DNA from: CBDCVA01 sp965222935 [NCBI: Candidatus Latescibacterota bacterium]
Lineage (GTDB): Bacteria > Latescibacterota > CBDCVA01
Direction of reading: 5' to 3'
DNA: 64,000 bases
NCBI GenBank assembly: GCA_965222935.1
Contig: CBDCVA010000001.1
Location: 496,001 to 560,000 of the forward strand
In this document: positions 1 to 64,000 of the stretch, piece by piece
Layout of the letters: every line of letters begins with the position of its first letter
How positions within the stretch are numbered: position 1 is the stretch's first letter
Notes under the pieces: generated by a model
Told to the model about the DNA's origin: nothing
Database searches by the model: none
The model's input: the letters and a program-made list of their open reading frames with translations, nothing else
Made by a program: the position numbers and the translations under genes

Positions 1-699
1 ATGAAATTCGGCTCGACGGGGAACATGCCCACGACTTGGGCGATCAACGCGTACCTGCCGTCCCTGGTGTGCCGTAAATTCTCACGTTCACGGATCGCGA
101 TATTCTCCACGGGCAATGTGTATCCGTTCACGGCGGCAGATGAGGGGGGTGCCTCGGAGGACGCGCCGGTCAGCCCCGTCGGCGAATATGGCATGGCGTG
201 CTTGGGGCGGGAACGGATCTATGAGTATTTCTGCCGGGAACATCACATCCCGATGGCGATCCTGCGCCTATGCTATGCGATTGATTTACGTTATGGCGTG
301 CTGCTTGACCTTGCCCAGCGGGTGGAAGCAAGGCAGCCGATTGATCTGACGATGGGATATGTCAACATCATTTGGCAGGGGGACGCGAACGACTGGGCCT
401 TGCGTTCTCTTGCTCATTGCGAATCTCCGCCGCTCATTTGGAATATGACGGGCAAGGAGGTGCTGAGTGTGCGCGGACTTGCGATGCGACTCGGCGAACG
501 GCTAGGCATCACCCCGAGATTCAGGGGCAAAGAAGGGAGTACAGCGCTCCTGGGCGACGCGCGGAGAATGCACAACGCGCTGGGTTCGCCAGCCATTGAT
601 GTTGAGCAGATGTTGAACTGGACCGCCCACTGGATGAAGATCGGCGGCGCCACGCTCGGTAAACCGACGCATTTTGAGTCCCGCGGCGGGCCATTCTAA
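1..699 (+). CDS. NAD-dependent epimerase/dehydratase-like protein, 5'-truncated by the window edge
   Basis: The C-terminal 232 residues of an extended-SDR sugar epimerase/dehydratase. The glycine-rich NAD-binding N-terminus is absent, so the ATG at base 1 is an internal methionine and the true start lies upstream. The segment IAIFSTGNVYPF is the usual strand before the active-site loop. The catalytic region reads GEYGMACLGRERIYEYF, so the Tyr of the YxxxK motif is present but Lys is replaced by Cys. The loss of Lys suggests altered or absent redox chemistry. The substrate cannot be told from this part. A 108-base gap separates it from the downstream glycoside-hydrolase-like gene, which has its own ribosome-binding site. 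Confidence 0.8.
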   Translation: MKFGSTGNMPTTWAINAYLPSLVCRKFSRSRIAIFSTGNVYPFTAADEGGASEDAPVSPVGEYGMACLGRERIYEYFCREHHIPMAILRLCYAIDLRYGVLLDLAQRVEARQPIDLTMGYVNIIWQGDANDWALRSLAHCESPPLIWNMTGKEVLSVRGLAMRLGERLGITPRFRGKEGSTALLGDARRMHNALGSPAIDVEQMLNWTAHWMKIGGATLGKPTHFESRGGPF

Positions 700-807
700 T
701 CTTCCATTCTGAAGCCCCGAGATAGGTGGACTGAGCCGTTATCGCTCCGGGAATCAGGCCCTGTCTGCTACTGACACACCGGCACTCCCAGTCAAAAGGA
801 GGCGTCA

Positions 808-2529
808 ATGCCCACGGATGCGGAGCCGCGCGCCCTTGCCTTAGGCAACTTGGAACCCCGAGGGACCCGCCGCTTGATTTACAACAGCGATCCTTCGAAC
901 ACCACGGCTCATCTTAGCGACCCGGCGGCGCAACCCAAGGAGTTGCGGCAGATTGTTCGCAATTACGCCAAGGAGGGAGGCATCGACACCGTCGTGCAGG
1001 AAGTGTTCGCCGAGGCCATGACCATGTTCTGGCGGACGGATAAGTGCCCGTATGATATCCGCTACCAGCACCGGCGGATGATCCCCATGATGGACAACGG
1101 CCTGATGCCCGTTGAAGTCACCATCGATGAATGCCACAAACAGGGCATGGAATTCCTGGCCGGTTTTCGGATGAACGACCGGCACGGTCACCATCCACAG
1201 TTTTTCAAGAAGCTCTGCGAAGAGAAACCGGACTGGGTGCTGAGGGAGTACAAGCCCTCCTGGCGCGGAGCGCCCCCCGAGAGCCACACGTATGGATGCT
1301 CAGTCAACTACGCCGTAGAGGGCGTTCGTGATTGGCTCTTCTCCATCATGGAGGAAGTGGCAGCGCGGTTCGATGTCGATGGCATCGAATTCAACTTCAC
1401 GCGCTTGGCTGAATGCTTTCCCAAAGGCGAGGCCGCGAAGAGCCACGGGATGATGACCGGCTTCGTCCGCCGGGTGCGCAGGATGCTGGATGAGGCCAGT
1501 AAGAAGAGTGTTAGTGTCATGAGTCTTCACCATGATCGTGGGTATGAGCATCCGGTGGACAGAGATCGCAAGCTTCTTCTCGGTGTTCGGGTGCCCCAGC
1601 AACTCCAGGGGTGCCTCGTGATGGGACTCGATATCCCCACGTGGATCGAGGAAGGCCTGATCGACTATGTGGCTCCGAGCGACTTCGGATTCACCGATTT
1701 CAACGAGCGGTACGAAGACTTTACCTCGCTGGCCCGAGGGCACGATTGCTATGTCTACCCCCAAGTGCAGACCACAATAGGGATCGAAGCGGATATCGAG
1801 ATGGAGCCCGCCCGATACCGGGCCGCCGTGCGGAACTTCTACGCCGCGGGCGCTGACGGTTTTTCGGCACAGAACTTCTTCTTCCACTGGGAACCAAGGT
1901 TTGCGGTTCCAGGAAACGACGGACCGAAGGTTCCGGAGATGTATCCGGCGGCCTTGAATTATTTCAAGGAGTTGAAGAGTCCCGAGAGCATCGCCGCCTC
2001 CGAGAATCGGCACTACGTGTTCCTCCCCCTTTGGGGCGATCGGAACGGAGGTCGCGGGGGCGCCGGGCTCTATGAGAAAGAAGAGATCGTTCTGTCACGC
2101 AAAGAGCTTGGCCAACGCGGGGAGTTCAGATTCAGGGTGTGTGAGGAGTTCCCGTCGGAACCCCTCCTCCCCTTGATCGAGCCGCAGGCCGCCGAGGCCG
2201 TACCGATCATCACGCGGTGGGGGAGAGAGCGCGCCCGTATGCTGTACACGGCTGATGAGGGCAGCGGGTTGTTTTTCATCCCGATGGGCTTGACGGAGGG
2301 CGATGAGATAGCCGTGGACATCAACGGCACGGCGATCCCTCCTGACCACTTGCAATGGAAGTGGTACGACGATGAACGGCCCCCGTCCTGCACCATGGCG
2401 TTGTCGAGTCCCCCGTTCGTCTACGGCGATAATGTCCTCGGCCTGAGGCTGACGAGGTCCGCTGACGGCGCTGAAGGGGATGTCGTCGTTCAACGGCTGG
2501 AATGCATGGTTCGTGCTCGGAACGAATAG
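808..2529 (+). CDS. GHL10-like (family 10-like) glycosyl hydrolase protein
   Basis: A 573-residue protein that looks like a TIM-barrel glycosyl-hydrolase-like protein. A barrel strand DGIEFNF around residues 191-197 follows RFDV, typical of the GHL10/DUF187 group, and strand-helix units run from about residue 50 to 390. The C-terminal 180 residues look like a beta-sandwich accessory domain. No signal peptide is visible, so it is probably cytoplasmic or exported by another route. The start is set by a strong ribosome-binding site (AAAGGAGG) just upstream of the ATG. A role in carbohydrate or glycoside breakdown fits the lactonase, epimerase and sugar-isomerase genes in the window, but the substrate is unknown. 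Confidence 0.7.
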   Translation: MPTDAEPRALALGNLEPRGTRRLIYNSDPSNTTAHLSDPAAQPKELRQIVRNYAKEGGIDTVVQEVFAEAMTMFWRTDKCPYDIRYQHRRMIPMMDNGLMPVEVTIDECHKQGMEFLAGFRMNDRHGHHPQFFKKLCEEKPDWVLREYKPSWRGAPPESHTYGCSVNYAVEGVRDWLFSIMEEVAARFDVDGIEFNFTRLAECFPKGEAAKSHGMMTGFVRRVRRMLDEASKKSVSVMSLHHDRGYEHPVDRDRKLLLGVRVPQQLQGCLVMGLDIPTWIEEGLIDYVAPSDFGFTDFNERYEDFTSLARGHDCYVYPQVQTTIGIEADIEMEPARYRAAVRNFYAAGADGFSAQNFFFHWEPRFAVPGNDGPKVPEMYPAALNYFKELKSPESIAASENRHYVFLPLWGDRNGGRGGAGLYEKEEIVLSRKELGQRGEFRFRVCEEFPSEPLLPLIEPQAAEAVPIITRWGRERARMLYTADEGSGLFFIPMGLTEGDEIAVDINGTAIPPDHLQWKWYDDERPPSCTMALSSPPFVYGDNVLGLRLTRSADGAEGDVVVQRLECMVRARNE

Positions 2530-2629
2530 CGCTGTCGCCAAGTAACGTCAGCCACCCAACCGACCTCACGATCGATGCCGACGGCGAGATGGAGTGGGGT
2601 AAATCGCTGAAGGAAAGGAACTGGACAGC

Positions 2630-3661
2630 ATGACGAAAACCGATCCTAGCCGCTGTATCGTCCTTGTCTCGCTTACCGGGGACGAACAGATCAAACTCTA
2701 CGACTTGGACCTCGATTCGGGAGCTCTGCAACTGCGGACAATCAGCAACGCCCACGGCCCCTCGGGCGCTCTTTGTCTGCACCCGTCCGAAAAGGTGCTA
2801 TTGGCCGCCCATGTAGAGTCTACGACGCTGGCCAGTTTTCGTCTCGACGCAGACTCGGGCGAGCTTACGCTCATCAACATGGTGGACACGGGCATCGACA
2901 CTCCGGCTCATCTCATCACGGACCGCGCTGGTCGCTTCCTGCTCACCGCTTACTACGGCGGGGGCGGTGTTACCGTGCATCGGCTGGACGATGACGGTGC
3001 TATCGGAGAGCTCATGCAGTATATCGACACCGGTGAAAAGGCCCATGCCATTCTCTCGGCGGCCCAGGATCGGTTCGTCTTTGTACCGCACGTCTGCCCG
3101 ACCAATAAGACCTGGCAATTTCGCTTCGATACCGCGTCCGGCCTGCTCACGCCGAATGATCCCGCCGAGCTTCAGCCCCCCGACGATGAAACCGGTCCTC
3201 GCCATATCTGCTTTCGGCCTCAAGGGGATGTGGCCTACATCGTCAACGAACAGGGCAACACGGTGACCGCTCATCGCTTCGACGCCGAACACGGCACGCT
3301 CGAAATCTTCCAGAATATTTCGACCTTGCCATCGGACTATACCGAGGGAGGGTCCACGGCCCACATCGAAGTGCATCCGAACGGAAAGTGGGCTTATGCA
3401 TCCAATCGCGGCCACAACAGCATTGTCGGGTTTAACATCGGCACCGACGGAACGCTCAGTCCATTCGGACACTTTCCCGTCCCGGCGAGCCCCCGATCAT
3501 TCAATATGGATCCTACCGGCGCCTATTTGTACTGCGCTGGGGAGGCTGCCGGCAGAATGACTTCCTATTGCGTAGACGCGGCAACCGGCGAGTTGCATGC
3601 GCTGGAAGACTACGCTGTTGGCAAGCGGCCGTTCTGGGTTATGGTGACTGCGCTGGGTTAG
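2630..3661 (+). CDS. Lactonase family beta-propeller protein (6-phosphogluconolactonase-like)
   Basis: 343 residues, the usual length of the seven-bladed lactonase family (Pgl of E. coli and the muconate cycloisomerase-related lactonases). Repeated blade signatures are visible, such as HPSEKVLLAAH, HPNGKWAYASNRGHNSI near residue 250 and DPTGAYLYCAGE. There is no signal peptide, so a cytoplasmic enzyme is likely. The family hydrolyses sugar lactones such as 6-phosphogluconolactone; the exact substrate here is inferred only from family. AAGGAA stands upstream of the ATG. It probably forms a small sugar-catabolic unit with the preceding glycoside-hydrolase-like gene, 100 bases away. Confidence 0.8.
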   Translation: MTKTDPSRCIVLVSLTGDEQIKLYDLDLDSGALQLRTISNAHGPSGALCLHPSEKVLLAAHVESTTLASFRLDADSGELTLINMVDTGIDTPAHLITDRAGRFLLTAYYGGGGVTVHRLDDDGAIGELMQYIDTGEKAHAILSAAQDRFVFVPHVCPTNKTWQFRFDTASGLLTPNDPAELQPPDDETGPRHICFRPQGDVAYIVNEQGNTVTAHRFDAEHGTLEIFQNISTLPSDYTEGGSTAHIEVHPNGKWAYASNRGHNSIVGFNIGTDGTLSPFGHFPVPASPRSFNMDPTGAYLYCAGEAAGRMTSYCVDAATGELHALEDYAVGKRPFWVMVTALG

Positions 3662-3834
3662 GCCCGAGCGGGCTCGCGGCCACCAAGGGCCCATCAAATC
3701 GAGAAGACGCTTCAACTCAGCGCCAAGCGCTGAATTTTAGGCCTGCCTCCTGATGCTAAAACTCGACTTCTTCCGGGGATCAAGGCGTAGATTTTCTATG
3801 AGGCTCTACTTGAAGGCACGACGACAGGAGAAGA

Positions 3835-4659
3835 TCAAAGGTCCTGTTCGCGCATGGCAATCAGCTTGCCCCGCACCTCAGGAGCTGTGAGCGGCACCAT
3901 TTGCACGTAGTGATCGAGCGGTTCGGTGGGCGGCTCTGCAATTGGATTGTGCCGATAACGGTCGCTGCCGCGCACTAGGTGGCAGACGAATTTCGGCCAG
4001 ATCGTCGTGTTGCACTTAACGTAGGTGGGCGAATATCGGATGGCCAACCCGACCCGCGCACGGTCGGAAAGATTCCCTCCAGAACCGTGCACAATGTGAT
4101 CGTCGTGCAATGAGATCTCCCCAGCCTTCAGTTCCACATCCATCACGTCCGATTCATGGAACTGCCCCGCTTCCAGTTCGATCCAGAGGCCAGTGGATTG
4201 ACCGGATGACGGCCGATGCTTGAGCATCCCTGCGCGGTGGCTACGGGGGACGACACTCATGCAGCCGTTTTCCGTGGAGGAATCGGTAAAAGCGATCCAG
4301 ACCGTTACCGCTTCGCGCGGGGTCAGTGGCCAGTAAAACGCATCCTGATGCCAGTGTACTGGGGTATCGTCGTGTGGCGGCTTGCTAAAGAACTGAGTGC
4401 CCCACACATAGAAATCCGGCCCGATGATAGCCTCGGCGTAGTCGAGAATTCGCGCATCAGAAGCCAACTCGTACAGAAACCGGTCGTAGTAATGCCAGTT
4501 CAAGATCTCGCCGACGGTCTTGTCAGGCGGCAGAAACTGCGTCAGGCGCTCATACTCTCGGTTGAATCGCTCAATTTCCCCCGTCTCAAAGATCGGGAAG
4601 CCATGGAGGATCCCACGGTTTTCGTACGCCTTGCGCTCATCTGGTCCCAGCATGGGCAC
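3835..4659 (-). CDS. Phytanoyl-CoA dioxygenase (PhyH) family oxygenase
   Basis: 274 residues with the iron-binding facial triad of the Fe(II)/2-oxoglutarate PhyH family. HxD is seen as H104-Q-D106 within VHWHQDAFYW, and the distal histidine as H191 in HIVHGSGGN. Arg202, which would bind 2-oxoglutarate, follows. Members hydroxylate varied small molecules and lipids, so the substrate is not predictable. This family is often expanded in uncultured bacteria such as Poribacteria and Latescibacteria, which agrees with the suggested origin. The gene lies last in a minus-strand run after a HAD hydrolase and a small ORF. An AGGAG box is found about 11 bases before the start. Confidence 0.88.
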   Translation of the reverse strand: MPMLGPDERKAYENRGILHGFPIFETGEIERFNREYERLTQFLPPDKTVGEILNWHYYDRFLYELASDARILDYAEAIIGPDFYVWGTQFFSKPPHDDTPVHWHQDAFYWPLTPREAVTVWIAFTDSSTENGCMSVVPRSHRAGMLKHRPSSGQSTGLWIELEAGQFHESDVMDVELKAGEISLHDDHIVHGSGGNLSDRARVGLAIRYSPTYVKCNTTIWPKFVCHLVRGSDRYRHNPIAEPPTEPLDHYVQMVPLTAPEVRGKLIAMREQDL

Positions 4660-4688
4660 GACTCTCCTGGCTAAATTCCGATTTCCGT

Positions 4689-4868
4689 CTAAAACGCTTC
4701 CCCTGAGATTCCTTCGCTTTTTCTGGACCCATCAAAAATAGGAAAAGACGGGGCAACCGTCAAGCAACGCAGGCTGCCTCCGATGGTTACACAAGATTTT
4801 GTGTTAACCCCCAGCTTGAACATCTCACCATTGCGCTGTTCGTCCCACGCGAACGACGTGATGTCCAT
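4689..4868 (-). CDS. Small hypothetical protein (59 aa)
   Basis: An ORF between the HAD hydrolase and the PhyH gene on the same strand. The start ATG is chosen because GGAGG stands 5 bases before it (GGAGGAAACATG), 20 bases after the HAD stop codon. It begins MDITSFAWDEQRNGEMFKLG and shows no membrane segment or known motif. Composition is less GC-rich than the neighbours. It could be a true small gene in the operon or the 5' remnant of a truncated gene. I do not recognise it. Confidence 0.35.
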   Translation of the reverse strand: MDITSFAWDEQRNGEMFKLGVNTKSCVTIGGSLRCLTVAPSFPIFDGSRKSEGISGEAF

Positions 4869-4887
4869 GTTTCCTCCGACCTGTCGC

Positions 4888-5604
4888 TTACAGCCCAAGC
4901 ACGGCGGGTAGCTCGTCGAGGCTTCGGATGGCGAGATCGACTGCCTCCGGCTCGGGGCACGGCTTGGCCAGCGGCCCGACCAGCCAGATGGTTCTCATCC
5001 CGGCGGCTTTGGCACCGCGCACATCGTACTCGAAGTGGTCCCCCACGTAGGCTGCCCGTCTTGGTGGAACGCCGAGTGCCTCCAGCGCGATCATGAAGAT
5101 GCGCGGGTCCGGTTTTGACACGCCGACCACGGTGGAATCCACCGTCACGTCGAACAGGTCTTCCAGCCCCAGTTCGGCAAGCTGAGCCGCGAGGTTACCG
5201 AAGTTATTGCTGACGAGCCCCAGCGGGTAGCGCTCTTTCAACCGTTCGAGCACGGGCCGGTTCGCCTCGACCCACAAACGGCAGTAGTTCGCGGCCTGAC
5301 GCGCGATGGCTGCCGCGATGTCATCGTGGTCCGAGATGCCCAGGTACTCGTGCTGCTGGCGGACGACGACCCTCTCGAAGGCCTTGACGCCCATGTCGCG
5401 GTAACGCTCCGCTTCGGCGACAATAGCTTGACAGGCCGCGTAGAAAGCTTCGGCCACGGCCTCCGTCCGCTGTGGATAGCCCCAGCCCTGGTAGAGCGCG
5501 GCCATCCTATCGGGCCAGTCGATCCCCGGTCCATCCAGCGTCCCCCCGAAGTCGAAGACGATGGCATCCACGCCCAGCGCGACGGCGGATGCGCTTTCAG
5601 ACAT
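4888..5604 (-). CDS. HAD-superfamily (subfamily IA) hydrolase
   Basis: About 238 residues. Motif I is VFDFGGTLDG near residue 17; motif III and IV are seen as GVSKPDPRIF and YVGDHFEYDVRGAKAAGM; the motif II region is LGLVSNNFGN. The fold is a class-I-cap HAD phosphatase. The canonical DxDGT is DxGGT here, so the second Asp, the general acid/base of phosphatases, is missing. This occurs in a subset of HAD-IA proteins and may mean slow hydrolysis or different chemistry. The ATG at 5604 follows a TTG codon in frame; I prefer the ATG. A cytoplasmic small-phosphomonoester hydrolase is the default expectation. Confidence 0.8.
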   Translation of the reverse strand: MSESASAVALGVDAIVFDFGGTLDGPGIDWPDRMAALYQGWGYPQRTEAVAEAFYAACQAIVAEAERYRDMGVKAFERVVVRQQHEYLGISDHDDIAAAIARQAANYCRLWVEANRPVLERLKERYPLGLVSNNFGNLAAQLAELGLEDLFDVTVDSTVVGVSKPDPRIFMIALEALGVPPRRAAYVGDHFEYDVRGAKAAGMRTIWLVGPLAKPCPEPEAVDLAIRSLDELPAVLGL

Positions 5605-5609
5605 CAAGT

Positions 5610-5766
5610 TTTTATCCTGCCCGAGCCCCGGCCAGCGCGCGACTACAGCGGCACCCCAGACGTCGGCGGTTGTATGGACATGGCCAGAATGCGATCCACA
5701 GCTAGGAGCAGGCCGATGCTCTCCAGCGAGAGCCCGACTGGTTTGAGCACGTTGTACAACTACTGA
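5610..5766 (-). pseudogene. Remnant of the 3' end of a second DAACS (GltP/DctA-like) symporter
   Basis: On the minus strand, downstream of the intact symporter, a translated stretch reads VLKPVGLSLESIGLLLAVD followed by RILAM. This matches the intact neighbour (VLNAVGLPVEYIGLILSVD). After a frameshift the homology continues as TTADVWGAAVVARWPGL, the equivalent of the family's RTxVNVxGD...VVAR tail. An upstream in-frame stop and the frameshift make it non-coding. It is best explained as the decayed 3' end of a paralogous transporter gene, possibly from an old tandem duplication. The residue matches are seen by eye only, without an alignment score. Confidence 0.65.
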
Positions 5767-5811
5767 GGGCAGGTCAAGAGGCTAAACTTCGAGCACGTTA
5801 TGTCATTCTCT

Positions 5812-7140
5812 TCATAGGGTCTTTTCTACGACGGACGATCCTATCGAATCTCCAAAAACATTGACGGCTGTTCTGAAACGATCGAGGAACCAATCCACCG
5901 ACAGGATAAGACCGATATATTCCACGGGAAGCCCGACGGCATTGAGCACGATGATCATGGTAACCAATCCTGCCTCCGGGATACCGGCAGCACCAATAGC
6001 CGCCAATGTTGCCGTGATAGCAACAATTAGCTGCTGGAGGAGGCTGAGTTCAACGCCGATGGCTTGTGCGATGAAGATCGCAGCGGCAGCTTCGTAAAGA
6101 GCCGTGCCGTCCATGTTGATCGTTGCGCCCAAAGGCAACACAAAATCTGCAGATTGTTTCGAGATACCGGCCTTCCTCGTAGCGCAATCCAAGGTGACGG
6201 GGAGCGTAGCCGATGAACTTGCGGTCGAGAAAGCTGTAAGTAAAGCTTGGGACATATAGTACATGAAGCTGAAGGGATTTTTCCTGGTGAAGATCCAGTA
6301 GATGAGCGGTAAGATGATGAAAGCATGGGCCCCAAGCCCTATCAGCACCGTCAGGACATACCAGCCAGTCTGGCTCAGAACTTCAAGGAATTTCCCCTCG
6401 GCTTGAGCTTCGCCGAAACGCGCCGTTACGAGGCAGAAAATGCCCAAAGGAGCCACTTTCATGAGCAGGAGGATGAAAGATATTAAGGCGTCGTTGACTT
6501 GATCGATCATCGAAGTCAGGTTGGCTACTCTTGCCCCCATCGTCGTCAACATTCCTGCGAAGATGATGCTGAATATAATCAAGGGCAGCAGGTTCGTCTC
6601 AGCGGCGGAAGATATCAAATTATCGGTGAAGAGCATCAGGAAGAGATTGGCCAAAATAGTCTTTATCGTGGGAGATTCCTCTTGGGCGCCAGAGAGCTCG
6701 CCAAAAACGCTCCCGACCTCTTCCTTCGTCAGACCGCTCGCTTCAGCCAGTGTATCCAGGAGCCTGATCTTAACCGAGGAGACTTCACTCTTGACCCTTA
6801 TTTCGTCGATTTCTGCGTCATCGATGGTTCCGACCCCCGGCTGAATTATATTCACCACGATGAGGCCGAGAATGACCGCCAGAACGGTCGTACTCAGATA
6901 ATAGAGAACCGCAGTCCCGCCGGGACGCCCCAGCTTACGAATGTCACCCAAGCCGAGAATGCCGCTCATGACGCTCACCACTACGAGGGGTACGACCATC
7001 ATCTTGAGTAGCCGTAGGAACACTTCGCCGCCCACGTGGAACTTCATTGCGACGTTCGGCAGAACAAGAGCAACGACAATGGCGAGAACGATGGCGCCAC
7101 AAATCCACAGCGTCAGATGGCTTTTTCCCGTCTTATTCAT
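5812..7140 (-). CDS. Dicarboxylate/amino acid:cation symporter (DAACS family)
   Basis: 442 residues, the normal length of GltP/DctA transporters. It is a polytopic inner-membrane protein with about eight hydrophobic segments and re-entrant loops. The family signature GATINMDGTALYEAAAAIF is present, and the serine-rich hairpin reads AFSTASSSATLPVT. It imports C4-dicarboxylates or acidic amino acids with Na+ or H+. An insertion with many acidic residues (residues about 105-165) occurs in the region between early membrane segments, as in some bacterial members. AAGGAG is found 5 bases before the ATG. The gene is monocistronic in appearance and is followed by a remnant of a related transporter. 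Confidence 0.9.
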   Translation of the reverse strand: MNKTGKSHLTLWICGAIVLAIVVALVLPNVAMKFHVGGEVFLRLLKMMVVPLVVVSVMSGILGLGDIRKLGRPGGTAVLYYLSTTVLAVILGLIVVNIIQPGVGTIDDAEIDEIRVKSEVSSVKIRLLDTLAEASGLTKEEVGSVFGELSGAQEESPTIKTILANLFLMLFTDNLISSAAETNLLPLIIFSIIFAGMLTTMGARVANLTSMIDQVNDALISFILLLMKVAPLGIFCLVTARFGEAQAEGKFLEVLSQTGWYVLTVLIGLGAHAFIILPLIYWIFTRKNPFSFMYYMSQALLTAFSTASSSATLPVTLDCATRKAGISKQSADFVLPLGATINMDGTALYEAAAAIFIAQAIGVELSLLQQLIVAITATLAAIGAAGIPEAGLVTMIIVLNAVGLPVEYIGLILSVDWFLDRFRTAVNVFGDSIGSSVVEKTL

Positions 7141-7315
7141 GGTGGCTCCTTCCCGCCGTCAAAGATACAAGATTTGTGTGAAAGGGCAAGACGAATATCT
7201 GGACGTTACGTTTCTCGCATCTCCCCTTCGTCATTGGAGGGCAGCCGCCAGGCACACAAGCCATGCGCGTGGCTTGTGAAGGGAGAAAGCTCAGGCACCG
7301 AGCGCTGGCGCGACG

Positions 7316-7996
7316 CTAGGTGACGGCCTCGACCAGACGATCTGCGGCGCCGTCGTATCCCAGATCGGCGACGTCGAGGACGAGGTGGTAGAACTGCGGA
7401 TCGGCCCAGTCGATGTCGAACAGCGCCCGAACGAACCATCGCCGCTGCGTGTCCGACTGTTTCACGAGAGCGGCCGTCTCCTCGTGGCTCAGAGCCTCGC
7501 GCCCTGCGAACTCCGCGATGCGCCACTCCACCGGTGCGGTTAGCCGAATGTGAAACGCACCGGCGCACTCGCGCAAGGCGAAATTGAGGCCGTGGCCGAC
7601 CAGGATAATCTTGCCGCGCTCGTGTAGGGCCTCGCAGACCCGGGCGATCCTCCGGGTGATGTCGGGATGACCGAGGGATTCCCGCCCCTCTTCGAAGGAG
7701 AGCTCCTCTTCGGTCTGCGGAATGCTTCGAGAGATCAGATAAGGCAGCGATTTGGGGCTGGCGATGGCCCATTCAAGATCACTATGAAGCTCCAAATCTT
7801 CCGCAATCCGCGCCCGCAAAAACCGTTGGAGGGGATCTTCCTGCGGCCCGGGCTCGGAGGTCGCGGTTCGGGAGATCGCGTTCCAGTCAAGCCAGTCCCA
7901 TCCCAGGCTCTGCGCAGCGCGTTCGGCGATGTACGGCGCGTTCACGCCCGTCTCGCGTGAAATGGTCACCGTCACCAAACGATCTTCATGTACCAC
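7316..7996 (-). CDS. Cytidylate kinase-like family protein
   Basis: 226 residues resembling the AAA_33/cytidylate-kinase-like family of P-loop proteins (Pfam Cytidylate_kin2). The N-terminus VTVTISRETGVNAPYIAERAA is in the position of the SREyGsGG P-loop but lacks most glycines. The segment GKIILVGHGLNFALRE matches the conserved second motif. The degraded P-loop makes nucleotide binding uncertain. The start is GTG. It is transcribed toward the symporter and diverges from the nuo operon. The physiological role of the family is poorly known. Confidence 0.65.
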   Translation of the reverse strand: MVHEDRLVTVTISRETGVNAPYIAERAAQSLGWDWLDWNAISRTATSEPGPQEDPLQRFLRARIAEDLELHSDLEWAIASPKSLPYLISRSIPQTEEELSFEEGRESLGHPDITRRIARVCEALHERGKIILVGHGLNFALRECAGAFHIRLTAPVEWRIAEFAGREALSHEETAALVKQSDTQRRWFVRALFDIDWADPQFYHLVLDVADLGYDGAADRLVEAVT

Positions 7997-8065
7997 GGTC
8001 TAGATCCTGCTGCTAGTGTGAGGCGCCGAAGATTCGGCGCCGCTTGAATCGAGGCGTTAAGGTTT

Positions 8066-8401
8066 GTGAGCGCCTTGTCAGAACAACTCGCGGTGTATGA
8101 CGTTTCACGGTCCGAAAAGTTGCCTTTCTCGGCACGGAGGGATAGCAAGATAGACGCCAATCCCGCATCCTCGGGCCCATCGCTGTCGGTCGTCCGGGAG
8201 TATACGACGGCGTCGGGAGCTTTACGGTTGCGTCCCTGGGAGTTGCCCGGCTTTGATGTGCGGGTTCAGGAACGGGTCGTGACCATGCTGCGTCATCAGC
8301 CAGAGTTCTGGGAACTGGCGGGGCAGACGACGGTCACGCGGATGGGGAGGCCGCCCGCAACCCTGGATCGGGCTTTACAGGCGCCGCCGCGAGCCTGTTG
8401 A
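8066..8401 (+). CDS. Hypothetical ORF upstream of nuo (111 aa)
   Basis: An open frame in the 566-base spacer between the divergent cytidylate-kinase-like gene and nuoA. It has no recognised motif, no clear ribosome-binding site and no membrane segment. The segment around residues 56-90 (RPWELPGFDVRVQERVV) has protein-like composition, so it may be real or a decayed gene. Apart from this ORF and the regulatory site at 8449-8488, I see nothing else in the spacer. Confidence 0.25.
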   Translation: MSALSEQLAVYDVSRSEKLPFSARRDSKIDANPASSGPSLSVVREYTTASGALRLRPWELPGFDVRVQERVVTMLRHQPEFWELAGQTTVTRMGRPPATLDRALQAPPRAC

Positions 8402-8448
8402 ACGCCGAGCACGGGAGACATCAACGTCGCTTCACCGGGCGAAATCCG

Positions 8449-8488
8449 GTCAACAAAAGTTGACAATGAAGGGCGCGGAAAGTAACGT
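8449..8488 (+). promoter_or_regulatory. Candidate nuo promoter with embedded inverted repeat
   Basis: GTCAAC-AAAA-GTTGAC (8449-8464) is a perfect inverted repeat. Its right arm overlaps TTGACA (8460-8465), a consensus -35 box. A weak -10 (TAACGT, 8483-8488) stands 17 bases downstream. The site is about 75 bases before the nuoA start, so it could be the operon promoter with an overlapping operator. The function is inference. Confidence 0.4.
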
Positions 8489-8562
8489 CTCGGTGCCTTG
8501 TGAAGCGCTTAAGACGCTTGAGTATTGCCGATGACGGGCGGTTCACAAGCTGGACGGGCACG

Positions 8563-8919
8563 ATGATAGCCACTTATGCTCCCTTGTTCCTGATGGCGTT
8601 GGCGGCTGCGCTGGTGGTTGCGGTGCTGCTGGGGCTGTCGCACGTACTGGGGCCCAAGCGTCCCAGCGAGGTCAAGGGCCAGCCGTTCGAGACGGGGAGC
8701 GTGCCCATCGGGTCGCCCAGGCGGCGCTTCGCGGTCCAGTTCTCTTTGATCGCGATCCTCTTCCTAATCTTCGATGTCGAGGTGATTTTCTTCTATCCCT
8801 GGGCGGTGATGGCTAAAAAGCTCGGCCTGTTCGGCTTCGTAGAAATGCTGGTCTTCACGGTCTTTCTGATCGTCGGTTTGGTCTACGCCTGGGGGAAAGG
8901 CGCGCTGGAGTGGGACTAA
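8563..8919 (+). CDS. nuoA: NADH-quinone oxidoreductase subunit A
   Basis: A 118-residue inner-membrane subunit of complex I with three hydrophobic helices. The signature loop KPFE-like segment is seen as KGQPFETGSVPIG, and the conserved FDVEVIFFYPWA is present around residues 68-79. The start is taken at ATG 8563, giving normal NuoA length; an in-frame GTG at 8500 would add 21 residues without hydrophobic character. It is the first gene of a 15-gene cluster. In the enzyme it forms part of the membrane-arm/peripheral-arm junction near the quinone site with NuoH and NuoJ. Confidence 0.95.
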   Translation: MIATYAPLFLMALAAALVVAVLLGLSHVLGPKRPSEVKGQPFETGSVPIGSPRRRFAVQFSLIAILFLIFDVEVIFFYPWAVMAKKLGLFGFVEMLVFTVFLIVGLVYAWGKGALEWD

Positions 8920-8934
8920 CGGGTAGGGTCTCGC

Positions 8935-9459
8935 ATGATCGATGAGGATCGGGTGGCACCTTCGCCGAACCTGCAGGGCTACCAGCGTTCGGTCGAGGAC
9001 ATCCTGGGACCGAACGTGGGGACGACCCGGCTGGACAGACTGCTGGGCTGGGCGCGTAAATATTCCATCTTCCAGTATCCCTTCGTCACCGCCTGCTGCG
9101 GCATGGAATACATGTCGGTGGCCTGTTCGCACTACGATATCGATCGCTTCGGAGCTGGGCTGCCGCGCTTTTCCCCTCGCCAGGCGGACGTGCTCTTCGT
9201 GGTGGGCACCGTCAACCACAAGCAGGCGCCCATCCTCAAACGCGTCTGGGAGCAGATGACCGAGCCCAAGTGGGTTGTCGCTTTCGGCGCCTGCGCGAGC
9301 GTTGGAGGGCCGTACGACAACTATGCCGTCCTTCAGGGGATCGACCGCATCATCCCTGTGGACGTCTACATCGCCGGCTGCCCTCCCAGGCCGGAGGCGG
9401 TGCTCGACGGCCTGATGAAGCTGCAGGACAAGATCGCCAAGCAAAAGCAGGAACTTTGA
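8935..9459 (+). CDS. nuoB: NADH-quinone oxidoreductase subunit B
   Basis: 174 residues. The ligands of the terminal [4Fe-4S] cluster N2 are all visible: tandem C54-C55 (ACCGMEY), C120 (GACAS) and C149 (GCPPRPE). This subunit passes electrons from the iron-sulfur chain to quinone, next to NuoD. The N-terminal extension of about 35 residues is slightly longer than in E. coli. It starts 15 bases after nuoA. Confidence 0.97.
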   Translation: MIDEDRVAPSPNLQGYQRSVEDILGPNVGTTRLDRLLGWARKYSIFQYPFVTACCGMEYMSVACSHYDIDRFGAGLPRFSPRQADVLFVVGTVNHKQAPILKRVWEQMTEPKWVVAFGACASVGGPYDNYAVLQGIDRIIPVDVYIAGCPPRPEAVLDGLMKLQDKIAKQKQEL

Positions 9460-9527
9460 GCCACACGGTGGGCGCCCTCGGCGGTCGGGGCCGCGATGTG
9501 TACCCTTTGTGCCCAGCGGGGTGAACG

Positions 9528-10091
9528 TTGACTGAAGAGACCGGGAAGCTCCCTGGGAGCGCCGACGATTCGGAAGAGCCGGTCGATCCACCGGCTTTTC
9601 TGGACCGTGTATGTGCGCTCTTGGGGGATGCGGTCACCCAACGCCGCGATTTCCGAGGCGATGCCACGGTGGTCGTCGCGCCGAGGCGGATCGTGGAGGT
9701 TGTCACGAAGCTGCGGGACGAGCCGGCCTTTCGGTTCGATTTCCTCTCGGATCTCTCGGCCGTGGACTACCTGCCGCACGGCCGAGAGCCGCGCTTCGAG
9801 GTCGTCTACCACCTGTACTCCACCGAGCACCACCACCGCTTGCGCGTGAAGGCCGCCGTGCCCGAGGAAGAGCCCCTGGTCCCGACGGTCACCGGGCTGT
9901 GGCCGATCGCGGACTGGCTCGAACGCGAGGTCTGGGATATGTTCGGCATCCGGTTCGAAGGCCACCCGGACTTACGGCGGCTACTCATGTACGAAGCGTT
10001 TCAGGGTCATCCTCTACGCAAGGATTACCCACTCCATGGCGAGCAACCCCTGGTACAACTGAGGCCTATCCCCGGTGAGCGAGAAGGCTGA
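9528..10091 (+). CDS. nuoC: NADH-quinone oxidoreductase subunit C
   Basis: 187 residues of the 30-kDa subunit family. The C-terminal signature WLEREVWDMFGIRFEGHPDL, followed by RRLLM, is intact, as is HPLRKDYPL. It is a peripheral-arm subunit with no cofactor that packs against NuoD. The only suitable start is TTG at 9528, preceded by GCGGGG. Its 3' end overlaps nuoD by 17 bases. NuoC and NuoD are separate here, unlike the fused NuoCD of E. coli. Confidence 0.95.
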   Translation: MTEETGKLPGSADDSEEPVDPPAFLDRVCALLGDAVTQRRDFRGDATVVVAPRRIVEVVTKLRDEPAFRFDFLSDLSAVDYLPHGREPRFEVVYHLYSTEHHHRLRVKAAVPEEEPLVPTVTGLWPIADWLEREVWDMFGIRFEGHPDLRRLLMYEAFQGHPLRKDYPLHGEQPLVQLRPIPGEREG

Positions 10092-11370
10092 AGCGACGAC
10101 GGCGACTCTGCCGATGTCGCCCAAGGAATCGGCCCGGACCGCCGAATACGTTCTGACCGAGGCGGCGGCGGTCATGGCGCAGGAGCCCGGCGCGGAGCTG
10201 CCCGATCGCTCGGTCGTGAACATGGGCCCTAGCCACCCGGCGATGCACGGGATCGTACGCATCCGGGTGGAGCTCGAAGGCGAGCGGATCGTCGGAAGCG
10301 ACACGGAGATCGGTTACCTGCACCGCGGTTTCGAGAAGATGTGCGAGAACAGGACGTGGAACCAGGCGATCATCTACACCGACCGCCTCAACTACGTCAG
10401 TAGCATCATCAACAACGTCGGCTATGCCATGGCGGTCGAGAAGCTTCTGGGGATCGAGGTGCCCCCCCGCTGCGCATGGATACGCACCCTGGGCTGCGAG
10501 ATCAGCCGCGTCGCCGATCACCTGACCTGCGTCGGTGCCGCGGCGATGGAGCTGGGGGCGTTCACGGCATTTCTTTATGCCATGAAGGGGCGTGAGTTTC
10601 TCTGGGAGCTCGTCGAGGCCATGTGCGGGGCGCGCGTGACGACCGACTACACGCGCGTGGGTGGGCTCACCTACGACTTGCCCCCCGGCTTCGAGGAAGA
10701 CGCGCGGGCGGCGTTCGGGCAGGTCCGCACCGTCATCGACGAGATGGAGGTCCTCCTGACGCGCAACCGCATCTTCATCGATCGGCTGCAGGGCGTGGGC
10801 GCCATCACTCAGGAAGATGCGATCCGCTGGGGTTTTACGGGGCCGTGTTTGCGGGCAACGGGCCTGGCTTACGATGTGCGGGTGGCGCAACCCTACCCGG
10901 TCTACGACCAGGTGGATTGGGACATTCCCGTGGGTTCTGAGGGAGACAACTACGACCGCTACCTCGTTCGTATGGAGGAGATGCGCCAGAGCCTTCGCAT
11001 CTCGGAGCAGTGTTTGGACCGTATGCCCGAAGGGCCCATCGGGGTGGACGACCCTTCGATCGTTCTTCCCACAAAGGACGAGGTCTACGGCTCGATCGAA
11101 GGCCTGATGAACCACTTCAAGCTCATCATGGACGGCCACGGCCTCAAGCCGCCGGCGGGCGAGATCTATTTTGCCGTCGAGGGCGCTAACGGGGAGCTGG
11201 GCTTCTACATCGTCTCCGACGGGTCCGACCGTCCCTACCGCGTGCGGTGCCGCGGCCCCTGTTTCCCGATGGTTGCCGGCCTCAGCCATCTGATCGATGG
11301 GGGGATGGTCGCCGACGTCGTCCCCACCTTTGGCTCCGTCAATATGATCGGCGGCGAGTTGGAGCGCTAG
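10075..11370 (+). CDS. nuoD: NADH-quinone oxidoreductase subunit D
   Basis: 431 residues of the 49-kDa subunit. NMGPSHPAMHG, whose His lines the quinone cavity, occurs near residue 45. IGYLHRGFEKMCENR and the C-terminal VNMIGGELER follow; the family usually ends in GEVDR. It forms the quinone-binding chamber with NuoB. The start is GTG, inside the end of nuoC, so translation is probably coupled. An N-terminal extension of about 40 residues precedes the conserved core. Confidence 0.96.
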   Translation: MSEKAEATTATLPMSPKESARTAEYVLTEAAAVMAQEPGAELPDRSVVNMGPSHPAMHGIVRIRVELEGERIVGSDTEIGYLHRGFEKMCENRTWNQAIIYTDRLNYVSSIINNVGYAMAVEKLLGIEVPPRCAWIRTLGCEISRVADHLTCVGAAAMELGAFTAFLYAMKGREFLWELVEAMCGARVTTDYTRVGGLTYDLPPGFEEDARAAFGQVRTVIDEMEVLLTRNRIFIDRLQGVGAITQEDAIRWGFTGPCLRATGLAYDVRVAQPYPVYDQVDWDIPVGSEGDNYDRYLVRMEEMRQSLRISEQCLDRMPEGPIGVDDPSIVLPTKDEVYGSIEGLMNHFKLIMDGHGLKPPAGEIYFAVEGANGELGFYIVSDGSDRPYRVRCRGPCFPMVAGLSHLIDGGMVADVVPTFGSVNMIGGELER

Positions 11371-11376
11371 GCCGTC

Positions 11377-12762
11377 ATGAGCCCGTCTACCATCGCGACG
11401 TCCGCGCCCGCCGCAGGCGCAGCCGGCTTGGAGGCATTGCCGCACTTCTCCGGCTGGTGGATCATTCCGTTCGGCCTTTTGCTCTTCGCCATCGCTGCCG
11501 TGCCCTTCGTCAATCGGCACTGGTGGGAGCGTCATTACCCCAAGGTGTCTTACGCTCTGGGCCTGATCGTCGTGGTTTACTACCTGACCGCTATAAGCGG
11601 TCCTGAGTACCACGGCCACGGCCATCACAAGCTTTTGCATACCCTCGTCGAGTACTACGCCTTTATTGCGCTTTTAGCGTCGCTCTTCGTCGTGGCTGGC
11701 GGCATTCATCTCGACTTGCGCCGGCCGGCCACGCCGGGCACGAACGTCATCATCCTGCTCATCGGCTCGGTGATCGCCAACTTCCTGGGCACCACGGGCG
11801 CCTCAATGCTGCTCATCAGGCCCTTTCTGCGGATCAACCAGTGGCGCGTCAAGGCCTACCACGTCGTCTTCTTCATCTTCCTCGTTTCCAACATCGGCGG
11901 CGCGCTCACCCCCATCGGCGATCCACCGCTGTTCATGGGCTACCTCAAGGGAGTACCCTTCTTCTGGGTGGCGCCCAAGGTCTGGCACATCTGGCTCTTT
12001 ACGCTGGCGATCATCCTGTTCATCTTCTACGTCATCGATCGCATCCAGTACGCCAAGGTGGCGGGCGCCGAACCCGAGACACCGCCTCAACAAGAGGGGG
12101 AAAGCGCGGTCGGAGGCGCGAAGAACTTCGCTTTCCTGGCTCTCATTTTAGTCCTCGTGCTCATTCAGAAAGCCCCGGCGCTCCGACAGTATGGTGAGAC
12201 AATGGTCACCGTGGCGGCGGCGACGGCGCAGCTCTTCATCGCTATCGTAGCTTACAAGCTGGCTGACCGTCGGGCCCTTGAGCGGAATGATTTCAATTTC
12301 GAGCCCATCAGAGAGGTGGCCATCCTCTTCGCGGGCATCTTCGCCACGATGATCCCCGCCCTCGACTACCTCGAGCAGAACGCCCGCTCAATTGGCATTG
12401 AGACCTATAGTCAGTTCTACTGGGGAACGGGCGTGCTCAGCGCCATCCTGGACAATACGCCGACGTACCTCAATTTCCTCTCCGCCGCGTTCGGGATCGC
12501 GAATCTTTCGGTAGACAACGCCGAACACATGGCCCGTTTCCTGGTCGAGTATTGGCAATACCTCCAGGCGATCAGCGTCAGCGCCGTCTTCTTCGGGGCC
12601 GTCACCTACATCGGTAATGGACCCAATTTCATGGTCAAGACGATCGCCGAGCATCAGGGCGCCCCCTGTCCATCGTTCGTCGGTTACGTCGTGAAGTACG
12701 CGCTGCCGATCCTGATCCCCGTCTTCTTCGTCGTCTGGGCGATTTACTTCCGGGGGGCGTGA
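11377..12762 (+). CDS. NhaD/CitMHS-type Na+/H+ antiporter inside the nuo operon
   Basis: 461 residues with about 12 hydrophobic segments, of the ion transporter superfamily. Two conserved half-helix loops are clear: SNIGGALTPIGDPPLFMGYL near residue 170 and LSAILDNTPTYLNF near residue 350, both typical of NhaD-like sodium:proton antiporters (Pfam CitMHS_2). A His-rich loop (YHGHGHHKLLH, about residues 78-88) may sense pH or bind metal. The gene starts 6 bases after nuoD and ends 6 bases before nuoE, so it is co-transcribed with complex I. This suggests Na+/H+ exchange linked to respiration. It is not a core complex I subunit. Confidence 0.88.
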   Translation: MSPSTIATSAPAAGAAGLEALPHFSGWWIIPFGLLLFAIAAVPFVNRHWWERHYPKVSYALGLIVVVYYLTAISGPEYHGHGHHKLLHTLVEYYAFIALLASLFVVAGGIHLDLRRPATPGTNVIILLIGSVIANFLGTTGASMLLIRPFLRINQWRVKAYHVVFFIFLVSNIGGALTPIGDPPLFMGYLKGVPFFWVAPKVWHIWLFTLAIILFIFYVIDRIQYAKVAGAEPETPPQQEGESAVGGAKNFAFLALILVLVLIQKAPALRQYGETMVTVAAATAQLFIAIVAYKLADRRALERNDFNFEPIREVAILFAGIFATMIPALDYLEQNARSIGIETYSQFYWGTGVLSAILDNTPTYLNFLSAAFGIANLSVDNAEHMARFLVEYWQYLQAISVSAVFFGAVTYIGNGPNFMVKTIAEHQGAPCPSFVGYVVKYALPILIPVFFVVWAIYFRGA

Positions 12763-12768
12763 GACGCT

Positions 12769-13269
12769 ATGGTGAACGAGACGACGCCCACCGCCTCCAA
12801 ACCGCAATTCACCCCCCGGATTCTCGAAGAGATCGAGCGGGTCTGCGCGCGGTATCCCCAACGGCGGGCCGGTCTTTTGCCCGTGTTGTGGATCGCGCAG
12901 CGGGAGTTCGGTTGGATCAGCCCAGGCGTGGTTGAACTGGTCGCGGATGTGATGGGCCTCACCCCGGCGGACGTCTGGGGCGTCGTGACTTTCTATACGA
13001 TGTACCACACCAAGCCGCCCGGCCGCTACCACGTCCAGATTTGCCGCAACCTTACCTGTTCGCTTTTAGGCGCTGAGGGGTTGATTGAGCACGCGAAGGC
13101 GAAGCTTGGGGTCGACCCGGGCGAAACGCGCAGCGACGGCATGTTCAGCCTGGAACTGGTCGAATGCCTCCAATGGTGCGATCGTGCGCCCATGATGCGG
13201 CTCAACGACCGCGTGCAGTTGGACTTGACCCCCGAGAAGTTCGATCGGGTCGTGGACGGCCTGGAGTAG
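12769..13269 (+). CDS. nuoE: NADH-quinone oxidoreductase subunit E
   Basis: 166 residues of the 24-kDa thioredoxin-like [2Fe-2S] subunit. Four ligands of cluster N1a are visible as C92 and C97 (ICRNLTC) and C133 and C137 (VECLQWCDRAPMM). It belongs to the NADH-dehydrogenase module with NuoF and NuoG. It starts 6 bases after the antiporter gene and is followed after 2 bases by the GTG of nuoF. Confidence 0.96.
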   Translation: MVNETTPTASKPQFTPRILEEIERVCARYPQRRAGLLPVLWIAQREFGWISPGVVELVADVMGLTPADVWGVVTFYTMYHTKPPGRYHVQICRNLTCSLLGAEGLIEHAKAKLGVDPGETRSDGMFSLELVECLQWCDRAPMMRLNDRVQLDLTPEKFDRVVDGLE

Positions 13270-13271
13270 CG

Positions 13272-14555
13272 GTGTCCGAGAAGCTAGTCACCCGCCACTG
13301 GGAGGAGCCTGATAGCCACACGCTGGAGCACTACCGTGCCCACAGCGGCTACGAGGCGGCGCGTAAAGCGCTCTTCGAGATGGAGCCCGAAGCGATCAAA
13401 CAGAGGGTGGTGGATTCCAAGCTCACCGGCAGAGGCGGGGCGGGTTTTCCCGCGGGCGTCAAATGGGGCTTCGTCCCGCCCGATGCGGAGGCGGTCTATC
13501 TCGCAGTGAACGCCGATGAAGGTGAACCCGGCACGTTCGGCAATCGGGAGATCATGCTCCAGGCGCCGCATATGCTCCTCGAGGGCATGATCATCTGCGC
13601 GCGGGCGGTGGGCAGCCACGAGGCGTATGTCTATATTCGCGGCGAGTATACCGAGCCCGCCGAGCGCTTCGAGGCCGCCCTCGTCGAGGCGCAGGGGGCC
13701 AACCTGATCGGCCCCGACATCATGGGATCGGGCTTCGACCTGAACGTCGTCACTCACATGGGCGCGGGCGCTTACATCTGCGGGGAGGAGACCGGCCTGA
13801 TCGAATCGCTCGAAGGTAAGCGCGCCTGGCCGCGCATCAAGCCCCCGTTCTTTCCCGCTGCCAAAGGACTGTGGATGCAGCCCACCATCGTCCACAACGT
13901 CGAGACCTTGGCTTACCTCCCCCACATCCTGAACCTGGGGCCGGATGCCTGGGTGGCCCTGAGCCCGACCGGTGCCGATGGGCTAAAACTCTTCACCTTG
14001 AGCGGCATGGTCGAGCGGCCAGGGACCTATGAGCTCCCGATGGGTACGCCCCTGGGTGAGATCCTCGAAGCCGCTGGCGGCACCAAGGACGGAAAGCCCC
14101 TCAAGTGCGTGATTCCCATGGTCTCCTTTCCGCCGCTCACCACCGGCCAGCTCGACACGCCCATGGACCCGAACGCCATCAAAGAAGCGGGCACCATGCT
14201 GGGTTCGGGCGGTATGATCGTCATCACCGAAGACGTGCCGATGCCGTGGGTGTATTCGATTCTGATGCGCTTTTTCTCTCACGAATCCTGCGGCCAGTGC
14301 ACGCCCTGCCGCGAGGGGACGTACTGGCTGGAGCTGATCGGCGACGCCCTGCACAAGGGCGAGGGCACCGAAGGCGATCTCGAGCTCGCGCTCGATATCT
14401 GCGAAAACATGACCATGAAGACTGTCTGTGTCCTCGTCGAAAGCGACGTCTTCATCACCCGGAGCTACATCGAGAAGTTCCGAGCCGAGTTCGAGGAGCG
14501 CCTCACGCGCAGGCCGCTACCCGTCCTCGAAGTGGATACGATCCATGGCGAATGA
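13272..14555 (+). CDS. nuoF: NADH-quinone oxidoreductase subunit F
   Basis: 427 residues. It binds FMN, NADH and cluster N3. The nucleotide motifs GRGGAGFPAGVKW (about residue 53) and GAGAYICGEETGLIESLEG (about 164) are intact. Cluster ligands are C340, C343 and C346 (ESCGQCTPCREG) and C386. The start is GTG at 13272, two bases after the nuoE stop; longer in-frame versions would run through nuoE in another frame and are not credible. The 3' end overlaps nuoG by 11 bases. Confidence 0.96.
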   Translation: MSEKLVTRHWEEPDSHTLEHYRAHSGYEAARKALFEMEPEAIKQRVVDSKLTGRGGAGFPAGVKWGFVPPDAEAVYLAVNADEGEPGTFGNREIMLQAPHMLLEGMIICARAVGSHEAYVYIRGEYTEPAERFEAALVEAQGANLIGPDIMGSGFDLNVVTHMGAGAYICGEETGLIESLEGKRAWPRIKPPFFPAAKGLWMQPTIVHNVETLAYLPHILNLGPDAWVALSPTGADGLKLFTLSGMVERPGTYELPMGTPLGEILEAAGGTKDGKPLKCVIPMVSFPPLTTGQLDTPMDPNAIKEAGTMLGSGGMIVITEDVPMPWVYSILMRFFSHESCGQCTPCREGTYWLELIGDALHKGEGTEGDLELALDICENMTMKTVCVLVESDVFITRSYIEKFRAEFEERLTRRPLPVLEVDTIHGE

Positions 14556-16221
14556 GGTTGGCCAGAGGGTGCGCCTGGTGATCGACGGCCGCGAGGTTGA
14601 GACGGATCGCTCGGAGATGATCATCCAGGTCGCCCATCGCATGGGCATCGAGGTGCCGCACATGTGCTACCACCCCGGGCTCTCGGTCGTGGGCATTTGC
14701 CGCGTCTGCCAGGTGGAAGTCAAAATGCCGCCGCCACCGGGTCGACCGGCGGGCCCGCCACGGATGATGATCGCCTGCGCCAACACCGTCGCCGACGGGA
14801 TGGAAGTCTCGACTGACAACGAGCGCGTCCACAAGGCGCGCAGCGGCGTCGAGGAGTTCTGGCTGATCCACCACCCGCTGGATTGCCCGGTCTGCGACCA
14901 GGCGGGCGAGTGCGATCTCCAGAACATTTACATGAATCACTCCCGCGCGCCCAAGCGCTTCCGCTTCCGCAAGATTCAAAAGCCCAAGCGAGTTGAGCTG
15001 GGACCTCGCATCGTCTTCGACACCGAACGGTGCATTATGTGCAGCCGCTGCGTCCGCTTCTGCGAGGAAGTGTCGGGGACGGGTGAGCTCGCCATCGCCG
15101 ACCGCGGGACGCATTCGGTGATCGTGACGTTCCCCGGTCGGCCGCTGGACAACCCATATTCGGGCAACGTCGCCGATATCTGCCCCGTCGGTGCTCTCAC
15201 CGATCGCGATTATCGCTTCGAGATGCGCGAGTGGTGGCTCACCAAGACGCCGTCGATCTGCCCGGGCTGCTCTCGCGGCTGCAACACCACTGTCGAGTGG
15301 AACATCGACCGCCCCAGGAGCGATAAGAACCAGCGCATCTTCCGCATCAAGCCGCGGGACAACCTTGCTGTCAACCGGTACTGGATCTGTGACCGCGGCC
15401 GCTACGGCTTCCGCTGGGTTGACGGACCCGATCGCCTGCTGCGCCCCGAAGTCCGCGAGGGAAGCGACCTCGCGCCGGTCGAATGGAAAACGGCGTTCGA
15501 GCGCGTGGCGGAGTCTATCCAGGCGACACTGGACACGGTGGGTCCCGACGCGGTGGGCTTTCTGGGTTCGTCGCGGCTTTCGAACGAGGACGCCTTCGCA
15601 TGGAAGCGGCTCCTCGCCGACGAGCTCGGTGTGGGCCAGCTCGCCTCCCGGACGGCTACGCCCCCCGAACCGCCCGACGAGATCCTCTGGACCGGTGACC
15701 GGGGTCCCAACGCTGCGGGCGTCTCGGCCATCGGGCTCGATGCGATGCCCTTCGATGACGTGCTGCGCCGCACGAAAGATGGGAACCTCAAGGTGCTGAT
15801 TGTCGTGGACCACGATCTCACCGAGCACCGTGAGGCGTTGGGGGAGTTGGCCCATCTGATCTTCATCGGCTGTGAGACGAACCCGATAGTGGCGTTGGCT
15901 TCGGCGGTCCTGCCCGCGGCGGCGTACGCTGAGCGCGACGGGACGTTCACCAACGTCGATGGTCGCGTCCAGCGCTTCTGGCGGGCACTGGTGCCGGGAG
16001 GGAGCGCTCTGCCGGACTGGCAGATCGTCGCCGGCCTATCAGAGGCGCTGGGCAGGCCGATGGAGGTCGAGTCGGCGTCGGCTGTCTTCGATGCGCTCTT
16101 GGGGGCTGAGCCCGCCTTCAGCGGGATGAACTACCGGATGCTCGGCGGCGGCGGCCAGCCGCTGGTCCAGGCTGCGGTGGCGGATGAGGCGGTTGCCGAT
16201 GATGGCCTCCGGAACCCGTGA
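14545..16221 (+). CDS. nuoG: NADH-quinone oxidoreductase subunit G (short form)
   Basis: 558 residues. The N-terminal ferredoxin domain has C41, C52, C55 and C78. The next cluster is H110/C114/C117/C123 (HHPLDCPVCDQAGECD). A [4Fe-4S] site follows at C163/C166/C169 with C213, and a molybdopterin-oxidoreductase-type Fe4S4 domain at C239/C242/C246. The C-terminal molybdopterin-like domain is much shorter than in E. coli (about 900 residues). It retains the GTFTNVDGRVQRFWRA segment near residue 475, so it looks like a natural short form rather than a truncation. The start is ATG 14545, inside the end of nuoF. Confidence 0.94.
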   Translation: MANEVGQRVRLVIDGREVETDRSEMIIQVAHRMGIEVPHMCYHPGLSVVGICRVCQVEVKMPPPPGRPAGPPRMMIACANTVADGMEVSTDNERVHKARSGVEEFWLIHHPLDCPVCDQAGECDLQNIYMNHSRAPKRFRFRKIQKPKRVELGPRIVFDTERCIMCSRCVRFCEEVSGTGELAIADRGTHSVIVTFPGRPLDNPYSGNVADICPVGALTDRDYRFEMREWWLTKTPSICPGCSRGCNTTVEWNIDRPRSDKNQRIFRIKPRDNLAVNRYWICDRGRYGFRWVDGPDRLLRPEVREGSDLAPVEWKTAFERVAESIQATLDTVGPDAVGFLGSSRLSNEDAFAWKRLLADELGVGQLASRTATPPEPPDEILWTGDRGPNAAGVSAIGLDAMPFDDVLRRTKDGNLKVLIVVDHDLTEHREALGELAHLIFIGCETNPIVALASAVLPAAAYAERDGTFTNVDGRVQRFWRALVPGGSALPDWQIVAGLSEALGRPMEVESASAVFDALLGAEPAFSGMNYRMLGGGGQPLVQAAVADEAVADDGLRNP

Positions 16222-17300
16222 TGGCTGTCGATTTCGCAATCTGGGCTACGAAGGTCGCGCTAGTGCTGATCGGGGTGCTGAATCTGGCGGGCCTTCTGAC
16301 GTGGGCCGAGCGCAAGCAATCGGCCGTGCTCCAGGACCGAATTGGGGCCAACCGCGCCGACATCCTCGGCTTCCGTCTGTGGGGGCTGTTCCACCCGCTG
16401 GCCGACGCGATCAAGATGCTGACCAAGGAGGACTTCATCCCCGCGGGCGGCAACCGCGTCATCCACTTCCTCGCTCCGGCGGCCGCGCTTTTCCCGGCCT
16501 TGATCGCCTTCGCCGTCATTCCCTTCGGCGACCGGCTCCTAGTGGGCGACAGGATTATCAAGCTCCAGGTCGCCGACCTCAACGTGGGGCTGCTCTACAT
16601 CCTGGCGGTGACTTCGATGGGGGTGTACGGCGCGGCACTAGCGGGCTGGTCGTCCTACAACAAGTATTCGCTCCTGGGCGGGGTGCGCGCCTCGGCGCAG
16701 ATGATCAGCTACGAGCTTGTGATGGGCCTGGCGCTGGTGAGTGTCATCATGGCCTTCGGCTCGGTGCGGCTAGACGAGATCGCCCGGATGCAGGGCGAGC
16801 ACTGGTGGGGCATCGTTCCGCGGTGGGGCATCTTCTTCCAGCCTTTCGCGTTCGTCCTGTTCTTGACCGCGGCCATCGCGGAGACCAAGCGCGTGCCTTT
16901 CGATCTTCCGGAGGCCGAAAGCGAAATCGTGGGCTACTTCATCGAGTATAGCGGGATGAAGTTCGGCGCTTTCTTCTTCGCTGAGTTCATCTCGACGGTC
17001 GTCATCGGCGGGCTCGTCGCCACGCTCTTCTTCGGCGGCTGGCAGGTGCCCTGGCTCTCCCCCGAGGGTTTTAGACTGCCGGGTGGCATCGGTATCCCGC
17101 TCCCGCACCTGGCCGTCGTGTTGCTTCAACTAGCGAGCTTCTCCCTCAAGACGACCTTCTTTTGCTGGCTTATGCTCCAGGTCCGATGGACGCTCCCGCG
17201 CTTTCGCTACGACCAGCTCATGAGCTTGGGTTGGAAGTCCCTTTTGCCCCTGTCACTGGCCAATCTCTTCGTCACCGCACTCGTGGTCATCCTCGTATAG
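16221..17300 (+). CDS. nuoH: NADH-quinone oxidoreductase subunit H
   Basis: About 359 residues with eight or more membrane helices. Signatures include ERKQSAVLQDRIGANRADI near residue 31 and the acidic loop AETKRVPFDLPEAESEIVGY, followed by the conserved EYSGM. NuoH forms the quinone channel and links redox chemistry to proton pumping. ATG 16221 shares one base with the nuoG stop (TGATG); a GTG directly before it is an alternative start. This spacing implies translational coupling. Confidence 0.95.
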   Translation: MAVDFAIWATKVALVLIGVLNLAGLLTWAERKQSAVLQDRIGANRADILGFRLWGLFHPLADAIKMLTKEDFIPAGGNRVIHFLAPAAALFPALIAFAVIPFGDRLLVGDRIIKLQVADLNVGLLYILAVTSMGVYGAALAGWSSYNKYSLLGGVRASAQMISYELVMGLALVSVIMAFGSVRLDEIARMQGEHWWGIVPRWGIFFQPFAFVLFLTAAIAETKRVPFDLPEAESEIVGYFIEYSGMKFGAFFFAEFISTVVIGGLVATLFFGGWQVPWLSPEGFRLPGGIGIPLPHLAVVLLQLASFSLKTTFFCWLMLQVRWTLPRFRYDQLMSLGWKSLLPLSLANLFVTALVVILV

Positions 17301-17312
17301 GGAGGAGCAGCC

Positions 17313-17891
17313 GTGGCCGTCGTCATCGTCAACCGAACCCCCGCCACCCGGTCGTTCTGGGAGCGGGTCTACCTCTTCGAGATCGTCCGTGGCCTGTGGT
17401 TGACGACGCGCCACTTTGCCCGCAACATGCGGGCTCATGTGCTCCACTTGGTCGGTCTTGGCAAAGGGCACAGAGGTGCGGTCACGGTCCAGTACCCCGA
17501 GGAGCGAAGAGCGCTTCACCCGCGCAGCCGTGGGCTGCATCGGCTCACCCAACGGCCCGATGGCTCACCGAAGTGCGTTGCGTGCATGATGTGCGCAACG
17601 GTTTGCCCTTCGGTTTGCATCGACATCGTCGGCGCCGAGCACCCCGATCCGGCTGTCGAAAAAGTTCCCGCTGTCTTCAACATCGACATGCTACGGTGTT
17701 GCTTCTGCGGGATGTGCGTCGAGGCTTGCCCGGAGGACGCCATCCGCATGGACACGGGAATGGCGGAGCTTTCGGCGTACACGCGCGAGGAGACGATCTG
17801 GACCGTCGACCGCCTTCTCGCGAACAAACCCGCGCCCAACCCCGGAAAGCTTCCCACCGTACCTGGCCAGGGGCGCTGGCGCGATGCTTGA
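17313..17891 (+). CDS. nuoI: NADH-quinone oxidoreductase subunit I
   Basis: 192 residues with two [4Fe-4S] ferredoxin motifs (clusters N6a and N6b). They are C88/C91/C94/C98 (CVACMMCATVC) and C129/C132/C135/C139 (CCFCGMCVEACP). An N-terminal amphipathic segment anchors it to the membrane arm. The start GTG has GGAGGA 6 bases upstream. The 3' end overlaps nuoJ by 8 bases. Confidence 0.95.
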   Translation: MAVVIVNRTPATRSFWERVYLFEIVRGLWLTTRHFARNMRAHVLHLVGLGKGHRGAVTVQYPEERRALHPRSRGLHRLTQRPDGSPKCVACMMCATVCPSVCIDIVGAEHPDPAVEKVPAVFNIDMLRCCFCGMCVEACPEDAIRMDTGMAELSAYTREETIWTVDRLLANKPAPNPGKLPTVPGQGRWRDA

Positions 17892-18387
17892 GCCGTTAGT
17901 CTTTTACACCCTCGGTGGCCTGACCGTAGGCGCCTCCATCACCGTCATCACGGCCCGAGGACCCATGACGAGCGTACTTTCGATGATTGCCGCGCTTCTG
18001 GCGATCGCTTTTCTCTACATGACGCTCGGTGCCCCGATGATCGGAATGCTTCAGATCGTCGTCTACGCGGGTGCCATCATGGTCTTGTTCCTGTTCGTCG
18101 TCATGCTGTTCGACCTGCGCGCGACGCCGCGGCCCTTCGAGGGGGCGGTGATCCCGTGGCCTGTGGTGGTCCTGGTCACCCTCGTGCTGCTTGGTGCGGT
18201 GGCGGCCGCCAGCGTGCGCGGTGGGGCCCCAGAGACAAGCGAGGTCGCACTGACAGATTACGGTACAGTCGAGGCGGTGAGCGAGGCACTCTTGACCCGG
18301 TATCTTTTGCCCGTGGAGATTGCCAGCGTGCTTCTGCTCGTCGCCGTCGTCGGAGTGATCTTCCTGGCCAAGCGCGAAGATCGGTGA
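17884..18387 (+). CDS. nuoJ: NADH-quinone oxidoreductase subunit J
   Basis: 167 residues with five hydrophobic helices. The conserved pi-bulge helix is seen in [20 protein letters not shown] around residues 58-77. It is a membrane-arm subunit between NuoH and NuoK. The predicted fifth helix is close to the C-terminus ([20 protein letters not shown]). The stop overlaps the nuoK start as GTGA. Confidence 0.94.
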
Positions 18388-18686
18388 TCACCCCGACGCA
18401 TTATCAGCTCCTGGCCGCGATCGTCTTCGCCATCGGCGTCCTGGGCGTGATCCTGCGCCGCGAGGCCATCATCATCTTCATGTCCATCGAGCTGATGCTC
18501 AACGCTGCGGGGCTTGCTTTTGTGGCGGCCTCACGGTACGTGGGTGATCTATCGGGGCAAGTCTTCGTCTTCTTCGTCATCGCTGTCGCCGCGGCGGAGG
18601 TGGCTGTCGGTCTCGCGCTTCTGGTTCTGATCTTCCGGCGTCAGCTCTCCATCGACGTGGACCGCCTCAACCTCCTCAAGTGGTGA
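18384..18686 (+). CDS. nuoK: NADH-quinone oxidoreductase subunit K
   Basis: Exactly 100 residues, the standard NuoK length, when GTG 18384 (overlapping the nuoJ stop) is used. The longer open frame upstream is out-of-frame nuoJ sequence. Three helices carry the two conserved buried glutamates: the first in [14 protein letters not shown] and the second in [14 protein letters not shown]. These are part of the proton path. Confidence 0.95.
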
Positions 18687-18779
18687 TCGTGACGTTCCTC
18701 CGAGGACGTCCTGGCTTGCATGCCGGCTATAAGGATGAGCGCCTACATTGCCTCTGGTAGCTATCATGGGTAATCCCGC

Positions 18780-20663
18780 ATGATCTGGCCGGTCGTCGTC
18801 CTGCCGCTCGTGAGCTGTATGGCCGTGCTCTTCTTTGGCCGGCGCATGTCCGAGCGCGCCGTGGGTGCAATCGCTTCGGCGGGCGTCGGGATCGCGTTTC
18901 TCTTTGCGCTCCGAGTCTTTTTTGCGGTTCGAGCGCTTCCGATGGGGGAGGCGCTTTCGGAGACGCTTTACACCTTCTTGCGCGTCGGTAGGCTGGACGT
19001 CTCCGTGGGCTTCCTCGGTGATCCCTTGAGCGCGACCCTGCTACTTATGGTCTCCGGCGTGGCCTTTCTGATTCACGTTTACAGCATCGGCTACATGGCG
19101 CGGGACCCCGGTTTCGCGCGATACTTCGCCTATTTGAACCTGTTCGTCTTCTTCATGCTCTTGCTCGTCTCCAGCGCGAATCTGCTCTTGCTCTTCGTCG
19201 GCTGGGAGGGCGTCGGGTTCTGCTCGTACCTGTTGATCGGTTTCTGGTACCGGCGGGAATCCGCTTCGATTGCGGGCGCGAAGGCCTTCATCGTCAATCG
19301 CGTAGGGGACTTTGCATTTGTCCTGGGGCTCTTCCTCTTGGTGCGGACCTTCGGCAGCCTGGAGTTGGGGAGCGTCCTGCCCCGCGCGGAGGCAGTCCTC
19401 TCGGGGCATCCTGAGATCGCGATGGCTCTGGCGCTGCTCTTTTTCGTCGGCGCCATGGGCAAGTCCGCGCAGTTGCCCCTCCACATCTGGCTGCCCAATG
19501 CGATGGAGGGCCCCACGCCCGTCAGCGCCCTCATCCACGCCGCGACGATGGTCACGGCCGGCGTCTACCTGGTCTGTCGGATGGCGCCCCTCTTCATCGC
19601 CGCGCCCCCGGTCATGACCTTCGTGGCCTGGCTTGGGGTGCTCACGGCACTCTATGCGGCGCTCGTGGCCCTCGTCCAGACGGACATCAAGAAGGTCCTG
19701 GCGTACTCGACCATCAGCCAGCTCGGTTACATGTTCCTGGCGGCTGGCGTCGGTGCCTTCGGGGCGGCCATCTTTCACCTCGTGGCCCACGCCTTTTTCA
19801 AGGCGCTCCTCTTCCTTGGGGCGGGTGCTGTGATCCACGCGCTAAGCGATGAGATGGACATCCGCAGAATGGGAGCGCTCCGGCACAGACTCCCCGGCGT
19901 TTTCTGGACGTTCCTGATCGCCGCGCTGGCGCTGGCGGGTCTACCGGGCCTCTCGGGCTTTTTCAGCAAGGATGCTATCCTGGCGGGGGCCTTCAGCACC
20001 TCGCCGGTCCTGTGGTTCCTGGCAGTGGCGACGGCGCTCTTGACGGCATTTTACATTTTCCGACTGGTCTGCGTCGTCTTCCTTGGTGAAAGCCGTACCT
20101 CGGCGCATCCTCACCCCTCGCCGCGCGTGATGACCGCCCCCAACGTGGTTCTCGCAGCACTCTCGGTCGTCGGTGGATACATCGGCATCCCGCACGTCCT
20201 GGGCGGAGGCGACCGCATCGTCGCTTTCCTGAGCCCCACCTTTGGTGAGCCCCACGCTGCGCTGCCCGAGGCCTCTTCAGTGCTGGAGGTAGGCCTCATG
20301 GCCGTTGCGGCTGTGGCGGCGCTCGTCGGGATGGGGGTGGCCTATGAGACATACGTCAGACATCCTGAGGCGGCGCGGAGCATCGATCCCGAGGGAAGTG
20401 GCCTCCGTCGCCTCCTGTTCAACGGCTTCTACGTGGACAGGGTCCTCGTCGGTGGCTCGGTCGGGCTGATGCAGGGGCTGGCCGTGGTCTTCTGGCGGGT
20501 GGCGGACGTGACGCTCATTGATGGGGCCGTCAATGATATCGCGCGGCTGTGCGCGTGGGTCGGCGGCGGCCTGCGGCGTACCGTGGCGGGGCTCGCGCGC
20601 GGGTACGCCTTCACGTTTCTGCTGGGCGCGGCGGCCATCCTGGTCTTTCTGGTGTGGAGATGA
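18780..20663 (+). CDS. nuoL: NADH-quinone oxidoreductase subunit L
   Basis: 627 residues, Mrp-antiporter-like, at the distal end of the membrane arm. Typical segments are GWEGVGFCSYLLIGFWY (about residue 140), PTPVSALIHAATMVTAGVYL (about 243), and the lysine-containing QTDIKKVLAYSTISQLGYM. The long lateral helix region and last helix lie in the C-terminal 130 residues. A 93-base gap before it is the largest inside the operon and has no clear promoter. Confidence 0.95.
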   Translation: MIWPVVVLPLVSCMAVLFFGRRMSERAVGAIASAGVGIAFLFALRVFFAVRALPMGEALSETLYTFLRVGRLDVSVGFLGDPLSATLLLMVSGVAFLIHVYSIGYMARDPGFARYFAYLNLFVFFMLLLVSSANLLLLFVGWEGVGFCSYLLIGFWYRRESASIAGAKAFIVNRVGDFAFVLGLFLLVRTFGSLELGSVLPRAEAVLSGHPEIAMALALLFFVGAMGKSAQLPLHIWLPNAMEGPTPVSALIHAATMVTAGVYLVCRMAPLFIAAPPVMTFVAWLGVLTALYAALVALVQTDIKKVLAYSTISQLGYMFLAAGVGAFGAAIFHLVAHAFFKALLFLGAGAVIHALSDEMDIRRMGALRHRLPGVFWTFLIAALALAGLPGLSGFFSKDAILAGAFSTSPVLWFLAVATALLTAFYIFRLVCVVFLGESRTSAHPHPSPRVMTAPNVVLAALSVVGGYIGIPHVLGGGDRIVAFLSPTFGEPHAALPEASSVLEVGLMAVAAVAALVGMGVAYETYVRHPEAARSIDPEGSGLRRLLFNGFYVDRVLVGGSVGLMQGLAVVFWRVADVTLIDGAVNDIARLCAWVGGGLRRTVAGLARGYAFTFLLGAAAILVFLVWR

Positions 20664-20702
20664 GCGGGAGGTGGTTGGGCTCTTAGAGCGAGATCACAGA
20701 AG

Positions 20703-22232
20703 ATGAGCATCCTTTCGGTCCTGATCTGGTTGCCCGTCCTGGGCGCGGCACTGTGCCTGATCTGGCCGGGCAATGCACCCCGGGGTGTGAGGGGGTTCGC
20801 ACTGGCCGTGGCGGGGGTGGAGTGCGTTTTGAGCCTAGTGGCGCTCGCGGGTTTCGACAGTGCGGCGAACGGCTACCAGTACACCGAGTTCCGTGAGTGG
20901 ATAGCCGAGGTGGGGATCGCGTATCGCCTTGGTGTGGACGGGATTGCGCTCTTGCTCGTCGTGCTGACGACATTCCTGACGTTTGTGTCGCTTTTGGCAT
21001 CGTGGCGCGAGATCACCGAGCGGGAGAAGGGCTTCAACGCTGTGATGCTCTTATTGGAGGCGGGCGTCGTCGGCGTATTCTGCGCGACGGACCTGTTCCT
21101 GTTCTACATCTTCTGGGAGGCGATGCTGATCCCGATGTACTTCATCATTGGGATCTGGGGCTCGGAGCGGCGCGTCTATGCGGCCCTAAAATTCTTCATC
21201 TACACGATGAGCGCGAGCCTCCTGATGCTCGTGGCGATCCTCGTCGTTTACATCAGCCACGGGCGAGCCACGGGAATCTACACCTTCGAGATGGCGGCTT
21301 TGGTGAGTGGAGGGGCGAGCTTCAGCGCGCGGACCCTCCTCGCGGCGGCCTTCTTTGGGGCGTTTGCGGTCAAGGTGCCGCTTTTCCCCCTGCACACCTG
21401 GCTTCCTGATGCGCACGTCGAAGCACCGACGGCGGGCAGCGTGCTCCTCGCGGGCGCGCTCCTTAAGATGGGGGCCTACGGCATCCTGCGCTATCTGATG
21501 CCGCTATTCGTCGGAAGCCTCTCCGCACTGGCGCCGCTGGCGATCGCACTCGCGGTCATCGGCATCATCTACGGCGCGCTCGTCGCCTTCGCGCAGACCG
21601 ACCTCAAGAAGCTCATTGCCTATAGCTCGGTCAGCCATCTCGGCTTCGTTGTCTTGGGCCTTTTCGCCTGCAACGAGGAGGCGGTCAGCGGCGCCGCGCT
21701 TCAGATGATCAACCACGGCCTTTCGACCGGCGCTCTGTTCCTGATCGTTGGGATGATCTACCAGCGAGCGCACACCAAACAGATCAGCGAACTCGGCGGG
21801 ATCTGGGCGGATGCACCCATCCTATCCGCGTTTTTCCTGTTTTTCACCTTCGCTTCCATCGGTCTTCCGGGGCTGAACAACTTCGTCGGGGAGTTCCTGG
21901 TGCTGGTGGGGACGTTTCAGGAGAACGTGCTCGCCGCAGTTCTGGCCGCGACGGGCGTCGTCCTGGCCGCGATCTACATGCTCAGCATGTTTCGCAGGGT
22001 GGTCTTTCGTGACCGGGGACCGGGGCAAAGCTACAGCTTCACCGATCTCTCCCGTAGGGAGATCGTCGTTCTGGCGCTCGTCGCGTTGCCAACCCTGGCC
22101 CTGGGTGTCTACCCGCAGCCCGCCCTGCGGACCATGGAGCGCTCGGTCACCCAATTCGTCCAGCAGATGCGGGGTGACGTCGTCGTCATGGGTGAGGTCC
22201 CCGCCCGTATGGACCAGGAGACGGGCCCGTGA
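20703..22232 (+). CDS. nuoM: NADH-quinone oxidoreductase subunit M
   Basis: 509 residues with about 14 membrane helices. FYIFWEAMLIPMYFIIGIWG near residue 135 holds the conserved pump glutamate. LPDAHVEAPTAGSVLLAG and TDLKKLIAYSSVSHLGFV carry the usual antiporter-like motifs. It is a proton-pumping membrane-arm subunit between NuoN and NuoL. It overlaps nuoN by 4 bases (GTGA). Confidence 0.95.
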   Translation: MSILSVLIWLPVLGAALCLIWPGNAPRGVRGFALAVAGVECVLSLVALAGFDSAANGYQYTEFREWIAEVGIAYRLGVDGIALLLVVLTTFLTFVSLLASWREITEREKGFNAVMLLLEAGVVGVFCATDLFLFYIFWEAMLIPMYFIIGIWGSERRVYAALKFFIYTMSASLLMLVAILVVYISHGRATGIYTFEMAALVSGGASFSARTLLAAAFFGAFAVKVPLFPLHTWLPDAHVEAPTAGSVLLAGALLKMGAYGILRYLMPLFVGSLSALAPLAIALAVIGIIYGALVAFAQTDLKKLIAYSSVSHLGFVVLGLFACNEEAVSGAALQMINHGLSTGALFLIVGMIYQRAHTKQISELGGIWADAPILSAFFLFFTFASIGLPGLNNFVGEFLVLVGTFQENVLAAVLAATGVVLAAIYMLSMFRRVVFRDRGPGQSYSFTDLSRREIVVLALVALPTLALGVYPQPALRTMERSVTQFVQQMRGDVVVMGEVPARMDQETGP

Positions 22233-23668
22233 GCGCCGCGTCGCCCCAGCCTGAGGCGGTGGATTTTCTGGCCGTCGGTCCGAGCATCCTGCTGCTCATC
22301 TCAGCGGTGATGGCTCTCCTGGTGGACGCGCTGGAGCGCAACGCATCGTCGCAGCGCATCGCGGGTCATCTCTGCCTGGCCGGCATCCTGTTTGCCACGG
22401 CCGTCCAGGCGTGGGTGTGGGGCCTAGAGGCGGACGTTTGGGCCGGCTTCCTGAGGCTGGACGATTTCGCCAGCTTCCTGAACATCCTCTATCTCTCCAT
22501 TGCCGCCGTGACCATCATGCTCAGTTTTCACCGGCCGACCGGCGGGGAGTTCGCGCCGCTCGTGCTGTTTTCCGTTATCGGAATGATGATCTTCTCCGCT
22601 GCATCGGACCTGTTGACCGTCTTCCTAGGTCTTGAGCTCCTGTCCATCCCGCTCTACGTTCTCGCGGGCTACGACCGAACGAGACCGGAATCTTTCGAAG
22701 CCTCCTTGAAGTATCTGCTTCTGGGCGCCTTCGCGAGCGGCTTCTTCCTCTTTGGCATCGCCCTGGTCTATGGCGCGACGGGAACGACCCATCTCGTCGA
22801 TATCGGCGCGCGGGTTAGCGCCCAGGCGCGGCCCGAGCTTCTGGCGGGCTTGGGGTTAATCCTGGTGGGTTTCGGCTTCAAGGTGGCGCTGGCACCGTTT
22901 CATGCTTGGGTGCCCGACGTCTATCAGGGCGCGCCGACGCCCGTGGCGGGCCTGATCTCCACGGGCTCGAAGGCCGCGGCGTTCGGAGCACTCTTGCGGC
23001 TTTTAGACCTGGCTTTCGAGGATTTCCAGACGGATTGGCGCCCGCTTCTGTGGGGGCTTGCGGCATTGACGATGCTCCTGGGCAACCTGATCGCCCTGGC
23101 CCAGACGGAGATCAAACGGCTCTTGGGCTATTCCAGCATCGCTCACACGGGCTATGCGCTTGTGGGCATCGTCGCGGCGAACGAGCTGGGAGATCGCGCG
23201 GTCTTGCTGCACCTGACCGCGTACATCATCATGAGCCTGGGTGCCTTCGGGGCCGTTGCACTCTTGGCCGCACCGGAGGAGACGCTGACTCTGGAAGCCG
23301 CTCGCGGCCTCGCGCGCCGGCGCCCAGGGCTGGCCTTTGCGCTGGCCGTCTGTCTCTTCTCGCTCGCGGGCGTGCCGCCCACGGCGGGTTTCGCGGGGAA
23401 GTTCTACCTGTTCACGGCGGCGGTCCGCGCGGGCTATACGGGCCTGGCGGTCATCGGCGTCGTCACCAGCGCCATCAGCCTGTACTACTACCTCGTGGTC
23501 ACCGTCCGTCTCTACATGGACCCGCTCCCTGCAGGCGCACGGGTGGGCGCCCGCTGCCCCAGGGGCGGCCTCGCCGTCGGACTCTGCACCGCGCTGGTGC
23601 TTTTAGTGGGGATCTACCCCGCGCCTGTCCTGCGCGTTGCCGCCCAGGCCATCGCCTCGCTCCCGTAA
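22229..23668 (+). CDS. nuoN: NADH-quinone oxidoreductase subunit N
   Basis: 479 residues. FLGLELLSIPLYVLAGYDRT near residue 130 and YQGAPTPVAGLISTGSKAAA near 235 mark the NuoN subunit; TEIKRLLGYSSIAHTGYALVG follows. It is the third antiporter-like pump module and the last gene of the operon. The GTG start overlaps the nuoM stop. With it, all fourteen Nuo subunits are present, so a functional complex I is expected. Confidence 0.94.
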   Translation: MSAASPQPEAVDFLAVGPSILLLISAVMALLVDALERNASSQRIAGHLCLAGILFATAVQAWVWGLEADVWAGFLRLDDFASFLNILYLSIAAVTIMLSFHRPTGGEFAPLVLFSVIGMMIFSAASDLLTVFLGLELLSIPLYVLAGYDRTRPESFEASLKYLLLGAFASGFFLFGIALVYGATGTTHLVDIGARVSAQARPELLAGLGLILVGFGFKVALAPFHAWVPDVYQGAPTPVAGLISTGSKAAAFGALLRLLDLAFEDFQTDWRPLLWGLAALTMLLGNLIALAQTEIKRLLGYSSIAHTGYALVGIVAANELGDRAVLLHLTAYIIMSLGAFGAVALLAAPEETLTLEAARGLARRRPGLAFALAVCLFSLAGVPPTAGFAGKFYLFTAAVRAGYTGLAVIGVVTSAISLYYYLVVTVRLYMDPLPAGARVGARCPRGGLAVGLCTALVLLVGIYPAPVLRVAAQAIASLP

Positions 23669-23876
23669 ACCCCCGCTACGAGTTCAACGCAGGAGCAGAA
23701 GCTTCCGCGCCGCTATCTGCGCGCCCGTGCTCAGCCGAGCGAAGTCAATTCCGCGCGCGACCGCTCCTAGAAAGACCGGCCCATCCTCGAGCACCACACT
23801 CGTCTCGCGTTGTCAAAAGTGCACCTCCGGCCTAAGTTGCCTGGATGGAAAACCATGAGAGAGGGAGGGTACGATC

Positions 23877-24629
23877 GTGCGACTACAGGACAAAGTAGCC
23901 ATCATCACCGGCGGTTGTTCGGGCATCGGCCGGGCCAGTGTGCTGGCCTTCGCGCGGGCAGGGGCGCGCGTGGCCGTCGCGGACATCAAGCGGGAAGGAA
24001 CGCAGGAGCTGACCGCCGCAATTCGCGACGCGGGGAGCGAGGCCCGCTTCATCGAGACCGACGTCACGCAAGAGCCTTCGGTGAAAAACATGATCGCCGA
24101 GACTGTCGGGGCCTTCGGGCGACTGGACGCGGTCTTCAACAACGTTGGGGCGCTCGTGGGACTGGAGCGGCCTATTGAGACGTGGGACGATGACCTGGCG
24201 CTGCTTTTGCGAAGCGTCTTCTGGGGCAGTGCCTACGCGGTGCCCGAGATGGTCAAGACCGGAGGCGGCTCGCTTGTGGCGACCGCGTCCGTTTCCGGCC
24301 ACGTCTTGGGCGGTAGCGCCCTCAGCTATTCAGCGGGGAAGGGAGGGGTCGTGGGGTTGACGCGGGCCCTCGCGACCAGGTATGGTCCTGAAGGCATACG
24401 CGCGAACTGTATCTGCCCCGGCTGGATCGATACGCCCTTCCACCGATTGGACCACATCCCCGAGCGGCGCGCGCTCCGGGACCGCTGGGTTGACAGGACG
24501 CCCCTCGGTCGGTTGGGTCGCCCCGAGGAAGTGGCTAACGTGGCGCTGTTTCTGGCTTCGGACGAATCCGCCTTCGTCACCGGCCAGGCCATCGTCGTGG
24601 ACGGCGGCCACTCCCTCAGTCTGTCGTGA
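23877..24629 (+). CDS. SDR family NAD(P)-dependent oxidoreductase
   Basis: 250 residues of the classical short-chain dehydrogenase family. The cofactor motif is TGGCSGIG (residues 11-18). The catalytic Ser138, Tyr151 and Lys155 (YSAGK) are present, and the NNAG motif is NNVG. The acidic residue in VAVADIK suggests NAD preference. PGWIDTPFHR and the C-terminal GQAIVVDGGHSLS are usual. The start is GTG with GAGGGAGGG upstream. The substrate is unknown. The gene converges with the PfkB kinase. Confidence 0.85.
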   Translation: MRLQDKVAIITGGCSGIGRASVLAFARAGARVAVADIKREGTQELTAAIRDAGSEARFIETDVTQEPSVKNMIAETVGAFGRLDAVFNNVGALVGLERPIETWDDDLALLLRSVFWGSAYAVPEMVKTGGGSLVATASVSGHVLGGSALSYSAGKGGVVGLTRALATRYGPEGIRANCICPGWIDTPFHRLDHIPERRALRDRWVDRTPLGRLGRPEEVANVALFLASDESAFVTGQAIVVDGGHSLSLS

Positions 24630-24679
24630 CGGGGCTCATTCATCCTCGCCACGGCGCAAAGGCACCGTCTTCTCCTGTC

Positions 24680-25601
24680 TCAAGCTCGCGCCCCTACATC
24701 TTGCTCGTGAGCTAGGGTTTCCGCCTCGGTCAAAGTCGGCAGGCTCGACTGACCGCCCAGCCCTCGGCAGGCCAGCCCACCAACCGCGCTCCCCAGCCGT
24801 AGCGCCCGCTCTATGGGCCATCCCCAAGCGAGCGCGGCCGCGACCGGCACCGTGAAAGGCGTCGCCAGCGCCAGTGGGGTCGGTGACGCGTACGCGGTAC
24901 GCGGGGGTGTGGAACGCTCGTGAGCCATCGACACACCAGCTCCCTGCTGCACCAGTTGTCACGACTGCCACGCTTCCGAATCGTGCCCGAAGCGCCCGCG
25001 CGGCGCTCTCGGCATCGTCGTCGCCGGTCCAGGCGCGAGCAAACTCATCGGGGAAGATGAGCACGTCTGAGGTGCGGCAGAGCTCATCAAGCCCCTCGAC
25101 CTCCCGCTCGGCGTCCAGGATCACCAGCGCCCCAGACTCGCGCGCGATGCGGGCGGCAACGATGGCTGCATCCACGTAGAAGTGGTCTAGGTGCAGGACG
25201 CGCGTCTGTGACAGAAGCTCGCGGGGTAGGTTCTCCGGTTCCAGATGCGCCACGGTGCCCGGATGCCAGAAGATCGCGCGCGTGCCGCATGTCGGGGCGA
25301 CGAGAACCAGGCTCGAAAGCGTGGTTGCGTCTCTTTCAACGGCCAGGTGCGTCACGTCCACACCCCCGTCCTCCAGCGCCCGACGAACGAAAGCACCTGC
25401 GTCGTCGTCGCCCGTCTTGCTGATCATCGCGCTCCGTGCGCCTAGTCGTGCCGCTGCCGCCAGCGCCGTAGCGACCAAGCCGCCGCACTGCCTCGTGAAC
25501 GCGCTGGTCTCCATCTTTTCGTCCGGCCCCGGCCAGTGTGGAATGGTCGCCAGCATGTCGTGGGCGCACCTGCCCAGGCTGACCACGTCCCAGACCGCCA
25601 C
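24680..25601 (-). pseudogene. PfkB/ribokinase-family sugar kinase, interrupted by a frameshift
   Basis: The first 240 residues are a good PfkB kinase: substrate motif near residue 39, then VTDPTGAGDAFHGA with the catalytic Asp. Just after DAFHGA (around 24838-24852) homology leaves this frame. It continues in the next frame as VAAALAWGWPIERALRLGSA and GGLACRGLGG, ending at 24680. The conserved motif thus spans two frames, so one base has been gained or two lost. The original frame runs on as Arg-rich nonsense to 24636. It is either a real inactivating mutation or an assembly error. A neighbouring CsgG-like lipoprotein ends 5 bases upstream of the start. Confidence 0.75.
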
Positions 25602-25606
25602 GGCCT

Positions 25607-26413
25607 TCAGCGCCTCCGGCTTCCCGAGCGCAGCGGTCGCTCGCCGACCATTTGCTGTACCACGTCGATCGTTGCGAACCAGGCGGCGTCGTCGAGGAGA
25701 AAACGCTCGCGCGTTGCGGGTGCCAGTTGTCGCCGAGATTCGCCATAGCGGCGTCTGGGCATCTCGCCCGAGGTGCGCATCACGCCGTGTCCGACGTAGA
25801 TGCCGCGCAGCCGTCTCGTCGCCACATCGAGGAGGCGCACTTGAATGTCCACGATGGCCGCGACCCTCGGGCGCGACGAACGGCCTGTCGTCTCGTCGTA
25901 CTCAATGTCGTAGCGGGTGACTGCGCCGAGCGCCACCTGTTCCGCACCCACTGTCTCGCCGATCTCCAGTGCCGTCTCGGGCCCTACGCTTATGGAGAGC
26001 GAAGGCGAAGCGATTTCGAGTGCCCGCTCAAACCTCTCTCGATTCACGATCTCGAACGCCCCAGTCTTCACGAGGGCAGCTTCGAACAGCTCCGCCATCC
26101 CAGGGAAGATCTCTCTGGCGTACCCCCCTGACTGCCAGGCGAACGCCATGTCCTCGAACTCGAAGATCGCCAGGAGCGGGGGCGCATCCGGCTCACGGCG
26201 GGGATGGGGCCGCACCGAGGTCGTGTCAACAAGAGCGGGAAGTTTGCGCTCACGCTGGTGCTCTGGTGGCTGCTCAACGGTGGTGGCGGGTGCACCTTCG
26301 GGCCCTGGCTTTGGGGGCCGCGTGCTAGCGCACGCCGCCGACAGGATGAGGGCGGAAACTACGAGGCCTAGGGTCGAGCGACCGAGCGAATGGACAGGAT
26401 GAGCGCACATCAT
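25607..26413 (-). CDS. CsgG/LpoB-like outer-membrane lipoprotein
   Basis: With the start at 26413 (tandem Met), the protein is 268 residues and has a lipoprotein signal peptide. A hydrophobic stretch (LGLVVSALILSAAC) ends in a lipobox with Cys28. After a Pro-rich linker, a CsgG-like domain is visible: FEFEDMAF, then ALVKTGAFEIVNRERFERAL, and GAEQVALGAVTRYDIEYD followed by VDIQVRLLDVATRRLRGIYV. Related domains form secretion pores or activate peptidoglycan synthases; which of these applies is not clear. A longer in-frame start at 26494 would hide the signal peptide and is not preferred. The preceding small ORF may be co-transcribed. Confidence 0.68.
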   Translation of the reverse strand: MMCAHPVHSLGRSTLGLVVSALILSAACASTRPPKPGPEGAPATTVEQPPEHQRERKLPALVDTTSVRPHPRREPDAPPLLAIFEFEDMAFAWQSGGYAREIFPGMAELFEAALVKTGAFEIVNRERFERALEIASPSLSISVGPETALEIGETVGAEQVALGAVTRYDIEYDETTGRSSRPRVAAIVDIQVRLLDVATRRLRGIYVGHGVMRTSGEMPRRRYGESRRQLAPATRERFLLDDAAWFATIDVVQQMVGERPLRSGSRRR

Positions 26414-26444
26414 GGCGTCTTCGCCCCTCCACCCTCTCACTCCG

Positions 26445-26657
26445 TCACCCGCCTTTGAGTTCCCCGTCGTGTTCGATGCGTGCCGGTGCACCACGTTCCA
26501 CGCTTACCGCGAGCGAGCCATCGATCGCCACTTCCCTGAACGCGTCCAGCCCCGCAGCATCGGGATCGCCCATGGCGCGGACCGCCAAGGCGAAGGCCGG
26601 TGCATGGTCGTGCTCCGCAATCTTGCCGCATCCGACGGACCCCGCTTTGGCACTCAT
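26445..26657 (-). CDS. Small hypothetical protein (70 aa)
   Basis: An ORF in the 495-base region between the CsgG-like gene and the divergent hom. The ATG at 26657 has AGGGG 7 bases upstream, which favours it over the longer open frame that runs back through hom antisense. The sequence starts MSAKAGSVGCGKIAEHDHAP and has no membrane segment. It may be the first gene of a minus-strand unit with the CsgG-like lipoprotein, 31 bases downstream. I do not recognise the family. The rest of this spacer (26658-26907) must hold the promoters of the divergent genes, but no clear box is seen. Confidence 0.4.
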   Translation of the reverse strand: MSAKAGSVGCGKIAEHDHAPAFALAVRAMGDPDAAGLDAFREVAIDGSLAVSVERGAPARIEHDGELKGG

Positions 26658-26907
26658 CGTCCCCTTTACTTCTGCGACTCGACCCGGCGCCTCGACACGT
26701 AAGACGCCGGAGAAGAAACGGTGAACTGGCAAGCCATAGCGCCGGACCGCGATGGATGCACGCGAACGTGACGGCAGCCTAGTATACTGCCCACCTGTGA
26801 CCACGTCAACCGCTCTCTCCGGGGAGCTAAAGCCCGCTGGTGTGAGCCCCCATCGCCGGTTGCGTGAGGGACCGCATTGTGTATTTATTGAAGGGGGAGG
26901 GTGAACA

Positions 26908-28221
26908 ATGAAAGATGCCGTTCGCATCGGGCTTTTGGGCTTGGGTACTGTCGGTACGGGGGTTGCCCGCTGGCTTCTGGAAGCGGGGACCGGCATAGGA
27001 GCGGCGTCTTTGCCGGTGACGCTGGCCCGTGTGGCGGTTCGCGAGCCGGCAAAGCCGCGGGCTGTCGATGTCTCGCAGGAGACCCTGGGGACGGACGCGC
27101 TGGCGCTGGCATGCGACCCGGAAGTGGATGTCGTCGTTGAGCTGATGGGCGGCCTCGAACCGGCGCGCAGTGCCGTTCTGGGGGCGCTGGAAGCGGGCAA
27201 GGGCGTCGTCACCGCGAACAAGGCGCTTCTCGCTGCGCATGCGGATGAGCTCTTCGCAGCGGAGGTCGCTGGAGGGGGGCGACTACAGTTCGAGGCCAGC
27301 GTTGCGGGCAGTATTCCGATCATCCGTATACTCCGCCGGGGGCTGGTGGCCGATCGGATCGAGTCGGTGTTCGGTATCCTGAATGCCACGACGAACTATA
27401 TCCTGACCAAGATGTCCGATGACGGCCTGACGTTTGACCAGGCCTTGCTCCAGGCCCAGGACGCCGGCTACGCCGAGAAGCCAGATCCTAGCCTCGACGT
27501 CGGCGGACACGATGCGGCGCAAAAACTGGGCATTCTCGCACGGTTGGCCTTCGGTGCTGCGCTTCCGGAGGATGCCATCTACAGGGAGGGCATCGAGCGC
27601 ATCACGCCGCCGGACATTCGCTACGCCAGGGAATTGGGCTACGCTGTCAAGCTCTTGGCCATCGCAAGGCGGACGCCAGCCGGGCTTGAGGCTCGCGTCC
27701 ATCCCGCTTTGGTGCCCGATGGGACGCTCCTGGCTGATATCCACGACGAGTTCAACGCGGTCGAAGTCGTCGGCGATAGGGTGGGCAAGCAAGTCTATTA
27801 CGGCAAGGGAGCGGGCGAGATCCCCACGGCCAGCGCCGTGGTCGCCGATATCGTCGAGCTTGCCTCGAGCTGGTCGCCCGAAGGTACCCGTCGTTGGCCA
27901 CCCGCATCGTGCCCGCGCGGTACGGACGCCGCGCTGGAACTCGTGCCGATGGAGGCGGTCGAGACCGAGTACTTCCTGCGCTTCACCGTGGTCGATCGTC
28001 CGGGCGTTCTGGTCCAGCTTGCAAGCCTGCTTGCGCGAGAGGCGATCAGCATCGCTTCTGTGATCCAGCACGGCCGCGCGGAGGGGGAAAACCAAGCCGT
28101 GCCCCTGATGATCGTGACCCATCGGGCTCAGGAGGCGGCGGTCCAGCGGGCGGTGGCGGCCATTGACCAACTGGAGGTAGTGCTTGAGCCCACACACGTC
28201 CTTCGCATCGAGCGGGTTTAA
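26908..28221 (+). CDS. hom: Homoserine dehydrogenase
   Basis: 437 residues. It reduces aspartate semialdehyde to homoserine in the threonine/methionine/isoleucine pathway. The NAD(P) motif is GLLGLGTVGTGV near residue 8. KGVVTANKALL, ILNATTNYILTKM, and the substrate-site segment AQDAGYAEKPDPSLDVGGHD are intact. A C-terminal ACT domain (from YFLRFTVVDRPGVLVQLASL) implies feedback control by threonine. GGGAGGG precedes the ATG by 7 bases. It starts a cluster with an apgM-like gene and lysC. Confidence 0.95.
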   Translation: MKDAVRIGLLGLGTVGTGVARWLLEAGTGIGAASLPVTLARVAVREPAKPRAVDVSQETLGTDALALACDPEVDVVVELMGGLEPARSAVLGALEAGKGVVTANKALLAAHADELFAAEVAGGGRLQFEASVAGSIPIIRILRRGLVADRIESVFGILNATTNYILTKMSDDGLTFDQALLQAQDAGYAEKPDPSLDVGGHDAAQKLGILARLAFGAALPEDAIYREGIERITPPDIRYARELGYAVKLLAIARRTPAGLEARVHPALVPDGTLLADIHDEFNAVEVVGDRVGKQVYYGKGAGEIPTASAVVADIVELASSWSPEGTRRWPPASCPRGTDAALELVPMEAVETEYFLRFTVVDRPGVLVQLASLLAREAISIASVIQHGRAEGENQAVPLMIVTHRAQEAAVQRAVAAIDQLEVVLEPTHVLRIERV

Positions 28222-28333
28222 GAGACGCTTGGGTGAGCAAGTGATCGCGTTCACACCGATTCAGCACGTGATAGAGTTGACTTCGATGATTTGCTTCTTT
28301 TATAGCATCTGCGCTGACCCCAGATGCCACCTG

Positions 28334-28368
28334 GATGTCCGGCATGGAGGCGCCTCTTCGAGGACATC
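28334..28368. repeat. Inverted repeat with nested palindrome between hom and apgM-like gene
   Basis: GATGTCC (28334-28340) and GGACATC (28362-28368) are complementary, and the loop between them contains the perfect palindrome GAGGCGCCTC (28347-28356). The 270-base spacer could carry a structured leader for the downstream genes. I do not recognise it as a known riboswitch and no U-tract follows. Confidence 0.4.
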
Positions 28369-28491
28369 TCTGGATGACTCAAAGGTAGGTGGAGCGAGCG
28401 GACCCGGCGGAACAGATAGCGGCTGGGTGGGGGACACTGGGAGGGCTGTTCGTGCGGCCTCCTCCGGCGAAGTTCCAAGGGCGAAGAGGGC

Positions 28492-29694
28492 ATGAAGTCC
28501 GTCATTCTGGTCGGCGATGGCATGGCCGATTGGCCGGTTGATGCGCTCGGCGGGCGTACGCCTCTCGAGGCGGCCCACACACCCGCGATGGATCGGATCG
28601 CTCGTGAGGGCACGACGGGCCTGGCCGAGACGGTGCCCGAGGGCTACGAGCCCGGCTCGGAGGTGGCCAATCTGGAAATCATGGGCTACGACGCTCGCAC
28701 TTCGCTTCGAGGGCGAGGGGCTATCGAGGCGAGCGGCATGGGCATCGCTCTGGGTCCCGAAGACGTCGCCTTTCGCATGAACTTCGTCACGCGCGAGGGG
28801 CCACTGCTGTTGGACTACAGCGCCGGTCACATTACCAGTGATGAGAGCCACCAGCTTGTGGATCTGCTTCAGATGGAGCTGGGCGACGAGATCGGTTTTC
28901 GCTTCTACCCCGGCGTCGGTTTTCGCCACATCGCAGTCGTGACGGGCGTTCCCGATACGACGATCACGACGCCGCCGCACAATATCATGGACCAGCCCAT
29001 CGGCGAATATGTACCGACGGGAGACGGCGCCAAGCTGGTGCGTTCGGTGATGGAACACTCGGAACCGATTTTGGCAGCAAGCCCGGTCAATCGGGCGCGG
29101 CGCGCCGCCGGACAGCCCGAGGCCAACATGATCTGGCTGTGGGGTCCGGGCAAGCGCTTGGAGCTCGCGCCGTTCGACAAACGCTTCGGCGTTCGCGGTG
29201 GCGTGATCGCAGCGGTGGACCTCATCCGGGGCATCGGTCGCGCTGCGGGACTGGAGATCGTCGAGGTCCCGGGTATCACGGGCTACCTGGATACCAACTA
29301 CGCGGGCAAGGGGGCGTACGCCGTCCGCGCTCTCACCGAGTTCGACTTCATGTTCGTTCACGTCGAGGCGCCCGACGAGGCCAGCCACGACGGACATCTC
29401 CCAGAGAAGGTCCGTGCCATCGAGCGCTTTGACCTCCATGTGGTGGGGCCCATCGGCGACGCTCTGCGCGATCAGGGGGAGTTTCGGCTTCTTGTTTTGC
29501 CCGACCATCCCACACCGCTCGCCAAGCGCACCCACGTTCGCGAGCCGGTCCCCTTCGCCCTCGGCGGAACCGGTGTCAAACCAGACGGAACGACGGCTTT
29601 CACGGAAGTGTCAGCTCGGAGCGGCGCGTTTGGGAGCCGGGTGGGTCATCGGTTGGTGGATCTCCTGTTCGAAAGGGAGCTGGCACACAGATGA
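28492..29694 (+). CDS. apgM: Cofactor-independent phosphoglycerate mutase family protein, candidate homoserine kinase
   Basis: 400 residues of the alkaline-phosphatase superfamily, archaeal-type iPGAM branch. The start is VILVGDGMADWP, and PGSEVANLEIMGYD holds the candidate nucleophile Ser. Metal-site segments follow, such as HVEAPDEASHDGH and VLPDHPTP. Bacterial members of this branch near threonine genes are annotated as proposed homoserine kinases (TIGR02535). Here it lies between hom and lysC, overlapping lysC by 4 bases, and no thrB-type GHMP kinase is seen nearby. The threonine-pathway role is therefore context inference; glycolytic mutase activity remains possible. Confidence 0.85.
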   Translation: MKSVILVGDGMADWPVDALGGRTPLEAAHTPAMDRIAREGTTGLAETVPEGYEPGSEVANLEIMGYDARTSLRGRGAIEASGMGIALGPEDVAFRMNFVTREGPLLLDYSAGHITSDESHQLVDLLQMELGDEIGFRFYPGVGFRHIAVVTGVPDTTITTPPHNIMDQPIGEYVPTGDGAKLVRSVMEHSEPILAASPVNRARRAAGQPEANMIWLWGPGKRLELAPFDKRFGVRGGVIAAVDLIRGIGRAAGLEIVEVPGITGYLDTNYAGKGAYAVRALTEFDFMFVHVEAPDEASHDGHLPEKVRAIERFDLHVVGPIGDALRDQGEFRLLVLPDHPTPLAKRTHVREPVPFALGGTGVKPDGTTAFTEVSARSGAFGSRVGHRLVDLLFERELAHR

Positions 29695-30926
29695 GTGTTT
29701 TCGTGCAAAAGTACGGTGGTTCGTCGGTGGCGACACCGGAGATGATTCGTCATGTCGCGCGTCGTATCCTGTCTCGCAAGCGGGCTGGCGATGGGGTGGT
29801 TGCGGTGGTCTCCGCTATGGGTGACACGACGGACGAGCTCATCAGCATGTCAGCACAGGTCACCGACGATCCGCCGGAGCGCGAGATGGACATGCTGTTG
29901 GCCAGCGGCGAACGCATCAGCATGGCGCTTTTGTCCATGGCCATCAATGGCTTAGGCCACCCGGCCATCTCCCTCACCGGAGGGCAGGCCGGGATCATCA
30001 CCGATAACATCCATCGCAAGGCACGCATCCGGGCGGTGAACGCCGGCAGGATCCGCGAGGAACTGGCGGGCGGGAAGGTCGTGATCATCGCAGGATTTCA
30101 GGGAGTGACCGACGGATTCGAGGAGACGACGCTGGGGCGCGGTGCTTCCGATCGTACGGCGGTGGCCTTGGCTCACGCGCTGGGTGCCGCTGAATGCGAG
30201 ATACACACTGACGTTGAGGGAGTCTATACGGCCGATCCCCGGATCGTGCCCGATGCGAGAAAGCTCCCGGCCATCTCAGCCGATGAAATGCTGGAGCTAG
30301 CCAGTGCTGGTGCCCGCGTTCTTGAACCCCGGTGCGTCGAGTTCGCTCACAAACATGGTGTTCGAGTGCACGTTCGATCGACGTTCACCGAGGCGCCGGG
30401 GACCCTTGTGGTGGAGGAGGACACCTCGATGGAGCAAGTCTTGGTGCGGGCGGTCGTGCACGATCTGAGCGAGGCTAAGCTGACCGTACGGGGTGTGCCC
30501 GACCGGCCCGGGATTGCGGCTGTGATCTTCGGCGCGCTCGCCGAGCATGAGATTAACGTGGACATCATCGTACAGAGCGCCTCCCGGGATGATCTGGCGG
30601 ATATCTCGTTCACGGTAGCGCGCGATGACCTGCGCAAAGCGCTCGAGTGTACGGGTGGCTTACGGGAATCGCTCGGTGCGAGGGAGGTCACCGCCGACGA
30701 GCAGATCGCGAAGGTCTCGGTCGTGGGCGTGGGGATGCGTAGCCATGCCGGTGTCGCAGCCAAAGTGTTCTGTACGCTCGCCGATCAGGGCATCAACATC
30801 CAGATGATCAGCACTTCGGAGATCAAGATCACTTGCGTGGTGGCGTCTGAAGATGCTGAACACGCCACCCGCGTCTTGCACGACGCCTTCGATCTCGGCG
30901 GAGCTGAGGCGGACGGGGCGCCATGA
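29691..30926 (+). CDS. lysC: Aspartate kinase
   Basis: 411 residues, monofunctional aspartokinase. [13 protein letters not shown] is the N-terminal signature, [20 protein letters not shown] the active-site loop, and two ACT domains follow from about residue 265 ([15 protein letters not shown], then [17 protein letters not shown]) for lysine/threonine feedback. It phosphorylates aspartate, the first step of the pathway shared with Hom. The ATGA overlap with the upstream gene shows coupling. A second in-frame start producing only the regulatory part is possible, as in Bacillus-type alpha/beta aspartokinases. Confidence 0.95.
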
Positions 30927-30986
30927 CGGTGAGTTTGGGCTAGCCCGGACGTAGTGCGCTGCCGTACCGTGTGCGAAAAGCTCCCA

Positions 30987-31052
30987 ATGACGCAAGTGAT
31001 ATTCTGGAGCGTTCGCGGCTCGATTCCCGCGCCGGGTCCGACGGCGGTGTAG
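30987..31052 (+). pseudogene. 5' remnant of an MBL-fold metallohydrolase gene
   Basis: An ATG opens 21 codons that read MTQVIFWSVRGSIPAPGPTA before a TAG. This is the well-known N-terminus of one MBL-fold hydrolase group (xFWGVRGSIPxPGPxT). The zinc-binding HxHxDH part is absent downstream. The 324-base spacer after lysC therefore holds a gene truncated to its first codons. The rest of the spacer contains only the terminator of the convergent gene. Confidence 0.55.
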
Positions 31053-31192
31053 GACAACCGTCAGCCGAGCGTTAGCCTGTCCTCTCCGGTCCCATCGCAC
31101 GTCCATCCACGCGTGTGCTCCCGATCCCGTGGGGTTTCATCCTCAGGGGAAGCGTCGTAGCGTTGGATTCGCGATCTTCGCCGTCAGGGTCC

Positions 31193-31230
31193 AAAAAACG
31201 TGGGCGGCACCCCCATGAGGTCGCCGCCCA
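31193..31230 (-). terminator. Rho-independent terminator for the HTH/zinc-ribbon gene
   Basis: On the minus strand, TGGGCGGC and GCCGCCCA form an 8-bp GC-rich stem followed by ACG and six T residues. It lies 20 bases after the stop of the gene at 31251-31877. Confidence 0.75.
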
Positions 31231-31250
31231 GGAGCACGTGGACCGGCCGG

Positions 31251-31877
31251 TTAGCGGTGCAGGGCGCGGACCGGCAGGTCGTTCTCGAGCCAGAGTTGGA
31301 TGTTTGCGCGGCGGCACGGGCGGCAATCGGTGAAACCCGTGATGAATTTGCTGTGGTACTGGACGTCGCAGCGCGCGCAGGTCGCCAGCGTGACCGGCTC
31401 GGGGTTGAGCCACGCATCGGCCGTCGAGACCCCGGATCCCACCCCATTTTTGCGGTGGACATCGACTAGGCGCTCCAGCTTCTTGGGCACGTCTTCTTCC
31501 GCCCAGTCGAAGAGGTCGGCGATTTCCCTGTCAAGCAAGTCGTGCAGGTTCTTCCGCAGGTATCGTTCACCCTTCGCTTCCAGCCCGGGAACCGCGCCGG
31601 TCAGCGTCACCTCGCGCTGAACGGCCACGCTATGATCCGTCGGCGCCGTCGGTCGAATGCTCGCCCGGCGGGATGGACGAGGGCTCGACCGCGCGGCCGT
31701 TGGCTCACCTTGTGTCTTGACCGCGGGGCTAGATACCGAACGCCGACGCAATCGGCGCAGCTTGTCGCTGACTGCCTTCTGCGTCACGCCAAACTTCGCG
31801 GCCATCTCCCGGGTCGATAGAGATTCTTGGTGGTCCAAGAGGTATTGCTCTTCCTCGGGCATCCACTTCTTCGCCAT
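31251..31877 (-). CDS. Helix-turn-helix protein with C-terminal zinc ribbon
   Basis: 208 residues. The N-terminal 45 residues contain a HTH (SLSTREMAAKFGVTQKAVSD, followed by a basic RRLRRR tail), typical of MarR- or sigma-region-like DNA binders. A basic, Ser/Pro-rich linker runs from about 45 to 85. The C-terminal part has a likely zinc site, CARC and CRPC separated by about 16 residues. The whole may be a small DNA-binding regulator, perhaps of the adjacent genes; this is inference. AAAGGAGG stands 7 bases before the ATG. Confidence 0.6.
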   Translation of the reverse strand: MAKKWMPEEEQYLLDHQESLSTREMAAKFGVTQKAVSDKLRRLRRRSVSSPAVKTQGEPTAARSSPRPSRRASIRPTAPTDHSVAVQREVTLTGAVPGLEAKGERYLRKNLHDLLDREIADLFDWAEEDVPKKLERLVDVHRKNGVGSGVSTADAWLNPEPVTLATCARCDVQYHSKFITGFTDCRPCRRANIQLWLENDLPVRALHR

Positions 31878-32219
31878 CGGCTAGCCTCCTTTCACACCTC
31901 TCTACCGACGCGGCGTTGACGTCCTCTATGTGGATTAGAGGAAATAGCGGCGGTTGGGCTAAACAAAACGCAGTAGAGCAAACAGCTTATCGACATTTCC
32001 ACCATCTGTCAAGTCTCGCCTCCATTGTGCGGTGTCCTCATTTCGGCTCAGGTCGAGTGAACGATCCAACGGAAGGCTCAGATCGGAGAGCGGTGCCACG
32101 CTGTACTTCAGGTTGCCCCAGTTGAGATAGCGCGGGATGTGGTACGAGCGTCGATCATACAGGCGTATCGGCAGGAGCAGATGGCCTATGAGCAATGAGA
32201 TTGCGCAGGCGTGGGAAGG
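31878..32219. other. Spacer without a supported gene
   Basis: 342 bases between the HTH gene and hicA, visibly less GC-rich than the rest. It should hold the promoter of the HTH gene. One open frame on the minus strand (31959-32195) starts with TTG and has no ribosome-binding site; I do not accept it as a gene. Confidence 0.4.
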
Positions 32220-32480
32220 CTAGCCGTCTAGACCATGCTCTTTAATAAGGTGCTGAAGTCCTTTCGATCCCAGACTGGCTTGGTCTGGACCTATGATCGC
32301 CTCAAGCTCGCTAGATGCAAGGGGCCGTCGCGTTTTGGGTATGATGGCGACGACTGACCTGCCGCCGACTGGCTTCGTGAGTACAGCAAATAGATCAGTA
32401 TAGTTATGCGCGTACCAGCCGTCCTCGTCGAGCAGCCGAATGAGTTGATAGCCGGTTACGGATAGCGATTTCTTCCGCAT
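32220..32480 (-). CDS. hicA: HicA-like toxin family protein
   Basis: 86 residues with the dsRNA-binding-like HicA fold pattern: VTGYQLIRLLDEDGWYAHNY corresponds to the usual selIkLLkkdGW start. The following SHH/F segment, which holds the catalytic His of HicA mRNA interferases, reads TDLFAVLTKP, so the His is absent. The C-terminus is longer than in small HicA toxins. It lies 8 bases after the hicB-like gene. It may be an inactive or divergent toxin. Confidence 0.6.
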   Translation of the reverse strand: MRKKSLSVTGYQLIRLLDEDGWYAHNYTDLFAVLTKPVGGRSVVAIIPKTRRPLASSELEAIIGPDQASLGSKGLQHLIKEHGLDG

Positions 32481-32488
32481 CCGTTGGT

Positions 32489-32830
32489 CTAGGCCGTGAC
32501 GAGTTCTCTATAGGCCCGGCGGACTAGCGACTCGGGTGGCACATCAACTCTTTTAACAGGGGGTTTCTTCTTGGGAGGGGCGTGATAGACGTGGATGCCA
32601 TGTTCCTTGAAGAAACGCCTACGCTCACCGAGTTCTTCCAAGGCATTTAAGTGCAGTGAGATAGCCTCGTCAATGAGCTCATCTGCCTTCTCGGGGCTGT
32701 CGGCAGACACTGCCGTTCCAAGTTCTAAGCACCGCGCCCCCCACAGGTCGTCTTCGCGTTGTAACAGAATGGTAATCAGGATCGACTTTGACCCTTTTTG
32801 CCACTGCGTTGCGCGCCATACACGTTTCAT
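32489..32830 (-). CDS. hicB: HicB-like antitoxin
   Basis: 113 residues. The HicB core is seen in ILITILLQREDDLWGARCLE and TAVSADSPEKADELIDEAIS, the usual degenerate RNase-H-like antitoxin fold. The C-terminal tail (KKKPPVKRVDVPPES) is basic and Pro-rich and has no clear HTH or RHH DNA-binding domain. AAAGGAG precedes the ATG. The antitoxin comes first, opposite to the usual hicA-hicB order but known in some loci. The pair is likely autoregulated. Confidence 0.7.
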   Translation of the reverse strand: MKRVWRATQWQKGSKSILITILLQREDDLWGARCLELGTAVSADSPEKADELIDEAISLHLNALEELGERRRFFKEHGIHVYHAPPKKKPPVKRVDVPPESLVRRAYRELVTA

Positions 32831-33074
32831 GGCGGTGCTCCTTTAGAATAGCCATCTCGGGCACCGTTCGGGTTGCAAGGGCGCTTTCGAGGGCGACGAC
32901 GGCACCCTCGAGGCGCTCTATCACCTCGCGTAAGGCCCCGGCTGCACGTCCCCGAGCGCCGGCGCGAAGATGCGCCCCTACTCTCGATTCTCTACGCCGG
33001 AAGGAAAAACTACGATGATCCCAAGCGTGAGGCGGCTCGCCCACAGAGCGAGCCGGCGCCATGCCCGATGCCCG

Positions 33075-33689
33075 CTACTGGACGCCAACCCGCATGTACC
33101 ACATGCTCTCTTCGGCCTTCTTCGAACGCTCCATCACGTCCTCGACGGCGACGGTGATGTCTTCCGCCCCGGCTTTGGCGCTCATCGCCTGGCTCCCGGC
33201 GGCCATGAAATCCTCCTGGCCCAGGGCCGATTCCGCCTCGGAAAGCTGACCTTCCACCTCGGTCATGCTGGCCCGGAGCATCTCAATGGTTTCCTTCGCG
33301 CCTTTGCCCATCACGGGTCCGGTTTCGAGCGCTACCCTGGCGGTGTTGATCGCCTCGCGCGCGTTGGCCAGAGCCGTCTGCGCCTCCTGGCGGGCATTTT
33401 CTTTGCCCTGAAGCGCCTCCTGCTGCGCCCGCTCCGCCGTAGCTTTCGCCTGAAGCGCTAGGTTACGGGCGGGCTCGTACTGCTTGTTGGTGATGTTCTC
33501 TTCCGTCTGTTGCAATTGGCCCTCCGCCTCGGCGAGGGTCTGGGGCGCGTAGGTGTCCGCCTCGGCTTGGCGAGCTGCCTGAACAGCCGCCTTCGCCGCG
33601 TTCAACTCTTCCGTCGGGGGCTTGGCGCAACTGAGTGCCATCGCCACTATTCCCACTGCTACGGCCCATACTGAAAGACCTCGGTTCAC
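33075..33689 (-). CDS. DUF4398-type lipoprotein with coiled coil
   Basis: 204 residues with the GTG start at 33689, chosen because AGGGAGG is 8 to 10 bases upstream and a lipoprotein signal peptide follows (VAVGIVAMALSC). The rest is Ala/Glu/Gln-rich and helical, matching DUF4398 (AKAAVQAARQAEAD, near residue 35). Likely a periplasmic lipoprotein anchored to the inner leaflet of the outer membrane. Similar genes often neighbour OmpA-like or tetratricopeptide lipoproteins. Exact function is unknown. Confidence 0.7.
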   Translation of the reverse strand: MNRGLSVWAVAVGIVAMALSCAKPPTEELNAAKAAVQAARQAEADTYAPQTLAEAEGQLQQTEENITNKQYEPARNLALQAKATAERAQQEALQGKENARQEAQTALANAREAINTARVALETGPVMGKGAKETIEMLRASMTEVEGQLSEAESALGQEDFMAAGSQAMSAKAGAEDITVAVEDVMERSKKAEESMWYMRVGVQ

Positions 33690-33811
33690 GGCTCTGCCCT
33701 CCCTGTAGTTGATACGGATCACGACGCTACAACGCCACCTCGAAGGCCCAGATAGTAAGTATGATAGGTTGCATCGTAGAGCCTGTCAAGGGTCGAGTGG
33801 GTGAGGTGGGC

Positions 33812-34615
33812 TCATTTCTCGTCGAGCGCCAGGGTGTCGTACCACCCGGCGAAGAGGTCGCGCACATCCTGGCCCGTCTGTGCCTCTAAGGCGCGCTCCA
33901 GTGTGACGCGCCGTGTGTTTCCGTGCTCCTGCTCGCGCTGTGTCATTTGCCGTAATGCTCTTAGAACGGCCTCGAAGCCGTACGCCTCCACTAGGAAATC
34001 GGCGAAGCTGAAGGCCACGCGGTAGGAATGCTTTCCCCCCGTCCCCTCGGCCCAAGGTTCCCAGACGAAGCTCCGCCACGCCCGCAGGTCCTGCATCCCA
34101 AGGCGGCCGGTCTGGGCGTAGCGGGCGCAGGTCTCCATCGCCTGGCGGCGGTATTCGTCCAGGTCGCCTGCATACCAGTGCTCGACGTACTCCGCTAGTC
34201 CCTCGTTGAAGAACAGCTCGTCCAGCGGCCATGGGTAGGCGTGCGTCACCTCGTGGATGGCGAAATGTGCTATTTCGTGCGCGAGGACTGCCTCAGAGTA
34301 GCCCCCTTCCTTCTGGGTGCTGAGGAACACCGTTCGCCGCGTGAAGGCGCCGCCCAGGTGTGGACTCTCCATCAGGACGACGGTGATCGTCCAAGGCAGC
34401 TTTACGTCGAAGAGCTCGGTGACGCGCTCCCACAGCTCGTCGGGCGCATCGTATCGTTCCTGGTGACGGGGGTTTTCGATGATGAAATGCGGCCCGTACA
34501 GTCTCCGCAGTTCCGCCGTCCGGTCCCGCTGTGGTCCCTGTTGGCGCGTCGTCGCGCAGGCCGAACCCAACAACACCAGGGCGCAGCAGAAGGCGATCGT
34601 CCAGCGGTGGTGCAT
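33812..34615 (-). CDS. Zinc metallopeptidase-like lipoprotein (peptidase MA family)
   Basis: 267 residues from ATG 34615. A lipoprotein signal peptide ends in LVLLGSAC. The gluzincin motif HEIAHFAIHE (HExxH) near residue 125 is followed by NEGLAEYVEHWY with the third zinc ligand Glu. The fold is that of the peptidase MA family (DUF1570-like). It is expected to act in the periplasm on peptides or to be structural; the substrate is unknown. It precedes the DUF4398 gene on the same strand with a gap of about 120 bases. Confidence 0.7.
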   Translation of the reverse strand: MHHRWTIAFCCALVLLGSACATTRQQGPQRDRTAELRRLYGPHFIIENPRHQERYDAPDELWERVTELFDVKLPWTITVVLMESPHLGGAFTRRTVFLSTQKEGGYSEAVLAHEIAHFAIHEVTHAYPWPLDELFFNEGLAEYVEHWYAGDLDEYRRQAMETCARYAQTGRLGMQDLRAWRSFVWEPWAEGTGGKHSYRVAFSFADFLVEAYGFEAVLRALRQMTQREQEHGNTRRVTLERALEAQTGQDVRDLFAGWYDTLALDEK

Positions 34616-34702
34616 GGGGCTGTCTCTTTGGTCCTGATGAGGTCGGTCTAGTGGCGCCTGCTCGCTGCCAATGTGGGCGCGGACGCACCCGGGTAGCAAC
34701 AC

Positions 34703-34742
34703 AAAAAAGAGCCGCGGCCAGCAGAGGATGCGCTGACCGCGG
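34703..34742 (-). terminator. Rho-independent terminator of the BBP2-type porin gene
   Basis: On the minus strand, CCGCGGTCAGC and GCTGGCCGCGG form a long GC stem with a 9-base loop. It is followed by CTC and six T residues. It stands about 40 bases after the porin stop codon and isolates it from the lipoprotein genes. Confidence 0.85.
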
Positions 34743-34781
34743 ACTCGGAGAAGAGACCGCCCTCAAGTGGGCGTGCGTGAG

Positions 34782-35891
34782 TTAGAAGCTGTGAACCGTC
34801 TCGAGGCCGATGGTGATCTGGTTGCCCGTCGGCATACCATCGACGTCCATGAAGATGTCCTGGTCGGCGGATTCAAGCCGCAGTTCCAAGCGACACATGG
34901 CGTTTTTGTTGTGCTTGGCGTCTAGGGTGGCGGTGATCCCAAAGAAGCTTTCTGCTCCCGACGGGTTCCCGAAGACCGCGCCGTCGGTGTCGCTGACGAA
35001 GTCGGCGCGGGCGCCGATGCCCCAAGCCTCGTGGAACTGATAACGACCGCCGCCGGCAACGCCCAACGCGGTCGCCGCTTCAGCCATTCCTGAGTCATTG
35101 ACAGTCCCATTCTCGACACTGAGAACGTCGACATTGACAGACGCGCTGAATGCTTCGGTGGGCATGATATTGGCGACGACGTCGATGAGGGCTGTCTGGA
35201 CGCCTGCGGCAGTTCCTTCTGCGCCGTAGGTGCCGTTGATGGAGAAATCGAAGCGCGGGTCGACGGGAAAGCTGAGCCCGTAGAGCAGGGTCTTTTCCTT
35301 GTTGTTGTCGACGACTTTGTCGTTGCCGTTCACGACGCCCAGGCTCATCGAGAACTTCTCGTGGAACCCGTACGACAGCAGAAGCCCCGTATGGGTGTAG
35401 GGCTGCATGAAATCAGTCTGCATGGTGTGCGACGTGAACATGTTGGAAGGCGAGTCGATGGACTCAGCGCCTATGAGGGTGCCGAACTTACCGAGCGTCC
35501 AATCCAGTCCGTTGCCCATACCGCAGGTACCAGCGACGTAAGCCTGGGCGACATCGATATCGTCGTCACCGTCGGTGCCGGCACTGGCAATGGCGTTCGC
35601 GATGGCGCCGTAGTACAGGTCGAGCCCGAAGTGGGTCTTCTCGCCCATCTCGCCCATCACGCCGATCTTCGCCGCATCGAAACTGAATCTGTTCGCCGAG
35701 GCGTTGAAGAGGCGTAAATCGTTGGTCTGCCCCTGATTCGTTAGGTTATAGCCATAGCTTGCGGCAACGTGACCGCTGATCATGATGGGTTTGTCCATCA
35801 TCTCACCCGCATGAGCCAGCGGTACGGTCCCTGCGACGAACGCCGTTGCGAAGAACGGTACTGCCCACCGCGTCCAACGTGGGTTGTGCAC
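34782..35891 (-). CDS. Outer-membrane porin, BBP2 (OmpL-like) family
   Basis: 369 residues from GTG 35891, chosen for AAGGAGG upstream and for a signal peptide (RWAVPFFATAFVAGTVPLAHA). The mature protein is rich in alternating beta strands and ends in VHSF, a C-terminal Phe typical of outer-membrane proteins. The segment GHVAASYGYNL and repeated AQAYV/GKFGTLIGAE resemble putative beta-barrel porin 2. It is transcribed from a sigma-54-type promoter shared in the spacer with the nitrogen operon, so it probably lets a nitrogen compound cross the outer membrane. The cargo is unknown. Confidence 0.78.
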   Translation of the reverse strand: MHNPRWTRWAVPFFATAFVAGTVPLAHAGEMMDKPIMISGHVAASYGYNLTNQGQTNDLRLFNASANRFSFDAAKIGVMGEMGEKTHFGLDLYYGAIANAIASAGTDGDDDIDVAQAYVAGTCGMGNGLDWTLGKFGTLIGAESIDSPSNMFTSHTMQTDFMQPYTHTGLLLSYGFHEKFSMSLGVVNGNDKVVDNNKEKTLLYGLSFPVDPRFDFSINGTYGAEGTAAGVQTALIDVVANIMPTEAFSASVNVDVLSVENGTVNDSGMAEAATALGVAGGGRYQFHEAWGIGARADFVSDTDGAVFGNPSGAESFFGITATLDAKHNKNAMCRLELRLESADQDIFMDVDGMPTGNQITIGLETVHSF

Positions 35892-35976
35892 AGTTGAAAC
35901 CTCCTTCTTTCCTCCGGTGAACCTCGGCCCAACGTTTGCGTTGGGCGCCTCCCCCACATGCTGCGCCGCCATAGAG

Positions 35977-35992
35977 AGCAACGATGATGCCA
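35977..35992 (-). promoter_or_regulatory. Sigma-54 promoter upstream of the BBP2-type porin
   Basis: On the minus strand, TGGCAT-CATCG-TTGCT matches the RpoN consensus TGGCAC-N5-TTGCW, with GG and GC at the canonical spacing (10 bases between). It is about 85 bases before the GTG start of the porin. The same six-base -24 element is used by the divergent nitrogen operon. Confidence 0.75.
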
Positions 35993-36038
35993 AGACAATG
36001 CATCCGGGCGCGGCACGCGCAAAGATATGTCCTCACAA

Positions 36039-36050
36039 TGCGCTCGCGCA
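36039..36050. promoter_or_regulatory. Dyad TGCGC-TC-GCGCA in the divergent promoter spacer
   Basis: A short dyad 47 bases upstream of the porin's sigma-54 promoter. Its arms share TGCGC/GCGCA with the larger palindrome at 36276. It could be a regulator half-site pair, but a dyad this short in GC-rich DNA may arise by chance. Confidence 0.3.
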
Positions 36051-36275
36051 AGTCCACGCTGACATCGGCTAGCATTGCGCTGCCTGCCCAACGAACAGCT
36101 TGCGGTCGATTCTGCCCGCTGATTGGGCATTCGATCCGTCGGCGCGCCGTCTACACCCCCCGGTTAGCGAAGTCTTTAATGCCTCGAGATCCGGCTCTAA
36201 GGGGCGACGCCTGATGGTCGTCCATCAAGAAACTGCCCAATGACCAAGCACGGCTGAGGGCCTTCTGCACGAAAA

Positions 36276-36293
36276 TGCGCCAGCTCTGGCGCA
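36276..36293. promoter_or_regulatory. Enhancer-like palindrome (candidate NtrC site)
   Basis: TGCGCCAGCTCTGGCGCA is an 18-base dyad. Its arms resemble NtrC sites (TGCACC-N5-GGTGCA) with A changed to G and a spacer of 6. It lies 77 bases upstream of the -24 element of the plus-strand sigma-54 promoter, where enhancer-binding proteins usually sit. Apart from this, the other dyad and the two promoters, the 560-base spacer has no gene. Confidence 0.5.
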
Positions 36294-36369
36294 CGTAGAG
36301 CCACCCACATCTGTTCCGATGTTGATATAAACCCCGTGGGAATGGTCATCTGTGACTCATGTGATTCCG

Positions 36370-36385
36370 TGGCATGACGCTTGCT
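36370..36385 (+). promoter_or_regulatory. Sigma-54 promoter of the torF-glnK-glnA-amt operon
   Basis: TGGCAT-GACGC-TTGCT matches the RpoN consensus with exact GG-N10-GC spacing. It stands 67 bases before the torF start, giving a leader of about 55 bases. It is the only recognisable promoter before the nitrogen cluster. Confidence 0.8.
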
Positions 36386-36451
36386 CTAACCTCGCGTCGG
36401 CAGCGCGTGATGTTCTGTGATGGTGGAGGCCGCCGCAACTAGAGGGAGGAC

Positions 36452-37638
<1,187 letters not shown>

Positions 37639-37708
37639 GTCAATAGTGCTCAGCGTTCACGCCTAGAGCTTAAGGAGGTAGGGGTCGACATGGATGTGAG
37701 GATCTGAT

Positions 37709-39133
37709 ATGGCAGAGATCAAAACCCCCGACGACGTTCTGGCCTTCGCGCGGGATAACGGCGCCCAGGTGCTCGACGTGAAGTTCATGGATTTTCCGGG
37801 CTTGTGGCAACATTTCTCGGTCCCCATCGAGGCGCTCGAGGTCGAGAGCTTCGAGGACGGCTTCGGTTTCGACGGATCGTCCATCCGCGGGTGGCAGGCC
37901 ATCAACGAAAGCGACATGCTCGTCGTCCCCGATGCGACAACCGCCTTCATGGACCCATTCACGGCGATTCCCACGCTCACGATGATCTGCGACATCATGG
38001 ACCCGATCACCCGCGAGCGCTACACTCGCGACCCGCGGACGGTCGCTAGGAAAGCCGAGAACTACCTCCAGGCGAGCGGCATCGGCGATACCGCCTATTT
38101 CGGCCCCGAGGCGGAATTCTTCATCTTCGACGACATCCGCTTCGATCAGAACCACCACGAGGGCTACTACTACGTGGATTCACAGGAGGGGCGTTGGAAC
38201 AGCGGGCGCGAGGAGGGGCCGAACCTGGGCTACAAGCCGCGGTACAAGGAGGGCTATTTCCCCGTACCGCCCAGCGACTCGCTCCAGGACATGCGAAGCG
38301 AGATGATGCTGACGCTCATCAAGCTCGGGGTCCCGGTGGAGGCGCAGCACCACGAGGTGTCCACGGGTGGCCAGGGCGAGATCGACCTGGGCTTTTCGCC
38401 GCTGGTGCGTATGGCGGACAACCTGCTCATCTACAAGTACGTGGTCAAGAACGTTGCCCACCGTCACGGGAAGACGGCGACGTTCATGCCCAAGCCGATC
38501 TTCGAAGACAATGGCTCTGGGATGCACACCCATCAGAGCATCTGGAAGGATGGCAAGCCGCTGTTCGCGGGCTCCGGCTATGCGGGTCTTTCCGAGATGG
38601 CCATGTATTACATCGGCGGTCTGCTCAAGCACGCATCGGCGCTTCTGGCCTTCCTGGCACCGACGACGAATAGCTATAAGCGGTTGGTCCCCGGCTTCGA
38701 GGCACCGGTCAACCTGGCGTACAGCCAGCGGAACCGCTCGGCGGCGATCCGCATCCCGGTGTATTCGACAAGCCCGAGGGCGAAGCGGGTGGAGTTCCGT
38801 CCGCCTGACGGCGCGTGCAACCCGTACCTGGCTTTCGGCGCCATGCTCATGGCGGGCTTGGACGGCATCCAGAACAAAATCGACCCGGGCGATCCGCTCG
38901 ATAAGGACATGTACGAGTTGGAGCCCGAGGAGCTGGAAGCCGTGCCCTCGACACCAGCCTCTCTGGAGGGGGCGCTCGAGGCACTGCGCGAGGACCACGA
39001 ATTTCTCATGCAGGGCGACGTCTTCACCGAGGACGTCATCGACACGTGGATCCGGTACAAGATGGAGAACGAGGTGGACGCGCTGCGGCTGCGGCCTCAT
39101 CCGTGGGAGTTCGCGCTCTACTACGACTGCTAA
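37709..39133 (+). CDS. glnA: Glutamine synthetase type I
   Basis: 474 residues, normal for GSI. It makes glutamine from glutamate, ammonia and ATP. The beta-Grasp start, [12 protein letters not shown] (about residue 51), metal ligands in [12 protein letters not shown], the [10 protein letters not shown] loop (about 268), and [16 protein letters not shown] are all intact. The adenylylation Tyr is present as Tyr402 ([10 protein letters not shown]), so control by GlnE is possible (GSI-beta). It ends YYDC-stop, and its 3' end is echoed by a decayed copy before amt2. Confidence 0.96.
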
Positions 39134-39163
39134 ATGCGGGAGCCAATAAGGAGGAATCCATCC

Positions 39164-40525
39164 ATGCTCGTACGAACCCGGCAAGCGCGCGTTTATACCT
39201 TGCTCGCCCTCGGGCTGATAGCCTTGCTGCCAGCGCTTGGGTGGGCTGAGGAGGCTCCGACCGTCGAGAGTAATGCCGCGGCCGTTGAGAAGGTGCAAAC
39301 CCACGCCAACTATCTATGGACCCTGGTGGCCGCCTTCCTGGTATTCTTCATGCAGCCGGGATTCGCCATGGTCGAAAGCGGCTTCACACGAGCGAAGAAC
39401 GCTGCAAACATCATGATGAAAAATCTGATGGATTTCAGCGTTGGCAGCCTCTGCTTCTGGGCCGTGGGGTTTGGCCTCATGTTTGGCGCCAGTACGGGCT
39501 GGTTCGGCAAAACGGGGTTCTTCTTCAGCGATTTCGGTAAGGACCAGGATGACTGGCTCTTCGCCTTCTGGCTCTTTCAGGTGGTCTTCGCCGGTACCGC
39601 GGCGACCATCTGTTCGGGGGCCATGGCCGGGCGGACCAAATTCAGCGGCTACTTGATCTATGCGATCGTCGTTAGCGCCTTCATCTACCCCGTCTTTGGA
39701 AACTGGGCCTGGGGAGGGCTGTACGAGGAGAGTAAGGGCTGGCTAGAAGGGCTTGGCTTCATCGACTTCGCTGGCTCGACCGTGGTACACTCGGTCGGCG
39801 CCTGGGTCGCTCTGGCCGGCACGGTGGTCCTGGGTCCACGTCTCGGCAAGTACAGCCGGGAGGGCAAGCCGCTCGCCATTCCTGGACACAGCATGACCAT
39901 GGCGGCGCTCGGCGTCTTCATCCTGTGGTTCGGCTGGTTTGGGTTCAACGCCGGCAGTACCACGACGGCGGATACCACGATTGCCCGCATCGCCGTTAAC
40001 ACCAACCTGGCGGCCGCTGCGGGTGCGGTGTTTGCCATGCTCGTGACCTGGATGAAGTTCAAGAGCCCCGACGTGGGCCTCTCGCTCAACGGTGCCCTGG
40101 CCGGCCTCGTGGCCATCACGGCCCCGTGCGCCAACGTATCACCGTTGAGCGCGGTGATCATTGGCGCTCTGGCCGGAATCATCGTGGTCTTTTCGGTTCT
40201 CTTCTTCGAGCGCATCAAGGTTGACGACCCCGTTGGCGCTGTCTCCGTGCACGGCACCTGCGGCGCCTGGGGGACGCTCGCGGCGGCCATCTTTAACGAA
40301 GCCGGCTTCTTCGTCGGCTTCGGCGTCCAGGTTCTGGGTGTGGTGGTGGCCTTCGTCTGGGCCTTTGGCATCGGCTACATCGTCTTCACCCTCATCAAGT
40401 GGACGATCGGCCTGCGGGTCTCCGAAGAAGAGGAACTGGAGGGCCTGGACCTCTCCGAGCACCGCACCGAGACCTATCCCGACTTTGTCTTGGCCCATCC
40501 CGGTGCGGCAAGAAGCTCTGGATAG
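39164..40525 (+). CDS. amt: Ammonium transporter (first copy)
   Basis: 453 residues from ATG 39164, preceded by AAGGAGG; the earlier in-frame ATG lies right at the glnA stop. A cleavable signal peptide (LLALGLIALLPALGWA) is followed by 11 transmembrane helices. The pore histidines are present in VHSVGAWVAL and SVHGTCGAWG. It imports ammonium at low concentration and is blocked by GlnK. The cytoplasmic tail is acidic (EEEELEGLDLSEHRTETYPD). It differs enough from the second copy to suggest divergence of function. Confidence 0.94.
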   Translation: MLVRTRQARVYTLLALGLIALLPALGWAEEAPTVESNAAAVEKVQTHANYLWTLVAAFLVFFMQPGFAMVESGFTRAKNAANIMMKNLMDFSVGSLCFWAVGFGLMFGASTGWFGKTGFFFSDFGKDQDDWLFAFWLFQVVFAGTAATICSGAMAGRTKFSGYLIYAIVVSAFIYPVFGNWAWGGLYEESKGWLEGLGFIDFAGSTVVHSVGAWVALAGTVVLGPRLGKYSREGKPLAIPGHSMTMAALGVFILWFGWFGFNAGSTTTADTTIARIAVNTNLAAAAGAVFAMLVTWMKFKSPDVGLSLNGALAGLVAITAPCANVSPLSAVIIGALAGIIVVFSVLFFERIKVDDPVGAVSVHGTCGAWGTLAAAIFNEAGFFVGFGVQVLGVVVAFVWAFGIGYIVFTLIKWTIGLRVSEEEELEGLDLSEHRTETYPDFVLAHPGAARSSG

Positions 40526-40594
40526 GGCTCATGGGGAAACCCTCAGCCACCGGAATGCGCCGGAGCGGAACGCTCTTAAGGATGGATGTCCGAT

Positions 40595-40748
40595 GATCCT
40601 GTACAGTCTCACGCGTTCGTGCTACAGGACGACGGCTTCACCGAGGGCTTCATCGACAGGTGAGTCGCGTACAAGGTGGAAAACGAGGTCGATGTCCTCA
40701 GGCCTATACCGCGTCCCTGGGAGTCCGCCCTCTACTCCCACTGTTGGA
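40595..40748 (+). pseudogene. Decayed 3' end of a second glnA copy
   Basis: The frame reads SHAFVLQDDGFTEGFIDR-stop-VAYKVENEVDVLR, then RPWESALYSHCW. It aligns with the end of the intact GlnA ([44 protein letters not shown]). The TGA at 40661 replaces the Trp codon (TGG to TGA), a small deletion follows VLR, and the stop is lost. After a spacer of about 90 bases, the amt2 leader (GATGAGGAGGAAT) resembles the amt1 leader. The 335-base gap between the two amt genes thus preserves part of an ancestral glnA-amt duplication. Confidence 0.85.
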
Positions 40749-40860
40749 TCCCGGTGAGCGGGTACAGTGCCACCCATGTGCTGCGCCCGCTCGCCCATCC
40801 ACTGTGAAGACCACCCCGAGCGCTCGCGCCGTTGCGGGGCCGATGAGGAGGAATAATCCG

Positions 40861-42240
40861 ATGCTCGTGCGCACCCGCCGATTCAGAGGATTACTGCTGG
40901 CCCTGTCAGCGCTTCTGACGCCAGCCGTGGCCTTCGCCGCCGGGGACCCTAGCGGTGAAGCCACCTTTTCGGATACGGTCGAGGGCCTCAAGCTCTCGAT
41001 CGACGTCACCTGGACGCTCGTGGCCGCGTTCCTGGTCTTCTTCATGCAGGCCGGGTTTGCATTCTTGGGCGCCGGCTTCCTGCGCGCCAAGAATACGCTC
41101 AACTACATGACTAAGAGCTATATGGACTTCTCCGCGGCCGCCGTGAGTTTCTGGGCGATCGGCTTCGCCTTCATGTTCGGCGGCAGCGGTATCGCGTCAG
41201 GCCTCGAATCAGGCGGAAGCTTCATCGGAACGTCCGGCTTCTTCTTGGCGGGTGATTCCTATGACGTTCAGACCTGCGCGTACTGGCTCTTCCAGATGGT
41301 CTTTGCCGCCACGGCAGCGACCATCGTGGCCGGCGCTGTCGCCGAGCGGATGAAGTTCCAGGCGTATCTCCTTTACAGCTTCATCATCTGCGCCATCATC
41401 TACCCGATTTATGGCCATTGGGTCTGGGGCGGCGGATGGCTCTCGAGCTTGCCGTATGGGGCTGGGGCCGTTGATTTCGCTGGCAGCGGCGTCGTCCACG
41501 CTGTCGGCGGTCTGGTGGCGCTGGCGGGGGCCTGGATGGTTGGGCCTCGCATGGGCAAGTTCAACCGGGATGGCACCCCCAACGCCATCCCCGGCCACAA
41601 CATGGTCTACGTCATCATCGGCACGTTCATCCTCTTCTTCGGCTGGTTCGGGTTCAACTCCGGCAGCACGACTGCGGCGACCGACCTGCGTATCAGCGTC
41701 ATCGCTGTCAACACATTCCTGGCCGGTTCCGTCGGTGCTGTGGTCGTCATGTACTGGTCGTACTTCACCACGGGCAAAGCCGACATCTTGCTTGCTTGCA
41801 ACGGTGCGCTTGCGGGGCTCGTCGCCATCACAGCGCCCTGCGCCTACGTGGCCCCCTGGGCTGCCGTTGTGATAGGCGCGTCCGCTTCGCTGCTCATGCG
41901 CCTCAGCATCTGGTTCGTCGAGTACGTGCTCAAGGTGGACGATCCGGTCGGAGCTGTCAGCGTCCACGGAGCCAACGGCCTGTGGGGTCTCCTCTGCGTC
42001 GGGATCTTTGCGGATGGCACTTACGGCGGCGTGAAGGGGCTGATCGTCGGCGACACTGGCCAGATCGTGGCGCAGCTCATCTCATGCGCTACCGTTTTCG
42101 TCTGGGCCTTCGGCTTGGGCTTGTTGATGTTCGCCGTACTCAAGGGCATTGTAGGTATCCGCGTCTCGCCCGAAGAAGAGGCCGATGGACTGGATATCTT
42201 CGAGCACGGCATCGAGTGCTATCCCGCTAAGGGGAGTTGA
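40861..42240 (+). CDS. amt: Ammonium transporter (second copy)
   Basis: 459 residues. A signal peptide (LLALSALLTPAVAFAAG) precedes 11 helices; pore histidines are in VHAVGGLVAL and SVHGANGLWG. GAGFLRAKN stands where the first copy has ESGFTRAKN. The first residues MLVRTRR match those of the first copy (MLVRTRQ), supporting common descent by duplication. GAGGAGG precedes the ATG. Longer in-frame starts back to 40660 read through the glnA remnant in another frame and are rejected. Confidence 0.93.
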   Translation: MLVRTRRFRGLLLALSALLTPAVAFAAGDPSGEATFSDTVEGLKLSIDVTWTLVAAFLVFFMQAGFAFLGAGFLRAKNTLNYMTKSYMDFSAAAVSFWAIGFAFMFGGSGIASGLESGGSFIGTSGFFLAGDSYDVQTCAYWLFQMVFAATAATIVAGAVAERMKFQAYLLYSFIICAIIYPIYGHWVWGGGWLSSLPYGAGAVDFAGSGVVHAVGGLVALAGAWMVGPRMGKFNRDGTPNAIPGHNMVYVIIGTFILFFGWFGFNSGSTTAATDLRISVIAVNTFLAGSVGAVVVMYWSYFTTGKADILLACNGALAGLVAITAPCAYVAPWAAVVIGASASLLMRLSIWFVEYVLKVDDPVGAVSVHGANGLWGLLCVGIFADGTYGGVKGLIVGDTGQIVAQLISCATVFVWAFGLGLLMFAVLKGIVGIRVSPEEEADGLDIFEHGIECYPAKGS

Positions 42241-42289
42241 GCGGACGGGGCTCGCGTAGGCTCCGCGATGTGACCTTACGGTGGACGTT

Positions 42290-43270
42290 ATGCTCCATCG
42301 CAACCCTCGCTACACTGCGCGGCTTGCTCACAGCGAGCCGCGCTATCTTCTTGAGCTCGACCTTCAAGGGATCGTCAATGACGGTGGCGCGATGCGTGTG
42401 CCCGTTTATTGGCGGACGAACCCCGGTGGGCCGCTTCTCGATAGGGAACTCTACACCGCATCCATCGTCACGGCGCGCGTCGAGCGGGCCACTCTAGAAG
42501 AGCTTAAGGAAGCTGTCGTCGCTGCCATCGCCGGCATGGTCCGAGACCGCGAACTGCCCGTATACGTCTTGCGCTGCGGTGGGCGCGATGTTGCCGTCTA
42601 TCGGCGATCATCGAGCGGCTTCTTGGCCGAGTTGGCCGACGGTACTGGCGTCTCCGAGTGCGATCTCCCCTCGCTGCGCGCGAAGGCTGACGGTGGCATC
42701 GCTGCCGGTCATCCGCTCCTCTTTGTCATGGGGGTTGCGGTCTTTCGAGTGTCTTCTTCCAGTCTCGCTTTGGAGCTGCCCGCCGCTGTCTTTACCGATA
42801 TAGCGGGCGCGATGTGGATTCCCGTTTTCAACGTGGAAAGAGGGGTCCTCGTCGCCGAGGCACCCGATGGGTCCTTCCATCGAGAGGCGCACGGCGACGC
42901 ACTATCGGCGTTACTGGGGCTGTACGATGAGGTCGCCACCGCCCTCGTCGAGCGCGGGGCATTGGCCGAAGTGGGGGCATTTCTGTGCACGGCTGTGCCC
43001 GAGGCGATGCAAAAGGCCCTAGCAGGCGCTCTGCCTGCGGCTGATTTCGCGCTGGCTTACACCCACGAGCAGCAGGGCACCTCGGTCCATGAGACCTTCC
43101 CGGTGGTGCACTGGCAAGGCGGCGTCTTGGCCCTCGTCAACGTACCTGAGGCTGGGGGGCTGCTCGTACGGGGGAACGACCGGTGGGCGCTACAGGACCG
43201 GGTGGGCGAGGCGCTGGAGGCGCTCGGCGTTTTGCCCTCGCGCGATCGTTTGGTGGTCGAAGCAGCCTAG
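42290..43270 (+). CDS. Unknown protein downstream of amt2 (326 aa)
   Basis: A protein of about 326 residues, soluble by appearance, with two similar-sized halves. The first half has VPVYWRTNPGGPLLDRELYT and the second VHETFPVVHWQGGVLALVN. I recognise no domain, signal peptide or membrane helix. It begins about 50 bases after amt2 without a visible promoter, so it belongs to the sigma-54 nitrogen operon. A GTG 9 bases upstream of the ATG is an alternative start. No clear ribosome-binding site is seen. Function unknown; the link to nitrogen is from position only. Confidence 0.65.
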   Translation: MLHRNPRYTARLAHSEPRYLLELDLQGIVNDGGAMRVPVYWRTNPGGPLLDRELYTASIVTARVERATLEELKEAVVAAIAGMVRDRELPVYVLRCGGRDVAVYRRSSSGFLAELADGTGVSECDLPSLRAKADGGIAAGHPLLFVMGVAVFRVSSSSLALELPAAVFTDIAGAMWIPVFNVERGVLVAEAPDGSFHREAHGDALSALLGLYDEVATALVERGALAEVGAFLCTAVPEAMQKALAGALPAADFALAYTHEQQGTSVHETFPVVHWQGGVLALVNVPEAGGLLVRGNDRWALQDRVGEALEALGVLPSRDRLVVEAA

Positions 43271-43408
43271 CCCTCCCTGGTAGGCGCGCTCGGCACATGG
43301 CGCGGAAGCATCGATTTTGTGCGATCTCTAGGGCGCGGTTTCGACTTGCCGAAGCCGCCGCTCCCGCTGGTCGCTGGAGCCTCGGCCGCTGAGACGCGTC
43401 TTGGGCGC

Positions 43409-44524
43409 CTATTCGCGCTCCTGAAACTCCGCATCCAATTCGGCCAAGGATTCGCGGAAATCGCTGTACTCCAGTTCTTGAATGGGTAGCATGGCTGGGC
43501 CGACAAAGCCCTGTTGGCGCATCTCTTCGGCCTTTCGCTGAGCCTTCAGCCGGGTCGCGTCCCAAACGGGATTGCCAAAGATGTCCACGCCGGCCGAGAG
43601 TTTGCCATCGATGTTTACCGAATACGCCATGCAGGCCACTAGCGGCAGACAATACGGACCGGTGATGGCTGTGTTGATGGCAGCGGGCATCAAAGGCATG
43701 TGGTGGCTACCGCGGGCGTCGCCGGCGACATAGTGGGCGACCATGTAGGGACTGACAATCTCCTCCGGAGCGGGAAAAATGCCTTGTGTGCGCACAATCG
43801 CCACGGGATCGTCCTTGCCCTTATACTCGCCCGCGATGGTATGCAGCCGGTCGGTGGATACGGCTACCACGCGCTGCTCAGGGTAGGGGCGTGAGAAGAT
43901 GGCCTGAATGCCAAAGCGGTTCTCATCGCGCAGAAGGAAGGCCAGTTGCAGATGGCGCTCGGGTGTTTCGAGGTCGATCACCCGGTCGCTCCCCGCATGC
44001 TCCATGTCAATGACGGTGAAGCGGAAGCCAGGCGACATCTTGGGCATCATCAGACCGGCGCAAAACAACGGGCTGGTGAACACCGCCCACAAGGGAAAGT
44101 TGAAGGCCCCTGGCCCGCACTTGTCCGCCGTGAAAACCAGGAATGGCTCCGCAGGCCGCTCTTTGGCGCTGGGATCAAAGCTGATCTCGGCCGCCCCGGG
44201 ACCGGCGCCGCGAACATTGCCCGAGGGAGCGTCCTTGAGCAGGTCCTGCCCGGCACCGTAAAGCCCTTCGTCTTTGGCGATCTCCGTGGCGGCTGTGAAG
44301 ATGCCCCACGCCAACTCATGGATCTCCGGGGCGCCGTCGCCGTGCGTGTGCACCATCAATAGGCAGATGTCGTCTCCTGTGTGCGTGACATCGAAACTCA
44401 TGATCAGATTGCTGTCGGCAGCCTCTGCGAGCCGGTCTCGAGCTGCTTCCAGCATCCTGGCGGATGGCTGGGTGTGGCCGCCAATGCTACCCACATCGGC
44501 CTTGATGGCACTTACCGTTAGCAT
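43409..44524 (-). CDS. fbp: Bifunctional fructose-1,6-bisphosphate aldolase/phosphatase (class V FBPase)
   Basis: 371 residues of the FBPA/P family typical of Archaea and some deep-branching bacteria. The N-terminal metal-binding segment is VSAIKADVGSIGGHTQPSA. GEYKGKDDPVAIVRTQG holds Tyr234 and Lys237, equivalent to the catalytic Tyr and Schiff-base Lys of the aldolase reaction. The near-C-terminal ELEYSDFRESL carries the phosphatase-phase Tyr. It makes fructose-6-phosphate from triose phosphates, so it drives gluconeogenesis one way. It is probably monocistronic. Confidence 0.9.
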   Translation of the reverse strand: MLTVSAIKADVGSIGGHTQPSARMLEAARDRLAEAADSNLIMSFDVTHTGDDICLLMVHTHGDGAPEIHELAWGIFTAATEIAKDEGLYGAGQDLLKDAPSGNVRGAGPGAAEISFDPSAKERPAEPFLVFTADKCGPGAFNFPLWAVFTSPLFCAGLMMPKMSPGFRFTVIDMEHAGSDRVIDLETPERHLQLAFLLRDENRFGIQAIFSRPYPEQRVVAVSTDRLHTIAGEYKGKDDPVAIVRTQGIFPAPEEIVSPYMVAHYVAGDARGSHHMPLMPAAINTAITGPYCLPLVACMAYSVNIDGKLSAGVDIFGNPVWDATRLKAQRKAEEMRQQGFVGPAMLPIQELEYSDFRESLAELDAEFQERE

Positions 44525-45108
44525 CTCAGTTCTCCCCTGTGCGTCACGTTGTCAGGAACAGGAAATGGCCCGAATTCAGATACAAAACCGGCAACCGACC
44601 TTGCTCCGATAGTTGCACCACATTCTATGATAGGGCCAAGGTTCCATCCGATGGGCGGACGGGTTTATCCCTATAGTCCGTCCGCTATGAGGCCAGAACT
44701 CATTATACTGACACCGCCACCTTTTGATCAACAACTTTATACCCAGTAGCGTCTCGAAGATCCTGACTGTAGAGTATCCACGCCCATGCGTTTGCCGATG
44801 GTCCCTTCGATGCGGTTATAGCAGCGTCCTTCCCGCGCCCAGCCTCTACTTTGGCTCAGTGAATTTCGGCGCGCTAGACCTGGCTATCGCGGCGGGGACG
44901 CTGAGGTCGTTGCCGCTCGGGATCAGCGTCCCGGGGGTTGTGGCCTTGCGCTGGGCCCTTGCTAGCGTATTGTTCCACGCTTCGAGCAGTCCATCCGTTA
45001 CCTCGGGTCCATCCGCCCCTTCGGTCGCCGTCTCTCGCCCTTGACAGAGGTGCGGCGCGGACCCTATCTACAAAGCGCTTTCTTGTGCGCTATTCTGTGG
45101 AGCCATCG
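44525..45108. other. Spacer between divergent fbp and lipoprotein gene, with hairpin
   Basis: 584 bases without a supported gene. GCGGACGG (44655-44662) and CCGTCCGC (44678-44685) form a perfect 8-bp inverted repeat with a 15-base loop, 130 bases upstream of the fbp start, perhaps an operator or a small structured leader. Open frames here lack ribosome-binding sites and protein-like composition. Confidence 0.45.
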
Positions 45109-47307
45109 GTGGGGGGACGAGACGGCCGTCTCATAGCCCGGCGTTATCCCGTTCGAGAGCTAGCCATGACTCTGGTTGGACTGGTGCTCGTTGCGGGCTG
45201 TAGCGTCGAGAAACCGAAATCCCCCCAGTTCGCGGTGGATTTCACGATCCCCCTCATCGACACCACCTACACGATGGCCGACCTCATCGACGAGAACCGC
45301 GATTTCTTGAGCGCGTCAGGCGAAATCGCGTTCTTCGATGTCGAGACGCCACCCGAGCTCGGCATCATCGGCGACGCGCTCCGCGTCAAACCTCTGCCGC
45401 AGAACGATGGCACCGAGGTCGGTCCGTTCGCCTTAGATAGCCCCGGCCATCGCTTCTCCGAGGGCTTCCGCCTGGACGTGCTCGCGCCCGGCATCGCCGC
45501 GTTGGAGGGCCAGGAGGTTCCCGTCGCACCGTTCGCCTTCGATGAGACTCATCGGGACATCGCCGTCTACGAGAGCTTCATCGCCGCTGTGCTCTCGGAC
45601 CGCACCGAGATGGACGGCGCGACGATCAATACCATCACGGTCAGCCTGATCAACGACCTTCCCGTGTCCCTGGAGAACGTTGAACTCGCGCTGGTCGCCG
45701 AATTTGCGGCCGAAGGGGTGACGGGCGAAATAGCGCGATTCATATTCGCAGATCCGATCCCCTCACGGGGCGAAGCCACTCAAAGCCTGCCCATTGCTGG
45801 GAAGCGCCTTTCGAACACCATGAATGTCATTGTGGCGGGCGGAAGCCCCGGTTCGGGCGGCGCATCGGTGCTGATCAACGCCCGAGACAGCTTTCGCATC
45901 GCCGCTGAGATTTCCCCACTCGAGGCCATCCAGGCGGACGGGCAAGTGCCACCCTTCCGCCGGCCCGAGGAGGGCGTGCAGGACGCAGTCATGAGCTACC
46001 CCAACGATATCAGTGTGACCGAGGCTGTTGTCGAAAGCGGAACGCTCACGGCGGTCTTTGGCAGCGCTATCCGGGGCCTTCGAGGGACGCGTGTCTTCAT
46101 CGGTCTTCCCGATTTCATGGACGCGAATGGTGCACCGCTGCCGGGGCAGACGATCGTGCTCGACGAGCAGGCCAGCGGGAGCGCCTCGTTCGATGTCACG
46201 GGCTCGATCTTCCGGCCTCGGCCCTCGGTGGATGCCCCAGGCGAAGGGAAGCAGGACATCCGTTTCGCCTGGTCCATTGAGAGCGATGGCAGCGGCCGGG
46301 TCAACATTCCGCTTGAAAGCCGGAGCCGCTTCGACGTTGCTCTCGACGCCAGCGAGCTCTTGTTCTCGCGTGTCGAGGGAAGGATCAACCACCTACCCGT
46401 GGTTGTGCCTCCGCAGCAGCGGACCCTTGACCTACCGGACCGCCTGAGCAACCTCATGTTCGAGAACGCCACTCTGACGATGGACGTACGCAGCGGCATC
46501 GGCCTCACATCCATCGTTGATCTCAGTCTGACGGGGATCAACGAGCGCGGGGAAACGCGGACCATCGAAGCTCGCAGTCCCATCCCCAGGGGCAACCCGG
46601 AGGCACCCGTGCCCGCCTCCATCGTCTTCCGGGAGGGCGTTGTGGAATTCCTCAATCACCTGCCTCAGCGGATCCACACTGAGGGGTTGCTCTTCGTCGG
46701 TGACGGCAGCGAGGAGTCCATCGTTGCTAGTGACCACTTCACCGAGGTCATGGCCAGACTTCGTGCGGCTATGGACTTTAGCTTGGAGCAGAGCGAGTTC
46801 CGCATCGGCGACGTGCTCGCCGATCCCGACCATCCTCAACAGCCCCTGCGCATTGAGTTGGACGAACAGACGCGTGAGCTGATCAAGGACAACGTCGGAG
46901 ACGGCGCCATCGTCGTGAAGTTCGTCAACCGTTTTCCGGTCGGGACTAAGGTTAGCGCGCGCTTTTCCGCCGACCCGGAGCAGCTTTTCGTGGACCTGGA
47001 CCGCCCCGAGCTCAACCTGCGGCCCGAAGTCCAGACGGCCCTGATCCAGATTCCCGCCGCTGGAATAGACGCCAACGGCCTTGTCGCGGCCCCGACCGAG
47101 GGCGAAGATCAAGTTGGCATAGTCAAGGAGGACCTGGATTTCTTCGCCCTCAACCCGGTGACCTTCGGCGCCGTGAGGTGCATTTTTGACGACACGCACG
47201 GCATCGTGCGCGTTCGGACGGATCATACACTGAGGTTCATCGCACAGCTAAGATTGGAGCTCCTCGTCAACGAGGATCTATTCAACGAGGAGGGCCTGTT
47301 CGAGTGA
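45109..47307 (+). CDS. Large outer-membrane/surface lipoprotein of unknown function
   Basis: 732 residues from GTG 45109, chosen because GGAG lies 6 bases upstream and a lipoprotein signal follows (Arg-rich segment, then MTLVGLVLVAGC). The mature part is beta-rich with acidic loops and no membrane helix. Repeating sandwich-like units are seen, e.g. ALVAEFAAEGVTGEIARFIF and VDLSLTGINERGETRTIEA. It overlaps the next gene, a barrel of the DUF5723 type, by 4 bases, so the two probably form one complex at the cell surface. I do not recognise the family. Confidence 0.6.
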   Translation: MGGRDGRLIARRYPVRELAMTLVGLVLVAGCSVEKPKSPQFAVDFTIPLIDTTYTMADLIDENRDFLSASGEIAFFDVETPPELGIIGDALRVKPLPQNDGTEVGPFALDSPGHRFSEGFRLDVLAPGIAALEGQEVPVAPFAFDETHRDIAVYESFIAAVLSDRTEMDGATINTITVSLINDLPVSLENVELALVAEFAAEGVTGEIARFIFADPIPSRGEATQSLPIAGKRLSNTMNVIVAGGSPGSGGASVLINARDSFRIAAEISPLEAIQADGQVPPFRRPEEGVQDAVMSYPNDISVTEAVVESGTLTAVFGSAIRGLRGTRVFIGLPDFMDANGAPLPGQTIVLDEQASGSASFDVTGSIFRPRPSVDAPGEGKQDIRFAWSIESDGSGRVNIPLESRSRFDVALDASELLFSRVEGRINHLPVVVPPQQRTLDLPDRLSNLMFENATLTMDVRSGIGLTSIVDLSLTGINERGETRTIEARSPIPRGNPEAPVPASIVFREGVVEFLNHLPQRIHTEGLLFVGDGSEESIVASDHFTEVMARLRAAMDFSLEQSEFRIGDVLADPDHPQQPLRIELDEQTRELIKDNVGDGAIVVKFVNRFPVGTKVSARFSADPEQLFVDLDRPELNLRPEVQTALIQIPAAGIDANGLVAAPTEGEDQVGIVKEDLDFFALNPVTFGAVRCIFDDTHGIVRVRTDHTLRFIAQLRLELLVNEDLFNEEGLFE

Positions 47308-48680
47308 GCCGGGCACGCGGAATGGCTCTTGTGGTGGGTCTGGCGCTCGCAGGACGCGCGATAGTGGCCTTCGGCTTTGCGGAGGCGGATGCCAGACGGT
47401 TGGGGCTAGGGGGCGCCTACGTCGCGGTTGCCCGCGGCGTACGCTCGGTGAACGTCAATCCGGCCAATCTAGCCCTGCCCCGGGACCGCAAGCTCTCCAT
47501 CGAGCTGTTCTCTTTCGGCGGTGGCATCGGCAACAATGCCATCCCACTCGATCTCTACAACGACGTCAACGGCGGGACCCGCTGGACCGACGCCCAGAAG
47601 CAGAAGATCTTGGACGCGGTCGAGGGCGGCAAGCTCGACATCGCCGCGGCCTTCGAAGTGCTGCCGCTTTTCAATGTAGCCTACGATCGATTCGCCTTAA
47701 CCGTCGTCGGCCAAGGCGCGGCTAAGGGCACCATTCCGCCCGAGCCGATCGACCTCTTGCTCTTTGGCAACCGTCTGGGCCAGCGCTTTTCCCTTGATTC
47801 GGCGGGTGGCTCGGGCTGGGGCATCATCGGTGTTCAGCTTTCCGCCAGCCATCCGTTCACCATCTCCCAGAGGATGATCCGCTGGTTGCCGCGTAACTGG
47901 CGTCAGATCGCAGTGGGAGGAACCGTCAAGATTCTGCACGGCCTCGCCTTCGCGGGGGTCGAACGGTCTAGTGGCTTCGTCGAGACGCGCGAGGGTGGAA
48001 TTGCCGCCGAAGGGGAGTTCATCACGCGCCGCGCAGGTTTCAACAGGCCGAGCAAAGGCGGTAGCGGTTTTGCGCTCGATTTGGGTGTGGCCGCTCAGCC
48101 CGATGAGAGATTGAGCGTGAGTCTGGTGCTCCAGAACCTCCTGGGGCAGATGATCTGGCAGGACGACGTCCTACGCGAGCGGGTGGCCTTCGGAGCCGAG
48201 GCAGCCACCGCTGCCGATCTTCTCGCCGATGGAGACGGAGACGACACGGGCGCTTTCGAGCGTCTGTTCAACGCCGGGATTGATACCACCGATGCGAGCT
48301 TCGTTGACCCTCGTGGCAGATGGGTCCCCGGTTTCTCCTTCACGACCGACTATCCCGCCCTTATGCGCATGGGCGCCGCCTATCAGGTTCGCCCTCGCGA
48401 TCTCCTGCTTGCCTTTGAATACGAGCAGGGGTTCAACGACAATCCCGGCGTGAGCAAGACCCCGCGCCTCTCCATCGGCGGCGAGTATACGCCGCGCGAT
48501 TTTCTCGCGCTTCGGATGGGGTTCGCGGCGGGCGGCGTCTTCGGGAGAGTCTCATCGTTGGGACTGGGTCTTCGCGCCAAAGCGTTTCGCTTCGATGTGG
48601 CCTCAGCGGTCCAGGAAGCCTTTCTGCCCAACAACGCCGAGGGTGTCGGCTTCGCCTTAAACCTCGGGCTCGATTTCTGA
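47304..48680 (+). CDS. Outer-membrane beta-barrel protein (DUF5723/PorV-like)
   Basis: 458 residues. A signal peptide region (ALVVGLALAGRAIVAFGFAEA) is followed by ARRLGLGGAYVAVARGVRSV and NVNPANLALP, the start pattern of FadL/PorV/DUF5723 barrels in FCB bacteria. Many amphipathic strands and the C-terminal GFALNLGLDF complete the barrel signature. The GTG start overlaps the lipoprotein stop (GTGA), so expression is coupled. PorV-like proteins take part in type IX secretion, and a sprA homologue lies at the end of the window, but a link is inference. Confidence 0.65.
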   Translation: MSRARGMALVVGLALAGRAIVAFGFAEADARRLGLGGAYVAVARGVRSVNVNPANLALPRDRKLSIELFSFGGGIGNNAIPLDLYNDVNGGTRWTDAQKQKILDAVEGGKLDIAAAFEVLPLFNVAYDRFALTVVGQGAAKGTIPPEPIDLLLFGNRLGQRFSLDSAGGSGWGIIGVQLSASHPFTISQRMIRWLPRNWRQIAVGGTVKILHGLAFAGVERSSGFVETREGGIAAEGEFITRRAGFNRPSKGGSGFALDLGVAAQPDERLSVSLVLQNLLGQMIWQDDVLRERVAFGAEAATAADLLADGDGDDTGAFERLFNAGIDTTDASFVDPRGRWVPGFSFTTDYPALMRMGAAYQVRPRDLLLAFEYEQGFNDNPGVSKTPRLSIGGEYTPRDFLALRMGFAAGGVFGRVSSLGLGLRAKAFRFDVASAVQEAFLPNNAEGVGFALNLGLDF

Positions 48681-48748
48681 GATCGGCTGTGGGTGGCCCG
48701 TCAGTAGTACTGCTAGAGTAGAAGTCTCACTCACCCCGCAGGCGCTCG

Positions 48749-49519
48749 TCATCCCCCGTGGAGATGGATAACACTGCCGTTGACGTAAGCGGCATCGTCA
48801 CTCGCCAGGAAGAGCACCACGCGCGCGATGTCCTCGGGCGTCGCCGCGCGCCCTAGCGTGCACCGGCGCTCGAAGTCTTCCCAGGCTGCCTCAGGGCTAC
48901 GGTCCCCGCGCTCGGCCTCATAGTCGGCGTGAGAGCGTTTCATCGGTGTGTCCACGGTTGCGGGGCAGATACAATTGACGCGGATGTTGCGGGGACCGTA
49001 GTGGCGAGCGAGCGTGATCGTGAGGCCCGTGATCCCCGCCTTGCTCGAACCGTAAGGGATCGACGAGCTGGGCCCCGTGACGCCCGCGCCGCTCCCCATG
49101 TTGATGATGCTCCCTCCGCCACGCTTTTCCATTTCGGGGATGGTATACTTGGCCGAGAGGAACATGCCGCGGAGGTTCACGTCCAGGATATGGTCCCATG
49201 TCTCGAGTGACAGCTCCGAGATGTGCCCCCAGCCGCCCAGGATGCCCGCATTGGCCGAGAGCACGTCCACGCCGCCGAAGGTCCGGACGGTCCGCTCCAC
49301 CAGGCGCTTCACCGATGCCTCGTCGGCCACGTCCGCCGGGACTGCTAGCGCCAGACCTCCACCCGCAGCGATCTCTCCCGCGGCGCTTTGTAGGGCCTCC
49401 GTCTGCACGTCTCCCAGCATCACGGCACCGCCTTCCTGCGCGAAGAGCCGGGCTGTCGCGCGCCCAATGCCGCTAGCGGCTCCCGTCACGATCGCGACCT
49501 TGCCGTCTAGTCGTCCCAT
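48749..49519 (-). CDS. SDR family oxidoreductase
   Basis: 256 residues. TGAASGIG (12-19), SANAG in place of NNAG, and the catalytic Ser143, Tyr156 and Lys160 (YGSSK) identify a classical SDR. Asp37 after the second strand suggests NAD preference. It ends in VIHLHGG without the usual DGG signature. It follows the sugar-phosphate isomerase gene by 11 bases, so the two likely form an operon for sugar or polyol oxidation. Confidence 0.86.
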   Translation of the reverse strand: MGRLDGKVAIVTGAASGIGRATARLFAQEGGAVMLGDVQTEALQSAAGEIAAGGGLALAVPADVADEASVKRLVERTVRTFGGVDVLSANAGILGGWGHISELSLETWDHILDVNLRGMFLSAKYTIPEMEKRGGGSIINMGSGAGVTGPSSSIPYGSSKAGITGLTITLARHYGPRNIRVNCICPATVDTPMKRSHADYEAERGDRSPEAAWEDFERRCTLGRAATPEDIARVVLFLASDDAAYVNGSVIHLHGG

Positions 49520-49530
49520 CGTGCTGGCGC

Positions 49531-50445
49531 TCAGGTGATAGCTACGCCGACTTCAGCCACCATAGCCCGGACGTGGGCCACCGCCTGAGCGACCTGGCTC
49601 TCGGGCAAGTGCTCCACGAGCAAGAAGCTCCCCGGACAGGCCTGCGCGAAGCGGCTTAGAAACGCACGATAGTCCAGCATTCCGTCACCGGGAACGGTCT
49701 CCGAAAGATGGACGGTGAGACGGTCCTCGGCATAGATGTCCTTGGCGTGGCCCGCGGCGATGCACCCATCGAGGACATCGAAAGTGCGCTGAATGAGAGC
49801 ACCATTGTCGTGGAGATCGGCGAAAGAGCCGATGTCGTTGACTGGATCGACGTTGATCTTGACGGCGTCGGAGTCGACGCGGTCTATGACCTCGCGGGTC
49901 CGCTCAGGTGTGCACAGGGTGCTCGTGACGTGGCATTCGAGGGCGATGGGTGTGTTGCGGTCCTCGGCGACCTTCGCCGCCTCGCGCAGGCTCTTGACAA
50001 GCTGGTCAGTCGAGCGTGGCTCGTAGTTGCGTGGATGGGGCCACCAGGTGCCGCGCGGATTATGGCTTCCAGGACCGGTCAGTACCATCTCGGCGCCGAG
50101 GAGATGAGCGAAACGTACAGCAGCCCCCAGTGTTCGCACCCCCTCGCGGCGGACCGATTCGTCGTAGCTCACCAGCGGCTGCCACCAGCCCCACGACTGG
50201 ACGATGGTCAGGTCGTGGGCGGTTGTCACGGCCTTGACGCGCTCGATCGCTTTCAGAGGGGGGTCGTGTGGATTGCACAGGAAGTGCGTGCCGATTCCCG
50301 AAAAGCCGAGCTCGCGCAACTTGGCGCAGAGCCGGTCGTCGAGGTCTTCCATCTTGCGGGGCACCGGCCCGCCGGCCACGCCGAGCTTGATGATGCCTTC
50401 GTCGCCGCGCCGTTTGGCGAGCATGGGTGCGGGCGCGTCTGACAT
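49531..50445 (-). CDS. Sugar phosphate isomerase/epimerase family (xylose-isomerase-like TIM barrel)
   Basis: 304 residues. IKLGVAGGPVPRKMEDLDDR opens the barrel; metal-binding positions are suggested by Glu in ALECHVTSTLC, then KINVDPVNDIG, HAKDIYAEDR and the end of the barrel at DYRAFLSRF. The family includes hydroxypyruvate isomerase, tagatose epimerase and inosose enzymes. Substrate unknown. It is the first gene of a unit with the SDR and is preceded by a 16-base palindrome. Confidence 0.8.
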   Translation of the reverse strand: MSDAPAPMLAKRRGDEGIIKLGVAGGPVPRKMEDLDDRLCAKLRELGFSGIGTHFLCNPHDPPLKAIERVKAVTTAHDLTIVQSWGWWQPLVSYDESVRREGVRTLGAAVRFAHLLGAEMVLTGPGSHNPRGTWWPHPRNYEPRSTDQLVKSLREAAKVAEDRNTPIALECHVTSTLCTPERTREVIDRVDSDAVKINVDPVNDIGSFADLHDNGALIQRTFDVLDGCIAAGHAKDIYAEDRLTVHLSETVPGDGMLDYRAFLSRFAQACPGSFLLVEHLPESQVAQAVAHVRAMVAEVGVAIT

Positions 50446-50562
50446 GAACGAAGGCAGGAATAGCCGGTGTTAGTAACGCCCGTCGCCGTCCCCGGTCACA
50501 GATTTGTCGGGATCCTACCGGAGGTCGCGTTCAGCGAGGGTGCCTTCGTGCTCCACATATAC

Positions 50563-50578
50563 TGACTTACGTAAGTCA
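50563..50578. promoter_or_regulatory. Perfect 16-bp palindrome, candidate operator
   Basis: TGACTTAC-GTAAGTCA is a perfect dyad in the 209-base spacer upstream of the isomerase-SDR unit, 118 bases before its start codon. The form is that of a TetR- or GntR-type operator. No regulator gene is adjacent. Confidence 0.5.
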
Positions 50579-50654
50579 TACCTTCGGCTTTGTTTAGAGA
50601 CGAAGATACCCCGCTACAATCTACTGGGACACTGCACAAAAGTCAACGCTCAGT

Positions 50655-52505
50655 TCACTGTCGTAGTGCCAGCGGTTCATCGCGGAACTGCATCGCGTAG
50701 AGCTTCGCATATAGCCCACCACGGGTCAGCAATTCCTCATGGCGGCCCTGATCGATGATCCGCCCTTCGTCCACAACGACAATGCGAGAGGCGGAGCGGA
50801 TGGTCGACAGCCGATGCGCGACTACTATCGTTGTCCGTCCGGCAAACAGGTGGGCGATGGCCTCTTGCACGAGCGTCTCCGACTCGGTATCCAGGCTGCT
50901 CGTCGCCTCGTCGAAGATGAGAATCGGAGGGTTCCTCAGGATGGCGCGTGCGATGGCGAGCCGCTGTCGCTGGCCCCCCGAAAGCCGCAGCCCTCGGTCC
51001 CCGATCACGGTGTCATAGCCGGCAGGGAGGTCCGCGATGAAGTCGTGCGCGTTCGCCGTGTGCGCAGCGGCCTCGATCTGCTCCTGGTCCACTCCGGACA
51101 AGCCATAGGCGATGTTTGAGCGCACCGTGTCGTTGAACAGGATGACTTCCTGAGCGACGATCCCGAATAGCGAGCGCAGCTCTCCCAGTTCCAGTGTCCG
51201 CACGTTGGTGTCGTCGATGAGCACGCGACCGCGCAGCGGATCGATGAAGCGCGGCAAGAGGTCAACGAGCGACGATTTGCCCGCCCCTGATGGTCCGATA
51301 AGCGCCACGACCTCGCCCACGCCGATCTCCAGCGAGACGCCGCGAACCACCGGTGGCTCGCCATCGTAGCTCACCCACACGTCCTCCAGCCGGATCCCCT
51401 CGCGTGGGCCCGGACCGAGCAGCCGAGCTCCGCCGCCCACGATGGAAGATGGAATATCCAGGATTTCGAAAAGGCGTCCCGCAGCGGCAAGGCCGATCTG
51501 GATGCGGTTGTGGACCTGTCCCAGACTCTTGAGCGGCCGCATGAGCATGAACATCGAGCCTAAGAACACCAGGAATTCCTCCGGCGCAAGGGCTTCTTCC
51601 CGGAGCACCTGGCTTCCGCCAAACCATGCGATCCCCGCACCGACGACGACCACAACCGATTCCGTCAGAAGCGGTGCCAGGCGTCTCACCCTCGTCAGCT
51701 TAGTTAGCGATCGCGCTACGCGTTGCGTCTCCTCGCCAAATTTTTCAACCTCGTACGCCTCCATACCAAACGCCTTGACGACGCGCACGCCCGCGAGCCT
51801 CTCCCCCAGGAGCTGGGTCAGATCCGCCATCAACTCCTGGGCGCGACGGCTATAACGACGCAAGCTGGCGCTCGTCCGTCCGACGACGATCACACTCAAC
51901 GGAAAGACGACCGCGACCAGAAGCGTCAGCTTCCAACTCAGCACCACCATGATCCCCAGAAACGATACGATGGCGATAGGATCGGCGACGAGGCTGATGA
52001 GGCTGGCGTTGAGCGCGTCGTTGACGTAGATCACGTCGTGGGTGACGCGGCTGATGAGGGCGCCGGTCCGACTACGGTGGAAGAAGCCGAGCGGCAGGTC
52101 GTGGAAGTGGCGGTAGAGGGCATTGCGCAGGTCGCGGCTGACCTTCTGCTCGACGCCGGCCATCAGGGCATAGCGCGCGTAGTTGAAGGCGTTCTTGACG
52201 AAGAAGACCAAGGCGATCGCGACGCACAGGCGCCCAAGGGTGGCCCCCGGCGAGTCGCCAGCCATGAGCTCCGCCGTCTGCGCTTTCAACCACAGCTTGA
52301 ATTCGACGAGCGCGCCCAAGCCTCCGGGGGAAAGAGGCGCTCCACTCGTCGCCTGCCCATCGCCGAACAGCGTGGCGAGAAACGGGCCCAGGAGCCAGAT
52401 ACTCGCCGCGTTCAACGCTGAATAGACCGCGACACAGGCCATCCCCAGCATGACTTGGGGCCAGTACGGTGTGATGTACCGGAGCGTGCGGAGGAACAGG
52501 GTCAT
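50655..52505 (-). CDS. ABC exporter, fused permease and ATPase (MsbA-like)
   Basis: 616 residues. Six helices lie in the first 310 residues, with the domain-swapped exporter loop FHRSRTGALISRVTHDV. The ATPase has Walker A (GPSGAGKSS, about residue 405), signature LSGGQRQRLAIARA (about 507), Walker B (ILIFDEATSSLD, about 525) and a switch His in VVAHRLSTI. It exports lipids, lipid A core or drugs; an MsbA role is plausible given LptF/LptG in the window. A homodimer is expected. The methyltransferase gene lies upstream on the same strand. Confidence 0.88.
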   Translation of the reverse strand: MTLFLRTLRYITPYWPQVMLGMACVAVYSALNAASIWLLGPFLATLFGDGQATSGAPLSPGGLGALVEFKLWLKAQTAELMAGDSPGATLGRLCVAIALVFFVKNAFNYARYALMAGVEQKVSRDLRNALYRHFHDLPLGFFHRSRTGALISRVTHDVIYVNDALNASLISLVADPIAIVSFLGIMVVLSWKLTLLVAVVFPLSVIVVGRTSASLRRYSRRAQELMADLTQLLGERLAGVRVVKAFGMEAYEVEKFGEETQRVARSLTKLTRVRRLAPLLTESVVVVVGAGIAWFGGSQVLREEALAPEEFLVFLGSMFMLMRPLKSLGQVHNRIQIGLAAAGRLFEILDIPSSIVGGGARLLGPGPREGIRLEDVWVSYDGEPPVVRGVSLEIGVGEVVALIGPSGAGKSSLVDLLPRFIDPLRGRVLIDDTNVRTLELGELRSLFGIVAQEVILFNDTVRSNIAYGLSGVDQEQIEAAAHTANAHDFIADLPAGYDTVIGDRGLRLSGGQRQRLAIARAILRNPPILIFDEATSSLDTESETLVQEAIAHLFAGRTTIVVAHRLSTIRSASRIVVVDEGRIIDQGRHEELLTRGGLYAKLYAMQFRDEPLALRQ

Positions 52506-52658
52506 CGGCTTACACTATGTCGGGCTGCGTACTCGCTTGGTTTTCGGGAGGTGCGCGAAGCTCCCCAAGGGTTACCCGAGGCCATTGACGCGCCGCCGCC
52601 CGGGGGCTGATCTGGCTCTGCGCCACGGGTGGGCGCTGGCAGCTAAGGGTGAGCGGGA

Positions 52659-53294
52659 TCACTTTTCGATCAGAGCCCAGAGGGTCCGGACATATTTGTT
52701 CCGGTACTGTTCGGGGCTGTAGATCAGCTTGCGCAACAGCTTGCTCGGCAATTGATGGGGAGGCCGTGACCTTTCCGTCCCGTGGAAGCGGACGGACCGA
52801 AACCCGTGGACCCGTCTCTGATGATGCAGAAACGCTAGCGCCTCGGAAAAATTAAAGAACCACTTGTGTCGATCCGCGGGAGGTTCTAGCGGCAGACCGT
52901 AATGTTTGAGCCTGCCCTTGCCCCGAGCGATCTTCCTTCTGGCCGTGTCCCAGCAGTTGGGTAGCGACAAGATCACATATTTATTCGACAACCGGACCAG
53001 CTCCCCAAAGATGACGTGCAGGTTGTCCAGGTGCTCGAGCACCTCCGTGCAGATCACGCAATCGAAGGAGTTGTCGTCGAAGGGAAGACCGTCCGTTGTC
53101 TCCAGATCGATAACCTGGTCAGGATGACCGCTCACGTCAATTCCCGTGTAATCTATATCTGGAATCAGCCGGCAGATGTGTGCCTCGTCGCAGCCCACGT
53201 CCAGCACCTTCCCCTTGATGAATTCACGAAACCGGCTGGCAACGTACTGGCACCTATCCAATCGGCTGTTGAAAGATTCCGTCTCGATCTGCAT
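52659..53294 (-). CDS. Class I SAM-dependent methyltransferase (Methyltransf_11)
   Basis: 211 residues. Motif I is KVLDVGCDEAHICRLI (near residue 30), then TGIDVSG, and the post-motif PFDDNSFDCVICTEVLEHLD. These identify the UbiE-like methyltransferase fold. The C-terminal third (HKWFFNFSEALAFL) resembles enzymes of glycan or lipid modification. Substrate unknown. It may be co-transcribed with the ABC exporter, 150 bases downstream. Confidence 0.82.
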   Translation of the reverse strand: MQIETESFNSRLDRCQYVASRFREFIKGKVLDVGCDEAHICRLIPDIDYTGIDVSGHPDQVIDLETTDGLPFDDNSFDCVICTEVLEHLDNLHVIFGELVRLSNKYVILSLPNCWDTARRKIARGKGRLKHYGLPLEPPADRHKWFFNFSEALAFLHHQRRVHGFRSVRFHGTERSRPPHQLPSKLLRKLIYSPEQYRNKYVRTLWALIEK

Positions 53295-54308
53295 GATGCA
53301 GCTTCTAGTCGCTACGGGCCAAAGGTCGGTTTCCGCATCAGCGCCGCATCGTACCCATTAACAGTGGATATCGCGTATCAACCGGCGGTCGTCGGACCGG
53401 CGCTTCCCAGCCTTGCGTCATGCCAAAAGCAGCAGGCTCCCCACGGTCCAACTGCACTATTAACCGCGTACAGCCCGCCGCACGCGGCCACCGCCCTAGC
53501 GACGGAGAGCCGGCCATTTCTCCGTCCCACCCCAGGTCTCGGACGAGTTGATGATGGTTAGCCGCATTGCCCTTGGTTTCTTCCTCTGCTTCCGCGTACT
53601 TTGCATCCTTGGAGTGCCAGTCACTTGTATCGGAGCGGACCCATGTTAGACGACGCCAATTCGTTTGGCGTCCCGCCACATGTAAGCTGATCCCTCGGGA
53701 ACCGCAAGGCCCTTTCTACCGATTGCTCTCGGCGGTCGCTAGCCGAAGCTCAGTTCCTCGCTTATTCAACTATGTCGGAAGACCCGTCACGCGCCGCGGC
53801 ATGGCTCGTCCTACAGAGCGTCCCCGGACTGAGGCCGAAATGGATCACGACGATTCACGGGACCAACCGCGCCCATGAGCGCACGCTGTGCTTCTGGGCT
53901 GATTGGCACCCCAAGAGCGTCCGCCGATCCTCTGCCTGCGCGGCGACGAGCGACTGCTTCGAGGACCTGCCATCGCTCAGGTGACGATGGCCAGAGACGT
54001 CGGCGTTCACGACGGGTTGCATCCTCTTAAGGCACCGTCCCTCGTAGGTTTTCCTTGACAGTTGATCGAAGGTACTCCAACATTAGGCTGATTCTATTCC
54101 GTTTGAGCAGCTTTTAAGGGCACCGCGTTTCAGGTCAGCTTCGTCGCCCTTGGGGCGGCCGCGTTCAGTTCGACCCGAGAGCGAGCGTGGGTCTGATCTG
54201 TCCGCCTGACGCGGTGTCCCTTCCTTTTGCTGCTCAGGAGCGACTCGGGGTCGGATAGGATACGGCGCGCTGGATTGTGCCAGCGTCTCCCGTTCCCGGC
54301 GGGTGGGC
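53295..54308. other. 1-kb region without a supported intact gene
   Basis: Open frames here are short, overlap on both strands and lack ribosome-binding sites. One feature is a hairpin: GACGCCAA (53652-53659) and TTGGCGTC (53665-53672) with a 5-base loop, but no T-tract. A possible gene remnant is listed separately (53772). The region may be a decayed locus. Confidence 0.45.
53772..53984 (+). pseudogene. Possible 5' remnant of a DprA-like gene
   Basis: The ORF opens with MSEDPSRAAAWLVLQSVPGL, which recalls the N-terminal helix-hairpin-helix start of DprA/Smf proteins (xxAWLALxxVPGLGP). After that the similarity is lost in every frame, and the Rossmann core is absent. The call rests on about 20 residues, so it is tentative. 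Confidence 0.3.
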
Positions 54309-54902
54309 CTAGGGTTTCTCGCTCCAAAGTGCTTCTAGCGCGGCGTTTAGCTCCGGCCAGTCATTCTTCAGGTCGAACGCGCGGTCGGCGTAACGGATGA
54401 TCCCTGCCTTGTCCACCAGGAAGACCGAGCGTTTGGCGAAGCGCCACAGGGGCTCGCCCGCCACCCCGTACGCGTTGACGATGGCGCCGTCTAGGTCGCT
54501 AAGGACGGGGTAGTGAAGATCGAGCTGCTCGGCGAAGACCTGATGGCTCCAGGGTGTGTCGGTGCTGATGGCCCAGACCAGTGTATCGTGCTCCAGAAAC
54601 TTCTGGAGGTCGGCCTCGAAGGTGGCCAGCTCGAGCCTTCACCCCCCGGTGAAGTCGGCTACGTAGAAGGCCAGCAGCACGTGGCGCTTACCGCGTTGCT
54701 CGGACAGGCGGAATAGCCCCTCCCTGAAGACGACTCCGCGAGCCGAGTCAGTCCCCCCCGCAGCGAAGTCGGGCGCGAGCTGGCCGACCTCAGGGGGTGC
54801 CCCCGGCGCTGGTTGCTCGGGTAAGCGTGACAGCTCCGCGTGGGTAACACTCATAAGCGCGGCGGCCAATCCCAGGCCGATGTCCCCTGCTTCGACGTGC
54901 AT
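54309..54902 (-). CDS. Peroxiredoxin, candidate selenoprotein (in-frame UGA at the peroxidatic position)
   Basis: 197 residues if UGA is read as Sec. Start ATG 54902 has GGAGGG 5 bases upstream. Residues 38-88 are a peroxiredoxin start: EVGQLAPDF, RLSEQRGKRHVLLAFYVADF, then TGG-U88. Cys is expected at this TxxC position. The frame continues after the UGA (54639-54641) without interruption as RLELATFEADLQKFLEHDTL, SHQVFAEQLDLHYPVLSDLD and RSVFLVDKAGIIRYADRAF to a TAG. No resolving Cys is seen, so it would be 1-Cys type (AhpE/BCP-like). It follows the rhodanese by 25 bases. Alternatives are an inactivating TGC-to-TGA change or a sequencing error. Confidence 0.82.
54591..54608 (-). promoter_or_regulatory. 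Candidate bacterial SECIS hairpin
   Basis: On the transcript, CUCCAGA-AGUU-UCUGGAG forms a perfect 7-bp stem with a tetraloop that has G as its second base. The loop begins 37 bases after the UGA, at the outer edge of the 16-37 base window known for bSECIS elements. It lies within the coding sequence, as expected for bacteria. Confidence 0.6.
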
Positions 54903-54927
54903 GGCATCCCTCCGATGCGAGGACCGC

Positions 54928-55749
54928 TTACCCACCTTCGATGGGCAGGTCGGCCCGGTTGCCCCACTCGTTCCAGGACCCAACATAGTTGCGAACCTTC
55001 CGGTAGCCGGCGGAGCGCAGGCTTAAGTACAGGTGCGCGGATCGAGAGCCGACGTGGCAGTACGTCACCAGGTCCTTCTCGTTCGAGGCCCCAGCGGCCT
55101 CAGCGACAGCGTGGATATCCACCTGGTCCTTGAGGCGGCCGGTTGGCTCCACGAGTTGGTTCCACTCGAGCCACTTGGCGCCCGGAATCCGGCCCGCGCG
55201 CGAGCAGCCGAAGGGGACTTGCTGACCTTTGTATTCGCTCTCGCTGCGGCTGTCCAGGATGAGCCAGCCCTGGTCTTCCAGGTGCGCCTGGACCTCATCC
55301 ACCCCGGCGACGCGTTCGGGCTGTGGATCGGGTTCAAAATCACCAGCGGGCCGCCGGACGGGATCGGACGACAGCGGACGGCTCTCGCGATACCACGCTT
55401 GGATGCCGCCGTTGAGGACGCGAACGTTGGAGTGGCCCAGGTGTTCGAGAGCCCAGAAGGTGCGTGCGGCCGGCGGCCCGATGTCCATGTCGTAGACGAC
55501 CACCGTGTCGCCGTGGTTGATCCCAGCCTGCGCGACGGCTGGTCCTAGCTGTCGCGCATATGCGGCGAGGCCCTCGGCCGATGTCTCGGCGATCTGGTAG
55601 CCCGCAAGGGGAAGGTGAACCGCGCCGGGCAGATGCGCGGCGGCGTACTCTTGTGGATTGCGCGCGTCGGCGATGACGAGGTTGGGGTCTTCCATGTGCT
55701 CTCCGAGCCAGGCAGGATCGACTAGGATTGTCGAGGCTTCGGCCATCAT
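54928..55749 (-). CDS. Sulfurtransferase with two rhodanese domains
   Basis: 273 residues. The N-terminal rhodanese domain is inactive-looking; the C-terminal one has the active-site loop TYCHVGSRSAH (Cys about residue 225). CHVGSRS resembles thiosulfate sulfurtransferases rather than mercaptopyruvate enzymes, which usually have CGSGVTA. It moves sulfane sulfur to cyanide or thiols in the cytoplasm. AAGGAG stands before the ATG pair. With the following peroxiredoxin it may serve sulfur or selenium redox metabolism. Confidence 0.88.
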   Translation of the reverse strand: MMAEASTILVDPAWLGEHMEDPNLVIADARNPQEYAAAHLPGAVHLPLAGYQIAETSAEGLAAYARQLGPAVAQAGINHGDTVVVYDMDIGPPAARTFWALEHLGHSNVRVLNGGIQAWYRESRPLSSDPVRRPAGDFEPDPQPERVAGVDEVQAHLEDQGWLILDSRSESEYKGQQVPFGCSRAGRIPGAKWLEWNQLVEPTGRLKDQVDIHAVAEAAGASNEKDLVTYCHVGSRSAHLYLSLRSAGYRKVRNYVGSWNEWGNRADLPIEGG

Positions 55750-55875
55750 GATGCTCCTTCTATGTGATGTGTGAGGCCCGTGGGCCTGCTACCGATGGTC
55801 GCCGTCGTCGATGGGGATGGGTGAATCTTCCGATCGTCTTAGAGTCACCGAAAACGCCCGAGCATCGCGCGCCTC

Positions 55876-57753
55876 TCAGCCTTCGGCACGCCACCCGCGC
55901 CAGCAAGCGTACTCGCCCCAAAAAGCGAGGGCCCTCGGCCGTACGTCCTCCCGATCGAGGACGAAGCGTGCGGCGCGCTCGATGGCGGATGACAGTCCAC
56001 CTCCTAACGCGCGGTCGGCGGGGATCAATCCATCCAGTCCGTCGAGCGATGGGGCTGAGGCCGCGCCGGTATGTCGTCGCGTAAATGCTCCACCCGGTCG
56101 CTGGCAGCGCAAGAGGTGATTGATGGCGCGCACAACACAGCGGCGGACCTCTCGGCGGCGCGGGTGATCCTCCGGGGTGGCCTCCACCAGCGCCGCAAGA
56201 CCACGCACCAGCGCCGCGTGATGGTGAAGCTGATCGCTCCAGCCGGACCAGGAGCCATCCAAAAGCTGGTTGGGCGCGACGCTGCGGTCGAAATGGACCA
56301 GGGCTATCTCTAGCGGATCGGTTTGGCCGGTCGTGACGGCATGCTCGGCCAGATGCCCGATGGCCCAAGCCGTCTCACTCACGTCAGCGCCCAGGGCACG
56401 GGTGCTATACGCCGCCACCTCACGCTCGGATGCGGCTAAAAGCCCCTCGTCGGGGTGATAGCGATGGAGCGTCAGGAGCGCCGCACAGGTCCGCCCGATC
56501 ATGCAGTTGCCGCCACTTATGGGCAACTCGCGCAGGAAGAGATCGGCGCCTTCCCGTGCGCGCTCCAGATAGACGGGATCGGCCTCCAGGTGGTGGTACG
56601 CGAGGGCGTACAGCCGGATGCGGTCGGATGTCTGCTGGGCCTCCACATCGTCACCGTCCCAGCCTCCATCCCCTCTGTACAGCGCTTCGGACCGTTCGTG
56701 TTCGCGCCTGACCCGCGCGGCCACCTCGTCGCGCGTGGGGGTTTCAACGGCGAGGCCATCGGAGAGCGCTGCCCGGTCCGCGGCGACGTACGCGATGGCC
56801 ACTTCGATGGGACCGAAGGGGCCGTGACGTTGGGCGGACGCAGCGTCCTCCTCGGGGATGACGCGCAAGAGATGATCGCCCTCGGGAAGGGTAAATTGCG
56901 TGGTCGTGGCGATGTCGGTGGTGCGGCCGCGGCGTGCTGGGTTGCCCAGCGGCTCACCGTTGAGCGTCAGGTCATACGGATAGCTCTCGGGCGAGGCGGC
57001 GCCCTCAGGGTAAACCAGAATGCGCCCGCGCTCGAGGCCTTCCCACCACTCCATGTCCACTTTCCGGGGCCGCGTGCCAGGAGGGACCCGTTCGCCGAAG
57101 GTCACGTGGCCGAAGCGACTGACCACCGGCCGCCGGATGCAGGGTGCGGCCCAGGCGGTGTACTCGCCGGTGACGCCGTCCATGCGGTCGAAATTGATGC
57201 CCCACACATGGGCGCCCCCGTCTGGTTCACCACCCGGTGCCTCGAACCTGATGCGGAAGGCAACCCACCAGCCATCGTCGCGCCGCTTCTCCAGGACGTC
57301 CCAATCGGCTTCGGGGGCCTCGATGGGCGATGCTTCGGCGAGAGGATTCACCTCCGCCGTGTCGCGGAGGGCCCGCTTGCTTCCCGGCGCGATCCACTTG
57401 AAGGCGACGAAGTGCTCATGATCGTGCGCGAGATCGAAGTAGGCGCCCACCCATTCGGGGCCTTTGGGTCCGGGGCGTACCAAAGCCGGCGGCGGTAGGG
57501 CGTGAAAGACGACGTAGAGCGAATCTTCGTCGCGGGCGAGAGCGACATCGGTCTGGGCTAGCGGATAGGGCCGGTAGGGCTCGGGCGTGGCGTCGTCACC
57601 ACCGTCTTCGGGATAGCACAAGACGAAATCGCTCGTCCACGCAAAGTTCACCAGTCTTCCCGGCTCCAGGATGCGTTCCCACCCGAAGCTTTCACTCACG
57701 CGCGGACACGCGGCGGAGCGCCTGGCGAAAAGTCGGAACCGGCGAACGTGCAT
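55876..57753 (-). CDS. Large protein with CBM9-like N-terminus and helical C-terminal domain
   Basis: 625 residues. The first 230 residues resemble a carbohydrate-binding family 9-like sandwich: TDVALARDEDSLYVVFHA, DDGWWVAFRIRFEAP and AHVWGINFDRMDG. Residues about 360-620 are helix-rich, resembling an alpha/alpha-toroid of glycan-processing proteins (AYHHLEADPVYLERAREG, ETAWAIGHLAEHA). No signal peptide is seen. It might bind or break down a glycan; the catalytic residues are not evident. A strong hairpin stands 20 bases upstream of the start. Confidence 0.6.
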   Translation of the reverse strand: MHVRRFRLFARRSAACPRVSESFGWERILEPGRLVNFAWTSDFVLCYPEDGGDDATPEPYRPYPLAQTDVALARDEDSLYVVFHALPPPALVRPGPKGPEWVGAYFDLAHDHEHFVAFKWIAPGSKRALRDTAEVNPLAEASPIEAPEADWDVLEKRRDDGWWVAFRIRFEAPGGEPDGGAHVWGINFDRMDGVTGEYTAWAAPCIRRPVVSRFGHVTFGERVPPGTRPRKVDMEWWEGLERGRILVYPEGAASPESYPYDLTLNGEPLGNPARRGRTTDIATTTQFTLPEGDHLLRVIPEEDAASAQRHGPFGPIEVAIAYVAADRAALSDGLAVETPTRDEVAARVRREHERSEALYRGDGGWDGDDVEAQQTSDRIRLYALAYHHLEADPVYLERAREGADLFLRELPISGGNCMIGRTCAALLTLHRYHPDEGLLAASEREVAAYSTRALGADVSETAWAIGHLAEHAVTTGQTDPLEIALVHFDRSVAPNQLLDGSWSGWSDQLHHHAALVRGLAALVEATPEDHPRRREVRRCVVRAINHLLRCQRPGGAFTRRHTGAASAPSLDGLDGLIPADRALGGGLSSAIERAARFVLDREDVRPRALAFWGEYACWRGWRAEG

Positions 57754-57773
57754 GGCCTAGCGGCTACGGTGTC

Positions 57774-57807
57774 GCTCACCGACCAGCAACCACGCTGGTC
57801 GGTGAGC
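57774..57807 (-). terminator. Perfect 14-bp hairpin upstream of the CBM9-like gene
   Basis: GCTCACCGACCAGC and GCTGGTCGGTGAGC enclose a 6-base loop. No T-tract follows on either strand. On the minus strand it lies 141 bases after the YggX-like gene and 20 bases before the CBM9-like start. It could be a factor-dependent terminator, an attenuator or a protein-binding site. Confidence 0.5.
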
Positions 57808-57947
57808 ACACGAATGACCTTCCCGACTGGCCGCCTGTTGAGAGGGTCCAGGATTTCTCACGAGCATCGGGTGGCTTGGCGACAGAAGTGTCGTCCGTGG
57901 TGATCGCCCTGGGTCGATGGGAGCCCATCGCACGGTTGGTGCTGGCT

Positions 57948-58220
57948 TTAGCGGGGATCGGGCCTCTTCTCGAATTCAACGTCCCCTCCGCTCTCGAGAC
58001 CCAGGAACTCTCGCATGTGCTGCTTGAGGATGTCCATGGACTGTGGGTCGGTGGGGTTCAGGCGAAACTCGTTAATCACCATGATCTGCATCTTCAACCA
58101 TTCCTGCCAGCAATTCTGGCAGATCTTCTCCTTGAGCTCGTCGCCGGTCGCGTCGCGGAAGGGCACCTTTTCGACCGCGGGGCCAGTCATACCACAACGT
58201 ACGCACGTGATCTCGGGCAT
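57948..58220 (-). CDS. Fe(2+)-trafficking (YggX-like) protein with N-terminal zinc-knuckle cysteines
   Basis: 90 residues. The region GDELKEKICQNCWQEWLKMQ, then IMVINEFRLNPTDPQSMDIL and KQHMREFLGL, matches the YggX family core (AWxxWxxxQTMLINExxLN). The extra N-terminus has CVRC, and CQNC follows in the middle, giving a CxxC pair set that may bind zinc or iron. This arrangement is known in some non-enteric members. It protects iron-sulfur proteins from oxidation. Single gene between convergent and tandem neighbours. Confidence 0.78.
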   Translation of the reverse strand: MPEITCVRCGMTGPAVEKVPFRDATGDELKEKICQNCWQEWLKMQIMVINEFRLNPTDPQSMDILKQHMREFLGLESGGDVEFEKRPDPR

Positions 58221-58326
58221 CGGTTATCCACCTCTCTCTTCGCTCGGCTACGCGTTGGGTGCATGCCCTCACCACCGGTAGGGTAGAGCGGGGTTGGTCG
58301 CGGCGCAAGTAAAAGTCACGCCAAGA

Positions 58327-59346
58327 TTAGAGCCATCGCTTGAGGAAAGGCCAGGCGCGGCGGCCTGAGAAGACATGCTCTCCACGGAAGATGTGCCAGC
58401 CCAGCCGGTCTTCGGCTCCGAAGACCCGGTAGACTTCCCTCAGCCGATTCAGCGCTTCCCGCGTCGCCCGGACGGGGAAGATGGGATCACGCGTGCCCGA
58501 TTCGACGAAGACGGGCCGCGGCGCGATCAGGCCTGCGACGTCGGGCATCTCGGCGACCTGAAGCAGACCTGGGACGTAGTTGTCCATGCAATGTTTGAGG
58601 CTGAAAATGCTGTCAACAAAAAGGTTAAGGTAGCCGCTGATCATGGCGACTTTCAGCCGAGGCTCCAATGCCGATGCAAACAGCGTCGTCGTACCGCCAC
58701 CGCTGATCCCCATGATGCCGATGCGCTCAGGGTCCACTTCGGGGCGGGACTGAAGGTAATCCAGCGCGCGGATCGCGTCCCAGACGCGCCAGCCGATCAT
58801 CGTCTGACCCAACAACAGCGCTGCGCCTGAGGCTGGCTGACACGAGGAGCGGCCCTGCTCCCTGGAGGCCGGGTCGCGGCGTCGACCGAAGCCAAGCTGC
58901 TCGATGGCGAACGCCGCAAAGCCGTGGCTTGCAGCCTGCAACGCGAAGTCGTTCTGGTAACCGCCCCACGTTTTCCGCTGGCTCCCGTCCTCTTCTATAC
59001 CCACAATGTCGTCCGCGCCGCGACCGTGGCCCGGGCAGCAAAGGATGGCCGGTCCCGGCGCCTTGTAGTCATTCGGCAAGATGAACCAGCCTGTGACCGC
59101 CAGATGTGGCCTGCTCCAGAAGGTGACGCGCTCTCGGGTGTACGTAGGAAAGCGCGCGTAGCCCGTGATCACAGGGCGAAGGGGAACATGTTCGGGGAAA
59201 TCGCCGAGCAGCCGCACAAGCTCGGCGCCCAGCTTCTCCTGCCAGGCTCGGGCTTCCGAGAGTGCCGTCGCCCCGAAGCTCAAGCGGGGGCTGACCTCGT
59301 CATAGAGCGCGCGGCTGAAGATCAGGCTATCGAGTTGGGGACGCAC
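58327..59346 (-). CDS. Alpha/beta hydrolase (acetyl xylan esterase-like)
   Basis: 339 residues from GTG 59346, chosen because GGAGGAGG is 8 to 10 bases upstream; an earlier in-frame ATG at 59394 is less likely. The nucleophile elbow is GISGGG near residue 210, preceded by DPERIGIM, as in the Abhydrolase_7/acetyl xylan esterase group. CCPGHGRGADDIVG is the oxyanion-side loop. Asp and His of the triad probably lie in VESGTRDPIFPVR and HIFRGEHVFSG. No signal peptide. It likely de-esterifies a glycan-derived compound, in line with the CBM9-like neighbour. Confidence 0.78.
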   Translation of the reverse strand: MRPQLDSLIFSRALYDEVSPRLSFGATALSEARAWQEKLGAELVRLLGDFPEHVPLRPVITGYARFPTYTRERVTFWSRPHLAVTGWFILPNDYKAPGPAILCCPGHGRGADDIVGIEEDGSQRKTWGGYQNDFALQAASHGFAAFAIEQLGFGRRRDPASREQGRSSCQPASGAALLLGQTMIGWRVWDAIRALDYLQSRPEVDPERIGIMGISGGGTTTLFASALEPRLKVAMISGYLNLFVDSIFSLKHCMDNYVPGLLQVAEMPDVAGLIAPRPVFVESGTRDPIFPVRATREALNRLREVYRVFGAEDRLGWHIFRGEHVFSGRRAWPFLKRWL

Positions 59347-59375
59347 TATCGGTTCTCCTCCTCCGAGAGAGATCG

Positions 59376-60446
59376 CTACTTGTGCGCTCGCCATAAGAGC
59401 ACCAGGCCCAAAGCGGCAAAGACGATGTTTGGGAGCCAGGCCGCAAGTGCCGGCCCGAGCACATGATGCCAGCCCAGCGCTCGACTGATGTGGATGAGGG
59501 AGAGGAAGGCAAAGAAAACCCCGAAGGCGATCGTGATTCCGACGGCCTTGCCCGACGTGCTGCGGCCGCTGGCCAGGGGCGCTCCCACGAGCACGATGAT
59601 GACGTTGGCGATCGGGTAGGCGATCTTGAGTGCCAGGTCCACCAGCCAGCGGGTCGGGTCAGCGCCAATGCGCCGCAGATGCTCCACGTAGGCCCGGAGC
59701 TCGAAGTAGCCCATCTCATTGGGCCGACGCTTGGCGTGGCTGAAATCGTCCGGTCCCAGGCCCAGGTCAACGGGTCCCCGTTGGTCGAAGGGCTCCAGCC
59801 GTTCCACCTCGGTGCCGAAAGTACGGACGCTGCCGCTGAAGAGCCACCAGCCGGTCTCTCCCCAATGCATGGCGTCGGCGGTGACCTTCTCGACCAGCCG
59901 ATGTCCTGCGTAGTGGTCGATTGCGACGCGGCGAGCAATCTCGTCTGCGACGTCGTACTCGCCGACGTAGACGATCCGCCCCCCGCTTGCGCCCAGGTAG
60001 ACGTCGGCCTCGCGCACGCGACGATAATCACTTCGGCTGGTCTGGACGCGTGTGGAGCGGCGACGGACGCTGGATGCGGGCACGACGACCTCGCCGAAGA
60101 TGAGGGTGAACAGGCTCAAGAGCAATCCCGATCGGATGAGCGGCCAGAGAATGCGGTAGAGGCTGATGCCGGAGGCCTTCATCGCGACGAGCTCGTTGGT
60201 ACGTGCCAGGCTTCCCACGGTGAAGACGGCGGCTAAAAGCGCGGAAGCGGGAATGGTGACCACGACCGAGTAGGGCATCGAGTAGAGGTAGAAAAAGCCG
60301 ATGGCGCTTGCCGACATGCCGCGGTCAACGAGAGTGTCGAGCCGCTGGACGAGGTCGGTGAGCATGTAAATGCCCGCGAACCCGACCAGAAAGGCCGCGA
60401 ACCAGGCGAAGAAGCGGCGGATGAGATAACAGTCGAGGGTCTTCAC
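59376..60446 (-). CDS. lptG: LPS export ABC transporter permease LptG
   Basis: 356 residues of the YjgP/YjgQ family. The start is GTG 60446, overlapping the lptF stop by 4 bases; longer versions read through lptF in another frame. TM1 follows LDCYLIRRFFAWFAAFLVGF; the central periplasmic beta-jellyroll domain runs about residues 125-255, and three helices follow. It moves lipopolysaccharide from the inner membrane with LptF and LptB. It shows that the cell has an LPS-type outer membrane. Confidence 0.88.
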   Translation of the reverse strand: MKTLDCYLIRRFFAWFAAFLVGFAGIYMLTDLVQRLDTLVDRGMSASAIGFFYLYSMPYSVVVTIPASALLAAVFTVGSLARTNELVAMKASGISLYRILWPLIRSGLLLSLFTLIFGEVVVPASSVRRRSTRVQTSRSDYRRVREADVYLGASGGRIVYVGEYDVADEIARRVAIDHYAGHRLVEKVTADAMHWGETGWWLFSGSVRTFGTEVERLEPFDQRGPVDLGLGPDDFSHAKRRPNEMGYFELRAYVEHLRRIGADPTRWLVDLALKIAYPIANVIIVLVGAPLASGRSTSGKAVGITIAFGVFFAFLSLIHISRALGWHHVLGPALAAWLPNIVFAALGLVLLWRAHK

Positions 60447-61807
60447 CGGCGGCGAAGGCGGTCTGTGGCCCTGAGCGTAAGGGTGATCCCGATGAGCCCG
60501 ATGAGGATGTTGGGACCCCACATAGCGAGCCAGGGGGCTACGAGAAGACGATCGGCCAGATTCTCCCCGCCTTCCAGGCAGGCCCAGTAGAACAGGAAGA
60601 AGCCGATCGAGATGCCCACGCCGAGGCCGACACCACTGCGCCGCGCGGCCATCCCCAAAGGAGCGCCGATGAGAACGAAGACGAGGCATGCGAACGGGAT
60701 GGAGAATTTCTTTTGAATTTCGACCCTGTATTTGGCGGCCAGCCGGCGGTGGGCCTGGGCACGGTCGAGGTGGCGCTCGACGGCGCCCAGAGTCCGCTCC
60801 GTCTCCTCGAGGGGCGCCAGAGGCCGCCCCGCTGGTAGACCCTCGGTGATGGCCGGGGGAAGGCCGTAGTCGGCCCCAAGGCCGGTGGGCAGATAGCGGT
60901 TTAACAGTTGGCGGACGATGTCCGATGCCGCTTGCTTTTCGAGGTGTTCGGCCGCCTCGTAGCGCTGGACGCGGGACCACATCTGCGCGCTCGTCAGTTC
61001 GCGGTCACTGCGGTAGTGACTTGCCCCGACATCAAGTGCGCGCCCGGGGTCGGAAAGACGGATGACGTGGCGCTTGAAGGCGGTGCGCCGGTACTTGTCA
61101 GGGTAGTGTGGGTCTTGTTCGTGGATCTCGCCATCGAGGAGATCGAGGATCAGTTCCGTCCCGTCGGCCGACATCCGGAGTTTACCGCGGGCTGCGGGAA
61201 CGGTTACCGGATAGAGGGCGTCGCGTTCCTCGAAGATGGTAACGCCGGCGAGTTCGCCGCTATCGGGGTCTACGCGCTCGACGCGCATGACGTAGCCCGG
61301 CAGATCACTCACGAAAAGCCACTCTTTTTGGGTCAACGACAGCGCGGGCTTCAAGCGGTTGATGGCAGTGGTTAGCTCGCGGGCGCGGTGGTTTCCCTCG
61401 GGCAGCAGACGGTCGCTGAAGACGATGAGCACGGCCGTGAGGGCCACCGCGGAGAGCAGCACTGGGCGGACCAGGTCCCACAGGTCCGTGCCCGCTGCCC
61501 TGACGGCGATGATCTCGGCGTCGGCGCTCAGCCTGCCGAAGGCCATCAACGATGCCACTAGGACGGCCATGGGTGCCGCAAGCGCGATGATCCAGGCGTA
61601 GTTGAGCGCGAAAAGCTCAAGGATGACCCACGTTGGCACGGCTTTGCCCAGAATCTGATTGATCACCTGGGTGAGCAGGTCGGCGACTAGGACGAAGCTC
61701 ACCAGGCCGAAGGCCAGACAGAACGGCCGGATGTGTTCCCGCAGGACATAGACCTGGAGCGTACGTGAGGAGCGGCGGCCCAGTCGAGGCGTGATGAATG
61801 CACTCAT
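60443..61807 (-). CDS. lptF: LPS export ABC transporter permease LptF
   Basis: 454 residues. TM1 is LAFGLVSFVLVADLLTQVIN, and AAPMAVLVASLMAFGRLSAD and EIIAVRAAG form the coupling loop region. The jellyroll domain lies around 130-250. An insertion of about 100 residues between 255 and 355 is larger than in E. coli LptF (366 residues) and is charged, possibly helical. The family C-terminus (FSIPFACLVFVLIGAPLGM) is typical. It is the first gene of the lptFG pair; the ATP-binding LptB is not in the window. Confidence 0.87.
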   Translation of the reverse strand: MSAFITPRLGRRSSRTLQVYVLREHIRPFCLAFGLVSFVLVADLLTQVINQILGKAVPTWVILELFALNYAWIIALAAPMAVLVASLMAFGRLSADAEIIAVRAAGTDLWDLVRPVLLSAVALTAVLIVFSDRLLPEGNHRARELTTAINRLKPALSLTQKEWLFVSDLPGYVMRVERVDPDSGELAGVTIFEERDALYPVTVPAARGKLRMSADGTELILDLLDGEIHEQDPHYPDKYRRTAFKRHVIRLSDPGRALDVGASHYRSDRELTSAQMWSRVQRYEAAEHLEKQAASDIVRQLLNRYLPTGLGADYGLPPAITEGLPAGRPLAPLEETERTLGAVERHLDRAQAHRRLAAKYRVEIQKKFSIPFACLVFVLIGAPLGMAARRSGVGLGVGISIGFFLFYWACLEGGENLADRLLVAPWLAMWGPNILIGLIGITLTLRATDRLRRR

Positions 61808-62015
61808 GGGTTAGAGCCTGGTCCAAGCGTCGTGCGCGGTGAACGCCGCACTCCGCCAGATGGCCCCATCGCTGGCTCAGCCACGATGGGCCCCCTCTGC
61901 TCGCTGACCGCACATCCTCGTCTCATCAGCTAGACGCGCAGGGAGAGGTCGTCTGGACTCCTCGGACAAGGCGCAGCCCGGCAACAAAACCGCCTTCTGG
62001 CGCGTCTACTATCGC

Positions 62016-64000
62016 GTGCCAGTCGCCTCGAGAGACCTTCGGTCCCCGTCCCGTCGGTGCTTAGCTCCTCGATGGGTGGTGGCCTCGGCTCTGATCGCTG
62101 CCGTGGCCGCCGCCACCGAGCATGGTCGGGCCGAGCCCCGGTTCGTCGGCCCTCGGACCTGGATGACCGGAACGGCTCTGGTGGACGATCCCGCATCGGC
62201 TACATGGACGCTCGGTCGTCTGCGCGGAGGTGGCCCGGGCACACCGCTGCTTCGGAGGGATGTGACGTTCTTGCCCGAGCGCGGAACGGCCACGGTCACC
62301 CGGATGTGGGGCACGGTGCCCCTCGGCTGGCCCCTCGAGGTAGGCCTGCACAAGATAGCCCAGGCTCGCATTCGGAGCCACACTGAGGCCATCTGGCGGG
62401 CGAAACATACCCCCGGTCAAGCCTCCGCGTCGGTGGCCAAGCGTGCCCCCATGGGGAGCGGAACAGGTCCTAGCGGCGTCACGTTCGACATCCCTGTAAA
62501 GTTCCCGAAACTGTTCAGCAAGGCCCTCGGCGAGGGGACCTCTCTCTCCTTCAGCGGCTCTCAACGAGTCGACTTCAGCGGCACTAGCCAGTGGACGGAA
62601 GGCGAGGTCCAAACTGCGACCAACCGGCCTTCGAAGTTCCCCTCCCTGGAGATGAAGCAGCAGAGTCGGTTCACCATCGAGGGGAAGGTCGGCGAGAAGA
62701 TCTCGGTGCGGATGGACCAGGACTCCGAACGGCTCCAAGATATAGAGAATAACATCAAGATCCGCTACGATGGCAAAGAGGATGAGATTATCCAGGAAAT
62801 CGACCTGGGCAACACCGGGCTGAACCTGCCGGGCACGCAGTTTGTCGGCTTCAGCGCCCAGCATAAGGGGCTGTTTGGGGCCCGCGCCAAGGGAAAGTTT
62901 GGGGGACTGGATTGGACGGTGATCGCCAGCCAAGACAAGACATCGGGTCAGCGCAAGACCTTCCGGGGATTGGCCGAGGAAAGCGCGAACAAGGTCCGCG
63001 ACTCCGATTTCAGGCAGAACACCTACTTCTTCCTGGACCAGGTCTACCGCGAGCGATACCGCGAGTTCTACGAGGACTTCCGGCGCGACCCCACCAGCGT
63101 GAACCGCTACACCCGCGCCGACAGCATCGTCTCGATCGAGCTCTATCTGGACGATGCCAACCTCGCTAACAACAGCCACGCGGAGACCCAGGCGAGCTCC
63201 GGATGGGCGCAGTTCGACGACTCCCAGAATAAGGATGTCGACCTCGACGCCACGGGCGCCGCAGAACAGGGCAACTTCCACAGACTCGAACCCGAGACGT
63301 ACTTTGTGAATCCTGCCTTGGGCTACGTCAGACTCGATCGCCCGCTTCCCGACCAGCATGTCTTGGCCGTCGTTTACGAGACGTGGGACGGCCGCCGATT
63401 CGGGGATCTGACGCAGGGTCTGGACGGCGAGCCCGATCAGATTAGCCTCAAGCTCATCAAGCCCAAGAGCCAGCGCAAGACCTTCCCGACCTGGGACTAC
63501 ATGTGGAAGAACGTTTACGACTTGGGCGCGCGCGAGATCACGCCCGAAGGCTTCAGCGTGAGCATCTTCCGGGAGCCGGCGGGTTCCGAGCCCCAGGACA
63601 CGCAAGAGGGTGTCTCCTATCTGCGCCGTCTGGGCCTGGACAACCACGATCAGCTTGGCAGCCTTGTTCCCGACAATATCGTGGACCTGGATCCGCCGCT
63701 CGTGAACCTGGAGAGCGGGGAGTTGTTCCTCCCGTTCCTGGAGCCTTTCAGGGAGGCTGACATCACGCCCCAGGTGCCCGAGATTTACGACACCCACGAT
63801 TTCAACATCAAGCGCGAGGCGAGCGAGTACTTCATCGAGATCAAGACCGCCAGCCAGCAGACGCGATTCAACCTCGGCCAGCTAGGGATCATCAAGGGCT
63901 CGGAGGTCGTCACGGTCAATGGCAAGAGACTGACGGCGGGCAGCGACTATTCCATCAACTACGAAACGGGCGAGGTGAGCTTCTTCAACGACGAGGTCTT
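62016..64000 (+). CDS. sprA: SprA-like outer-membrane translocon of type IX secretion, 3'-truncated by the window
   Basis: The frame is open to the window end, giving at least 660 residues of a protein usually over 2000 long. SprA N-terminal motifs are seen: GLNLPGTQFVGFSAQHKGLF, AKGKFGGLDWTVIASQDKTS, FFLDQVYRERYREFYEDF, NLGQLGIIKGSEVVTVNGKR and YETGEVSFFNDEV. SprA forms the 36-strand barrel that exports type IX substrates. The start is uncertain: GTG 62016 gives an Arg-rich n-region and the hydrophobic stretch VVASALIAAVAAA; GTG 62076 is an alternative. No good ribosome-binding site is seen. It diverges from lptF across 208 bases. Confidence 0.82.
   Translation, partial: MPVASRDLRSPSRRCLAPRWVVASALIAAVAAATEHGRAEPRFVGPRTWMTGTALVDDPASATWTLGRLRGGGPGTPLLRRDVTFLPERGTATVTRMWGTVPLGWPLEVGLHKIAQARIRSHTEAIWRAKHTPGQASASVAKRAPMGSGTGPSGVTFDIPVKFPKLFSKALGEGTSLSFSGSQRVDFSGTSQWTEGEVQTATNRPSKFPSLEMKQQSRFTIEGKVGEKISVRMDQDSERLQDIENNIKIRYDGKEDEIIQEIDLGNTGLNLPGTQFVGFSAQHKGLFGARAKGKFGGLDWTVIASQDKTSGQRKTFRGLAEESANKVRDSDFRQNTYFFLDQVYRERYREFYEDFRRDPTSVNRYTRADSIVSIELYLDDANLANNSHAETQASSGWAQFDDSQNKDVDLDATGAAEQGNFHRLEPETYFVNPALGYVRLDRPLPDQHVLAVVYETWDGRRFGDLTQGLDGEPDQISLKLIKPKSQRKTFPTWDYMWKNVYDLGAREITPEGFSVSIFREPAGSEPQDTQEGVSYLRRLGLDNHDQLGSLVPDNIVDLDPPLVNLESGELFLPFLEPFREADITPQVPEIYDTHDFNIKREASEYFIEIKTASQQTRFNLGQLGIIKGSEVVTVNGKRLTAGSDYSINYETGEVSFFNDEV

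What the first reader, a model, noticed from the sequence alone, without database searches (positions are those of the whole stretch)
54309..54902. Peroxiredoxin with UGA exactly at the peroxidatic cysteine: a probable selenoprotein
The only interruption in an otherwise full-length peroxiredoxin is a TGA at the position where the family has its catalytic Cys (TxxC, here TGG-stop). The reading frame continues unbroken for 109 more codons with clear family motifs. A 7-bp hairpin with a G-containing loop begins 37 bases after the UGA. Ordinary gene callers would report an unrelated 115-residue ORF and drop the rest.
Basis: partly seen in the sequence, partly recalled or inferred. Interest (0 to 1): 0.85.

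Follow-up and report, generated by a model that had tools for sequence, protein, structure and literature searches.

The report
Selenocysteine peroxiredoxin read through UGA
This is a peroxide-destroying enzyme gene whose single in-frame stop codon sits exactly on the catalytic residue and most likely encodes selenocysteine; it is a good new member of an already known selenoprotein family, not a new kind of system.

Summary
On the minus strand (54902-54309) lies a 197-residue peroxiredoxin whose only internal stop is a TGA at the peroxidatic position (T85-G86-G87-U88). Pfam AhpC-TSA matches across the TGA at 2.3e-27. Coding signal continues after it, and TGA ends 20 of 37 other ORFs taken as genes, so the code is not generally reassigned.

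In a draw of 301 Chloroflexota genomes, 40 homologous rows from 39 genomes carry TGA at exactly this codon. They keep a hairpin about 16-21 nt after the UGA beyond synonymous expectation (z -8.8; -4.7 with similar rows thinned); 18 Cys rows do not (z -0.1). The window's own stronger hairpin, at +37, fits the published bSECIS limits (37 of 3000 synonymous shuffles do as well), but lies elsewhere; a weaker one (p 0.066) sits at the relatives' place. No genome is held for the window, so its Sec machinery is untested: the main gap.

TxxU peroxiredoxin is a published selenoprotein family. Differences here: valine for the usual active-site proline, and no cysteine in the protein. I call it a new member of a known kind.

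The parts
54309..54902 (-). Peroxiredoxin CDS read through UGA, 197 residues (Sec at 88), stop TAG
   Evidence: GGAGG 6 nt before the ATG seen directly
54639..54641 (-). UGA at the peroxidatic position, read as selenocysteine (predicted)
   Evidence: TGA at the same codon in 40 homologous rows, TGC/TGT in 18
54591..54608 (-). 7-bp hairpin, loop AGUU, 37 nt between UGA and loop, -9.3 kcal/mol: candidate bSECIS at the upper distance limit
   Evidence: limits from PMC13188914
54611..54628 (-). Second candidate: UGGCC-ACCUUCGA-GGCCG, loop 15 nt after UGA, -6.9 kcal/mol, about the place of the relatives' conserved hairpin but without G in the first two loop positions
   Evidence: p 0.066
54928..55749 (-). 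Protein with two rhodanese-domain stretches (sulfurtransferase type), 25 nt upstream and co-directional: probably the same transcript (inference)

Best explanation
A bacterial selenoprotein peroxiredoxin of the TxxU kind. The ribosome, with SelB, Sec-tRNA and a hairpin just after the UGA, inserts selenocysteine at residue 88. The selenolate, held by Thr85 and Arg158, attacks H2O2 or an organic peroxide and is oxidised to selenenic acid. As the protein has no cysteine, an outside thiol or redox protein must reduce it (a 1-Sec cycle). Shown: frame, homology, UGA position, the same UGA in relatives, selection on the relatives' hairpin. Inferred: Sec insertion in this organism, peroxidase activity, roles of Thr85 and Arg158 (from general knowledge of peroxiredoxins), reductant.
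For: Pfam AhpC-TSA 2.3e-27 over residues 39-171, both sides of the UGA; PDB homologues to 5.8e-20, with the Rv2238c chain aligned through its Cys and Arg. This frame has the best codon score of six on both sides of the UGA. TGA is a normal stop elsewhere, 20 of 37 ORFs taken as genes by eye. 40 homologous rows with TGA at this codon and 18 with TGC/TGT (rows L001, L002, L005, L006 and L053, of UxxC/CxxC-like sort, were set aside). Hairpin selection in Sec rows z -8.8 against Cys rows z -0.1; thinned at 70% identity, z -4.7 over 19 Sec rows and -0.2 over 9 Cys rows. tRNA-Sec over the cut-off in 17 of 20 Sec-row genomes. The window hairpin meets the published bSECIS limits, energy taken on the hairpin alone. 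Published TxxU Prx selenoproteins.
Against: No genome held, so no Sec machinery seen for this organism; no tRNA and no Rfam match at gathering score in the window. tRNA-Sec is no contrast: 16 of 20 comparison genomes have it too. Whole-region folding of the window's post-UGA RNA is unremarkable (z 0.25 to -1.6). Under the strict published model 14 of 40 Sec rows (1.97 expected) and 4 of 18 Cys rows (0.98 expected) score, so it hardly separates them; longest-stem means also hardly differ, 5.7 over 40 TGA rows and 5.4 over 23 Cys rows, the five set-aside rows included. The codon score before the UGA (0.105) is below that of each of the 37 genes (lowest 0.13). The window sits on a long branch (1.92), and relatives from its own phylum could not be reached.
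Confidence: 0.88

Rival explanations
1. A pseudogene or assembly/sequencing error: a Cys codon changed to TGA by one substitution, and no functional full-length protein is made.
For: TGC/TGT to TGA is a single change; only one contig is seen; the organism's Sec machinery is untested.
Against: No other stop and no frameshift in 197 codons, coding signal intact after the TGA, the same TGA in 40 homologous rows, a hairpin fitting the bSECIS limits.
Confidence: 0.09
2. UGA is read as another amino acid (codon reassignment or general readthrough), so residue 88 is not selenocysteine.
For: The frame is open beyond UGA; no proof of Sec in this organism.
Against: 20 of 37 ORFs taken as genes end in TGA. 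A scan for TGA-interrupted coding frames listed seven places; this is the only one that I read as one protein crossing TGA (judged by eye, the others being antisense shadows or, at 12760, two neighbouring genes in one frame). UGA sits exactly on the catalytic residue.
Confidence: 0.02
3. UGA is a true stop and an 87-115 residue truncated protein is the product.
For: The ordinary ORF list gives 115 residues.
Against: The product would end before the catalytic residue; the 109 codons downstream carry D115, H120, D136, R158 and R170, invariant in the ten aligned rows, and this frame has the best codon score of six there.
Confidence: 0.01

Closest known systems
Selenoprotein peroxiredoxin, TxxU family (PF00578/COG1225; tables in PMC1088965, PMC2398784, PMC13188914; the review cites the E. 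acidaminophilum enzyme of Sohling 2001, a paper not seen here)
   Same: AhpC/TSA domain by sequence, Thr three before Sec, UGA at the peroxidatic position, post-UGA hairpin.
   Different: Val81 where the review's motif PxxxTxxU has Pro; no cysteine in the protein; far below the NCBIfam PrxU cut-off (48.5 bits against 270).
AhpE-type 1-Cys peroxiredoxin (Rv2238c, PDB 1xvw/1xxu/4x0x; the name AhpE and its 1-Cys class are recalled)
   Same: Among the best solved relatives (4.4e-17); Arg aligned (ANRGTF with AKRSVF); single redox residue.
   Different: Cys instead of Sec; Pro present in the motif (FPLAFTGIC).
Chloroflexota Sec peroxiredoxins found here (for example L023, L025, L031, L035, L045)
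   Same: YVxDFTxGU active site, UGA at the same codon; 33-41% identity over the nine rows aligned.
   Different: Their hairpin is at about +16 to +21, in one large group with a stem GACCGA/UCGGUC; the window's stronger hairpin is at +37. Four relatives (L035, L038, L063, L065) have hairpins at both places.

Membership tests
Selenoprotein peroxiredoxin (TxxU) | AhpC-TSA/Redoxin domain | tested here: met
   PF00578 2.3e-27, PF08534 1.5e-14
Selenoprotein peroxiredoxin (TxxU) | In-frame UGA at the peroxidatic Cys with Thr/Ser at -3 | tested here: met
   T85GGU88; alignment with Cys enzymes. Thr or Ser at -3 also in 38 of 40 Sec rows, Gly in 2
Selenoprotein peroxiredoxin (TxxU) | Homologues with UGA and with Cys at the same place | tested here: met
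   40 TGA and 18 TGC/TGT rows
Selenoprotein peroxiredoxin (TxxU) | Pro at -7 (PxxxTxxU as printed in PMC13188914) | tested here: not met
   Val81; also Val in 29, Pro in 9, Leu in 1, Glu in 1 of 40 Sec rows, Pro in 18 of 18 Cys rows. I treat it as a subclass trait, since TxxU alone is the motif in the family tables
Selenoprotein peroxiredoxin (TxxU) | bSECIS: stem 4-16 bp, loop 3-9 nt, G in first two loop positions, 16-37 nt from UGA, MFE at most -7.5 | tested here: met
   One hit, 7 bp, AGUU, 37 nt, -9.3 for the hairpin alone; at the distance limit; 37 of 3000 synonymous shuffles as good
Selenoprotein peroxiredoxin (TxxU) | bSECIS conserved in place with relatives | tested here: inconclusive
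   The relatives' place holds a weaker hairpin in the window (p 0.066); the +37 place is not generally conserved (z -1.3)
Selenoprotein peroxiredoxin (TxxU) | selA, selB, selD and tRNA-Sec in the same genome | not testable with these tools
   No genome held for the window; no tRNA in the window
NCBIfam PrxU equivalog (NF040737) | Score over the curated cut-off | tested here: not met
   48.5 bits against 270
AhpE-type 1-Cys peroxiredoxin | Single redox residue, no resolving Cys | tested here: met
   No Cys besides position 88
AhpE-type 1-Cys peroxiredoxin | Peroxidase activity and reductant | not testable with these tools
   Needs biochemistry

The most novel reading that the evidence does not exclude
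A distinct 1-Sec peroxiredoxin subclass, VxxxTxxU, in which the usually conserved active-site proline is dispensable once the nucleophile is selenium, spread over Chloroflexota and at least one outer-membraned lineage, and here possibly reduced by persulfide or sulfide made by the adjacent rhodanese.
Probability: 0.2. Interest if true: 0.5.

Novelty: new member of a known kind. Interest (0 to 1): 0.35.

Why it matters
It adds a well-supported selenoprotein that ordinary gene callers truncate, in a lineage that by its LptF/LptG gene is outer-membraned and so probably not Chloroflexota (inference). The comparison also shows that 31 of 40 Sec homologues found here lack the proline that a 2026 review prints as part of the conserved Sec-Prx motif, and that hairpin selection after the UGA can be measured in a simple Sec-versus-Cys test.

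Tried and rejected
Rfam tRNA-Sec as a contrast: 17 of 20 Sec-row genomes against 16 of 20 comparison genomes, so none. By E-value alone all 40 genomes and all 14 control genomes ring (5 controls over the cut-off), so I counted the cut-off only. Of the 20 comparison genomes 18 have a Cys row checked at the codon; G061 and G042 were taken from the list as having no internal stop and were not fetched. Strict bSECIS model as a classifier: 14 of 40 Sec rows and 4 of 18 Cys rows, against 1.97 and 0.98 expected: not discriminating; three of the four Cys hits are one and the same hairpin. Longest stem with loops up to 14 nt: no difference between Sec and Cys rows. Conservation of the +37 hairpin across Sec rows: weak (z -1.3). 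Rhodanese as a conserved neighbour: none found in the loci then held, most of them only 1-3.5 kb. Val/Pro with Sec/Cys as a correlated change: only 3 or 4 independent pairs on supported branches (5 on all), so it cannot be tested. Viral contigs: no relative. Plasmid records: 109 with a match, all under 60% identity, 15 listed, none inspected at the codon. Papers with Latescibacter and selenoprotein, tried on a guess at the host: 2 listed, not read. Structure prediction was not run: the family is clear from sequence. Relatives outside Chloroflexota could not be sought: the one genome-contig scan gave two loci, named Anaerolineaceae and Anaerolineales, with a UxxC Prx-like protein, and these fixed the reachable phylum (for the lineage).

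Two Sec rows also carry an in-frame TAG within the match (L059, L065) and two a second TGA (L038, L042); they were kept in the counts. Tree rows were cut 70 residues before the catalytic position, so some include untranslated upstream letters; sparsely filled columns were dropped by the program.

Full report
Observation. The minus strand at 54902-54309 reads as a 197-residue protein with exactly one internal stop, TGA at codon 88, and a final TAG. The start ATG follows GGAGG by six bases. The TGA is at T-G-G-U, the peroxidatic position. Pfam gives AhpC-TSA 2.3e-27 and Redoxin 1.5e-14 through both sides of the TGA. The best solved relatives are chains named as Bcp homologues and Rv2238c; in Rv2238c a Cys and the Arg of ANRGTF align with residue 88 and R158, while the top chain, 3hjp, has Ser there. 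That Thr, Cys and Arg form the active site is general knowledge of peroxiredoxins.

Coding evidence. The 109 codons after the TGA have GC by codon position 0.67/0.39/0.83, like the 37 long ORFs that I took as genes by eye (0.65/0.46/0.78), and the highest codon score of six frames (0.306; mean of the 37 is 0.215). The part before scores 0.105, below each of the 37 (lowest 0.13) but still the best of its six frames. TGA ends 20 of the 37, TAG 9, TAA 8, so UGA is not generally reassigned. A scan for other TGA-interrupted coding frames listed seven places. I judge the other six by eye to be antisense shadows or, at 12760, two adjacent genes in one frame.

Relatives. No genome is held for the window. 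The one scan of named genomes gave two loci (titles Anaerolineaceae and Anaerolineales) with a different, UxxC-type Prx-like protein; that family belongs to Chloroflexota. From there 301 genomes of the phylum were searched: 287 have some homologue at E 0.001 or better. Of the 30 loci handed out there, 12 have TGA exactly at the codon aligned to 88 and 18 have Cys. The 29 further places that the printed, truncated match list marked with an internal TGA were fetched; 28 have it at this codon, and one (L053) has it three residues before an aligned Cys. That makes 40 Sec rows from 39 genomes and 18 Cys rows; the later Sec rows were picked because they had TGA, so 40:18 is no frequency. L001, L002, L005, L006 and L053 were left out as UxxC or CxxC types. 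tRNA-Sec scored over the Rfam cut-off in 33 of 40 genomes tried: 17 of 20 with Sec rows, 16 of 20 comparison genomes.

Hairpins. The review PMC13188914 (passages read) gives the bSECIS limits: loop 3-9 nt, upper stem 4-16 bp, G in the first two loop positions, 16-37 nt from UGA, MFE at most -7.5. With perfect stems and the energy of the hairpin alone, the window has one hit: 7 bp, loop AGUU, 37 nt, -9.3 kcal/mol; 37 of 3000 synonymous shuffles of the same peptide do as well. Looser searches give 0.034 and 0.037, and folding of longer stretches is unremarkable (z 0.25 to -1.6). In relatives the best hairpin with loop start 12-24 nt after the codon sums to -269.5 kcal/mol over 40 Sec rows against -114.0 expected under synonymous shuffles (z -8.8), and to -32.3 against -31.6 over 18 Cys rows (z -0.1). 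Rows are related, so I thinned them: at 70% identity of the 72 nt, 19 Sec rows give z -4.7 and 9 Cys rows z -0.2. Loops further down show no such signal in Sec rows (z -1.3, 0.8 and -0.7 for +33 to +42, +43 to +52 and +53 to +62). Paired changes are seen by eye: ACCUCCU-UUA-GGGAGGU (L034) and ACGUCCU-UUA-GGGACGU (L051); UGUCCC-AGUUUC-GGGACG (L035) and UGUCUC-ACUUUC-GAGACA (L063). The window at that place has UGGCC-ACCUUCGA-GGCCG, -6.9, p 0.066. Four Sec rows of one clade (L035, L038, L063, L065) have a second, GUU-loop hairpin at +38, in register with the GUU of the window's loop. Because a shared Phe codon supplies the UUU, this may be chance.

Tree. In a tree of 60 rows the window sits on a long branch (1.92); its five nearest rows by path are Sec forms, and the Sec/Cys label needs 5 changes. 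In a 59-row tree built without the columns of residues 81 and 88, Sec/Cys needs 5 changes and loss of Pro 5. Val stands at -7 in 29 of 40 Sec rows and in the window, Pro in 9, Leu and Glu in one each; all 18 Cys rows have Pro. Only 3 or 4 independent supported pairs exist, so a causal link is untested. The review prints the Sec-Prx motif as PxxxTxxU.

Mechanism. Most likely SelB-dependent Sec insertion, then a 1-Sec peroxidase cycle; the protein has no Cys, so the reductant is external. The upstream co-directional rhodanese (54928-55749, gap 25 nt; Pfam 2.8e-39) suggests, without proof, sulfur chemistry in the same transcript; it was not found in the short relative loci.

Host. LptF/LptG at 60443-61807 (8.3e-81) implies an outer membrane, so Chloroflexota is unlikely (from general knowledge); the phylum is not determined here.

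Known status. TxxU Prx is listed as a selenoprotein family in PMC1088965 (43 sequences), PMC2398784, PMC1794560 and PMC13188914 (passages seen). Searches for selenoprotein + Chloroflexi + peroxiredoxin (3 papers), peroxiredoxin + selenocysteine + TxxU (6), selenocysteine-containing peroxiredoxin + bacteria (5), selenocysteine + AhpE (7) and the motif search (41 papers, 8 listed) showed no title or opening abstract on the Val variant; beyond the five papers of which I saw passages (those four and PMC9312934), they were seen as listings only, so absence from print is not shown. The window protein is below the cut-off of each NCBIfam model that it matched (14 up to E 0.1); for the nine relatives cut-offs were not printed.

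Verdict. A probable selenoprotein of a known family (0.88), with the Sec machinery of its own genome still to be seen.

Noticed in passing
54928-55749 (-): Protein with two rhodanese-domain stretches and a Cys in the loop TYCHVGSR (seen) directly upstream of the selenoprotein gene; rhodanese-related sulfurtransferase is itself in a published list of selenoprotein families (PMC9312934 table).
   Followed up: partly
L001 and L002 5001-5393, L006: Prx-like proteins of Anaerolineae MAGs with an in-frame TGA three residues before a Cys (U-L-Q-C), a UxxC selenoprotein type already published.
   Followed up: partly
40 Sec rows against 18 Cys rows: Sec homologues mostly carry Val in place of the active-site Pro (29 of 40); all 18 Cys rows keep Pro.
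   Followed up: partly
60443-61807 and 59376-60980 (-): LptF/LptG permease and, by eye, a second similar-looking permease reading next to it: an outer-membraned organism of undetermined phylum.
   Followed up: no
37709-42240 (+): A glutamine synthetase-like gene followed by two ammonium-transporter-like genes, named by eye from the translations.
   Followed up: no
53295-54308 (-): About 1 kb between the methyltransferase gene and the selenoprotein gene in which only short ORFs are listed (113 and 103 residues); not tested for function.
   Followed up: no
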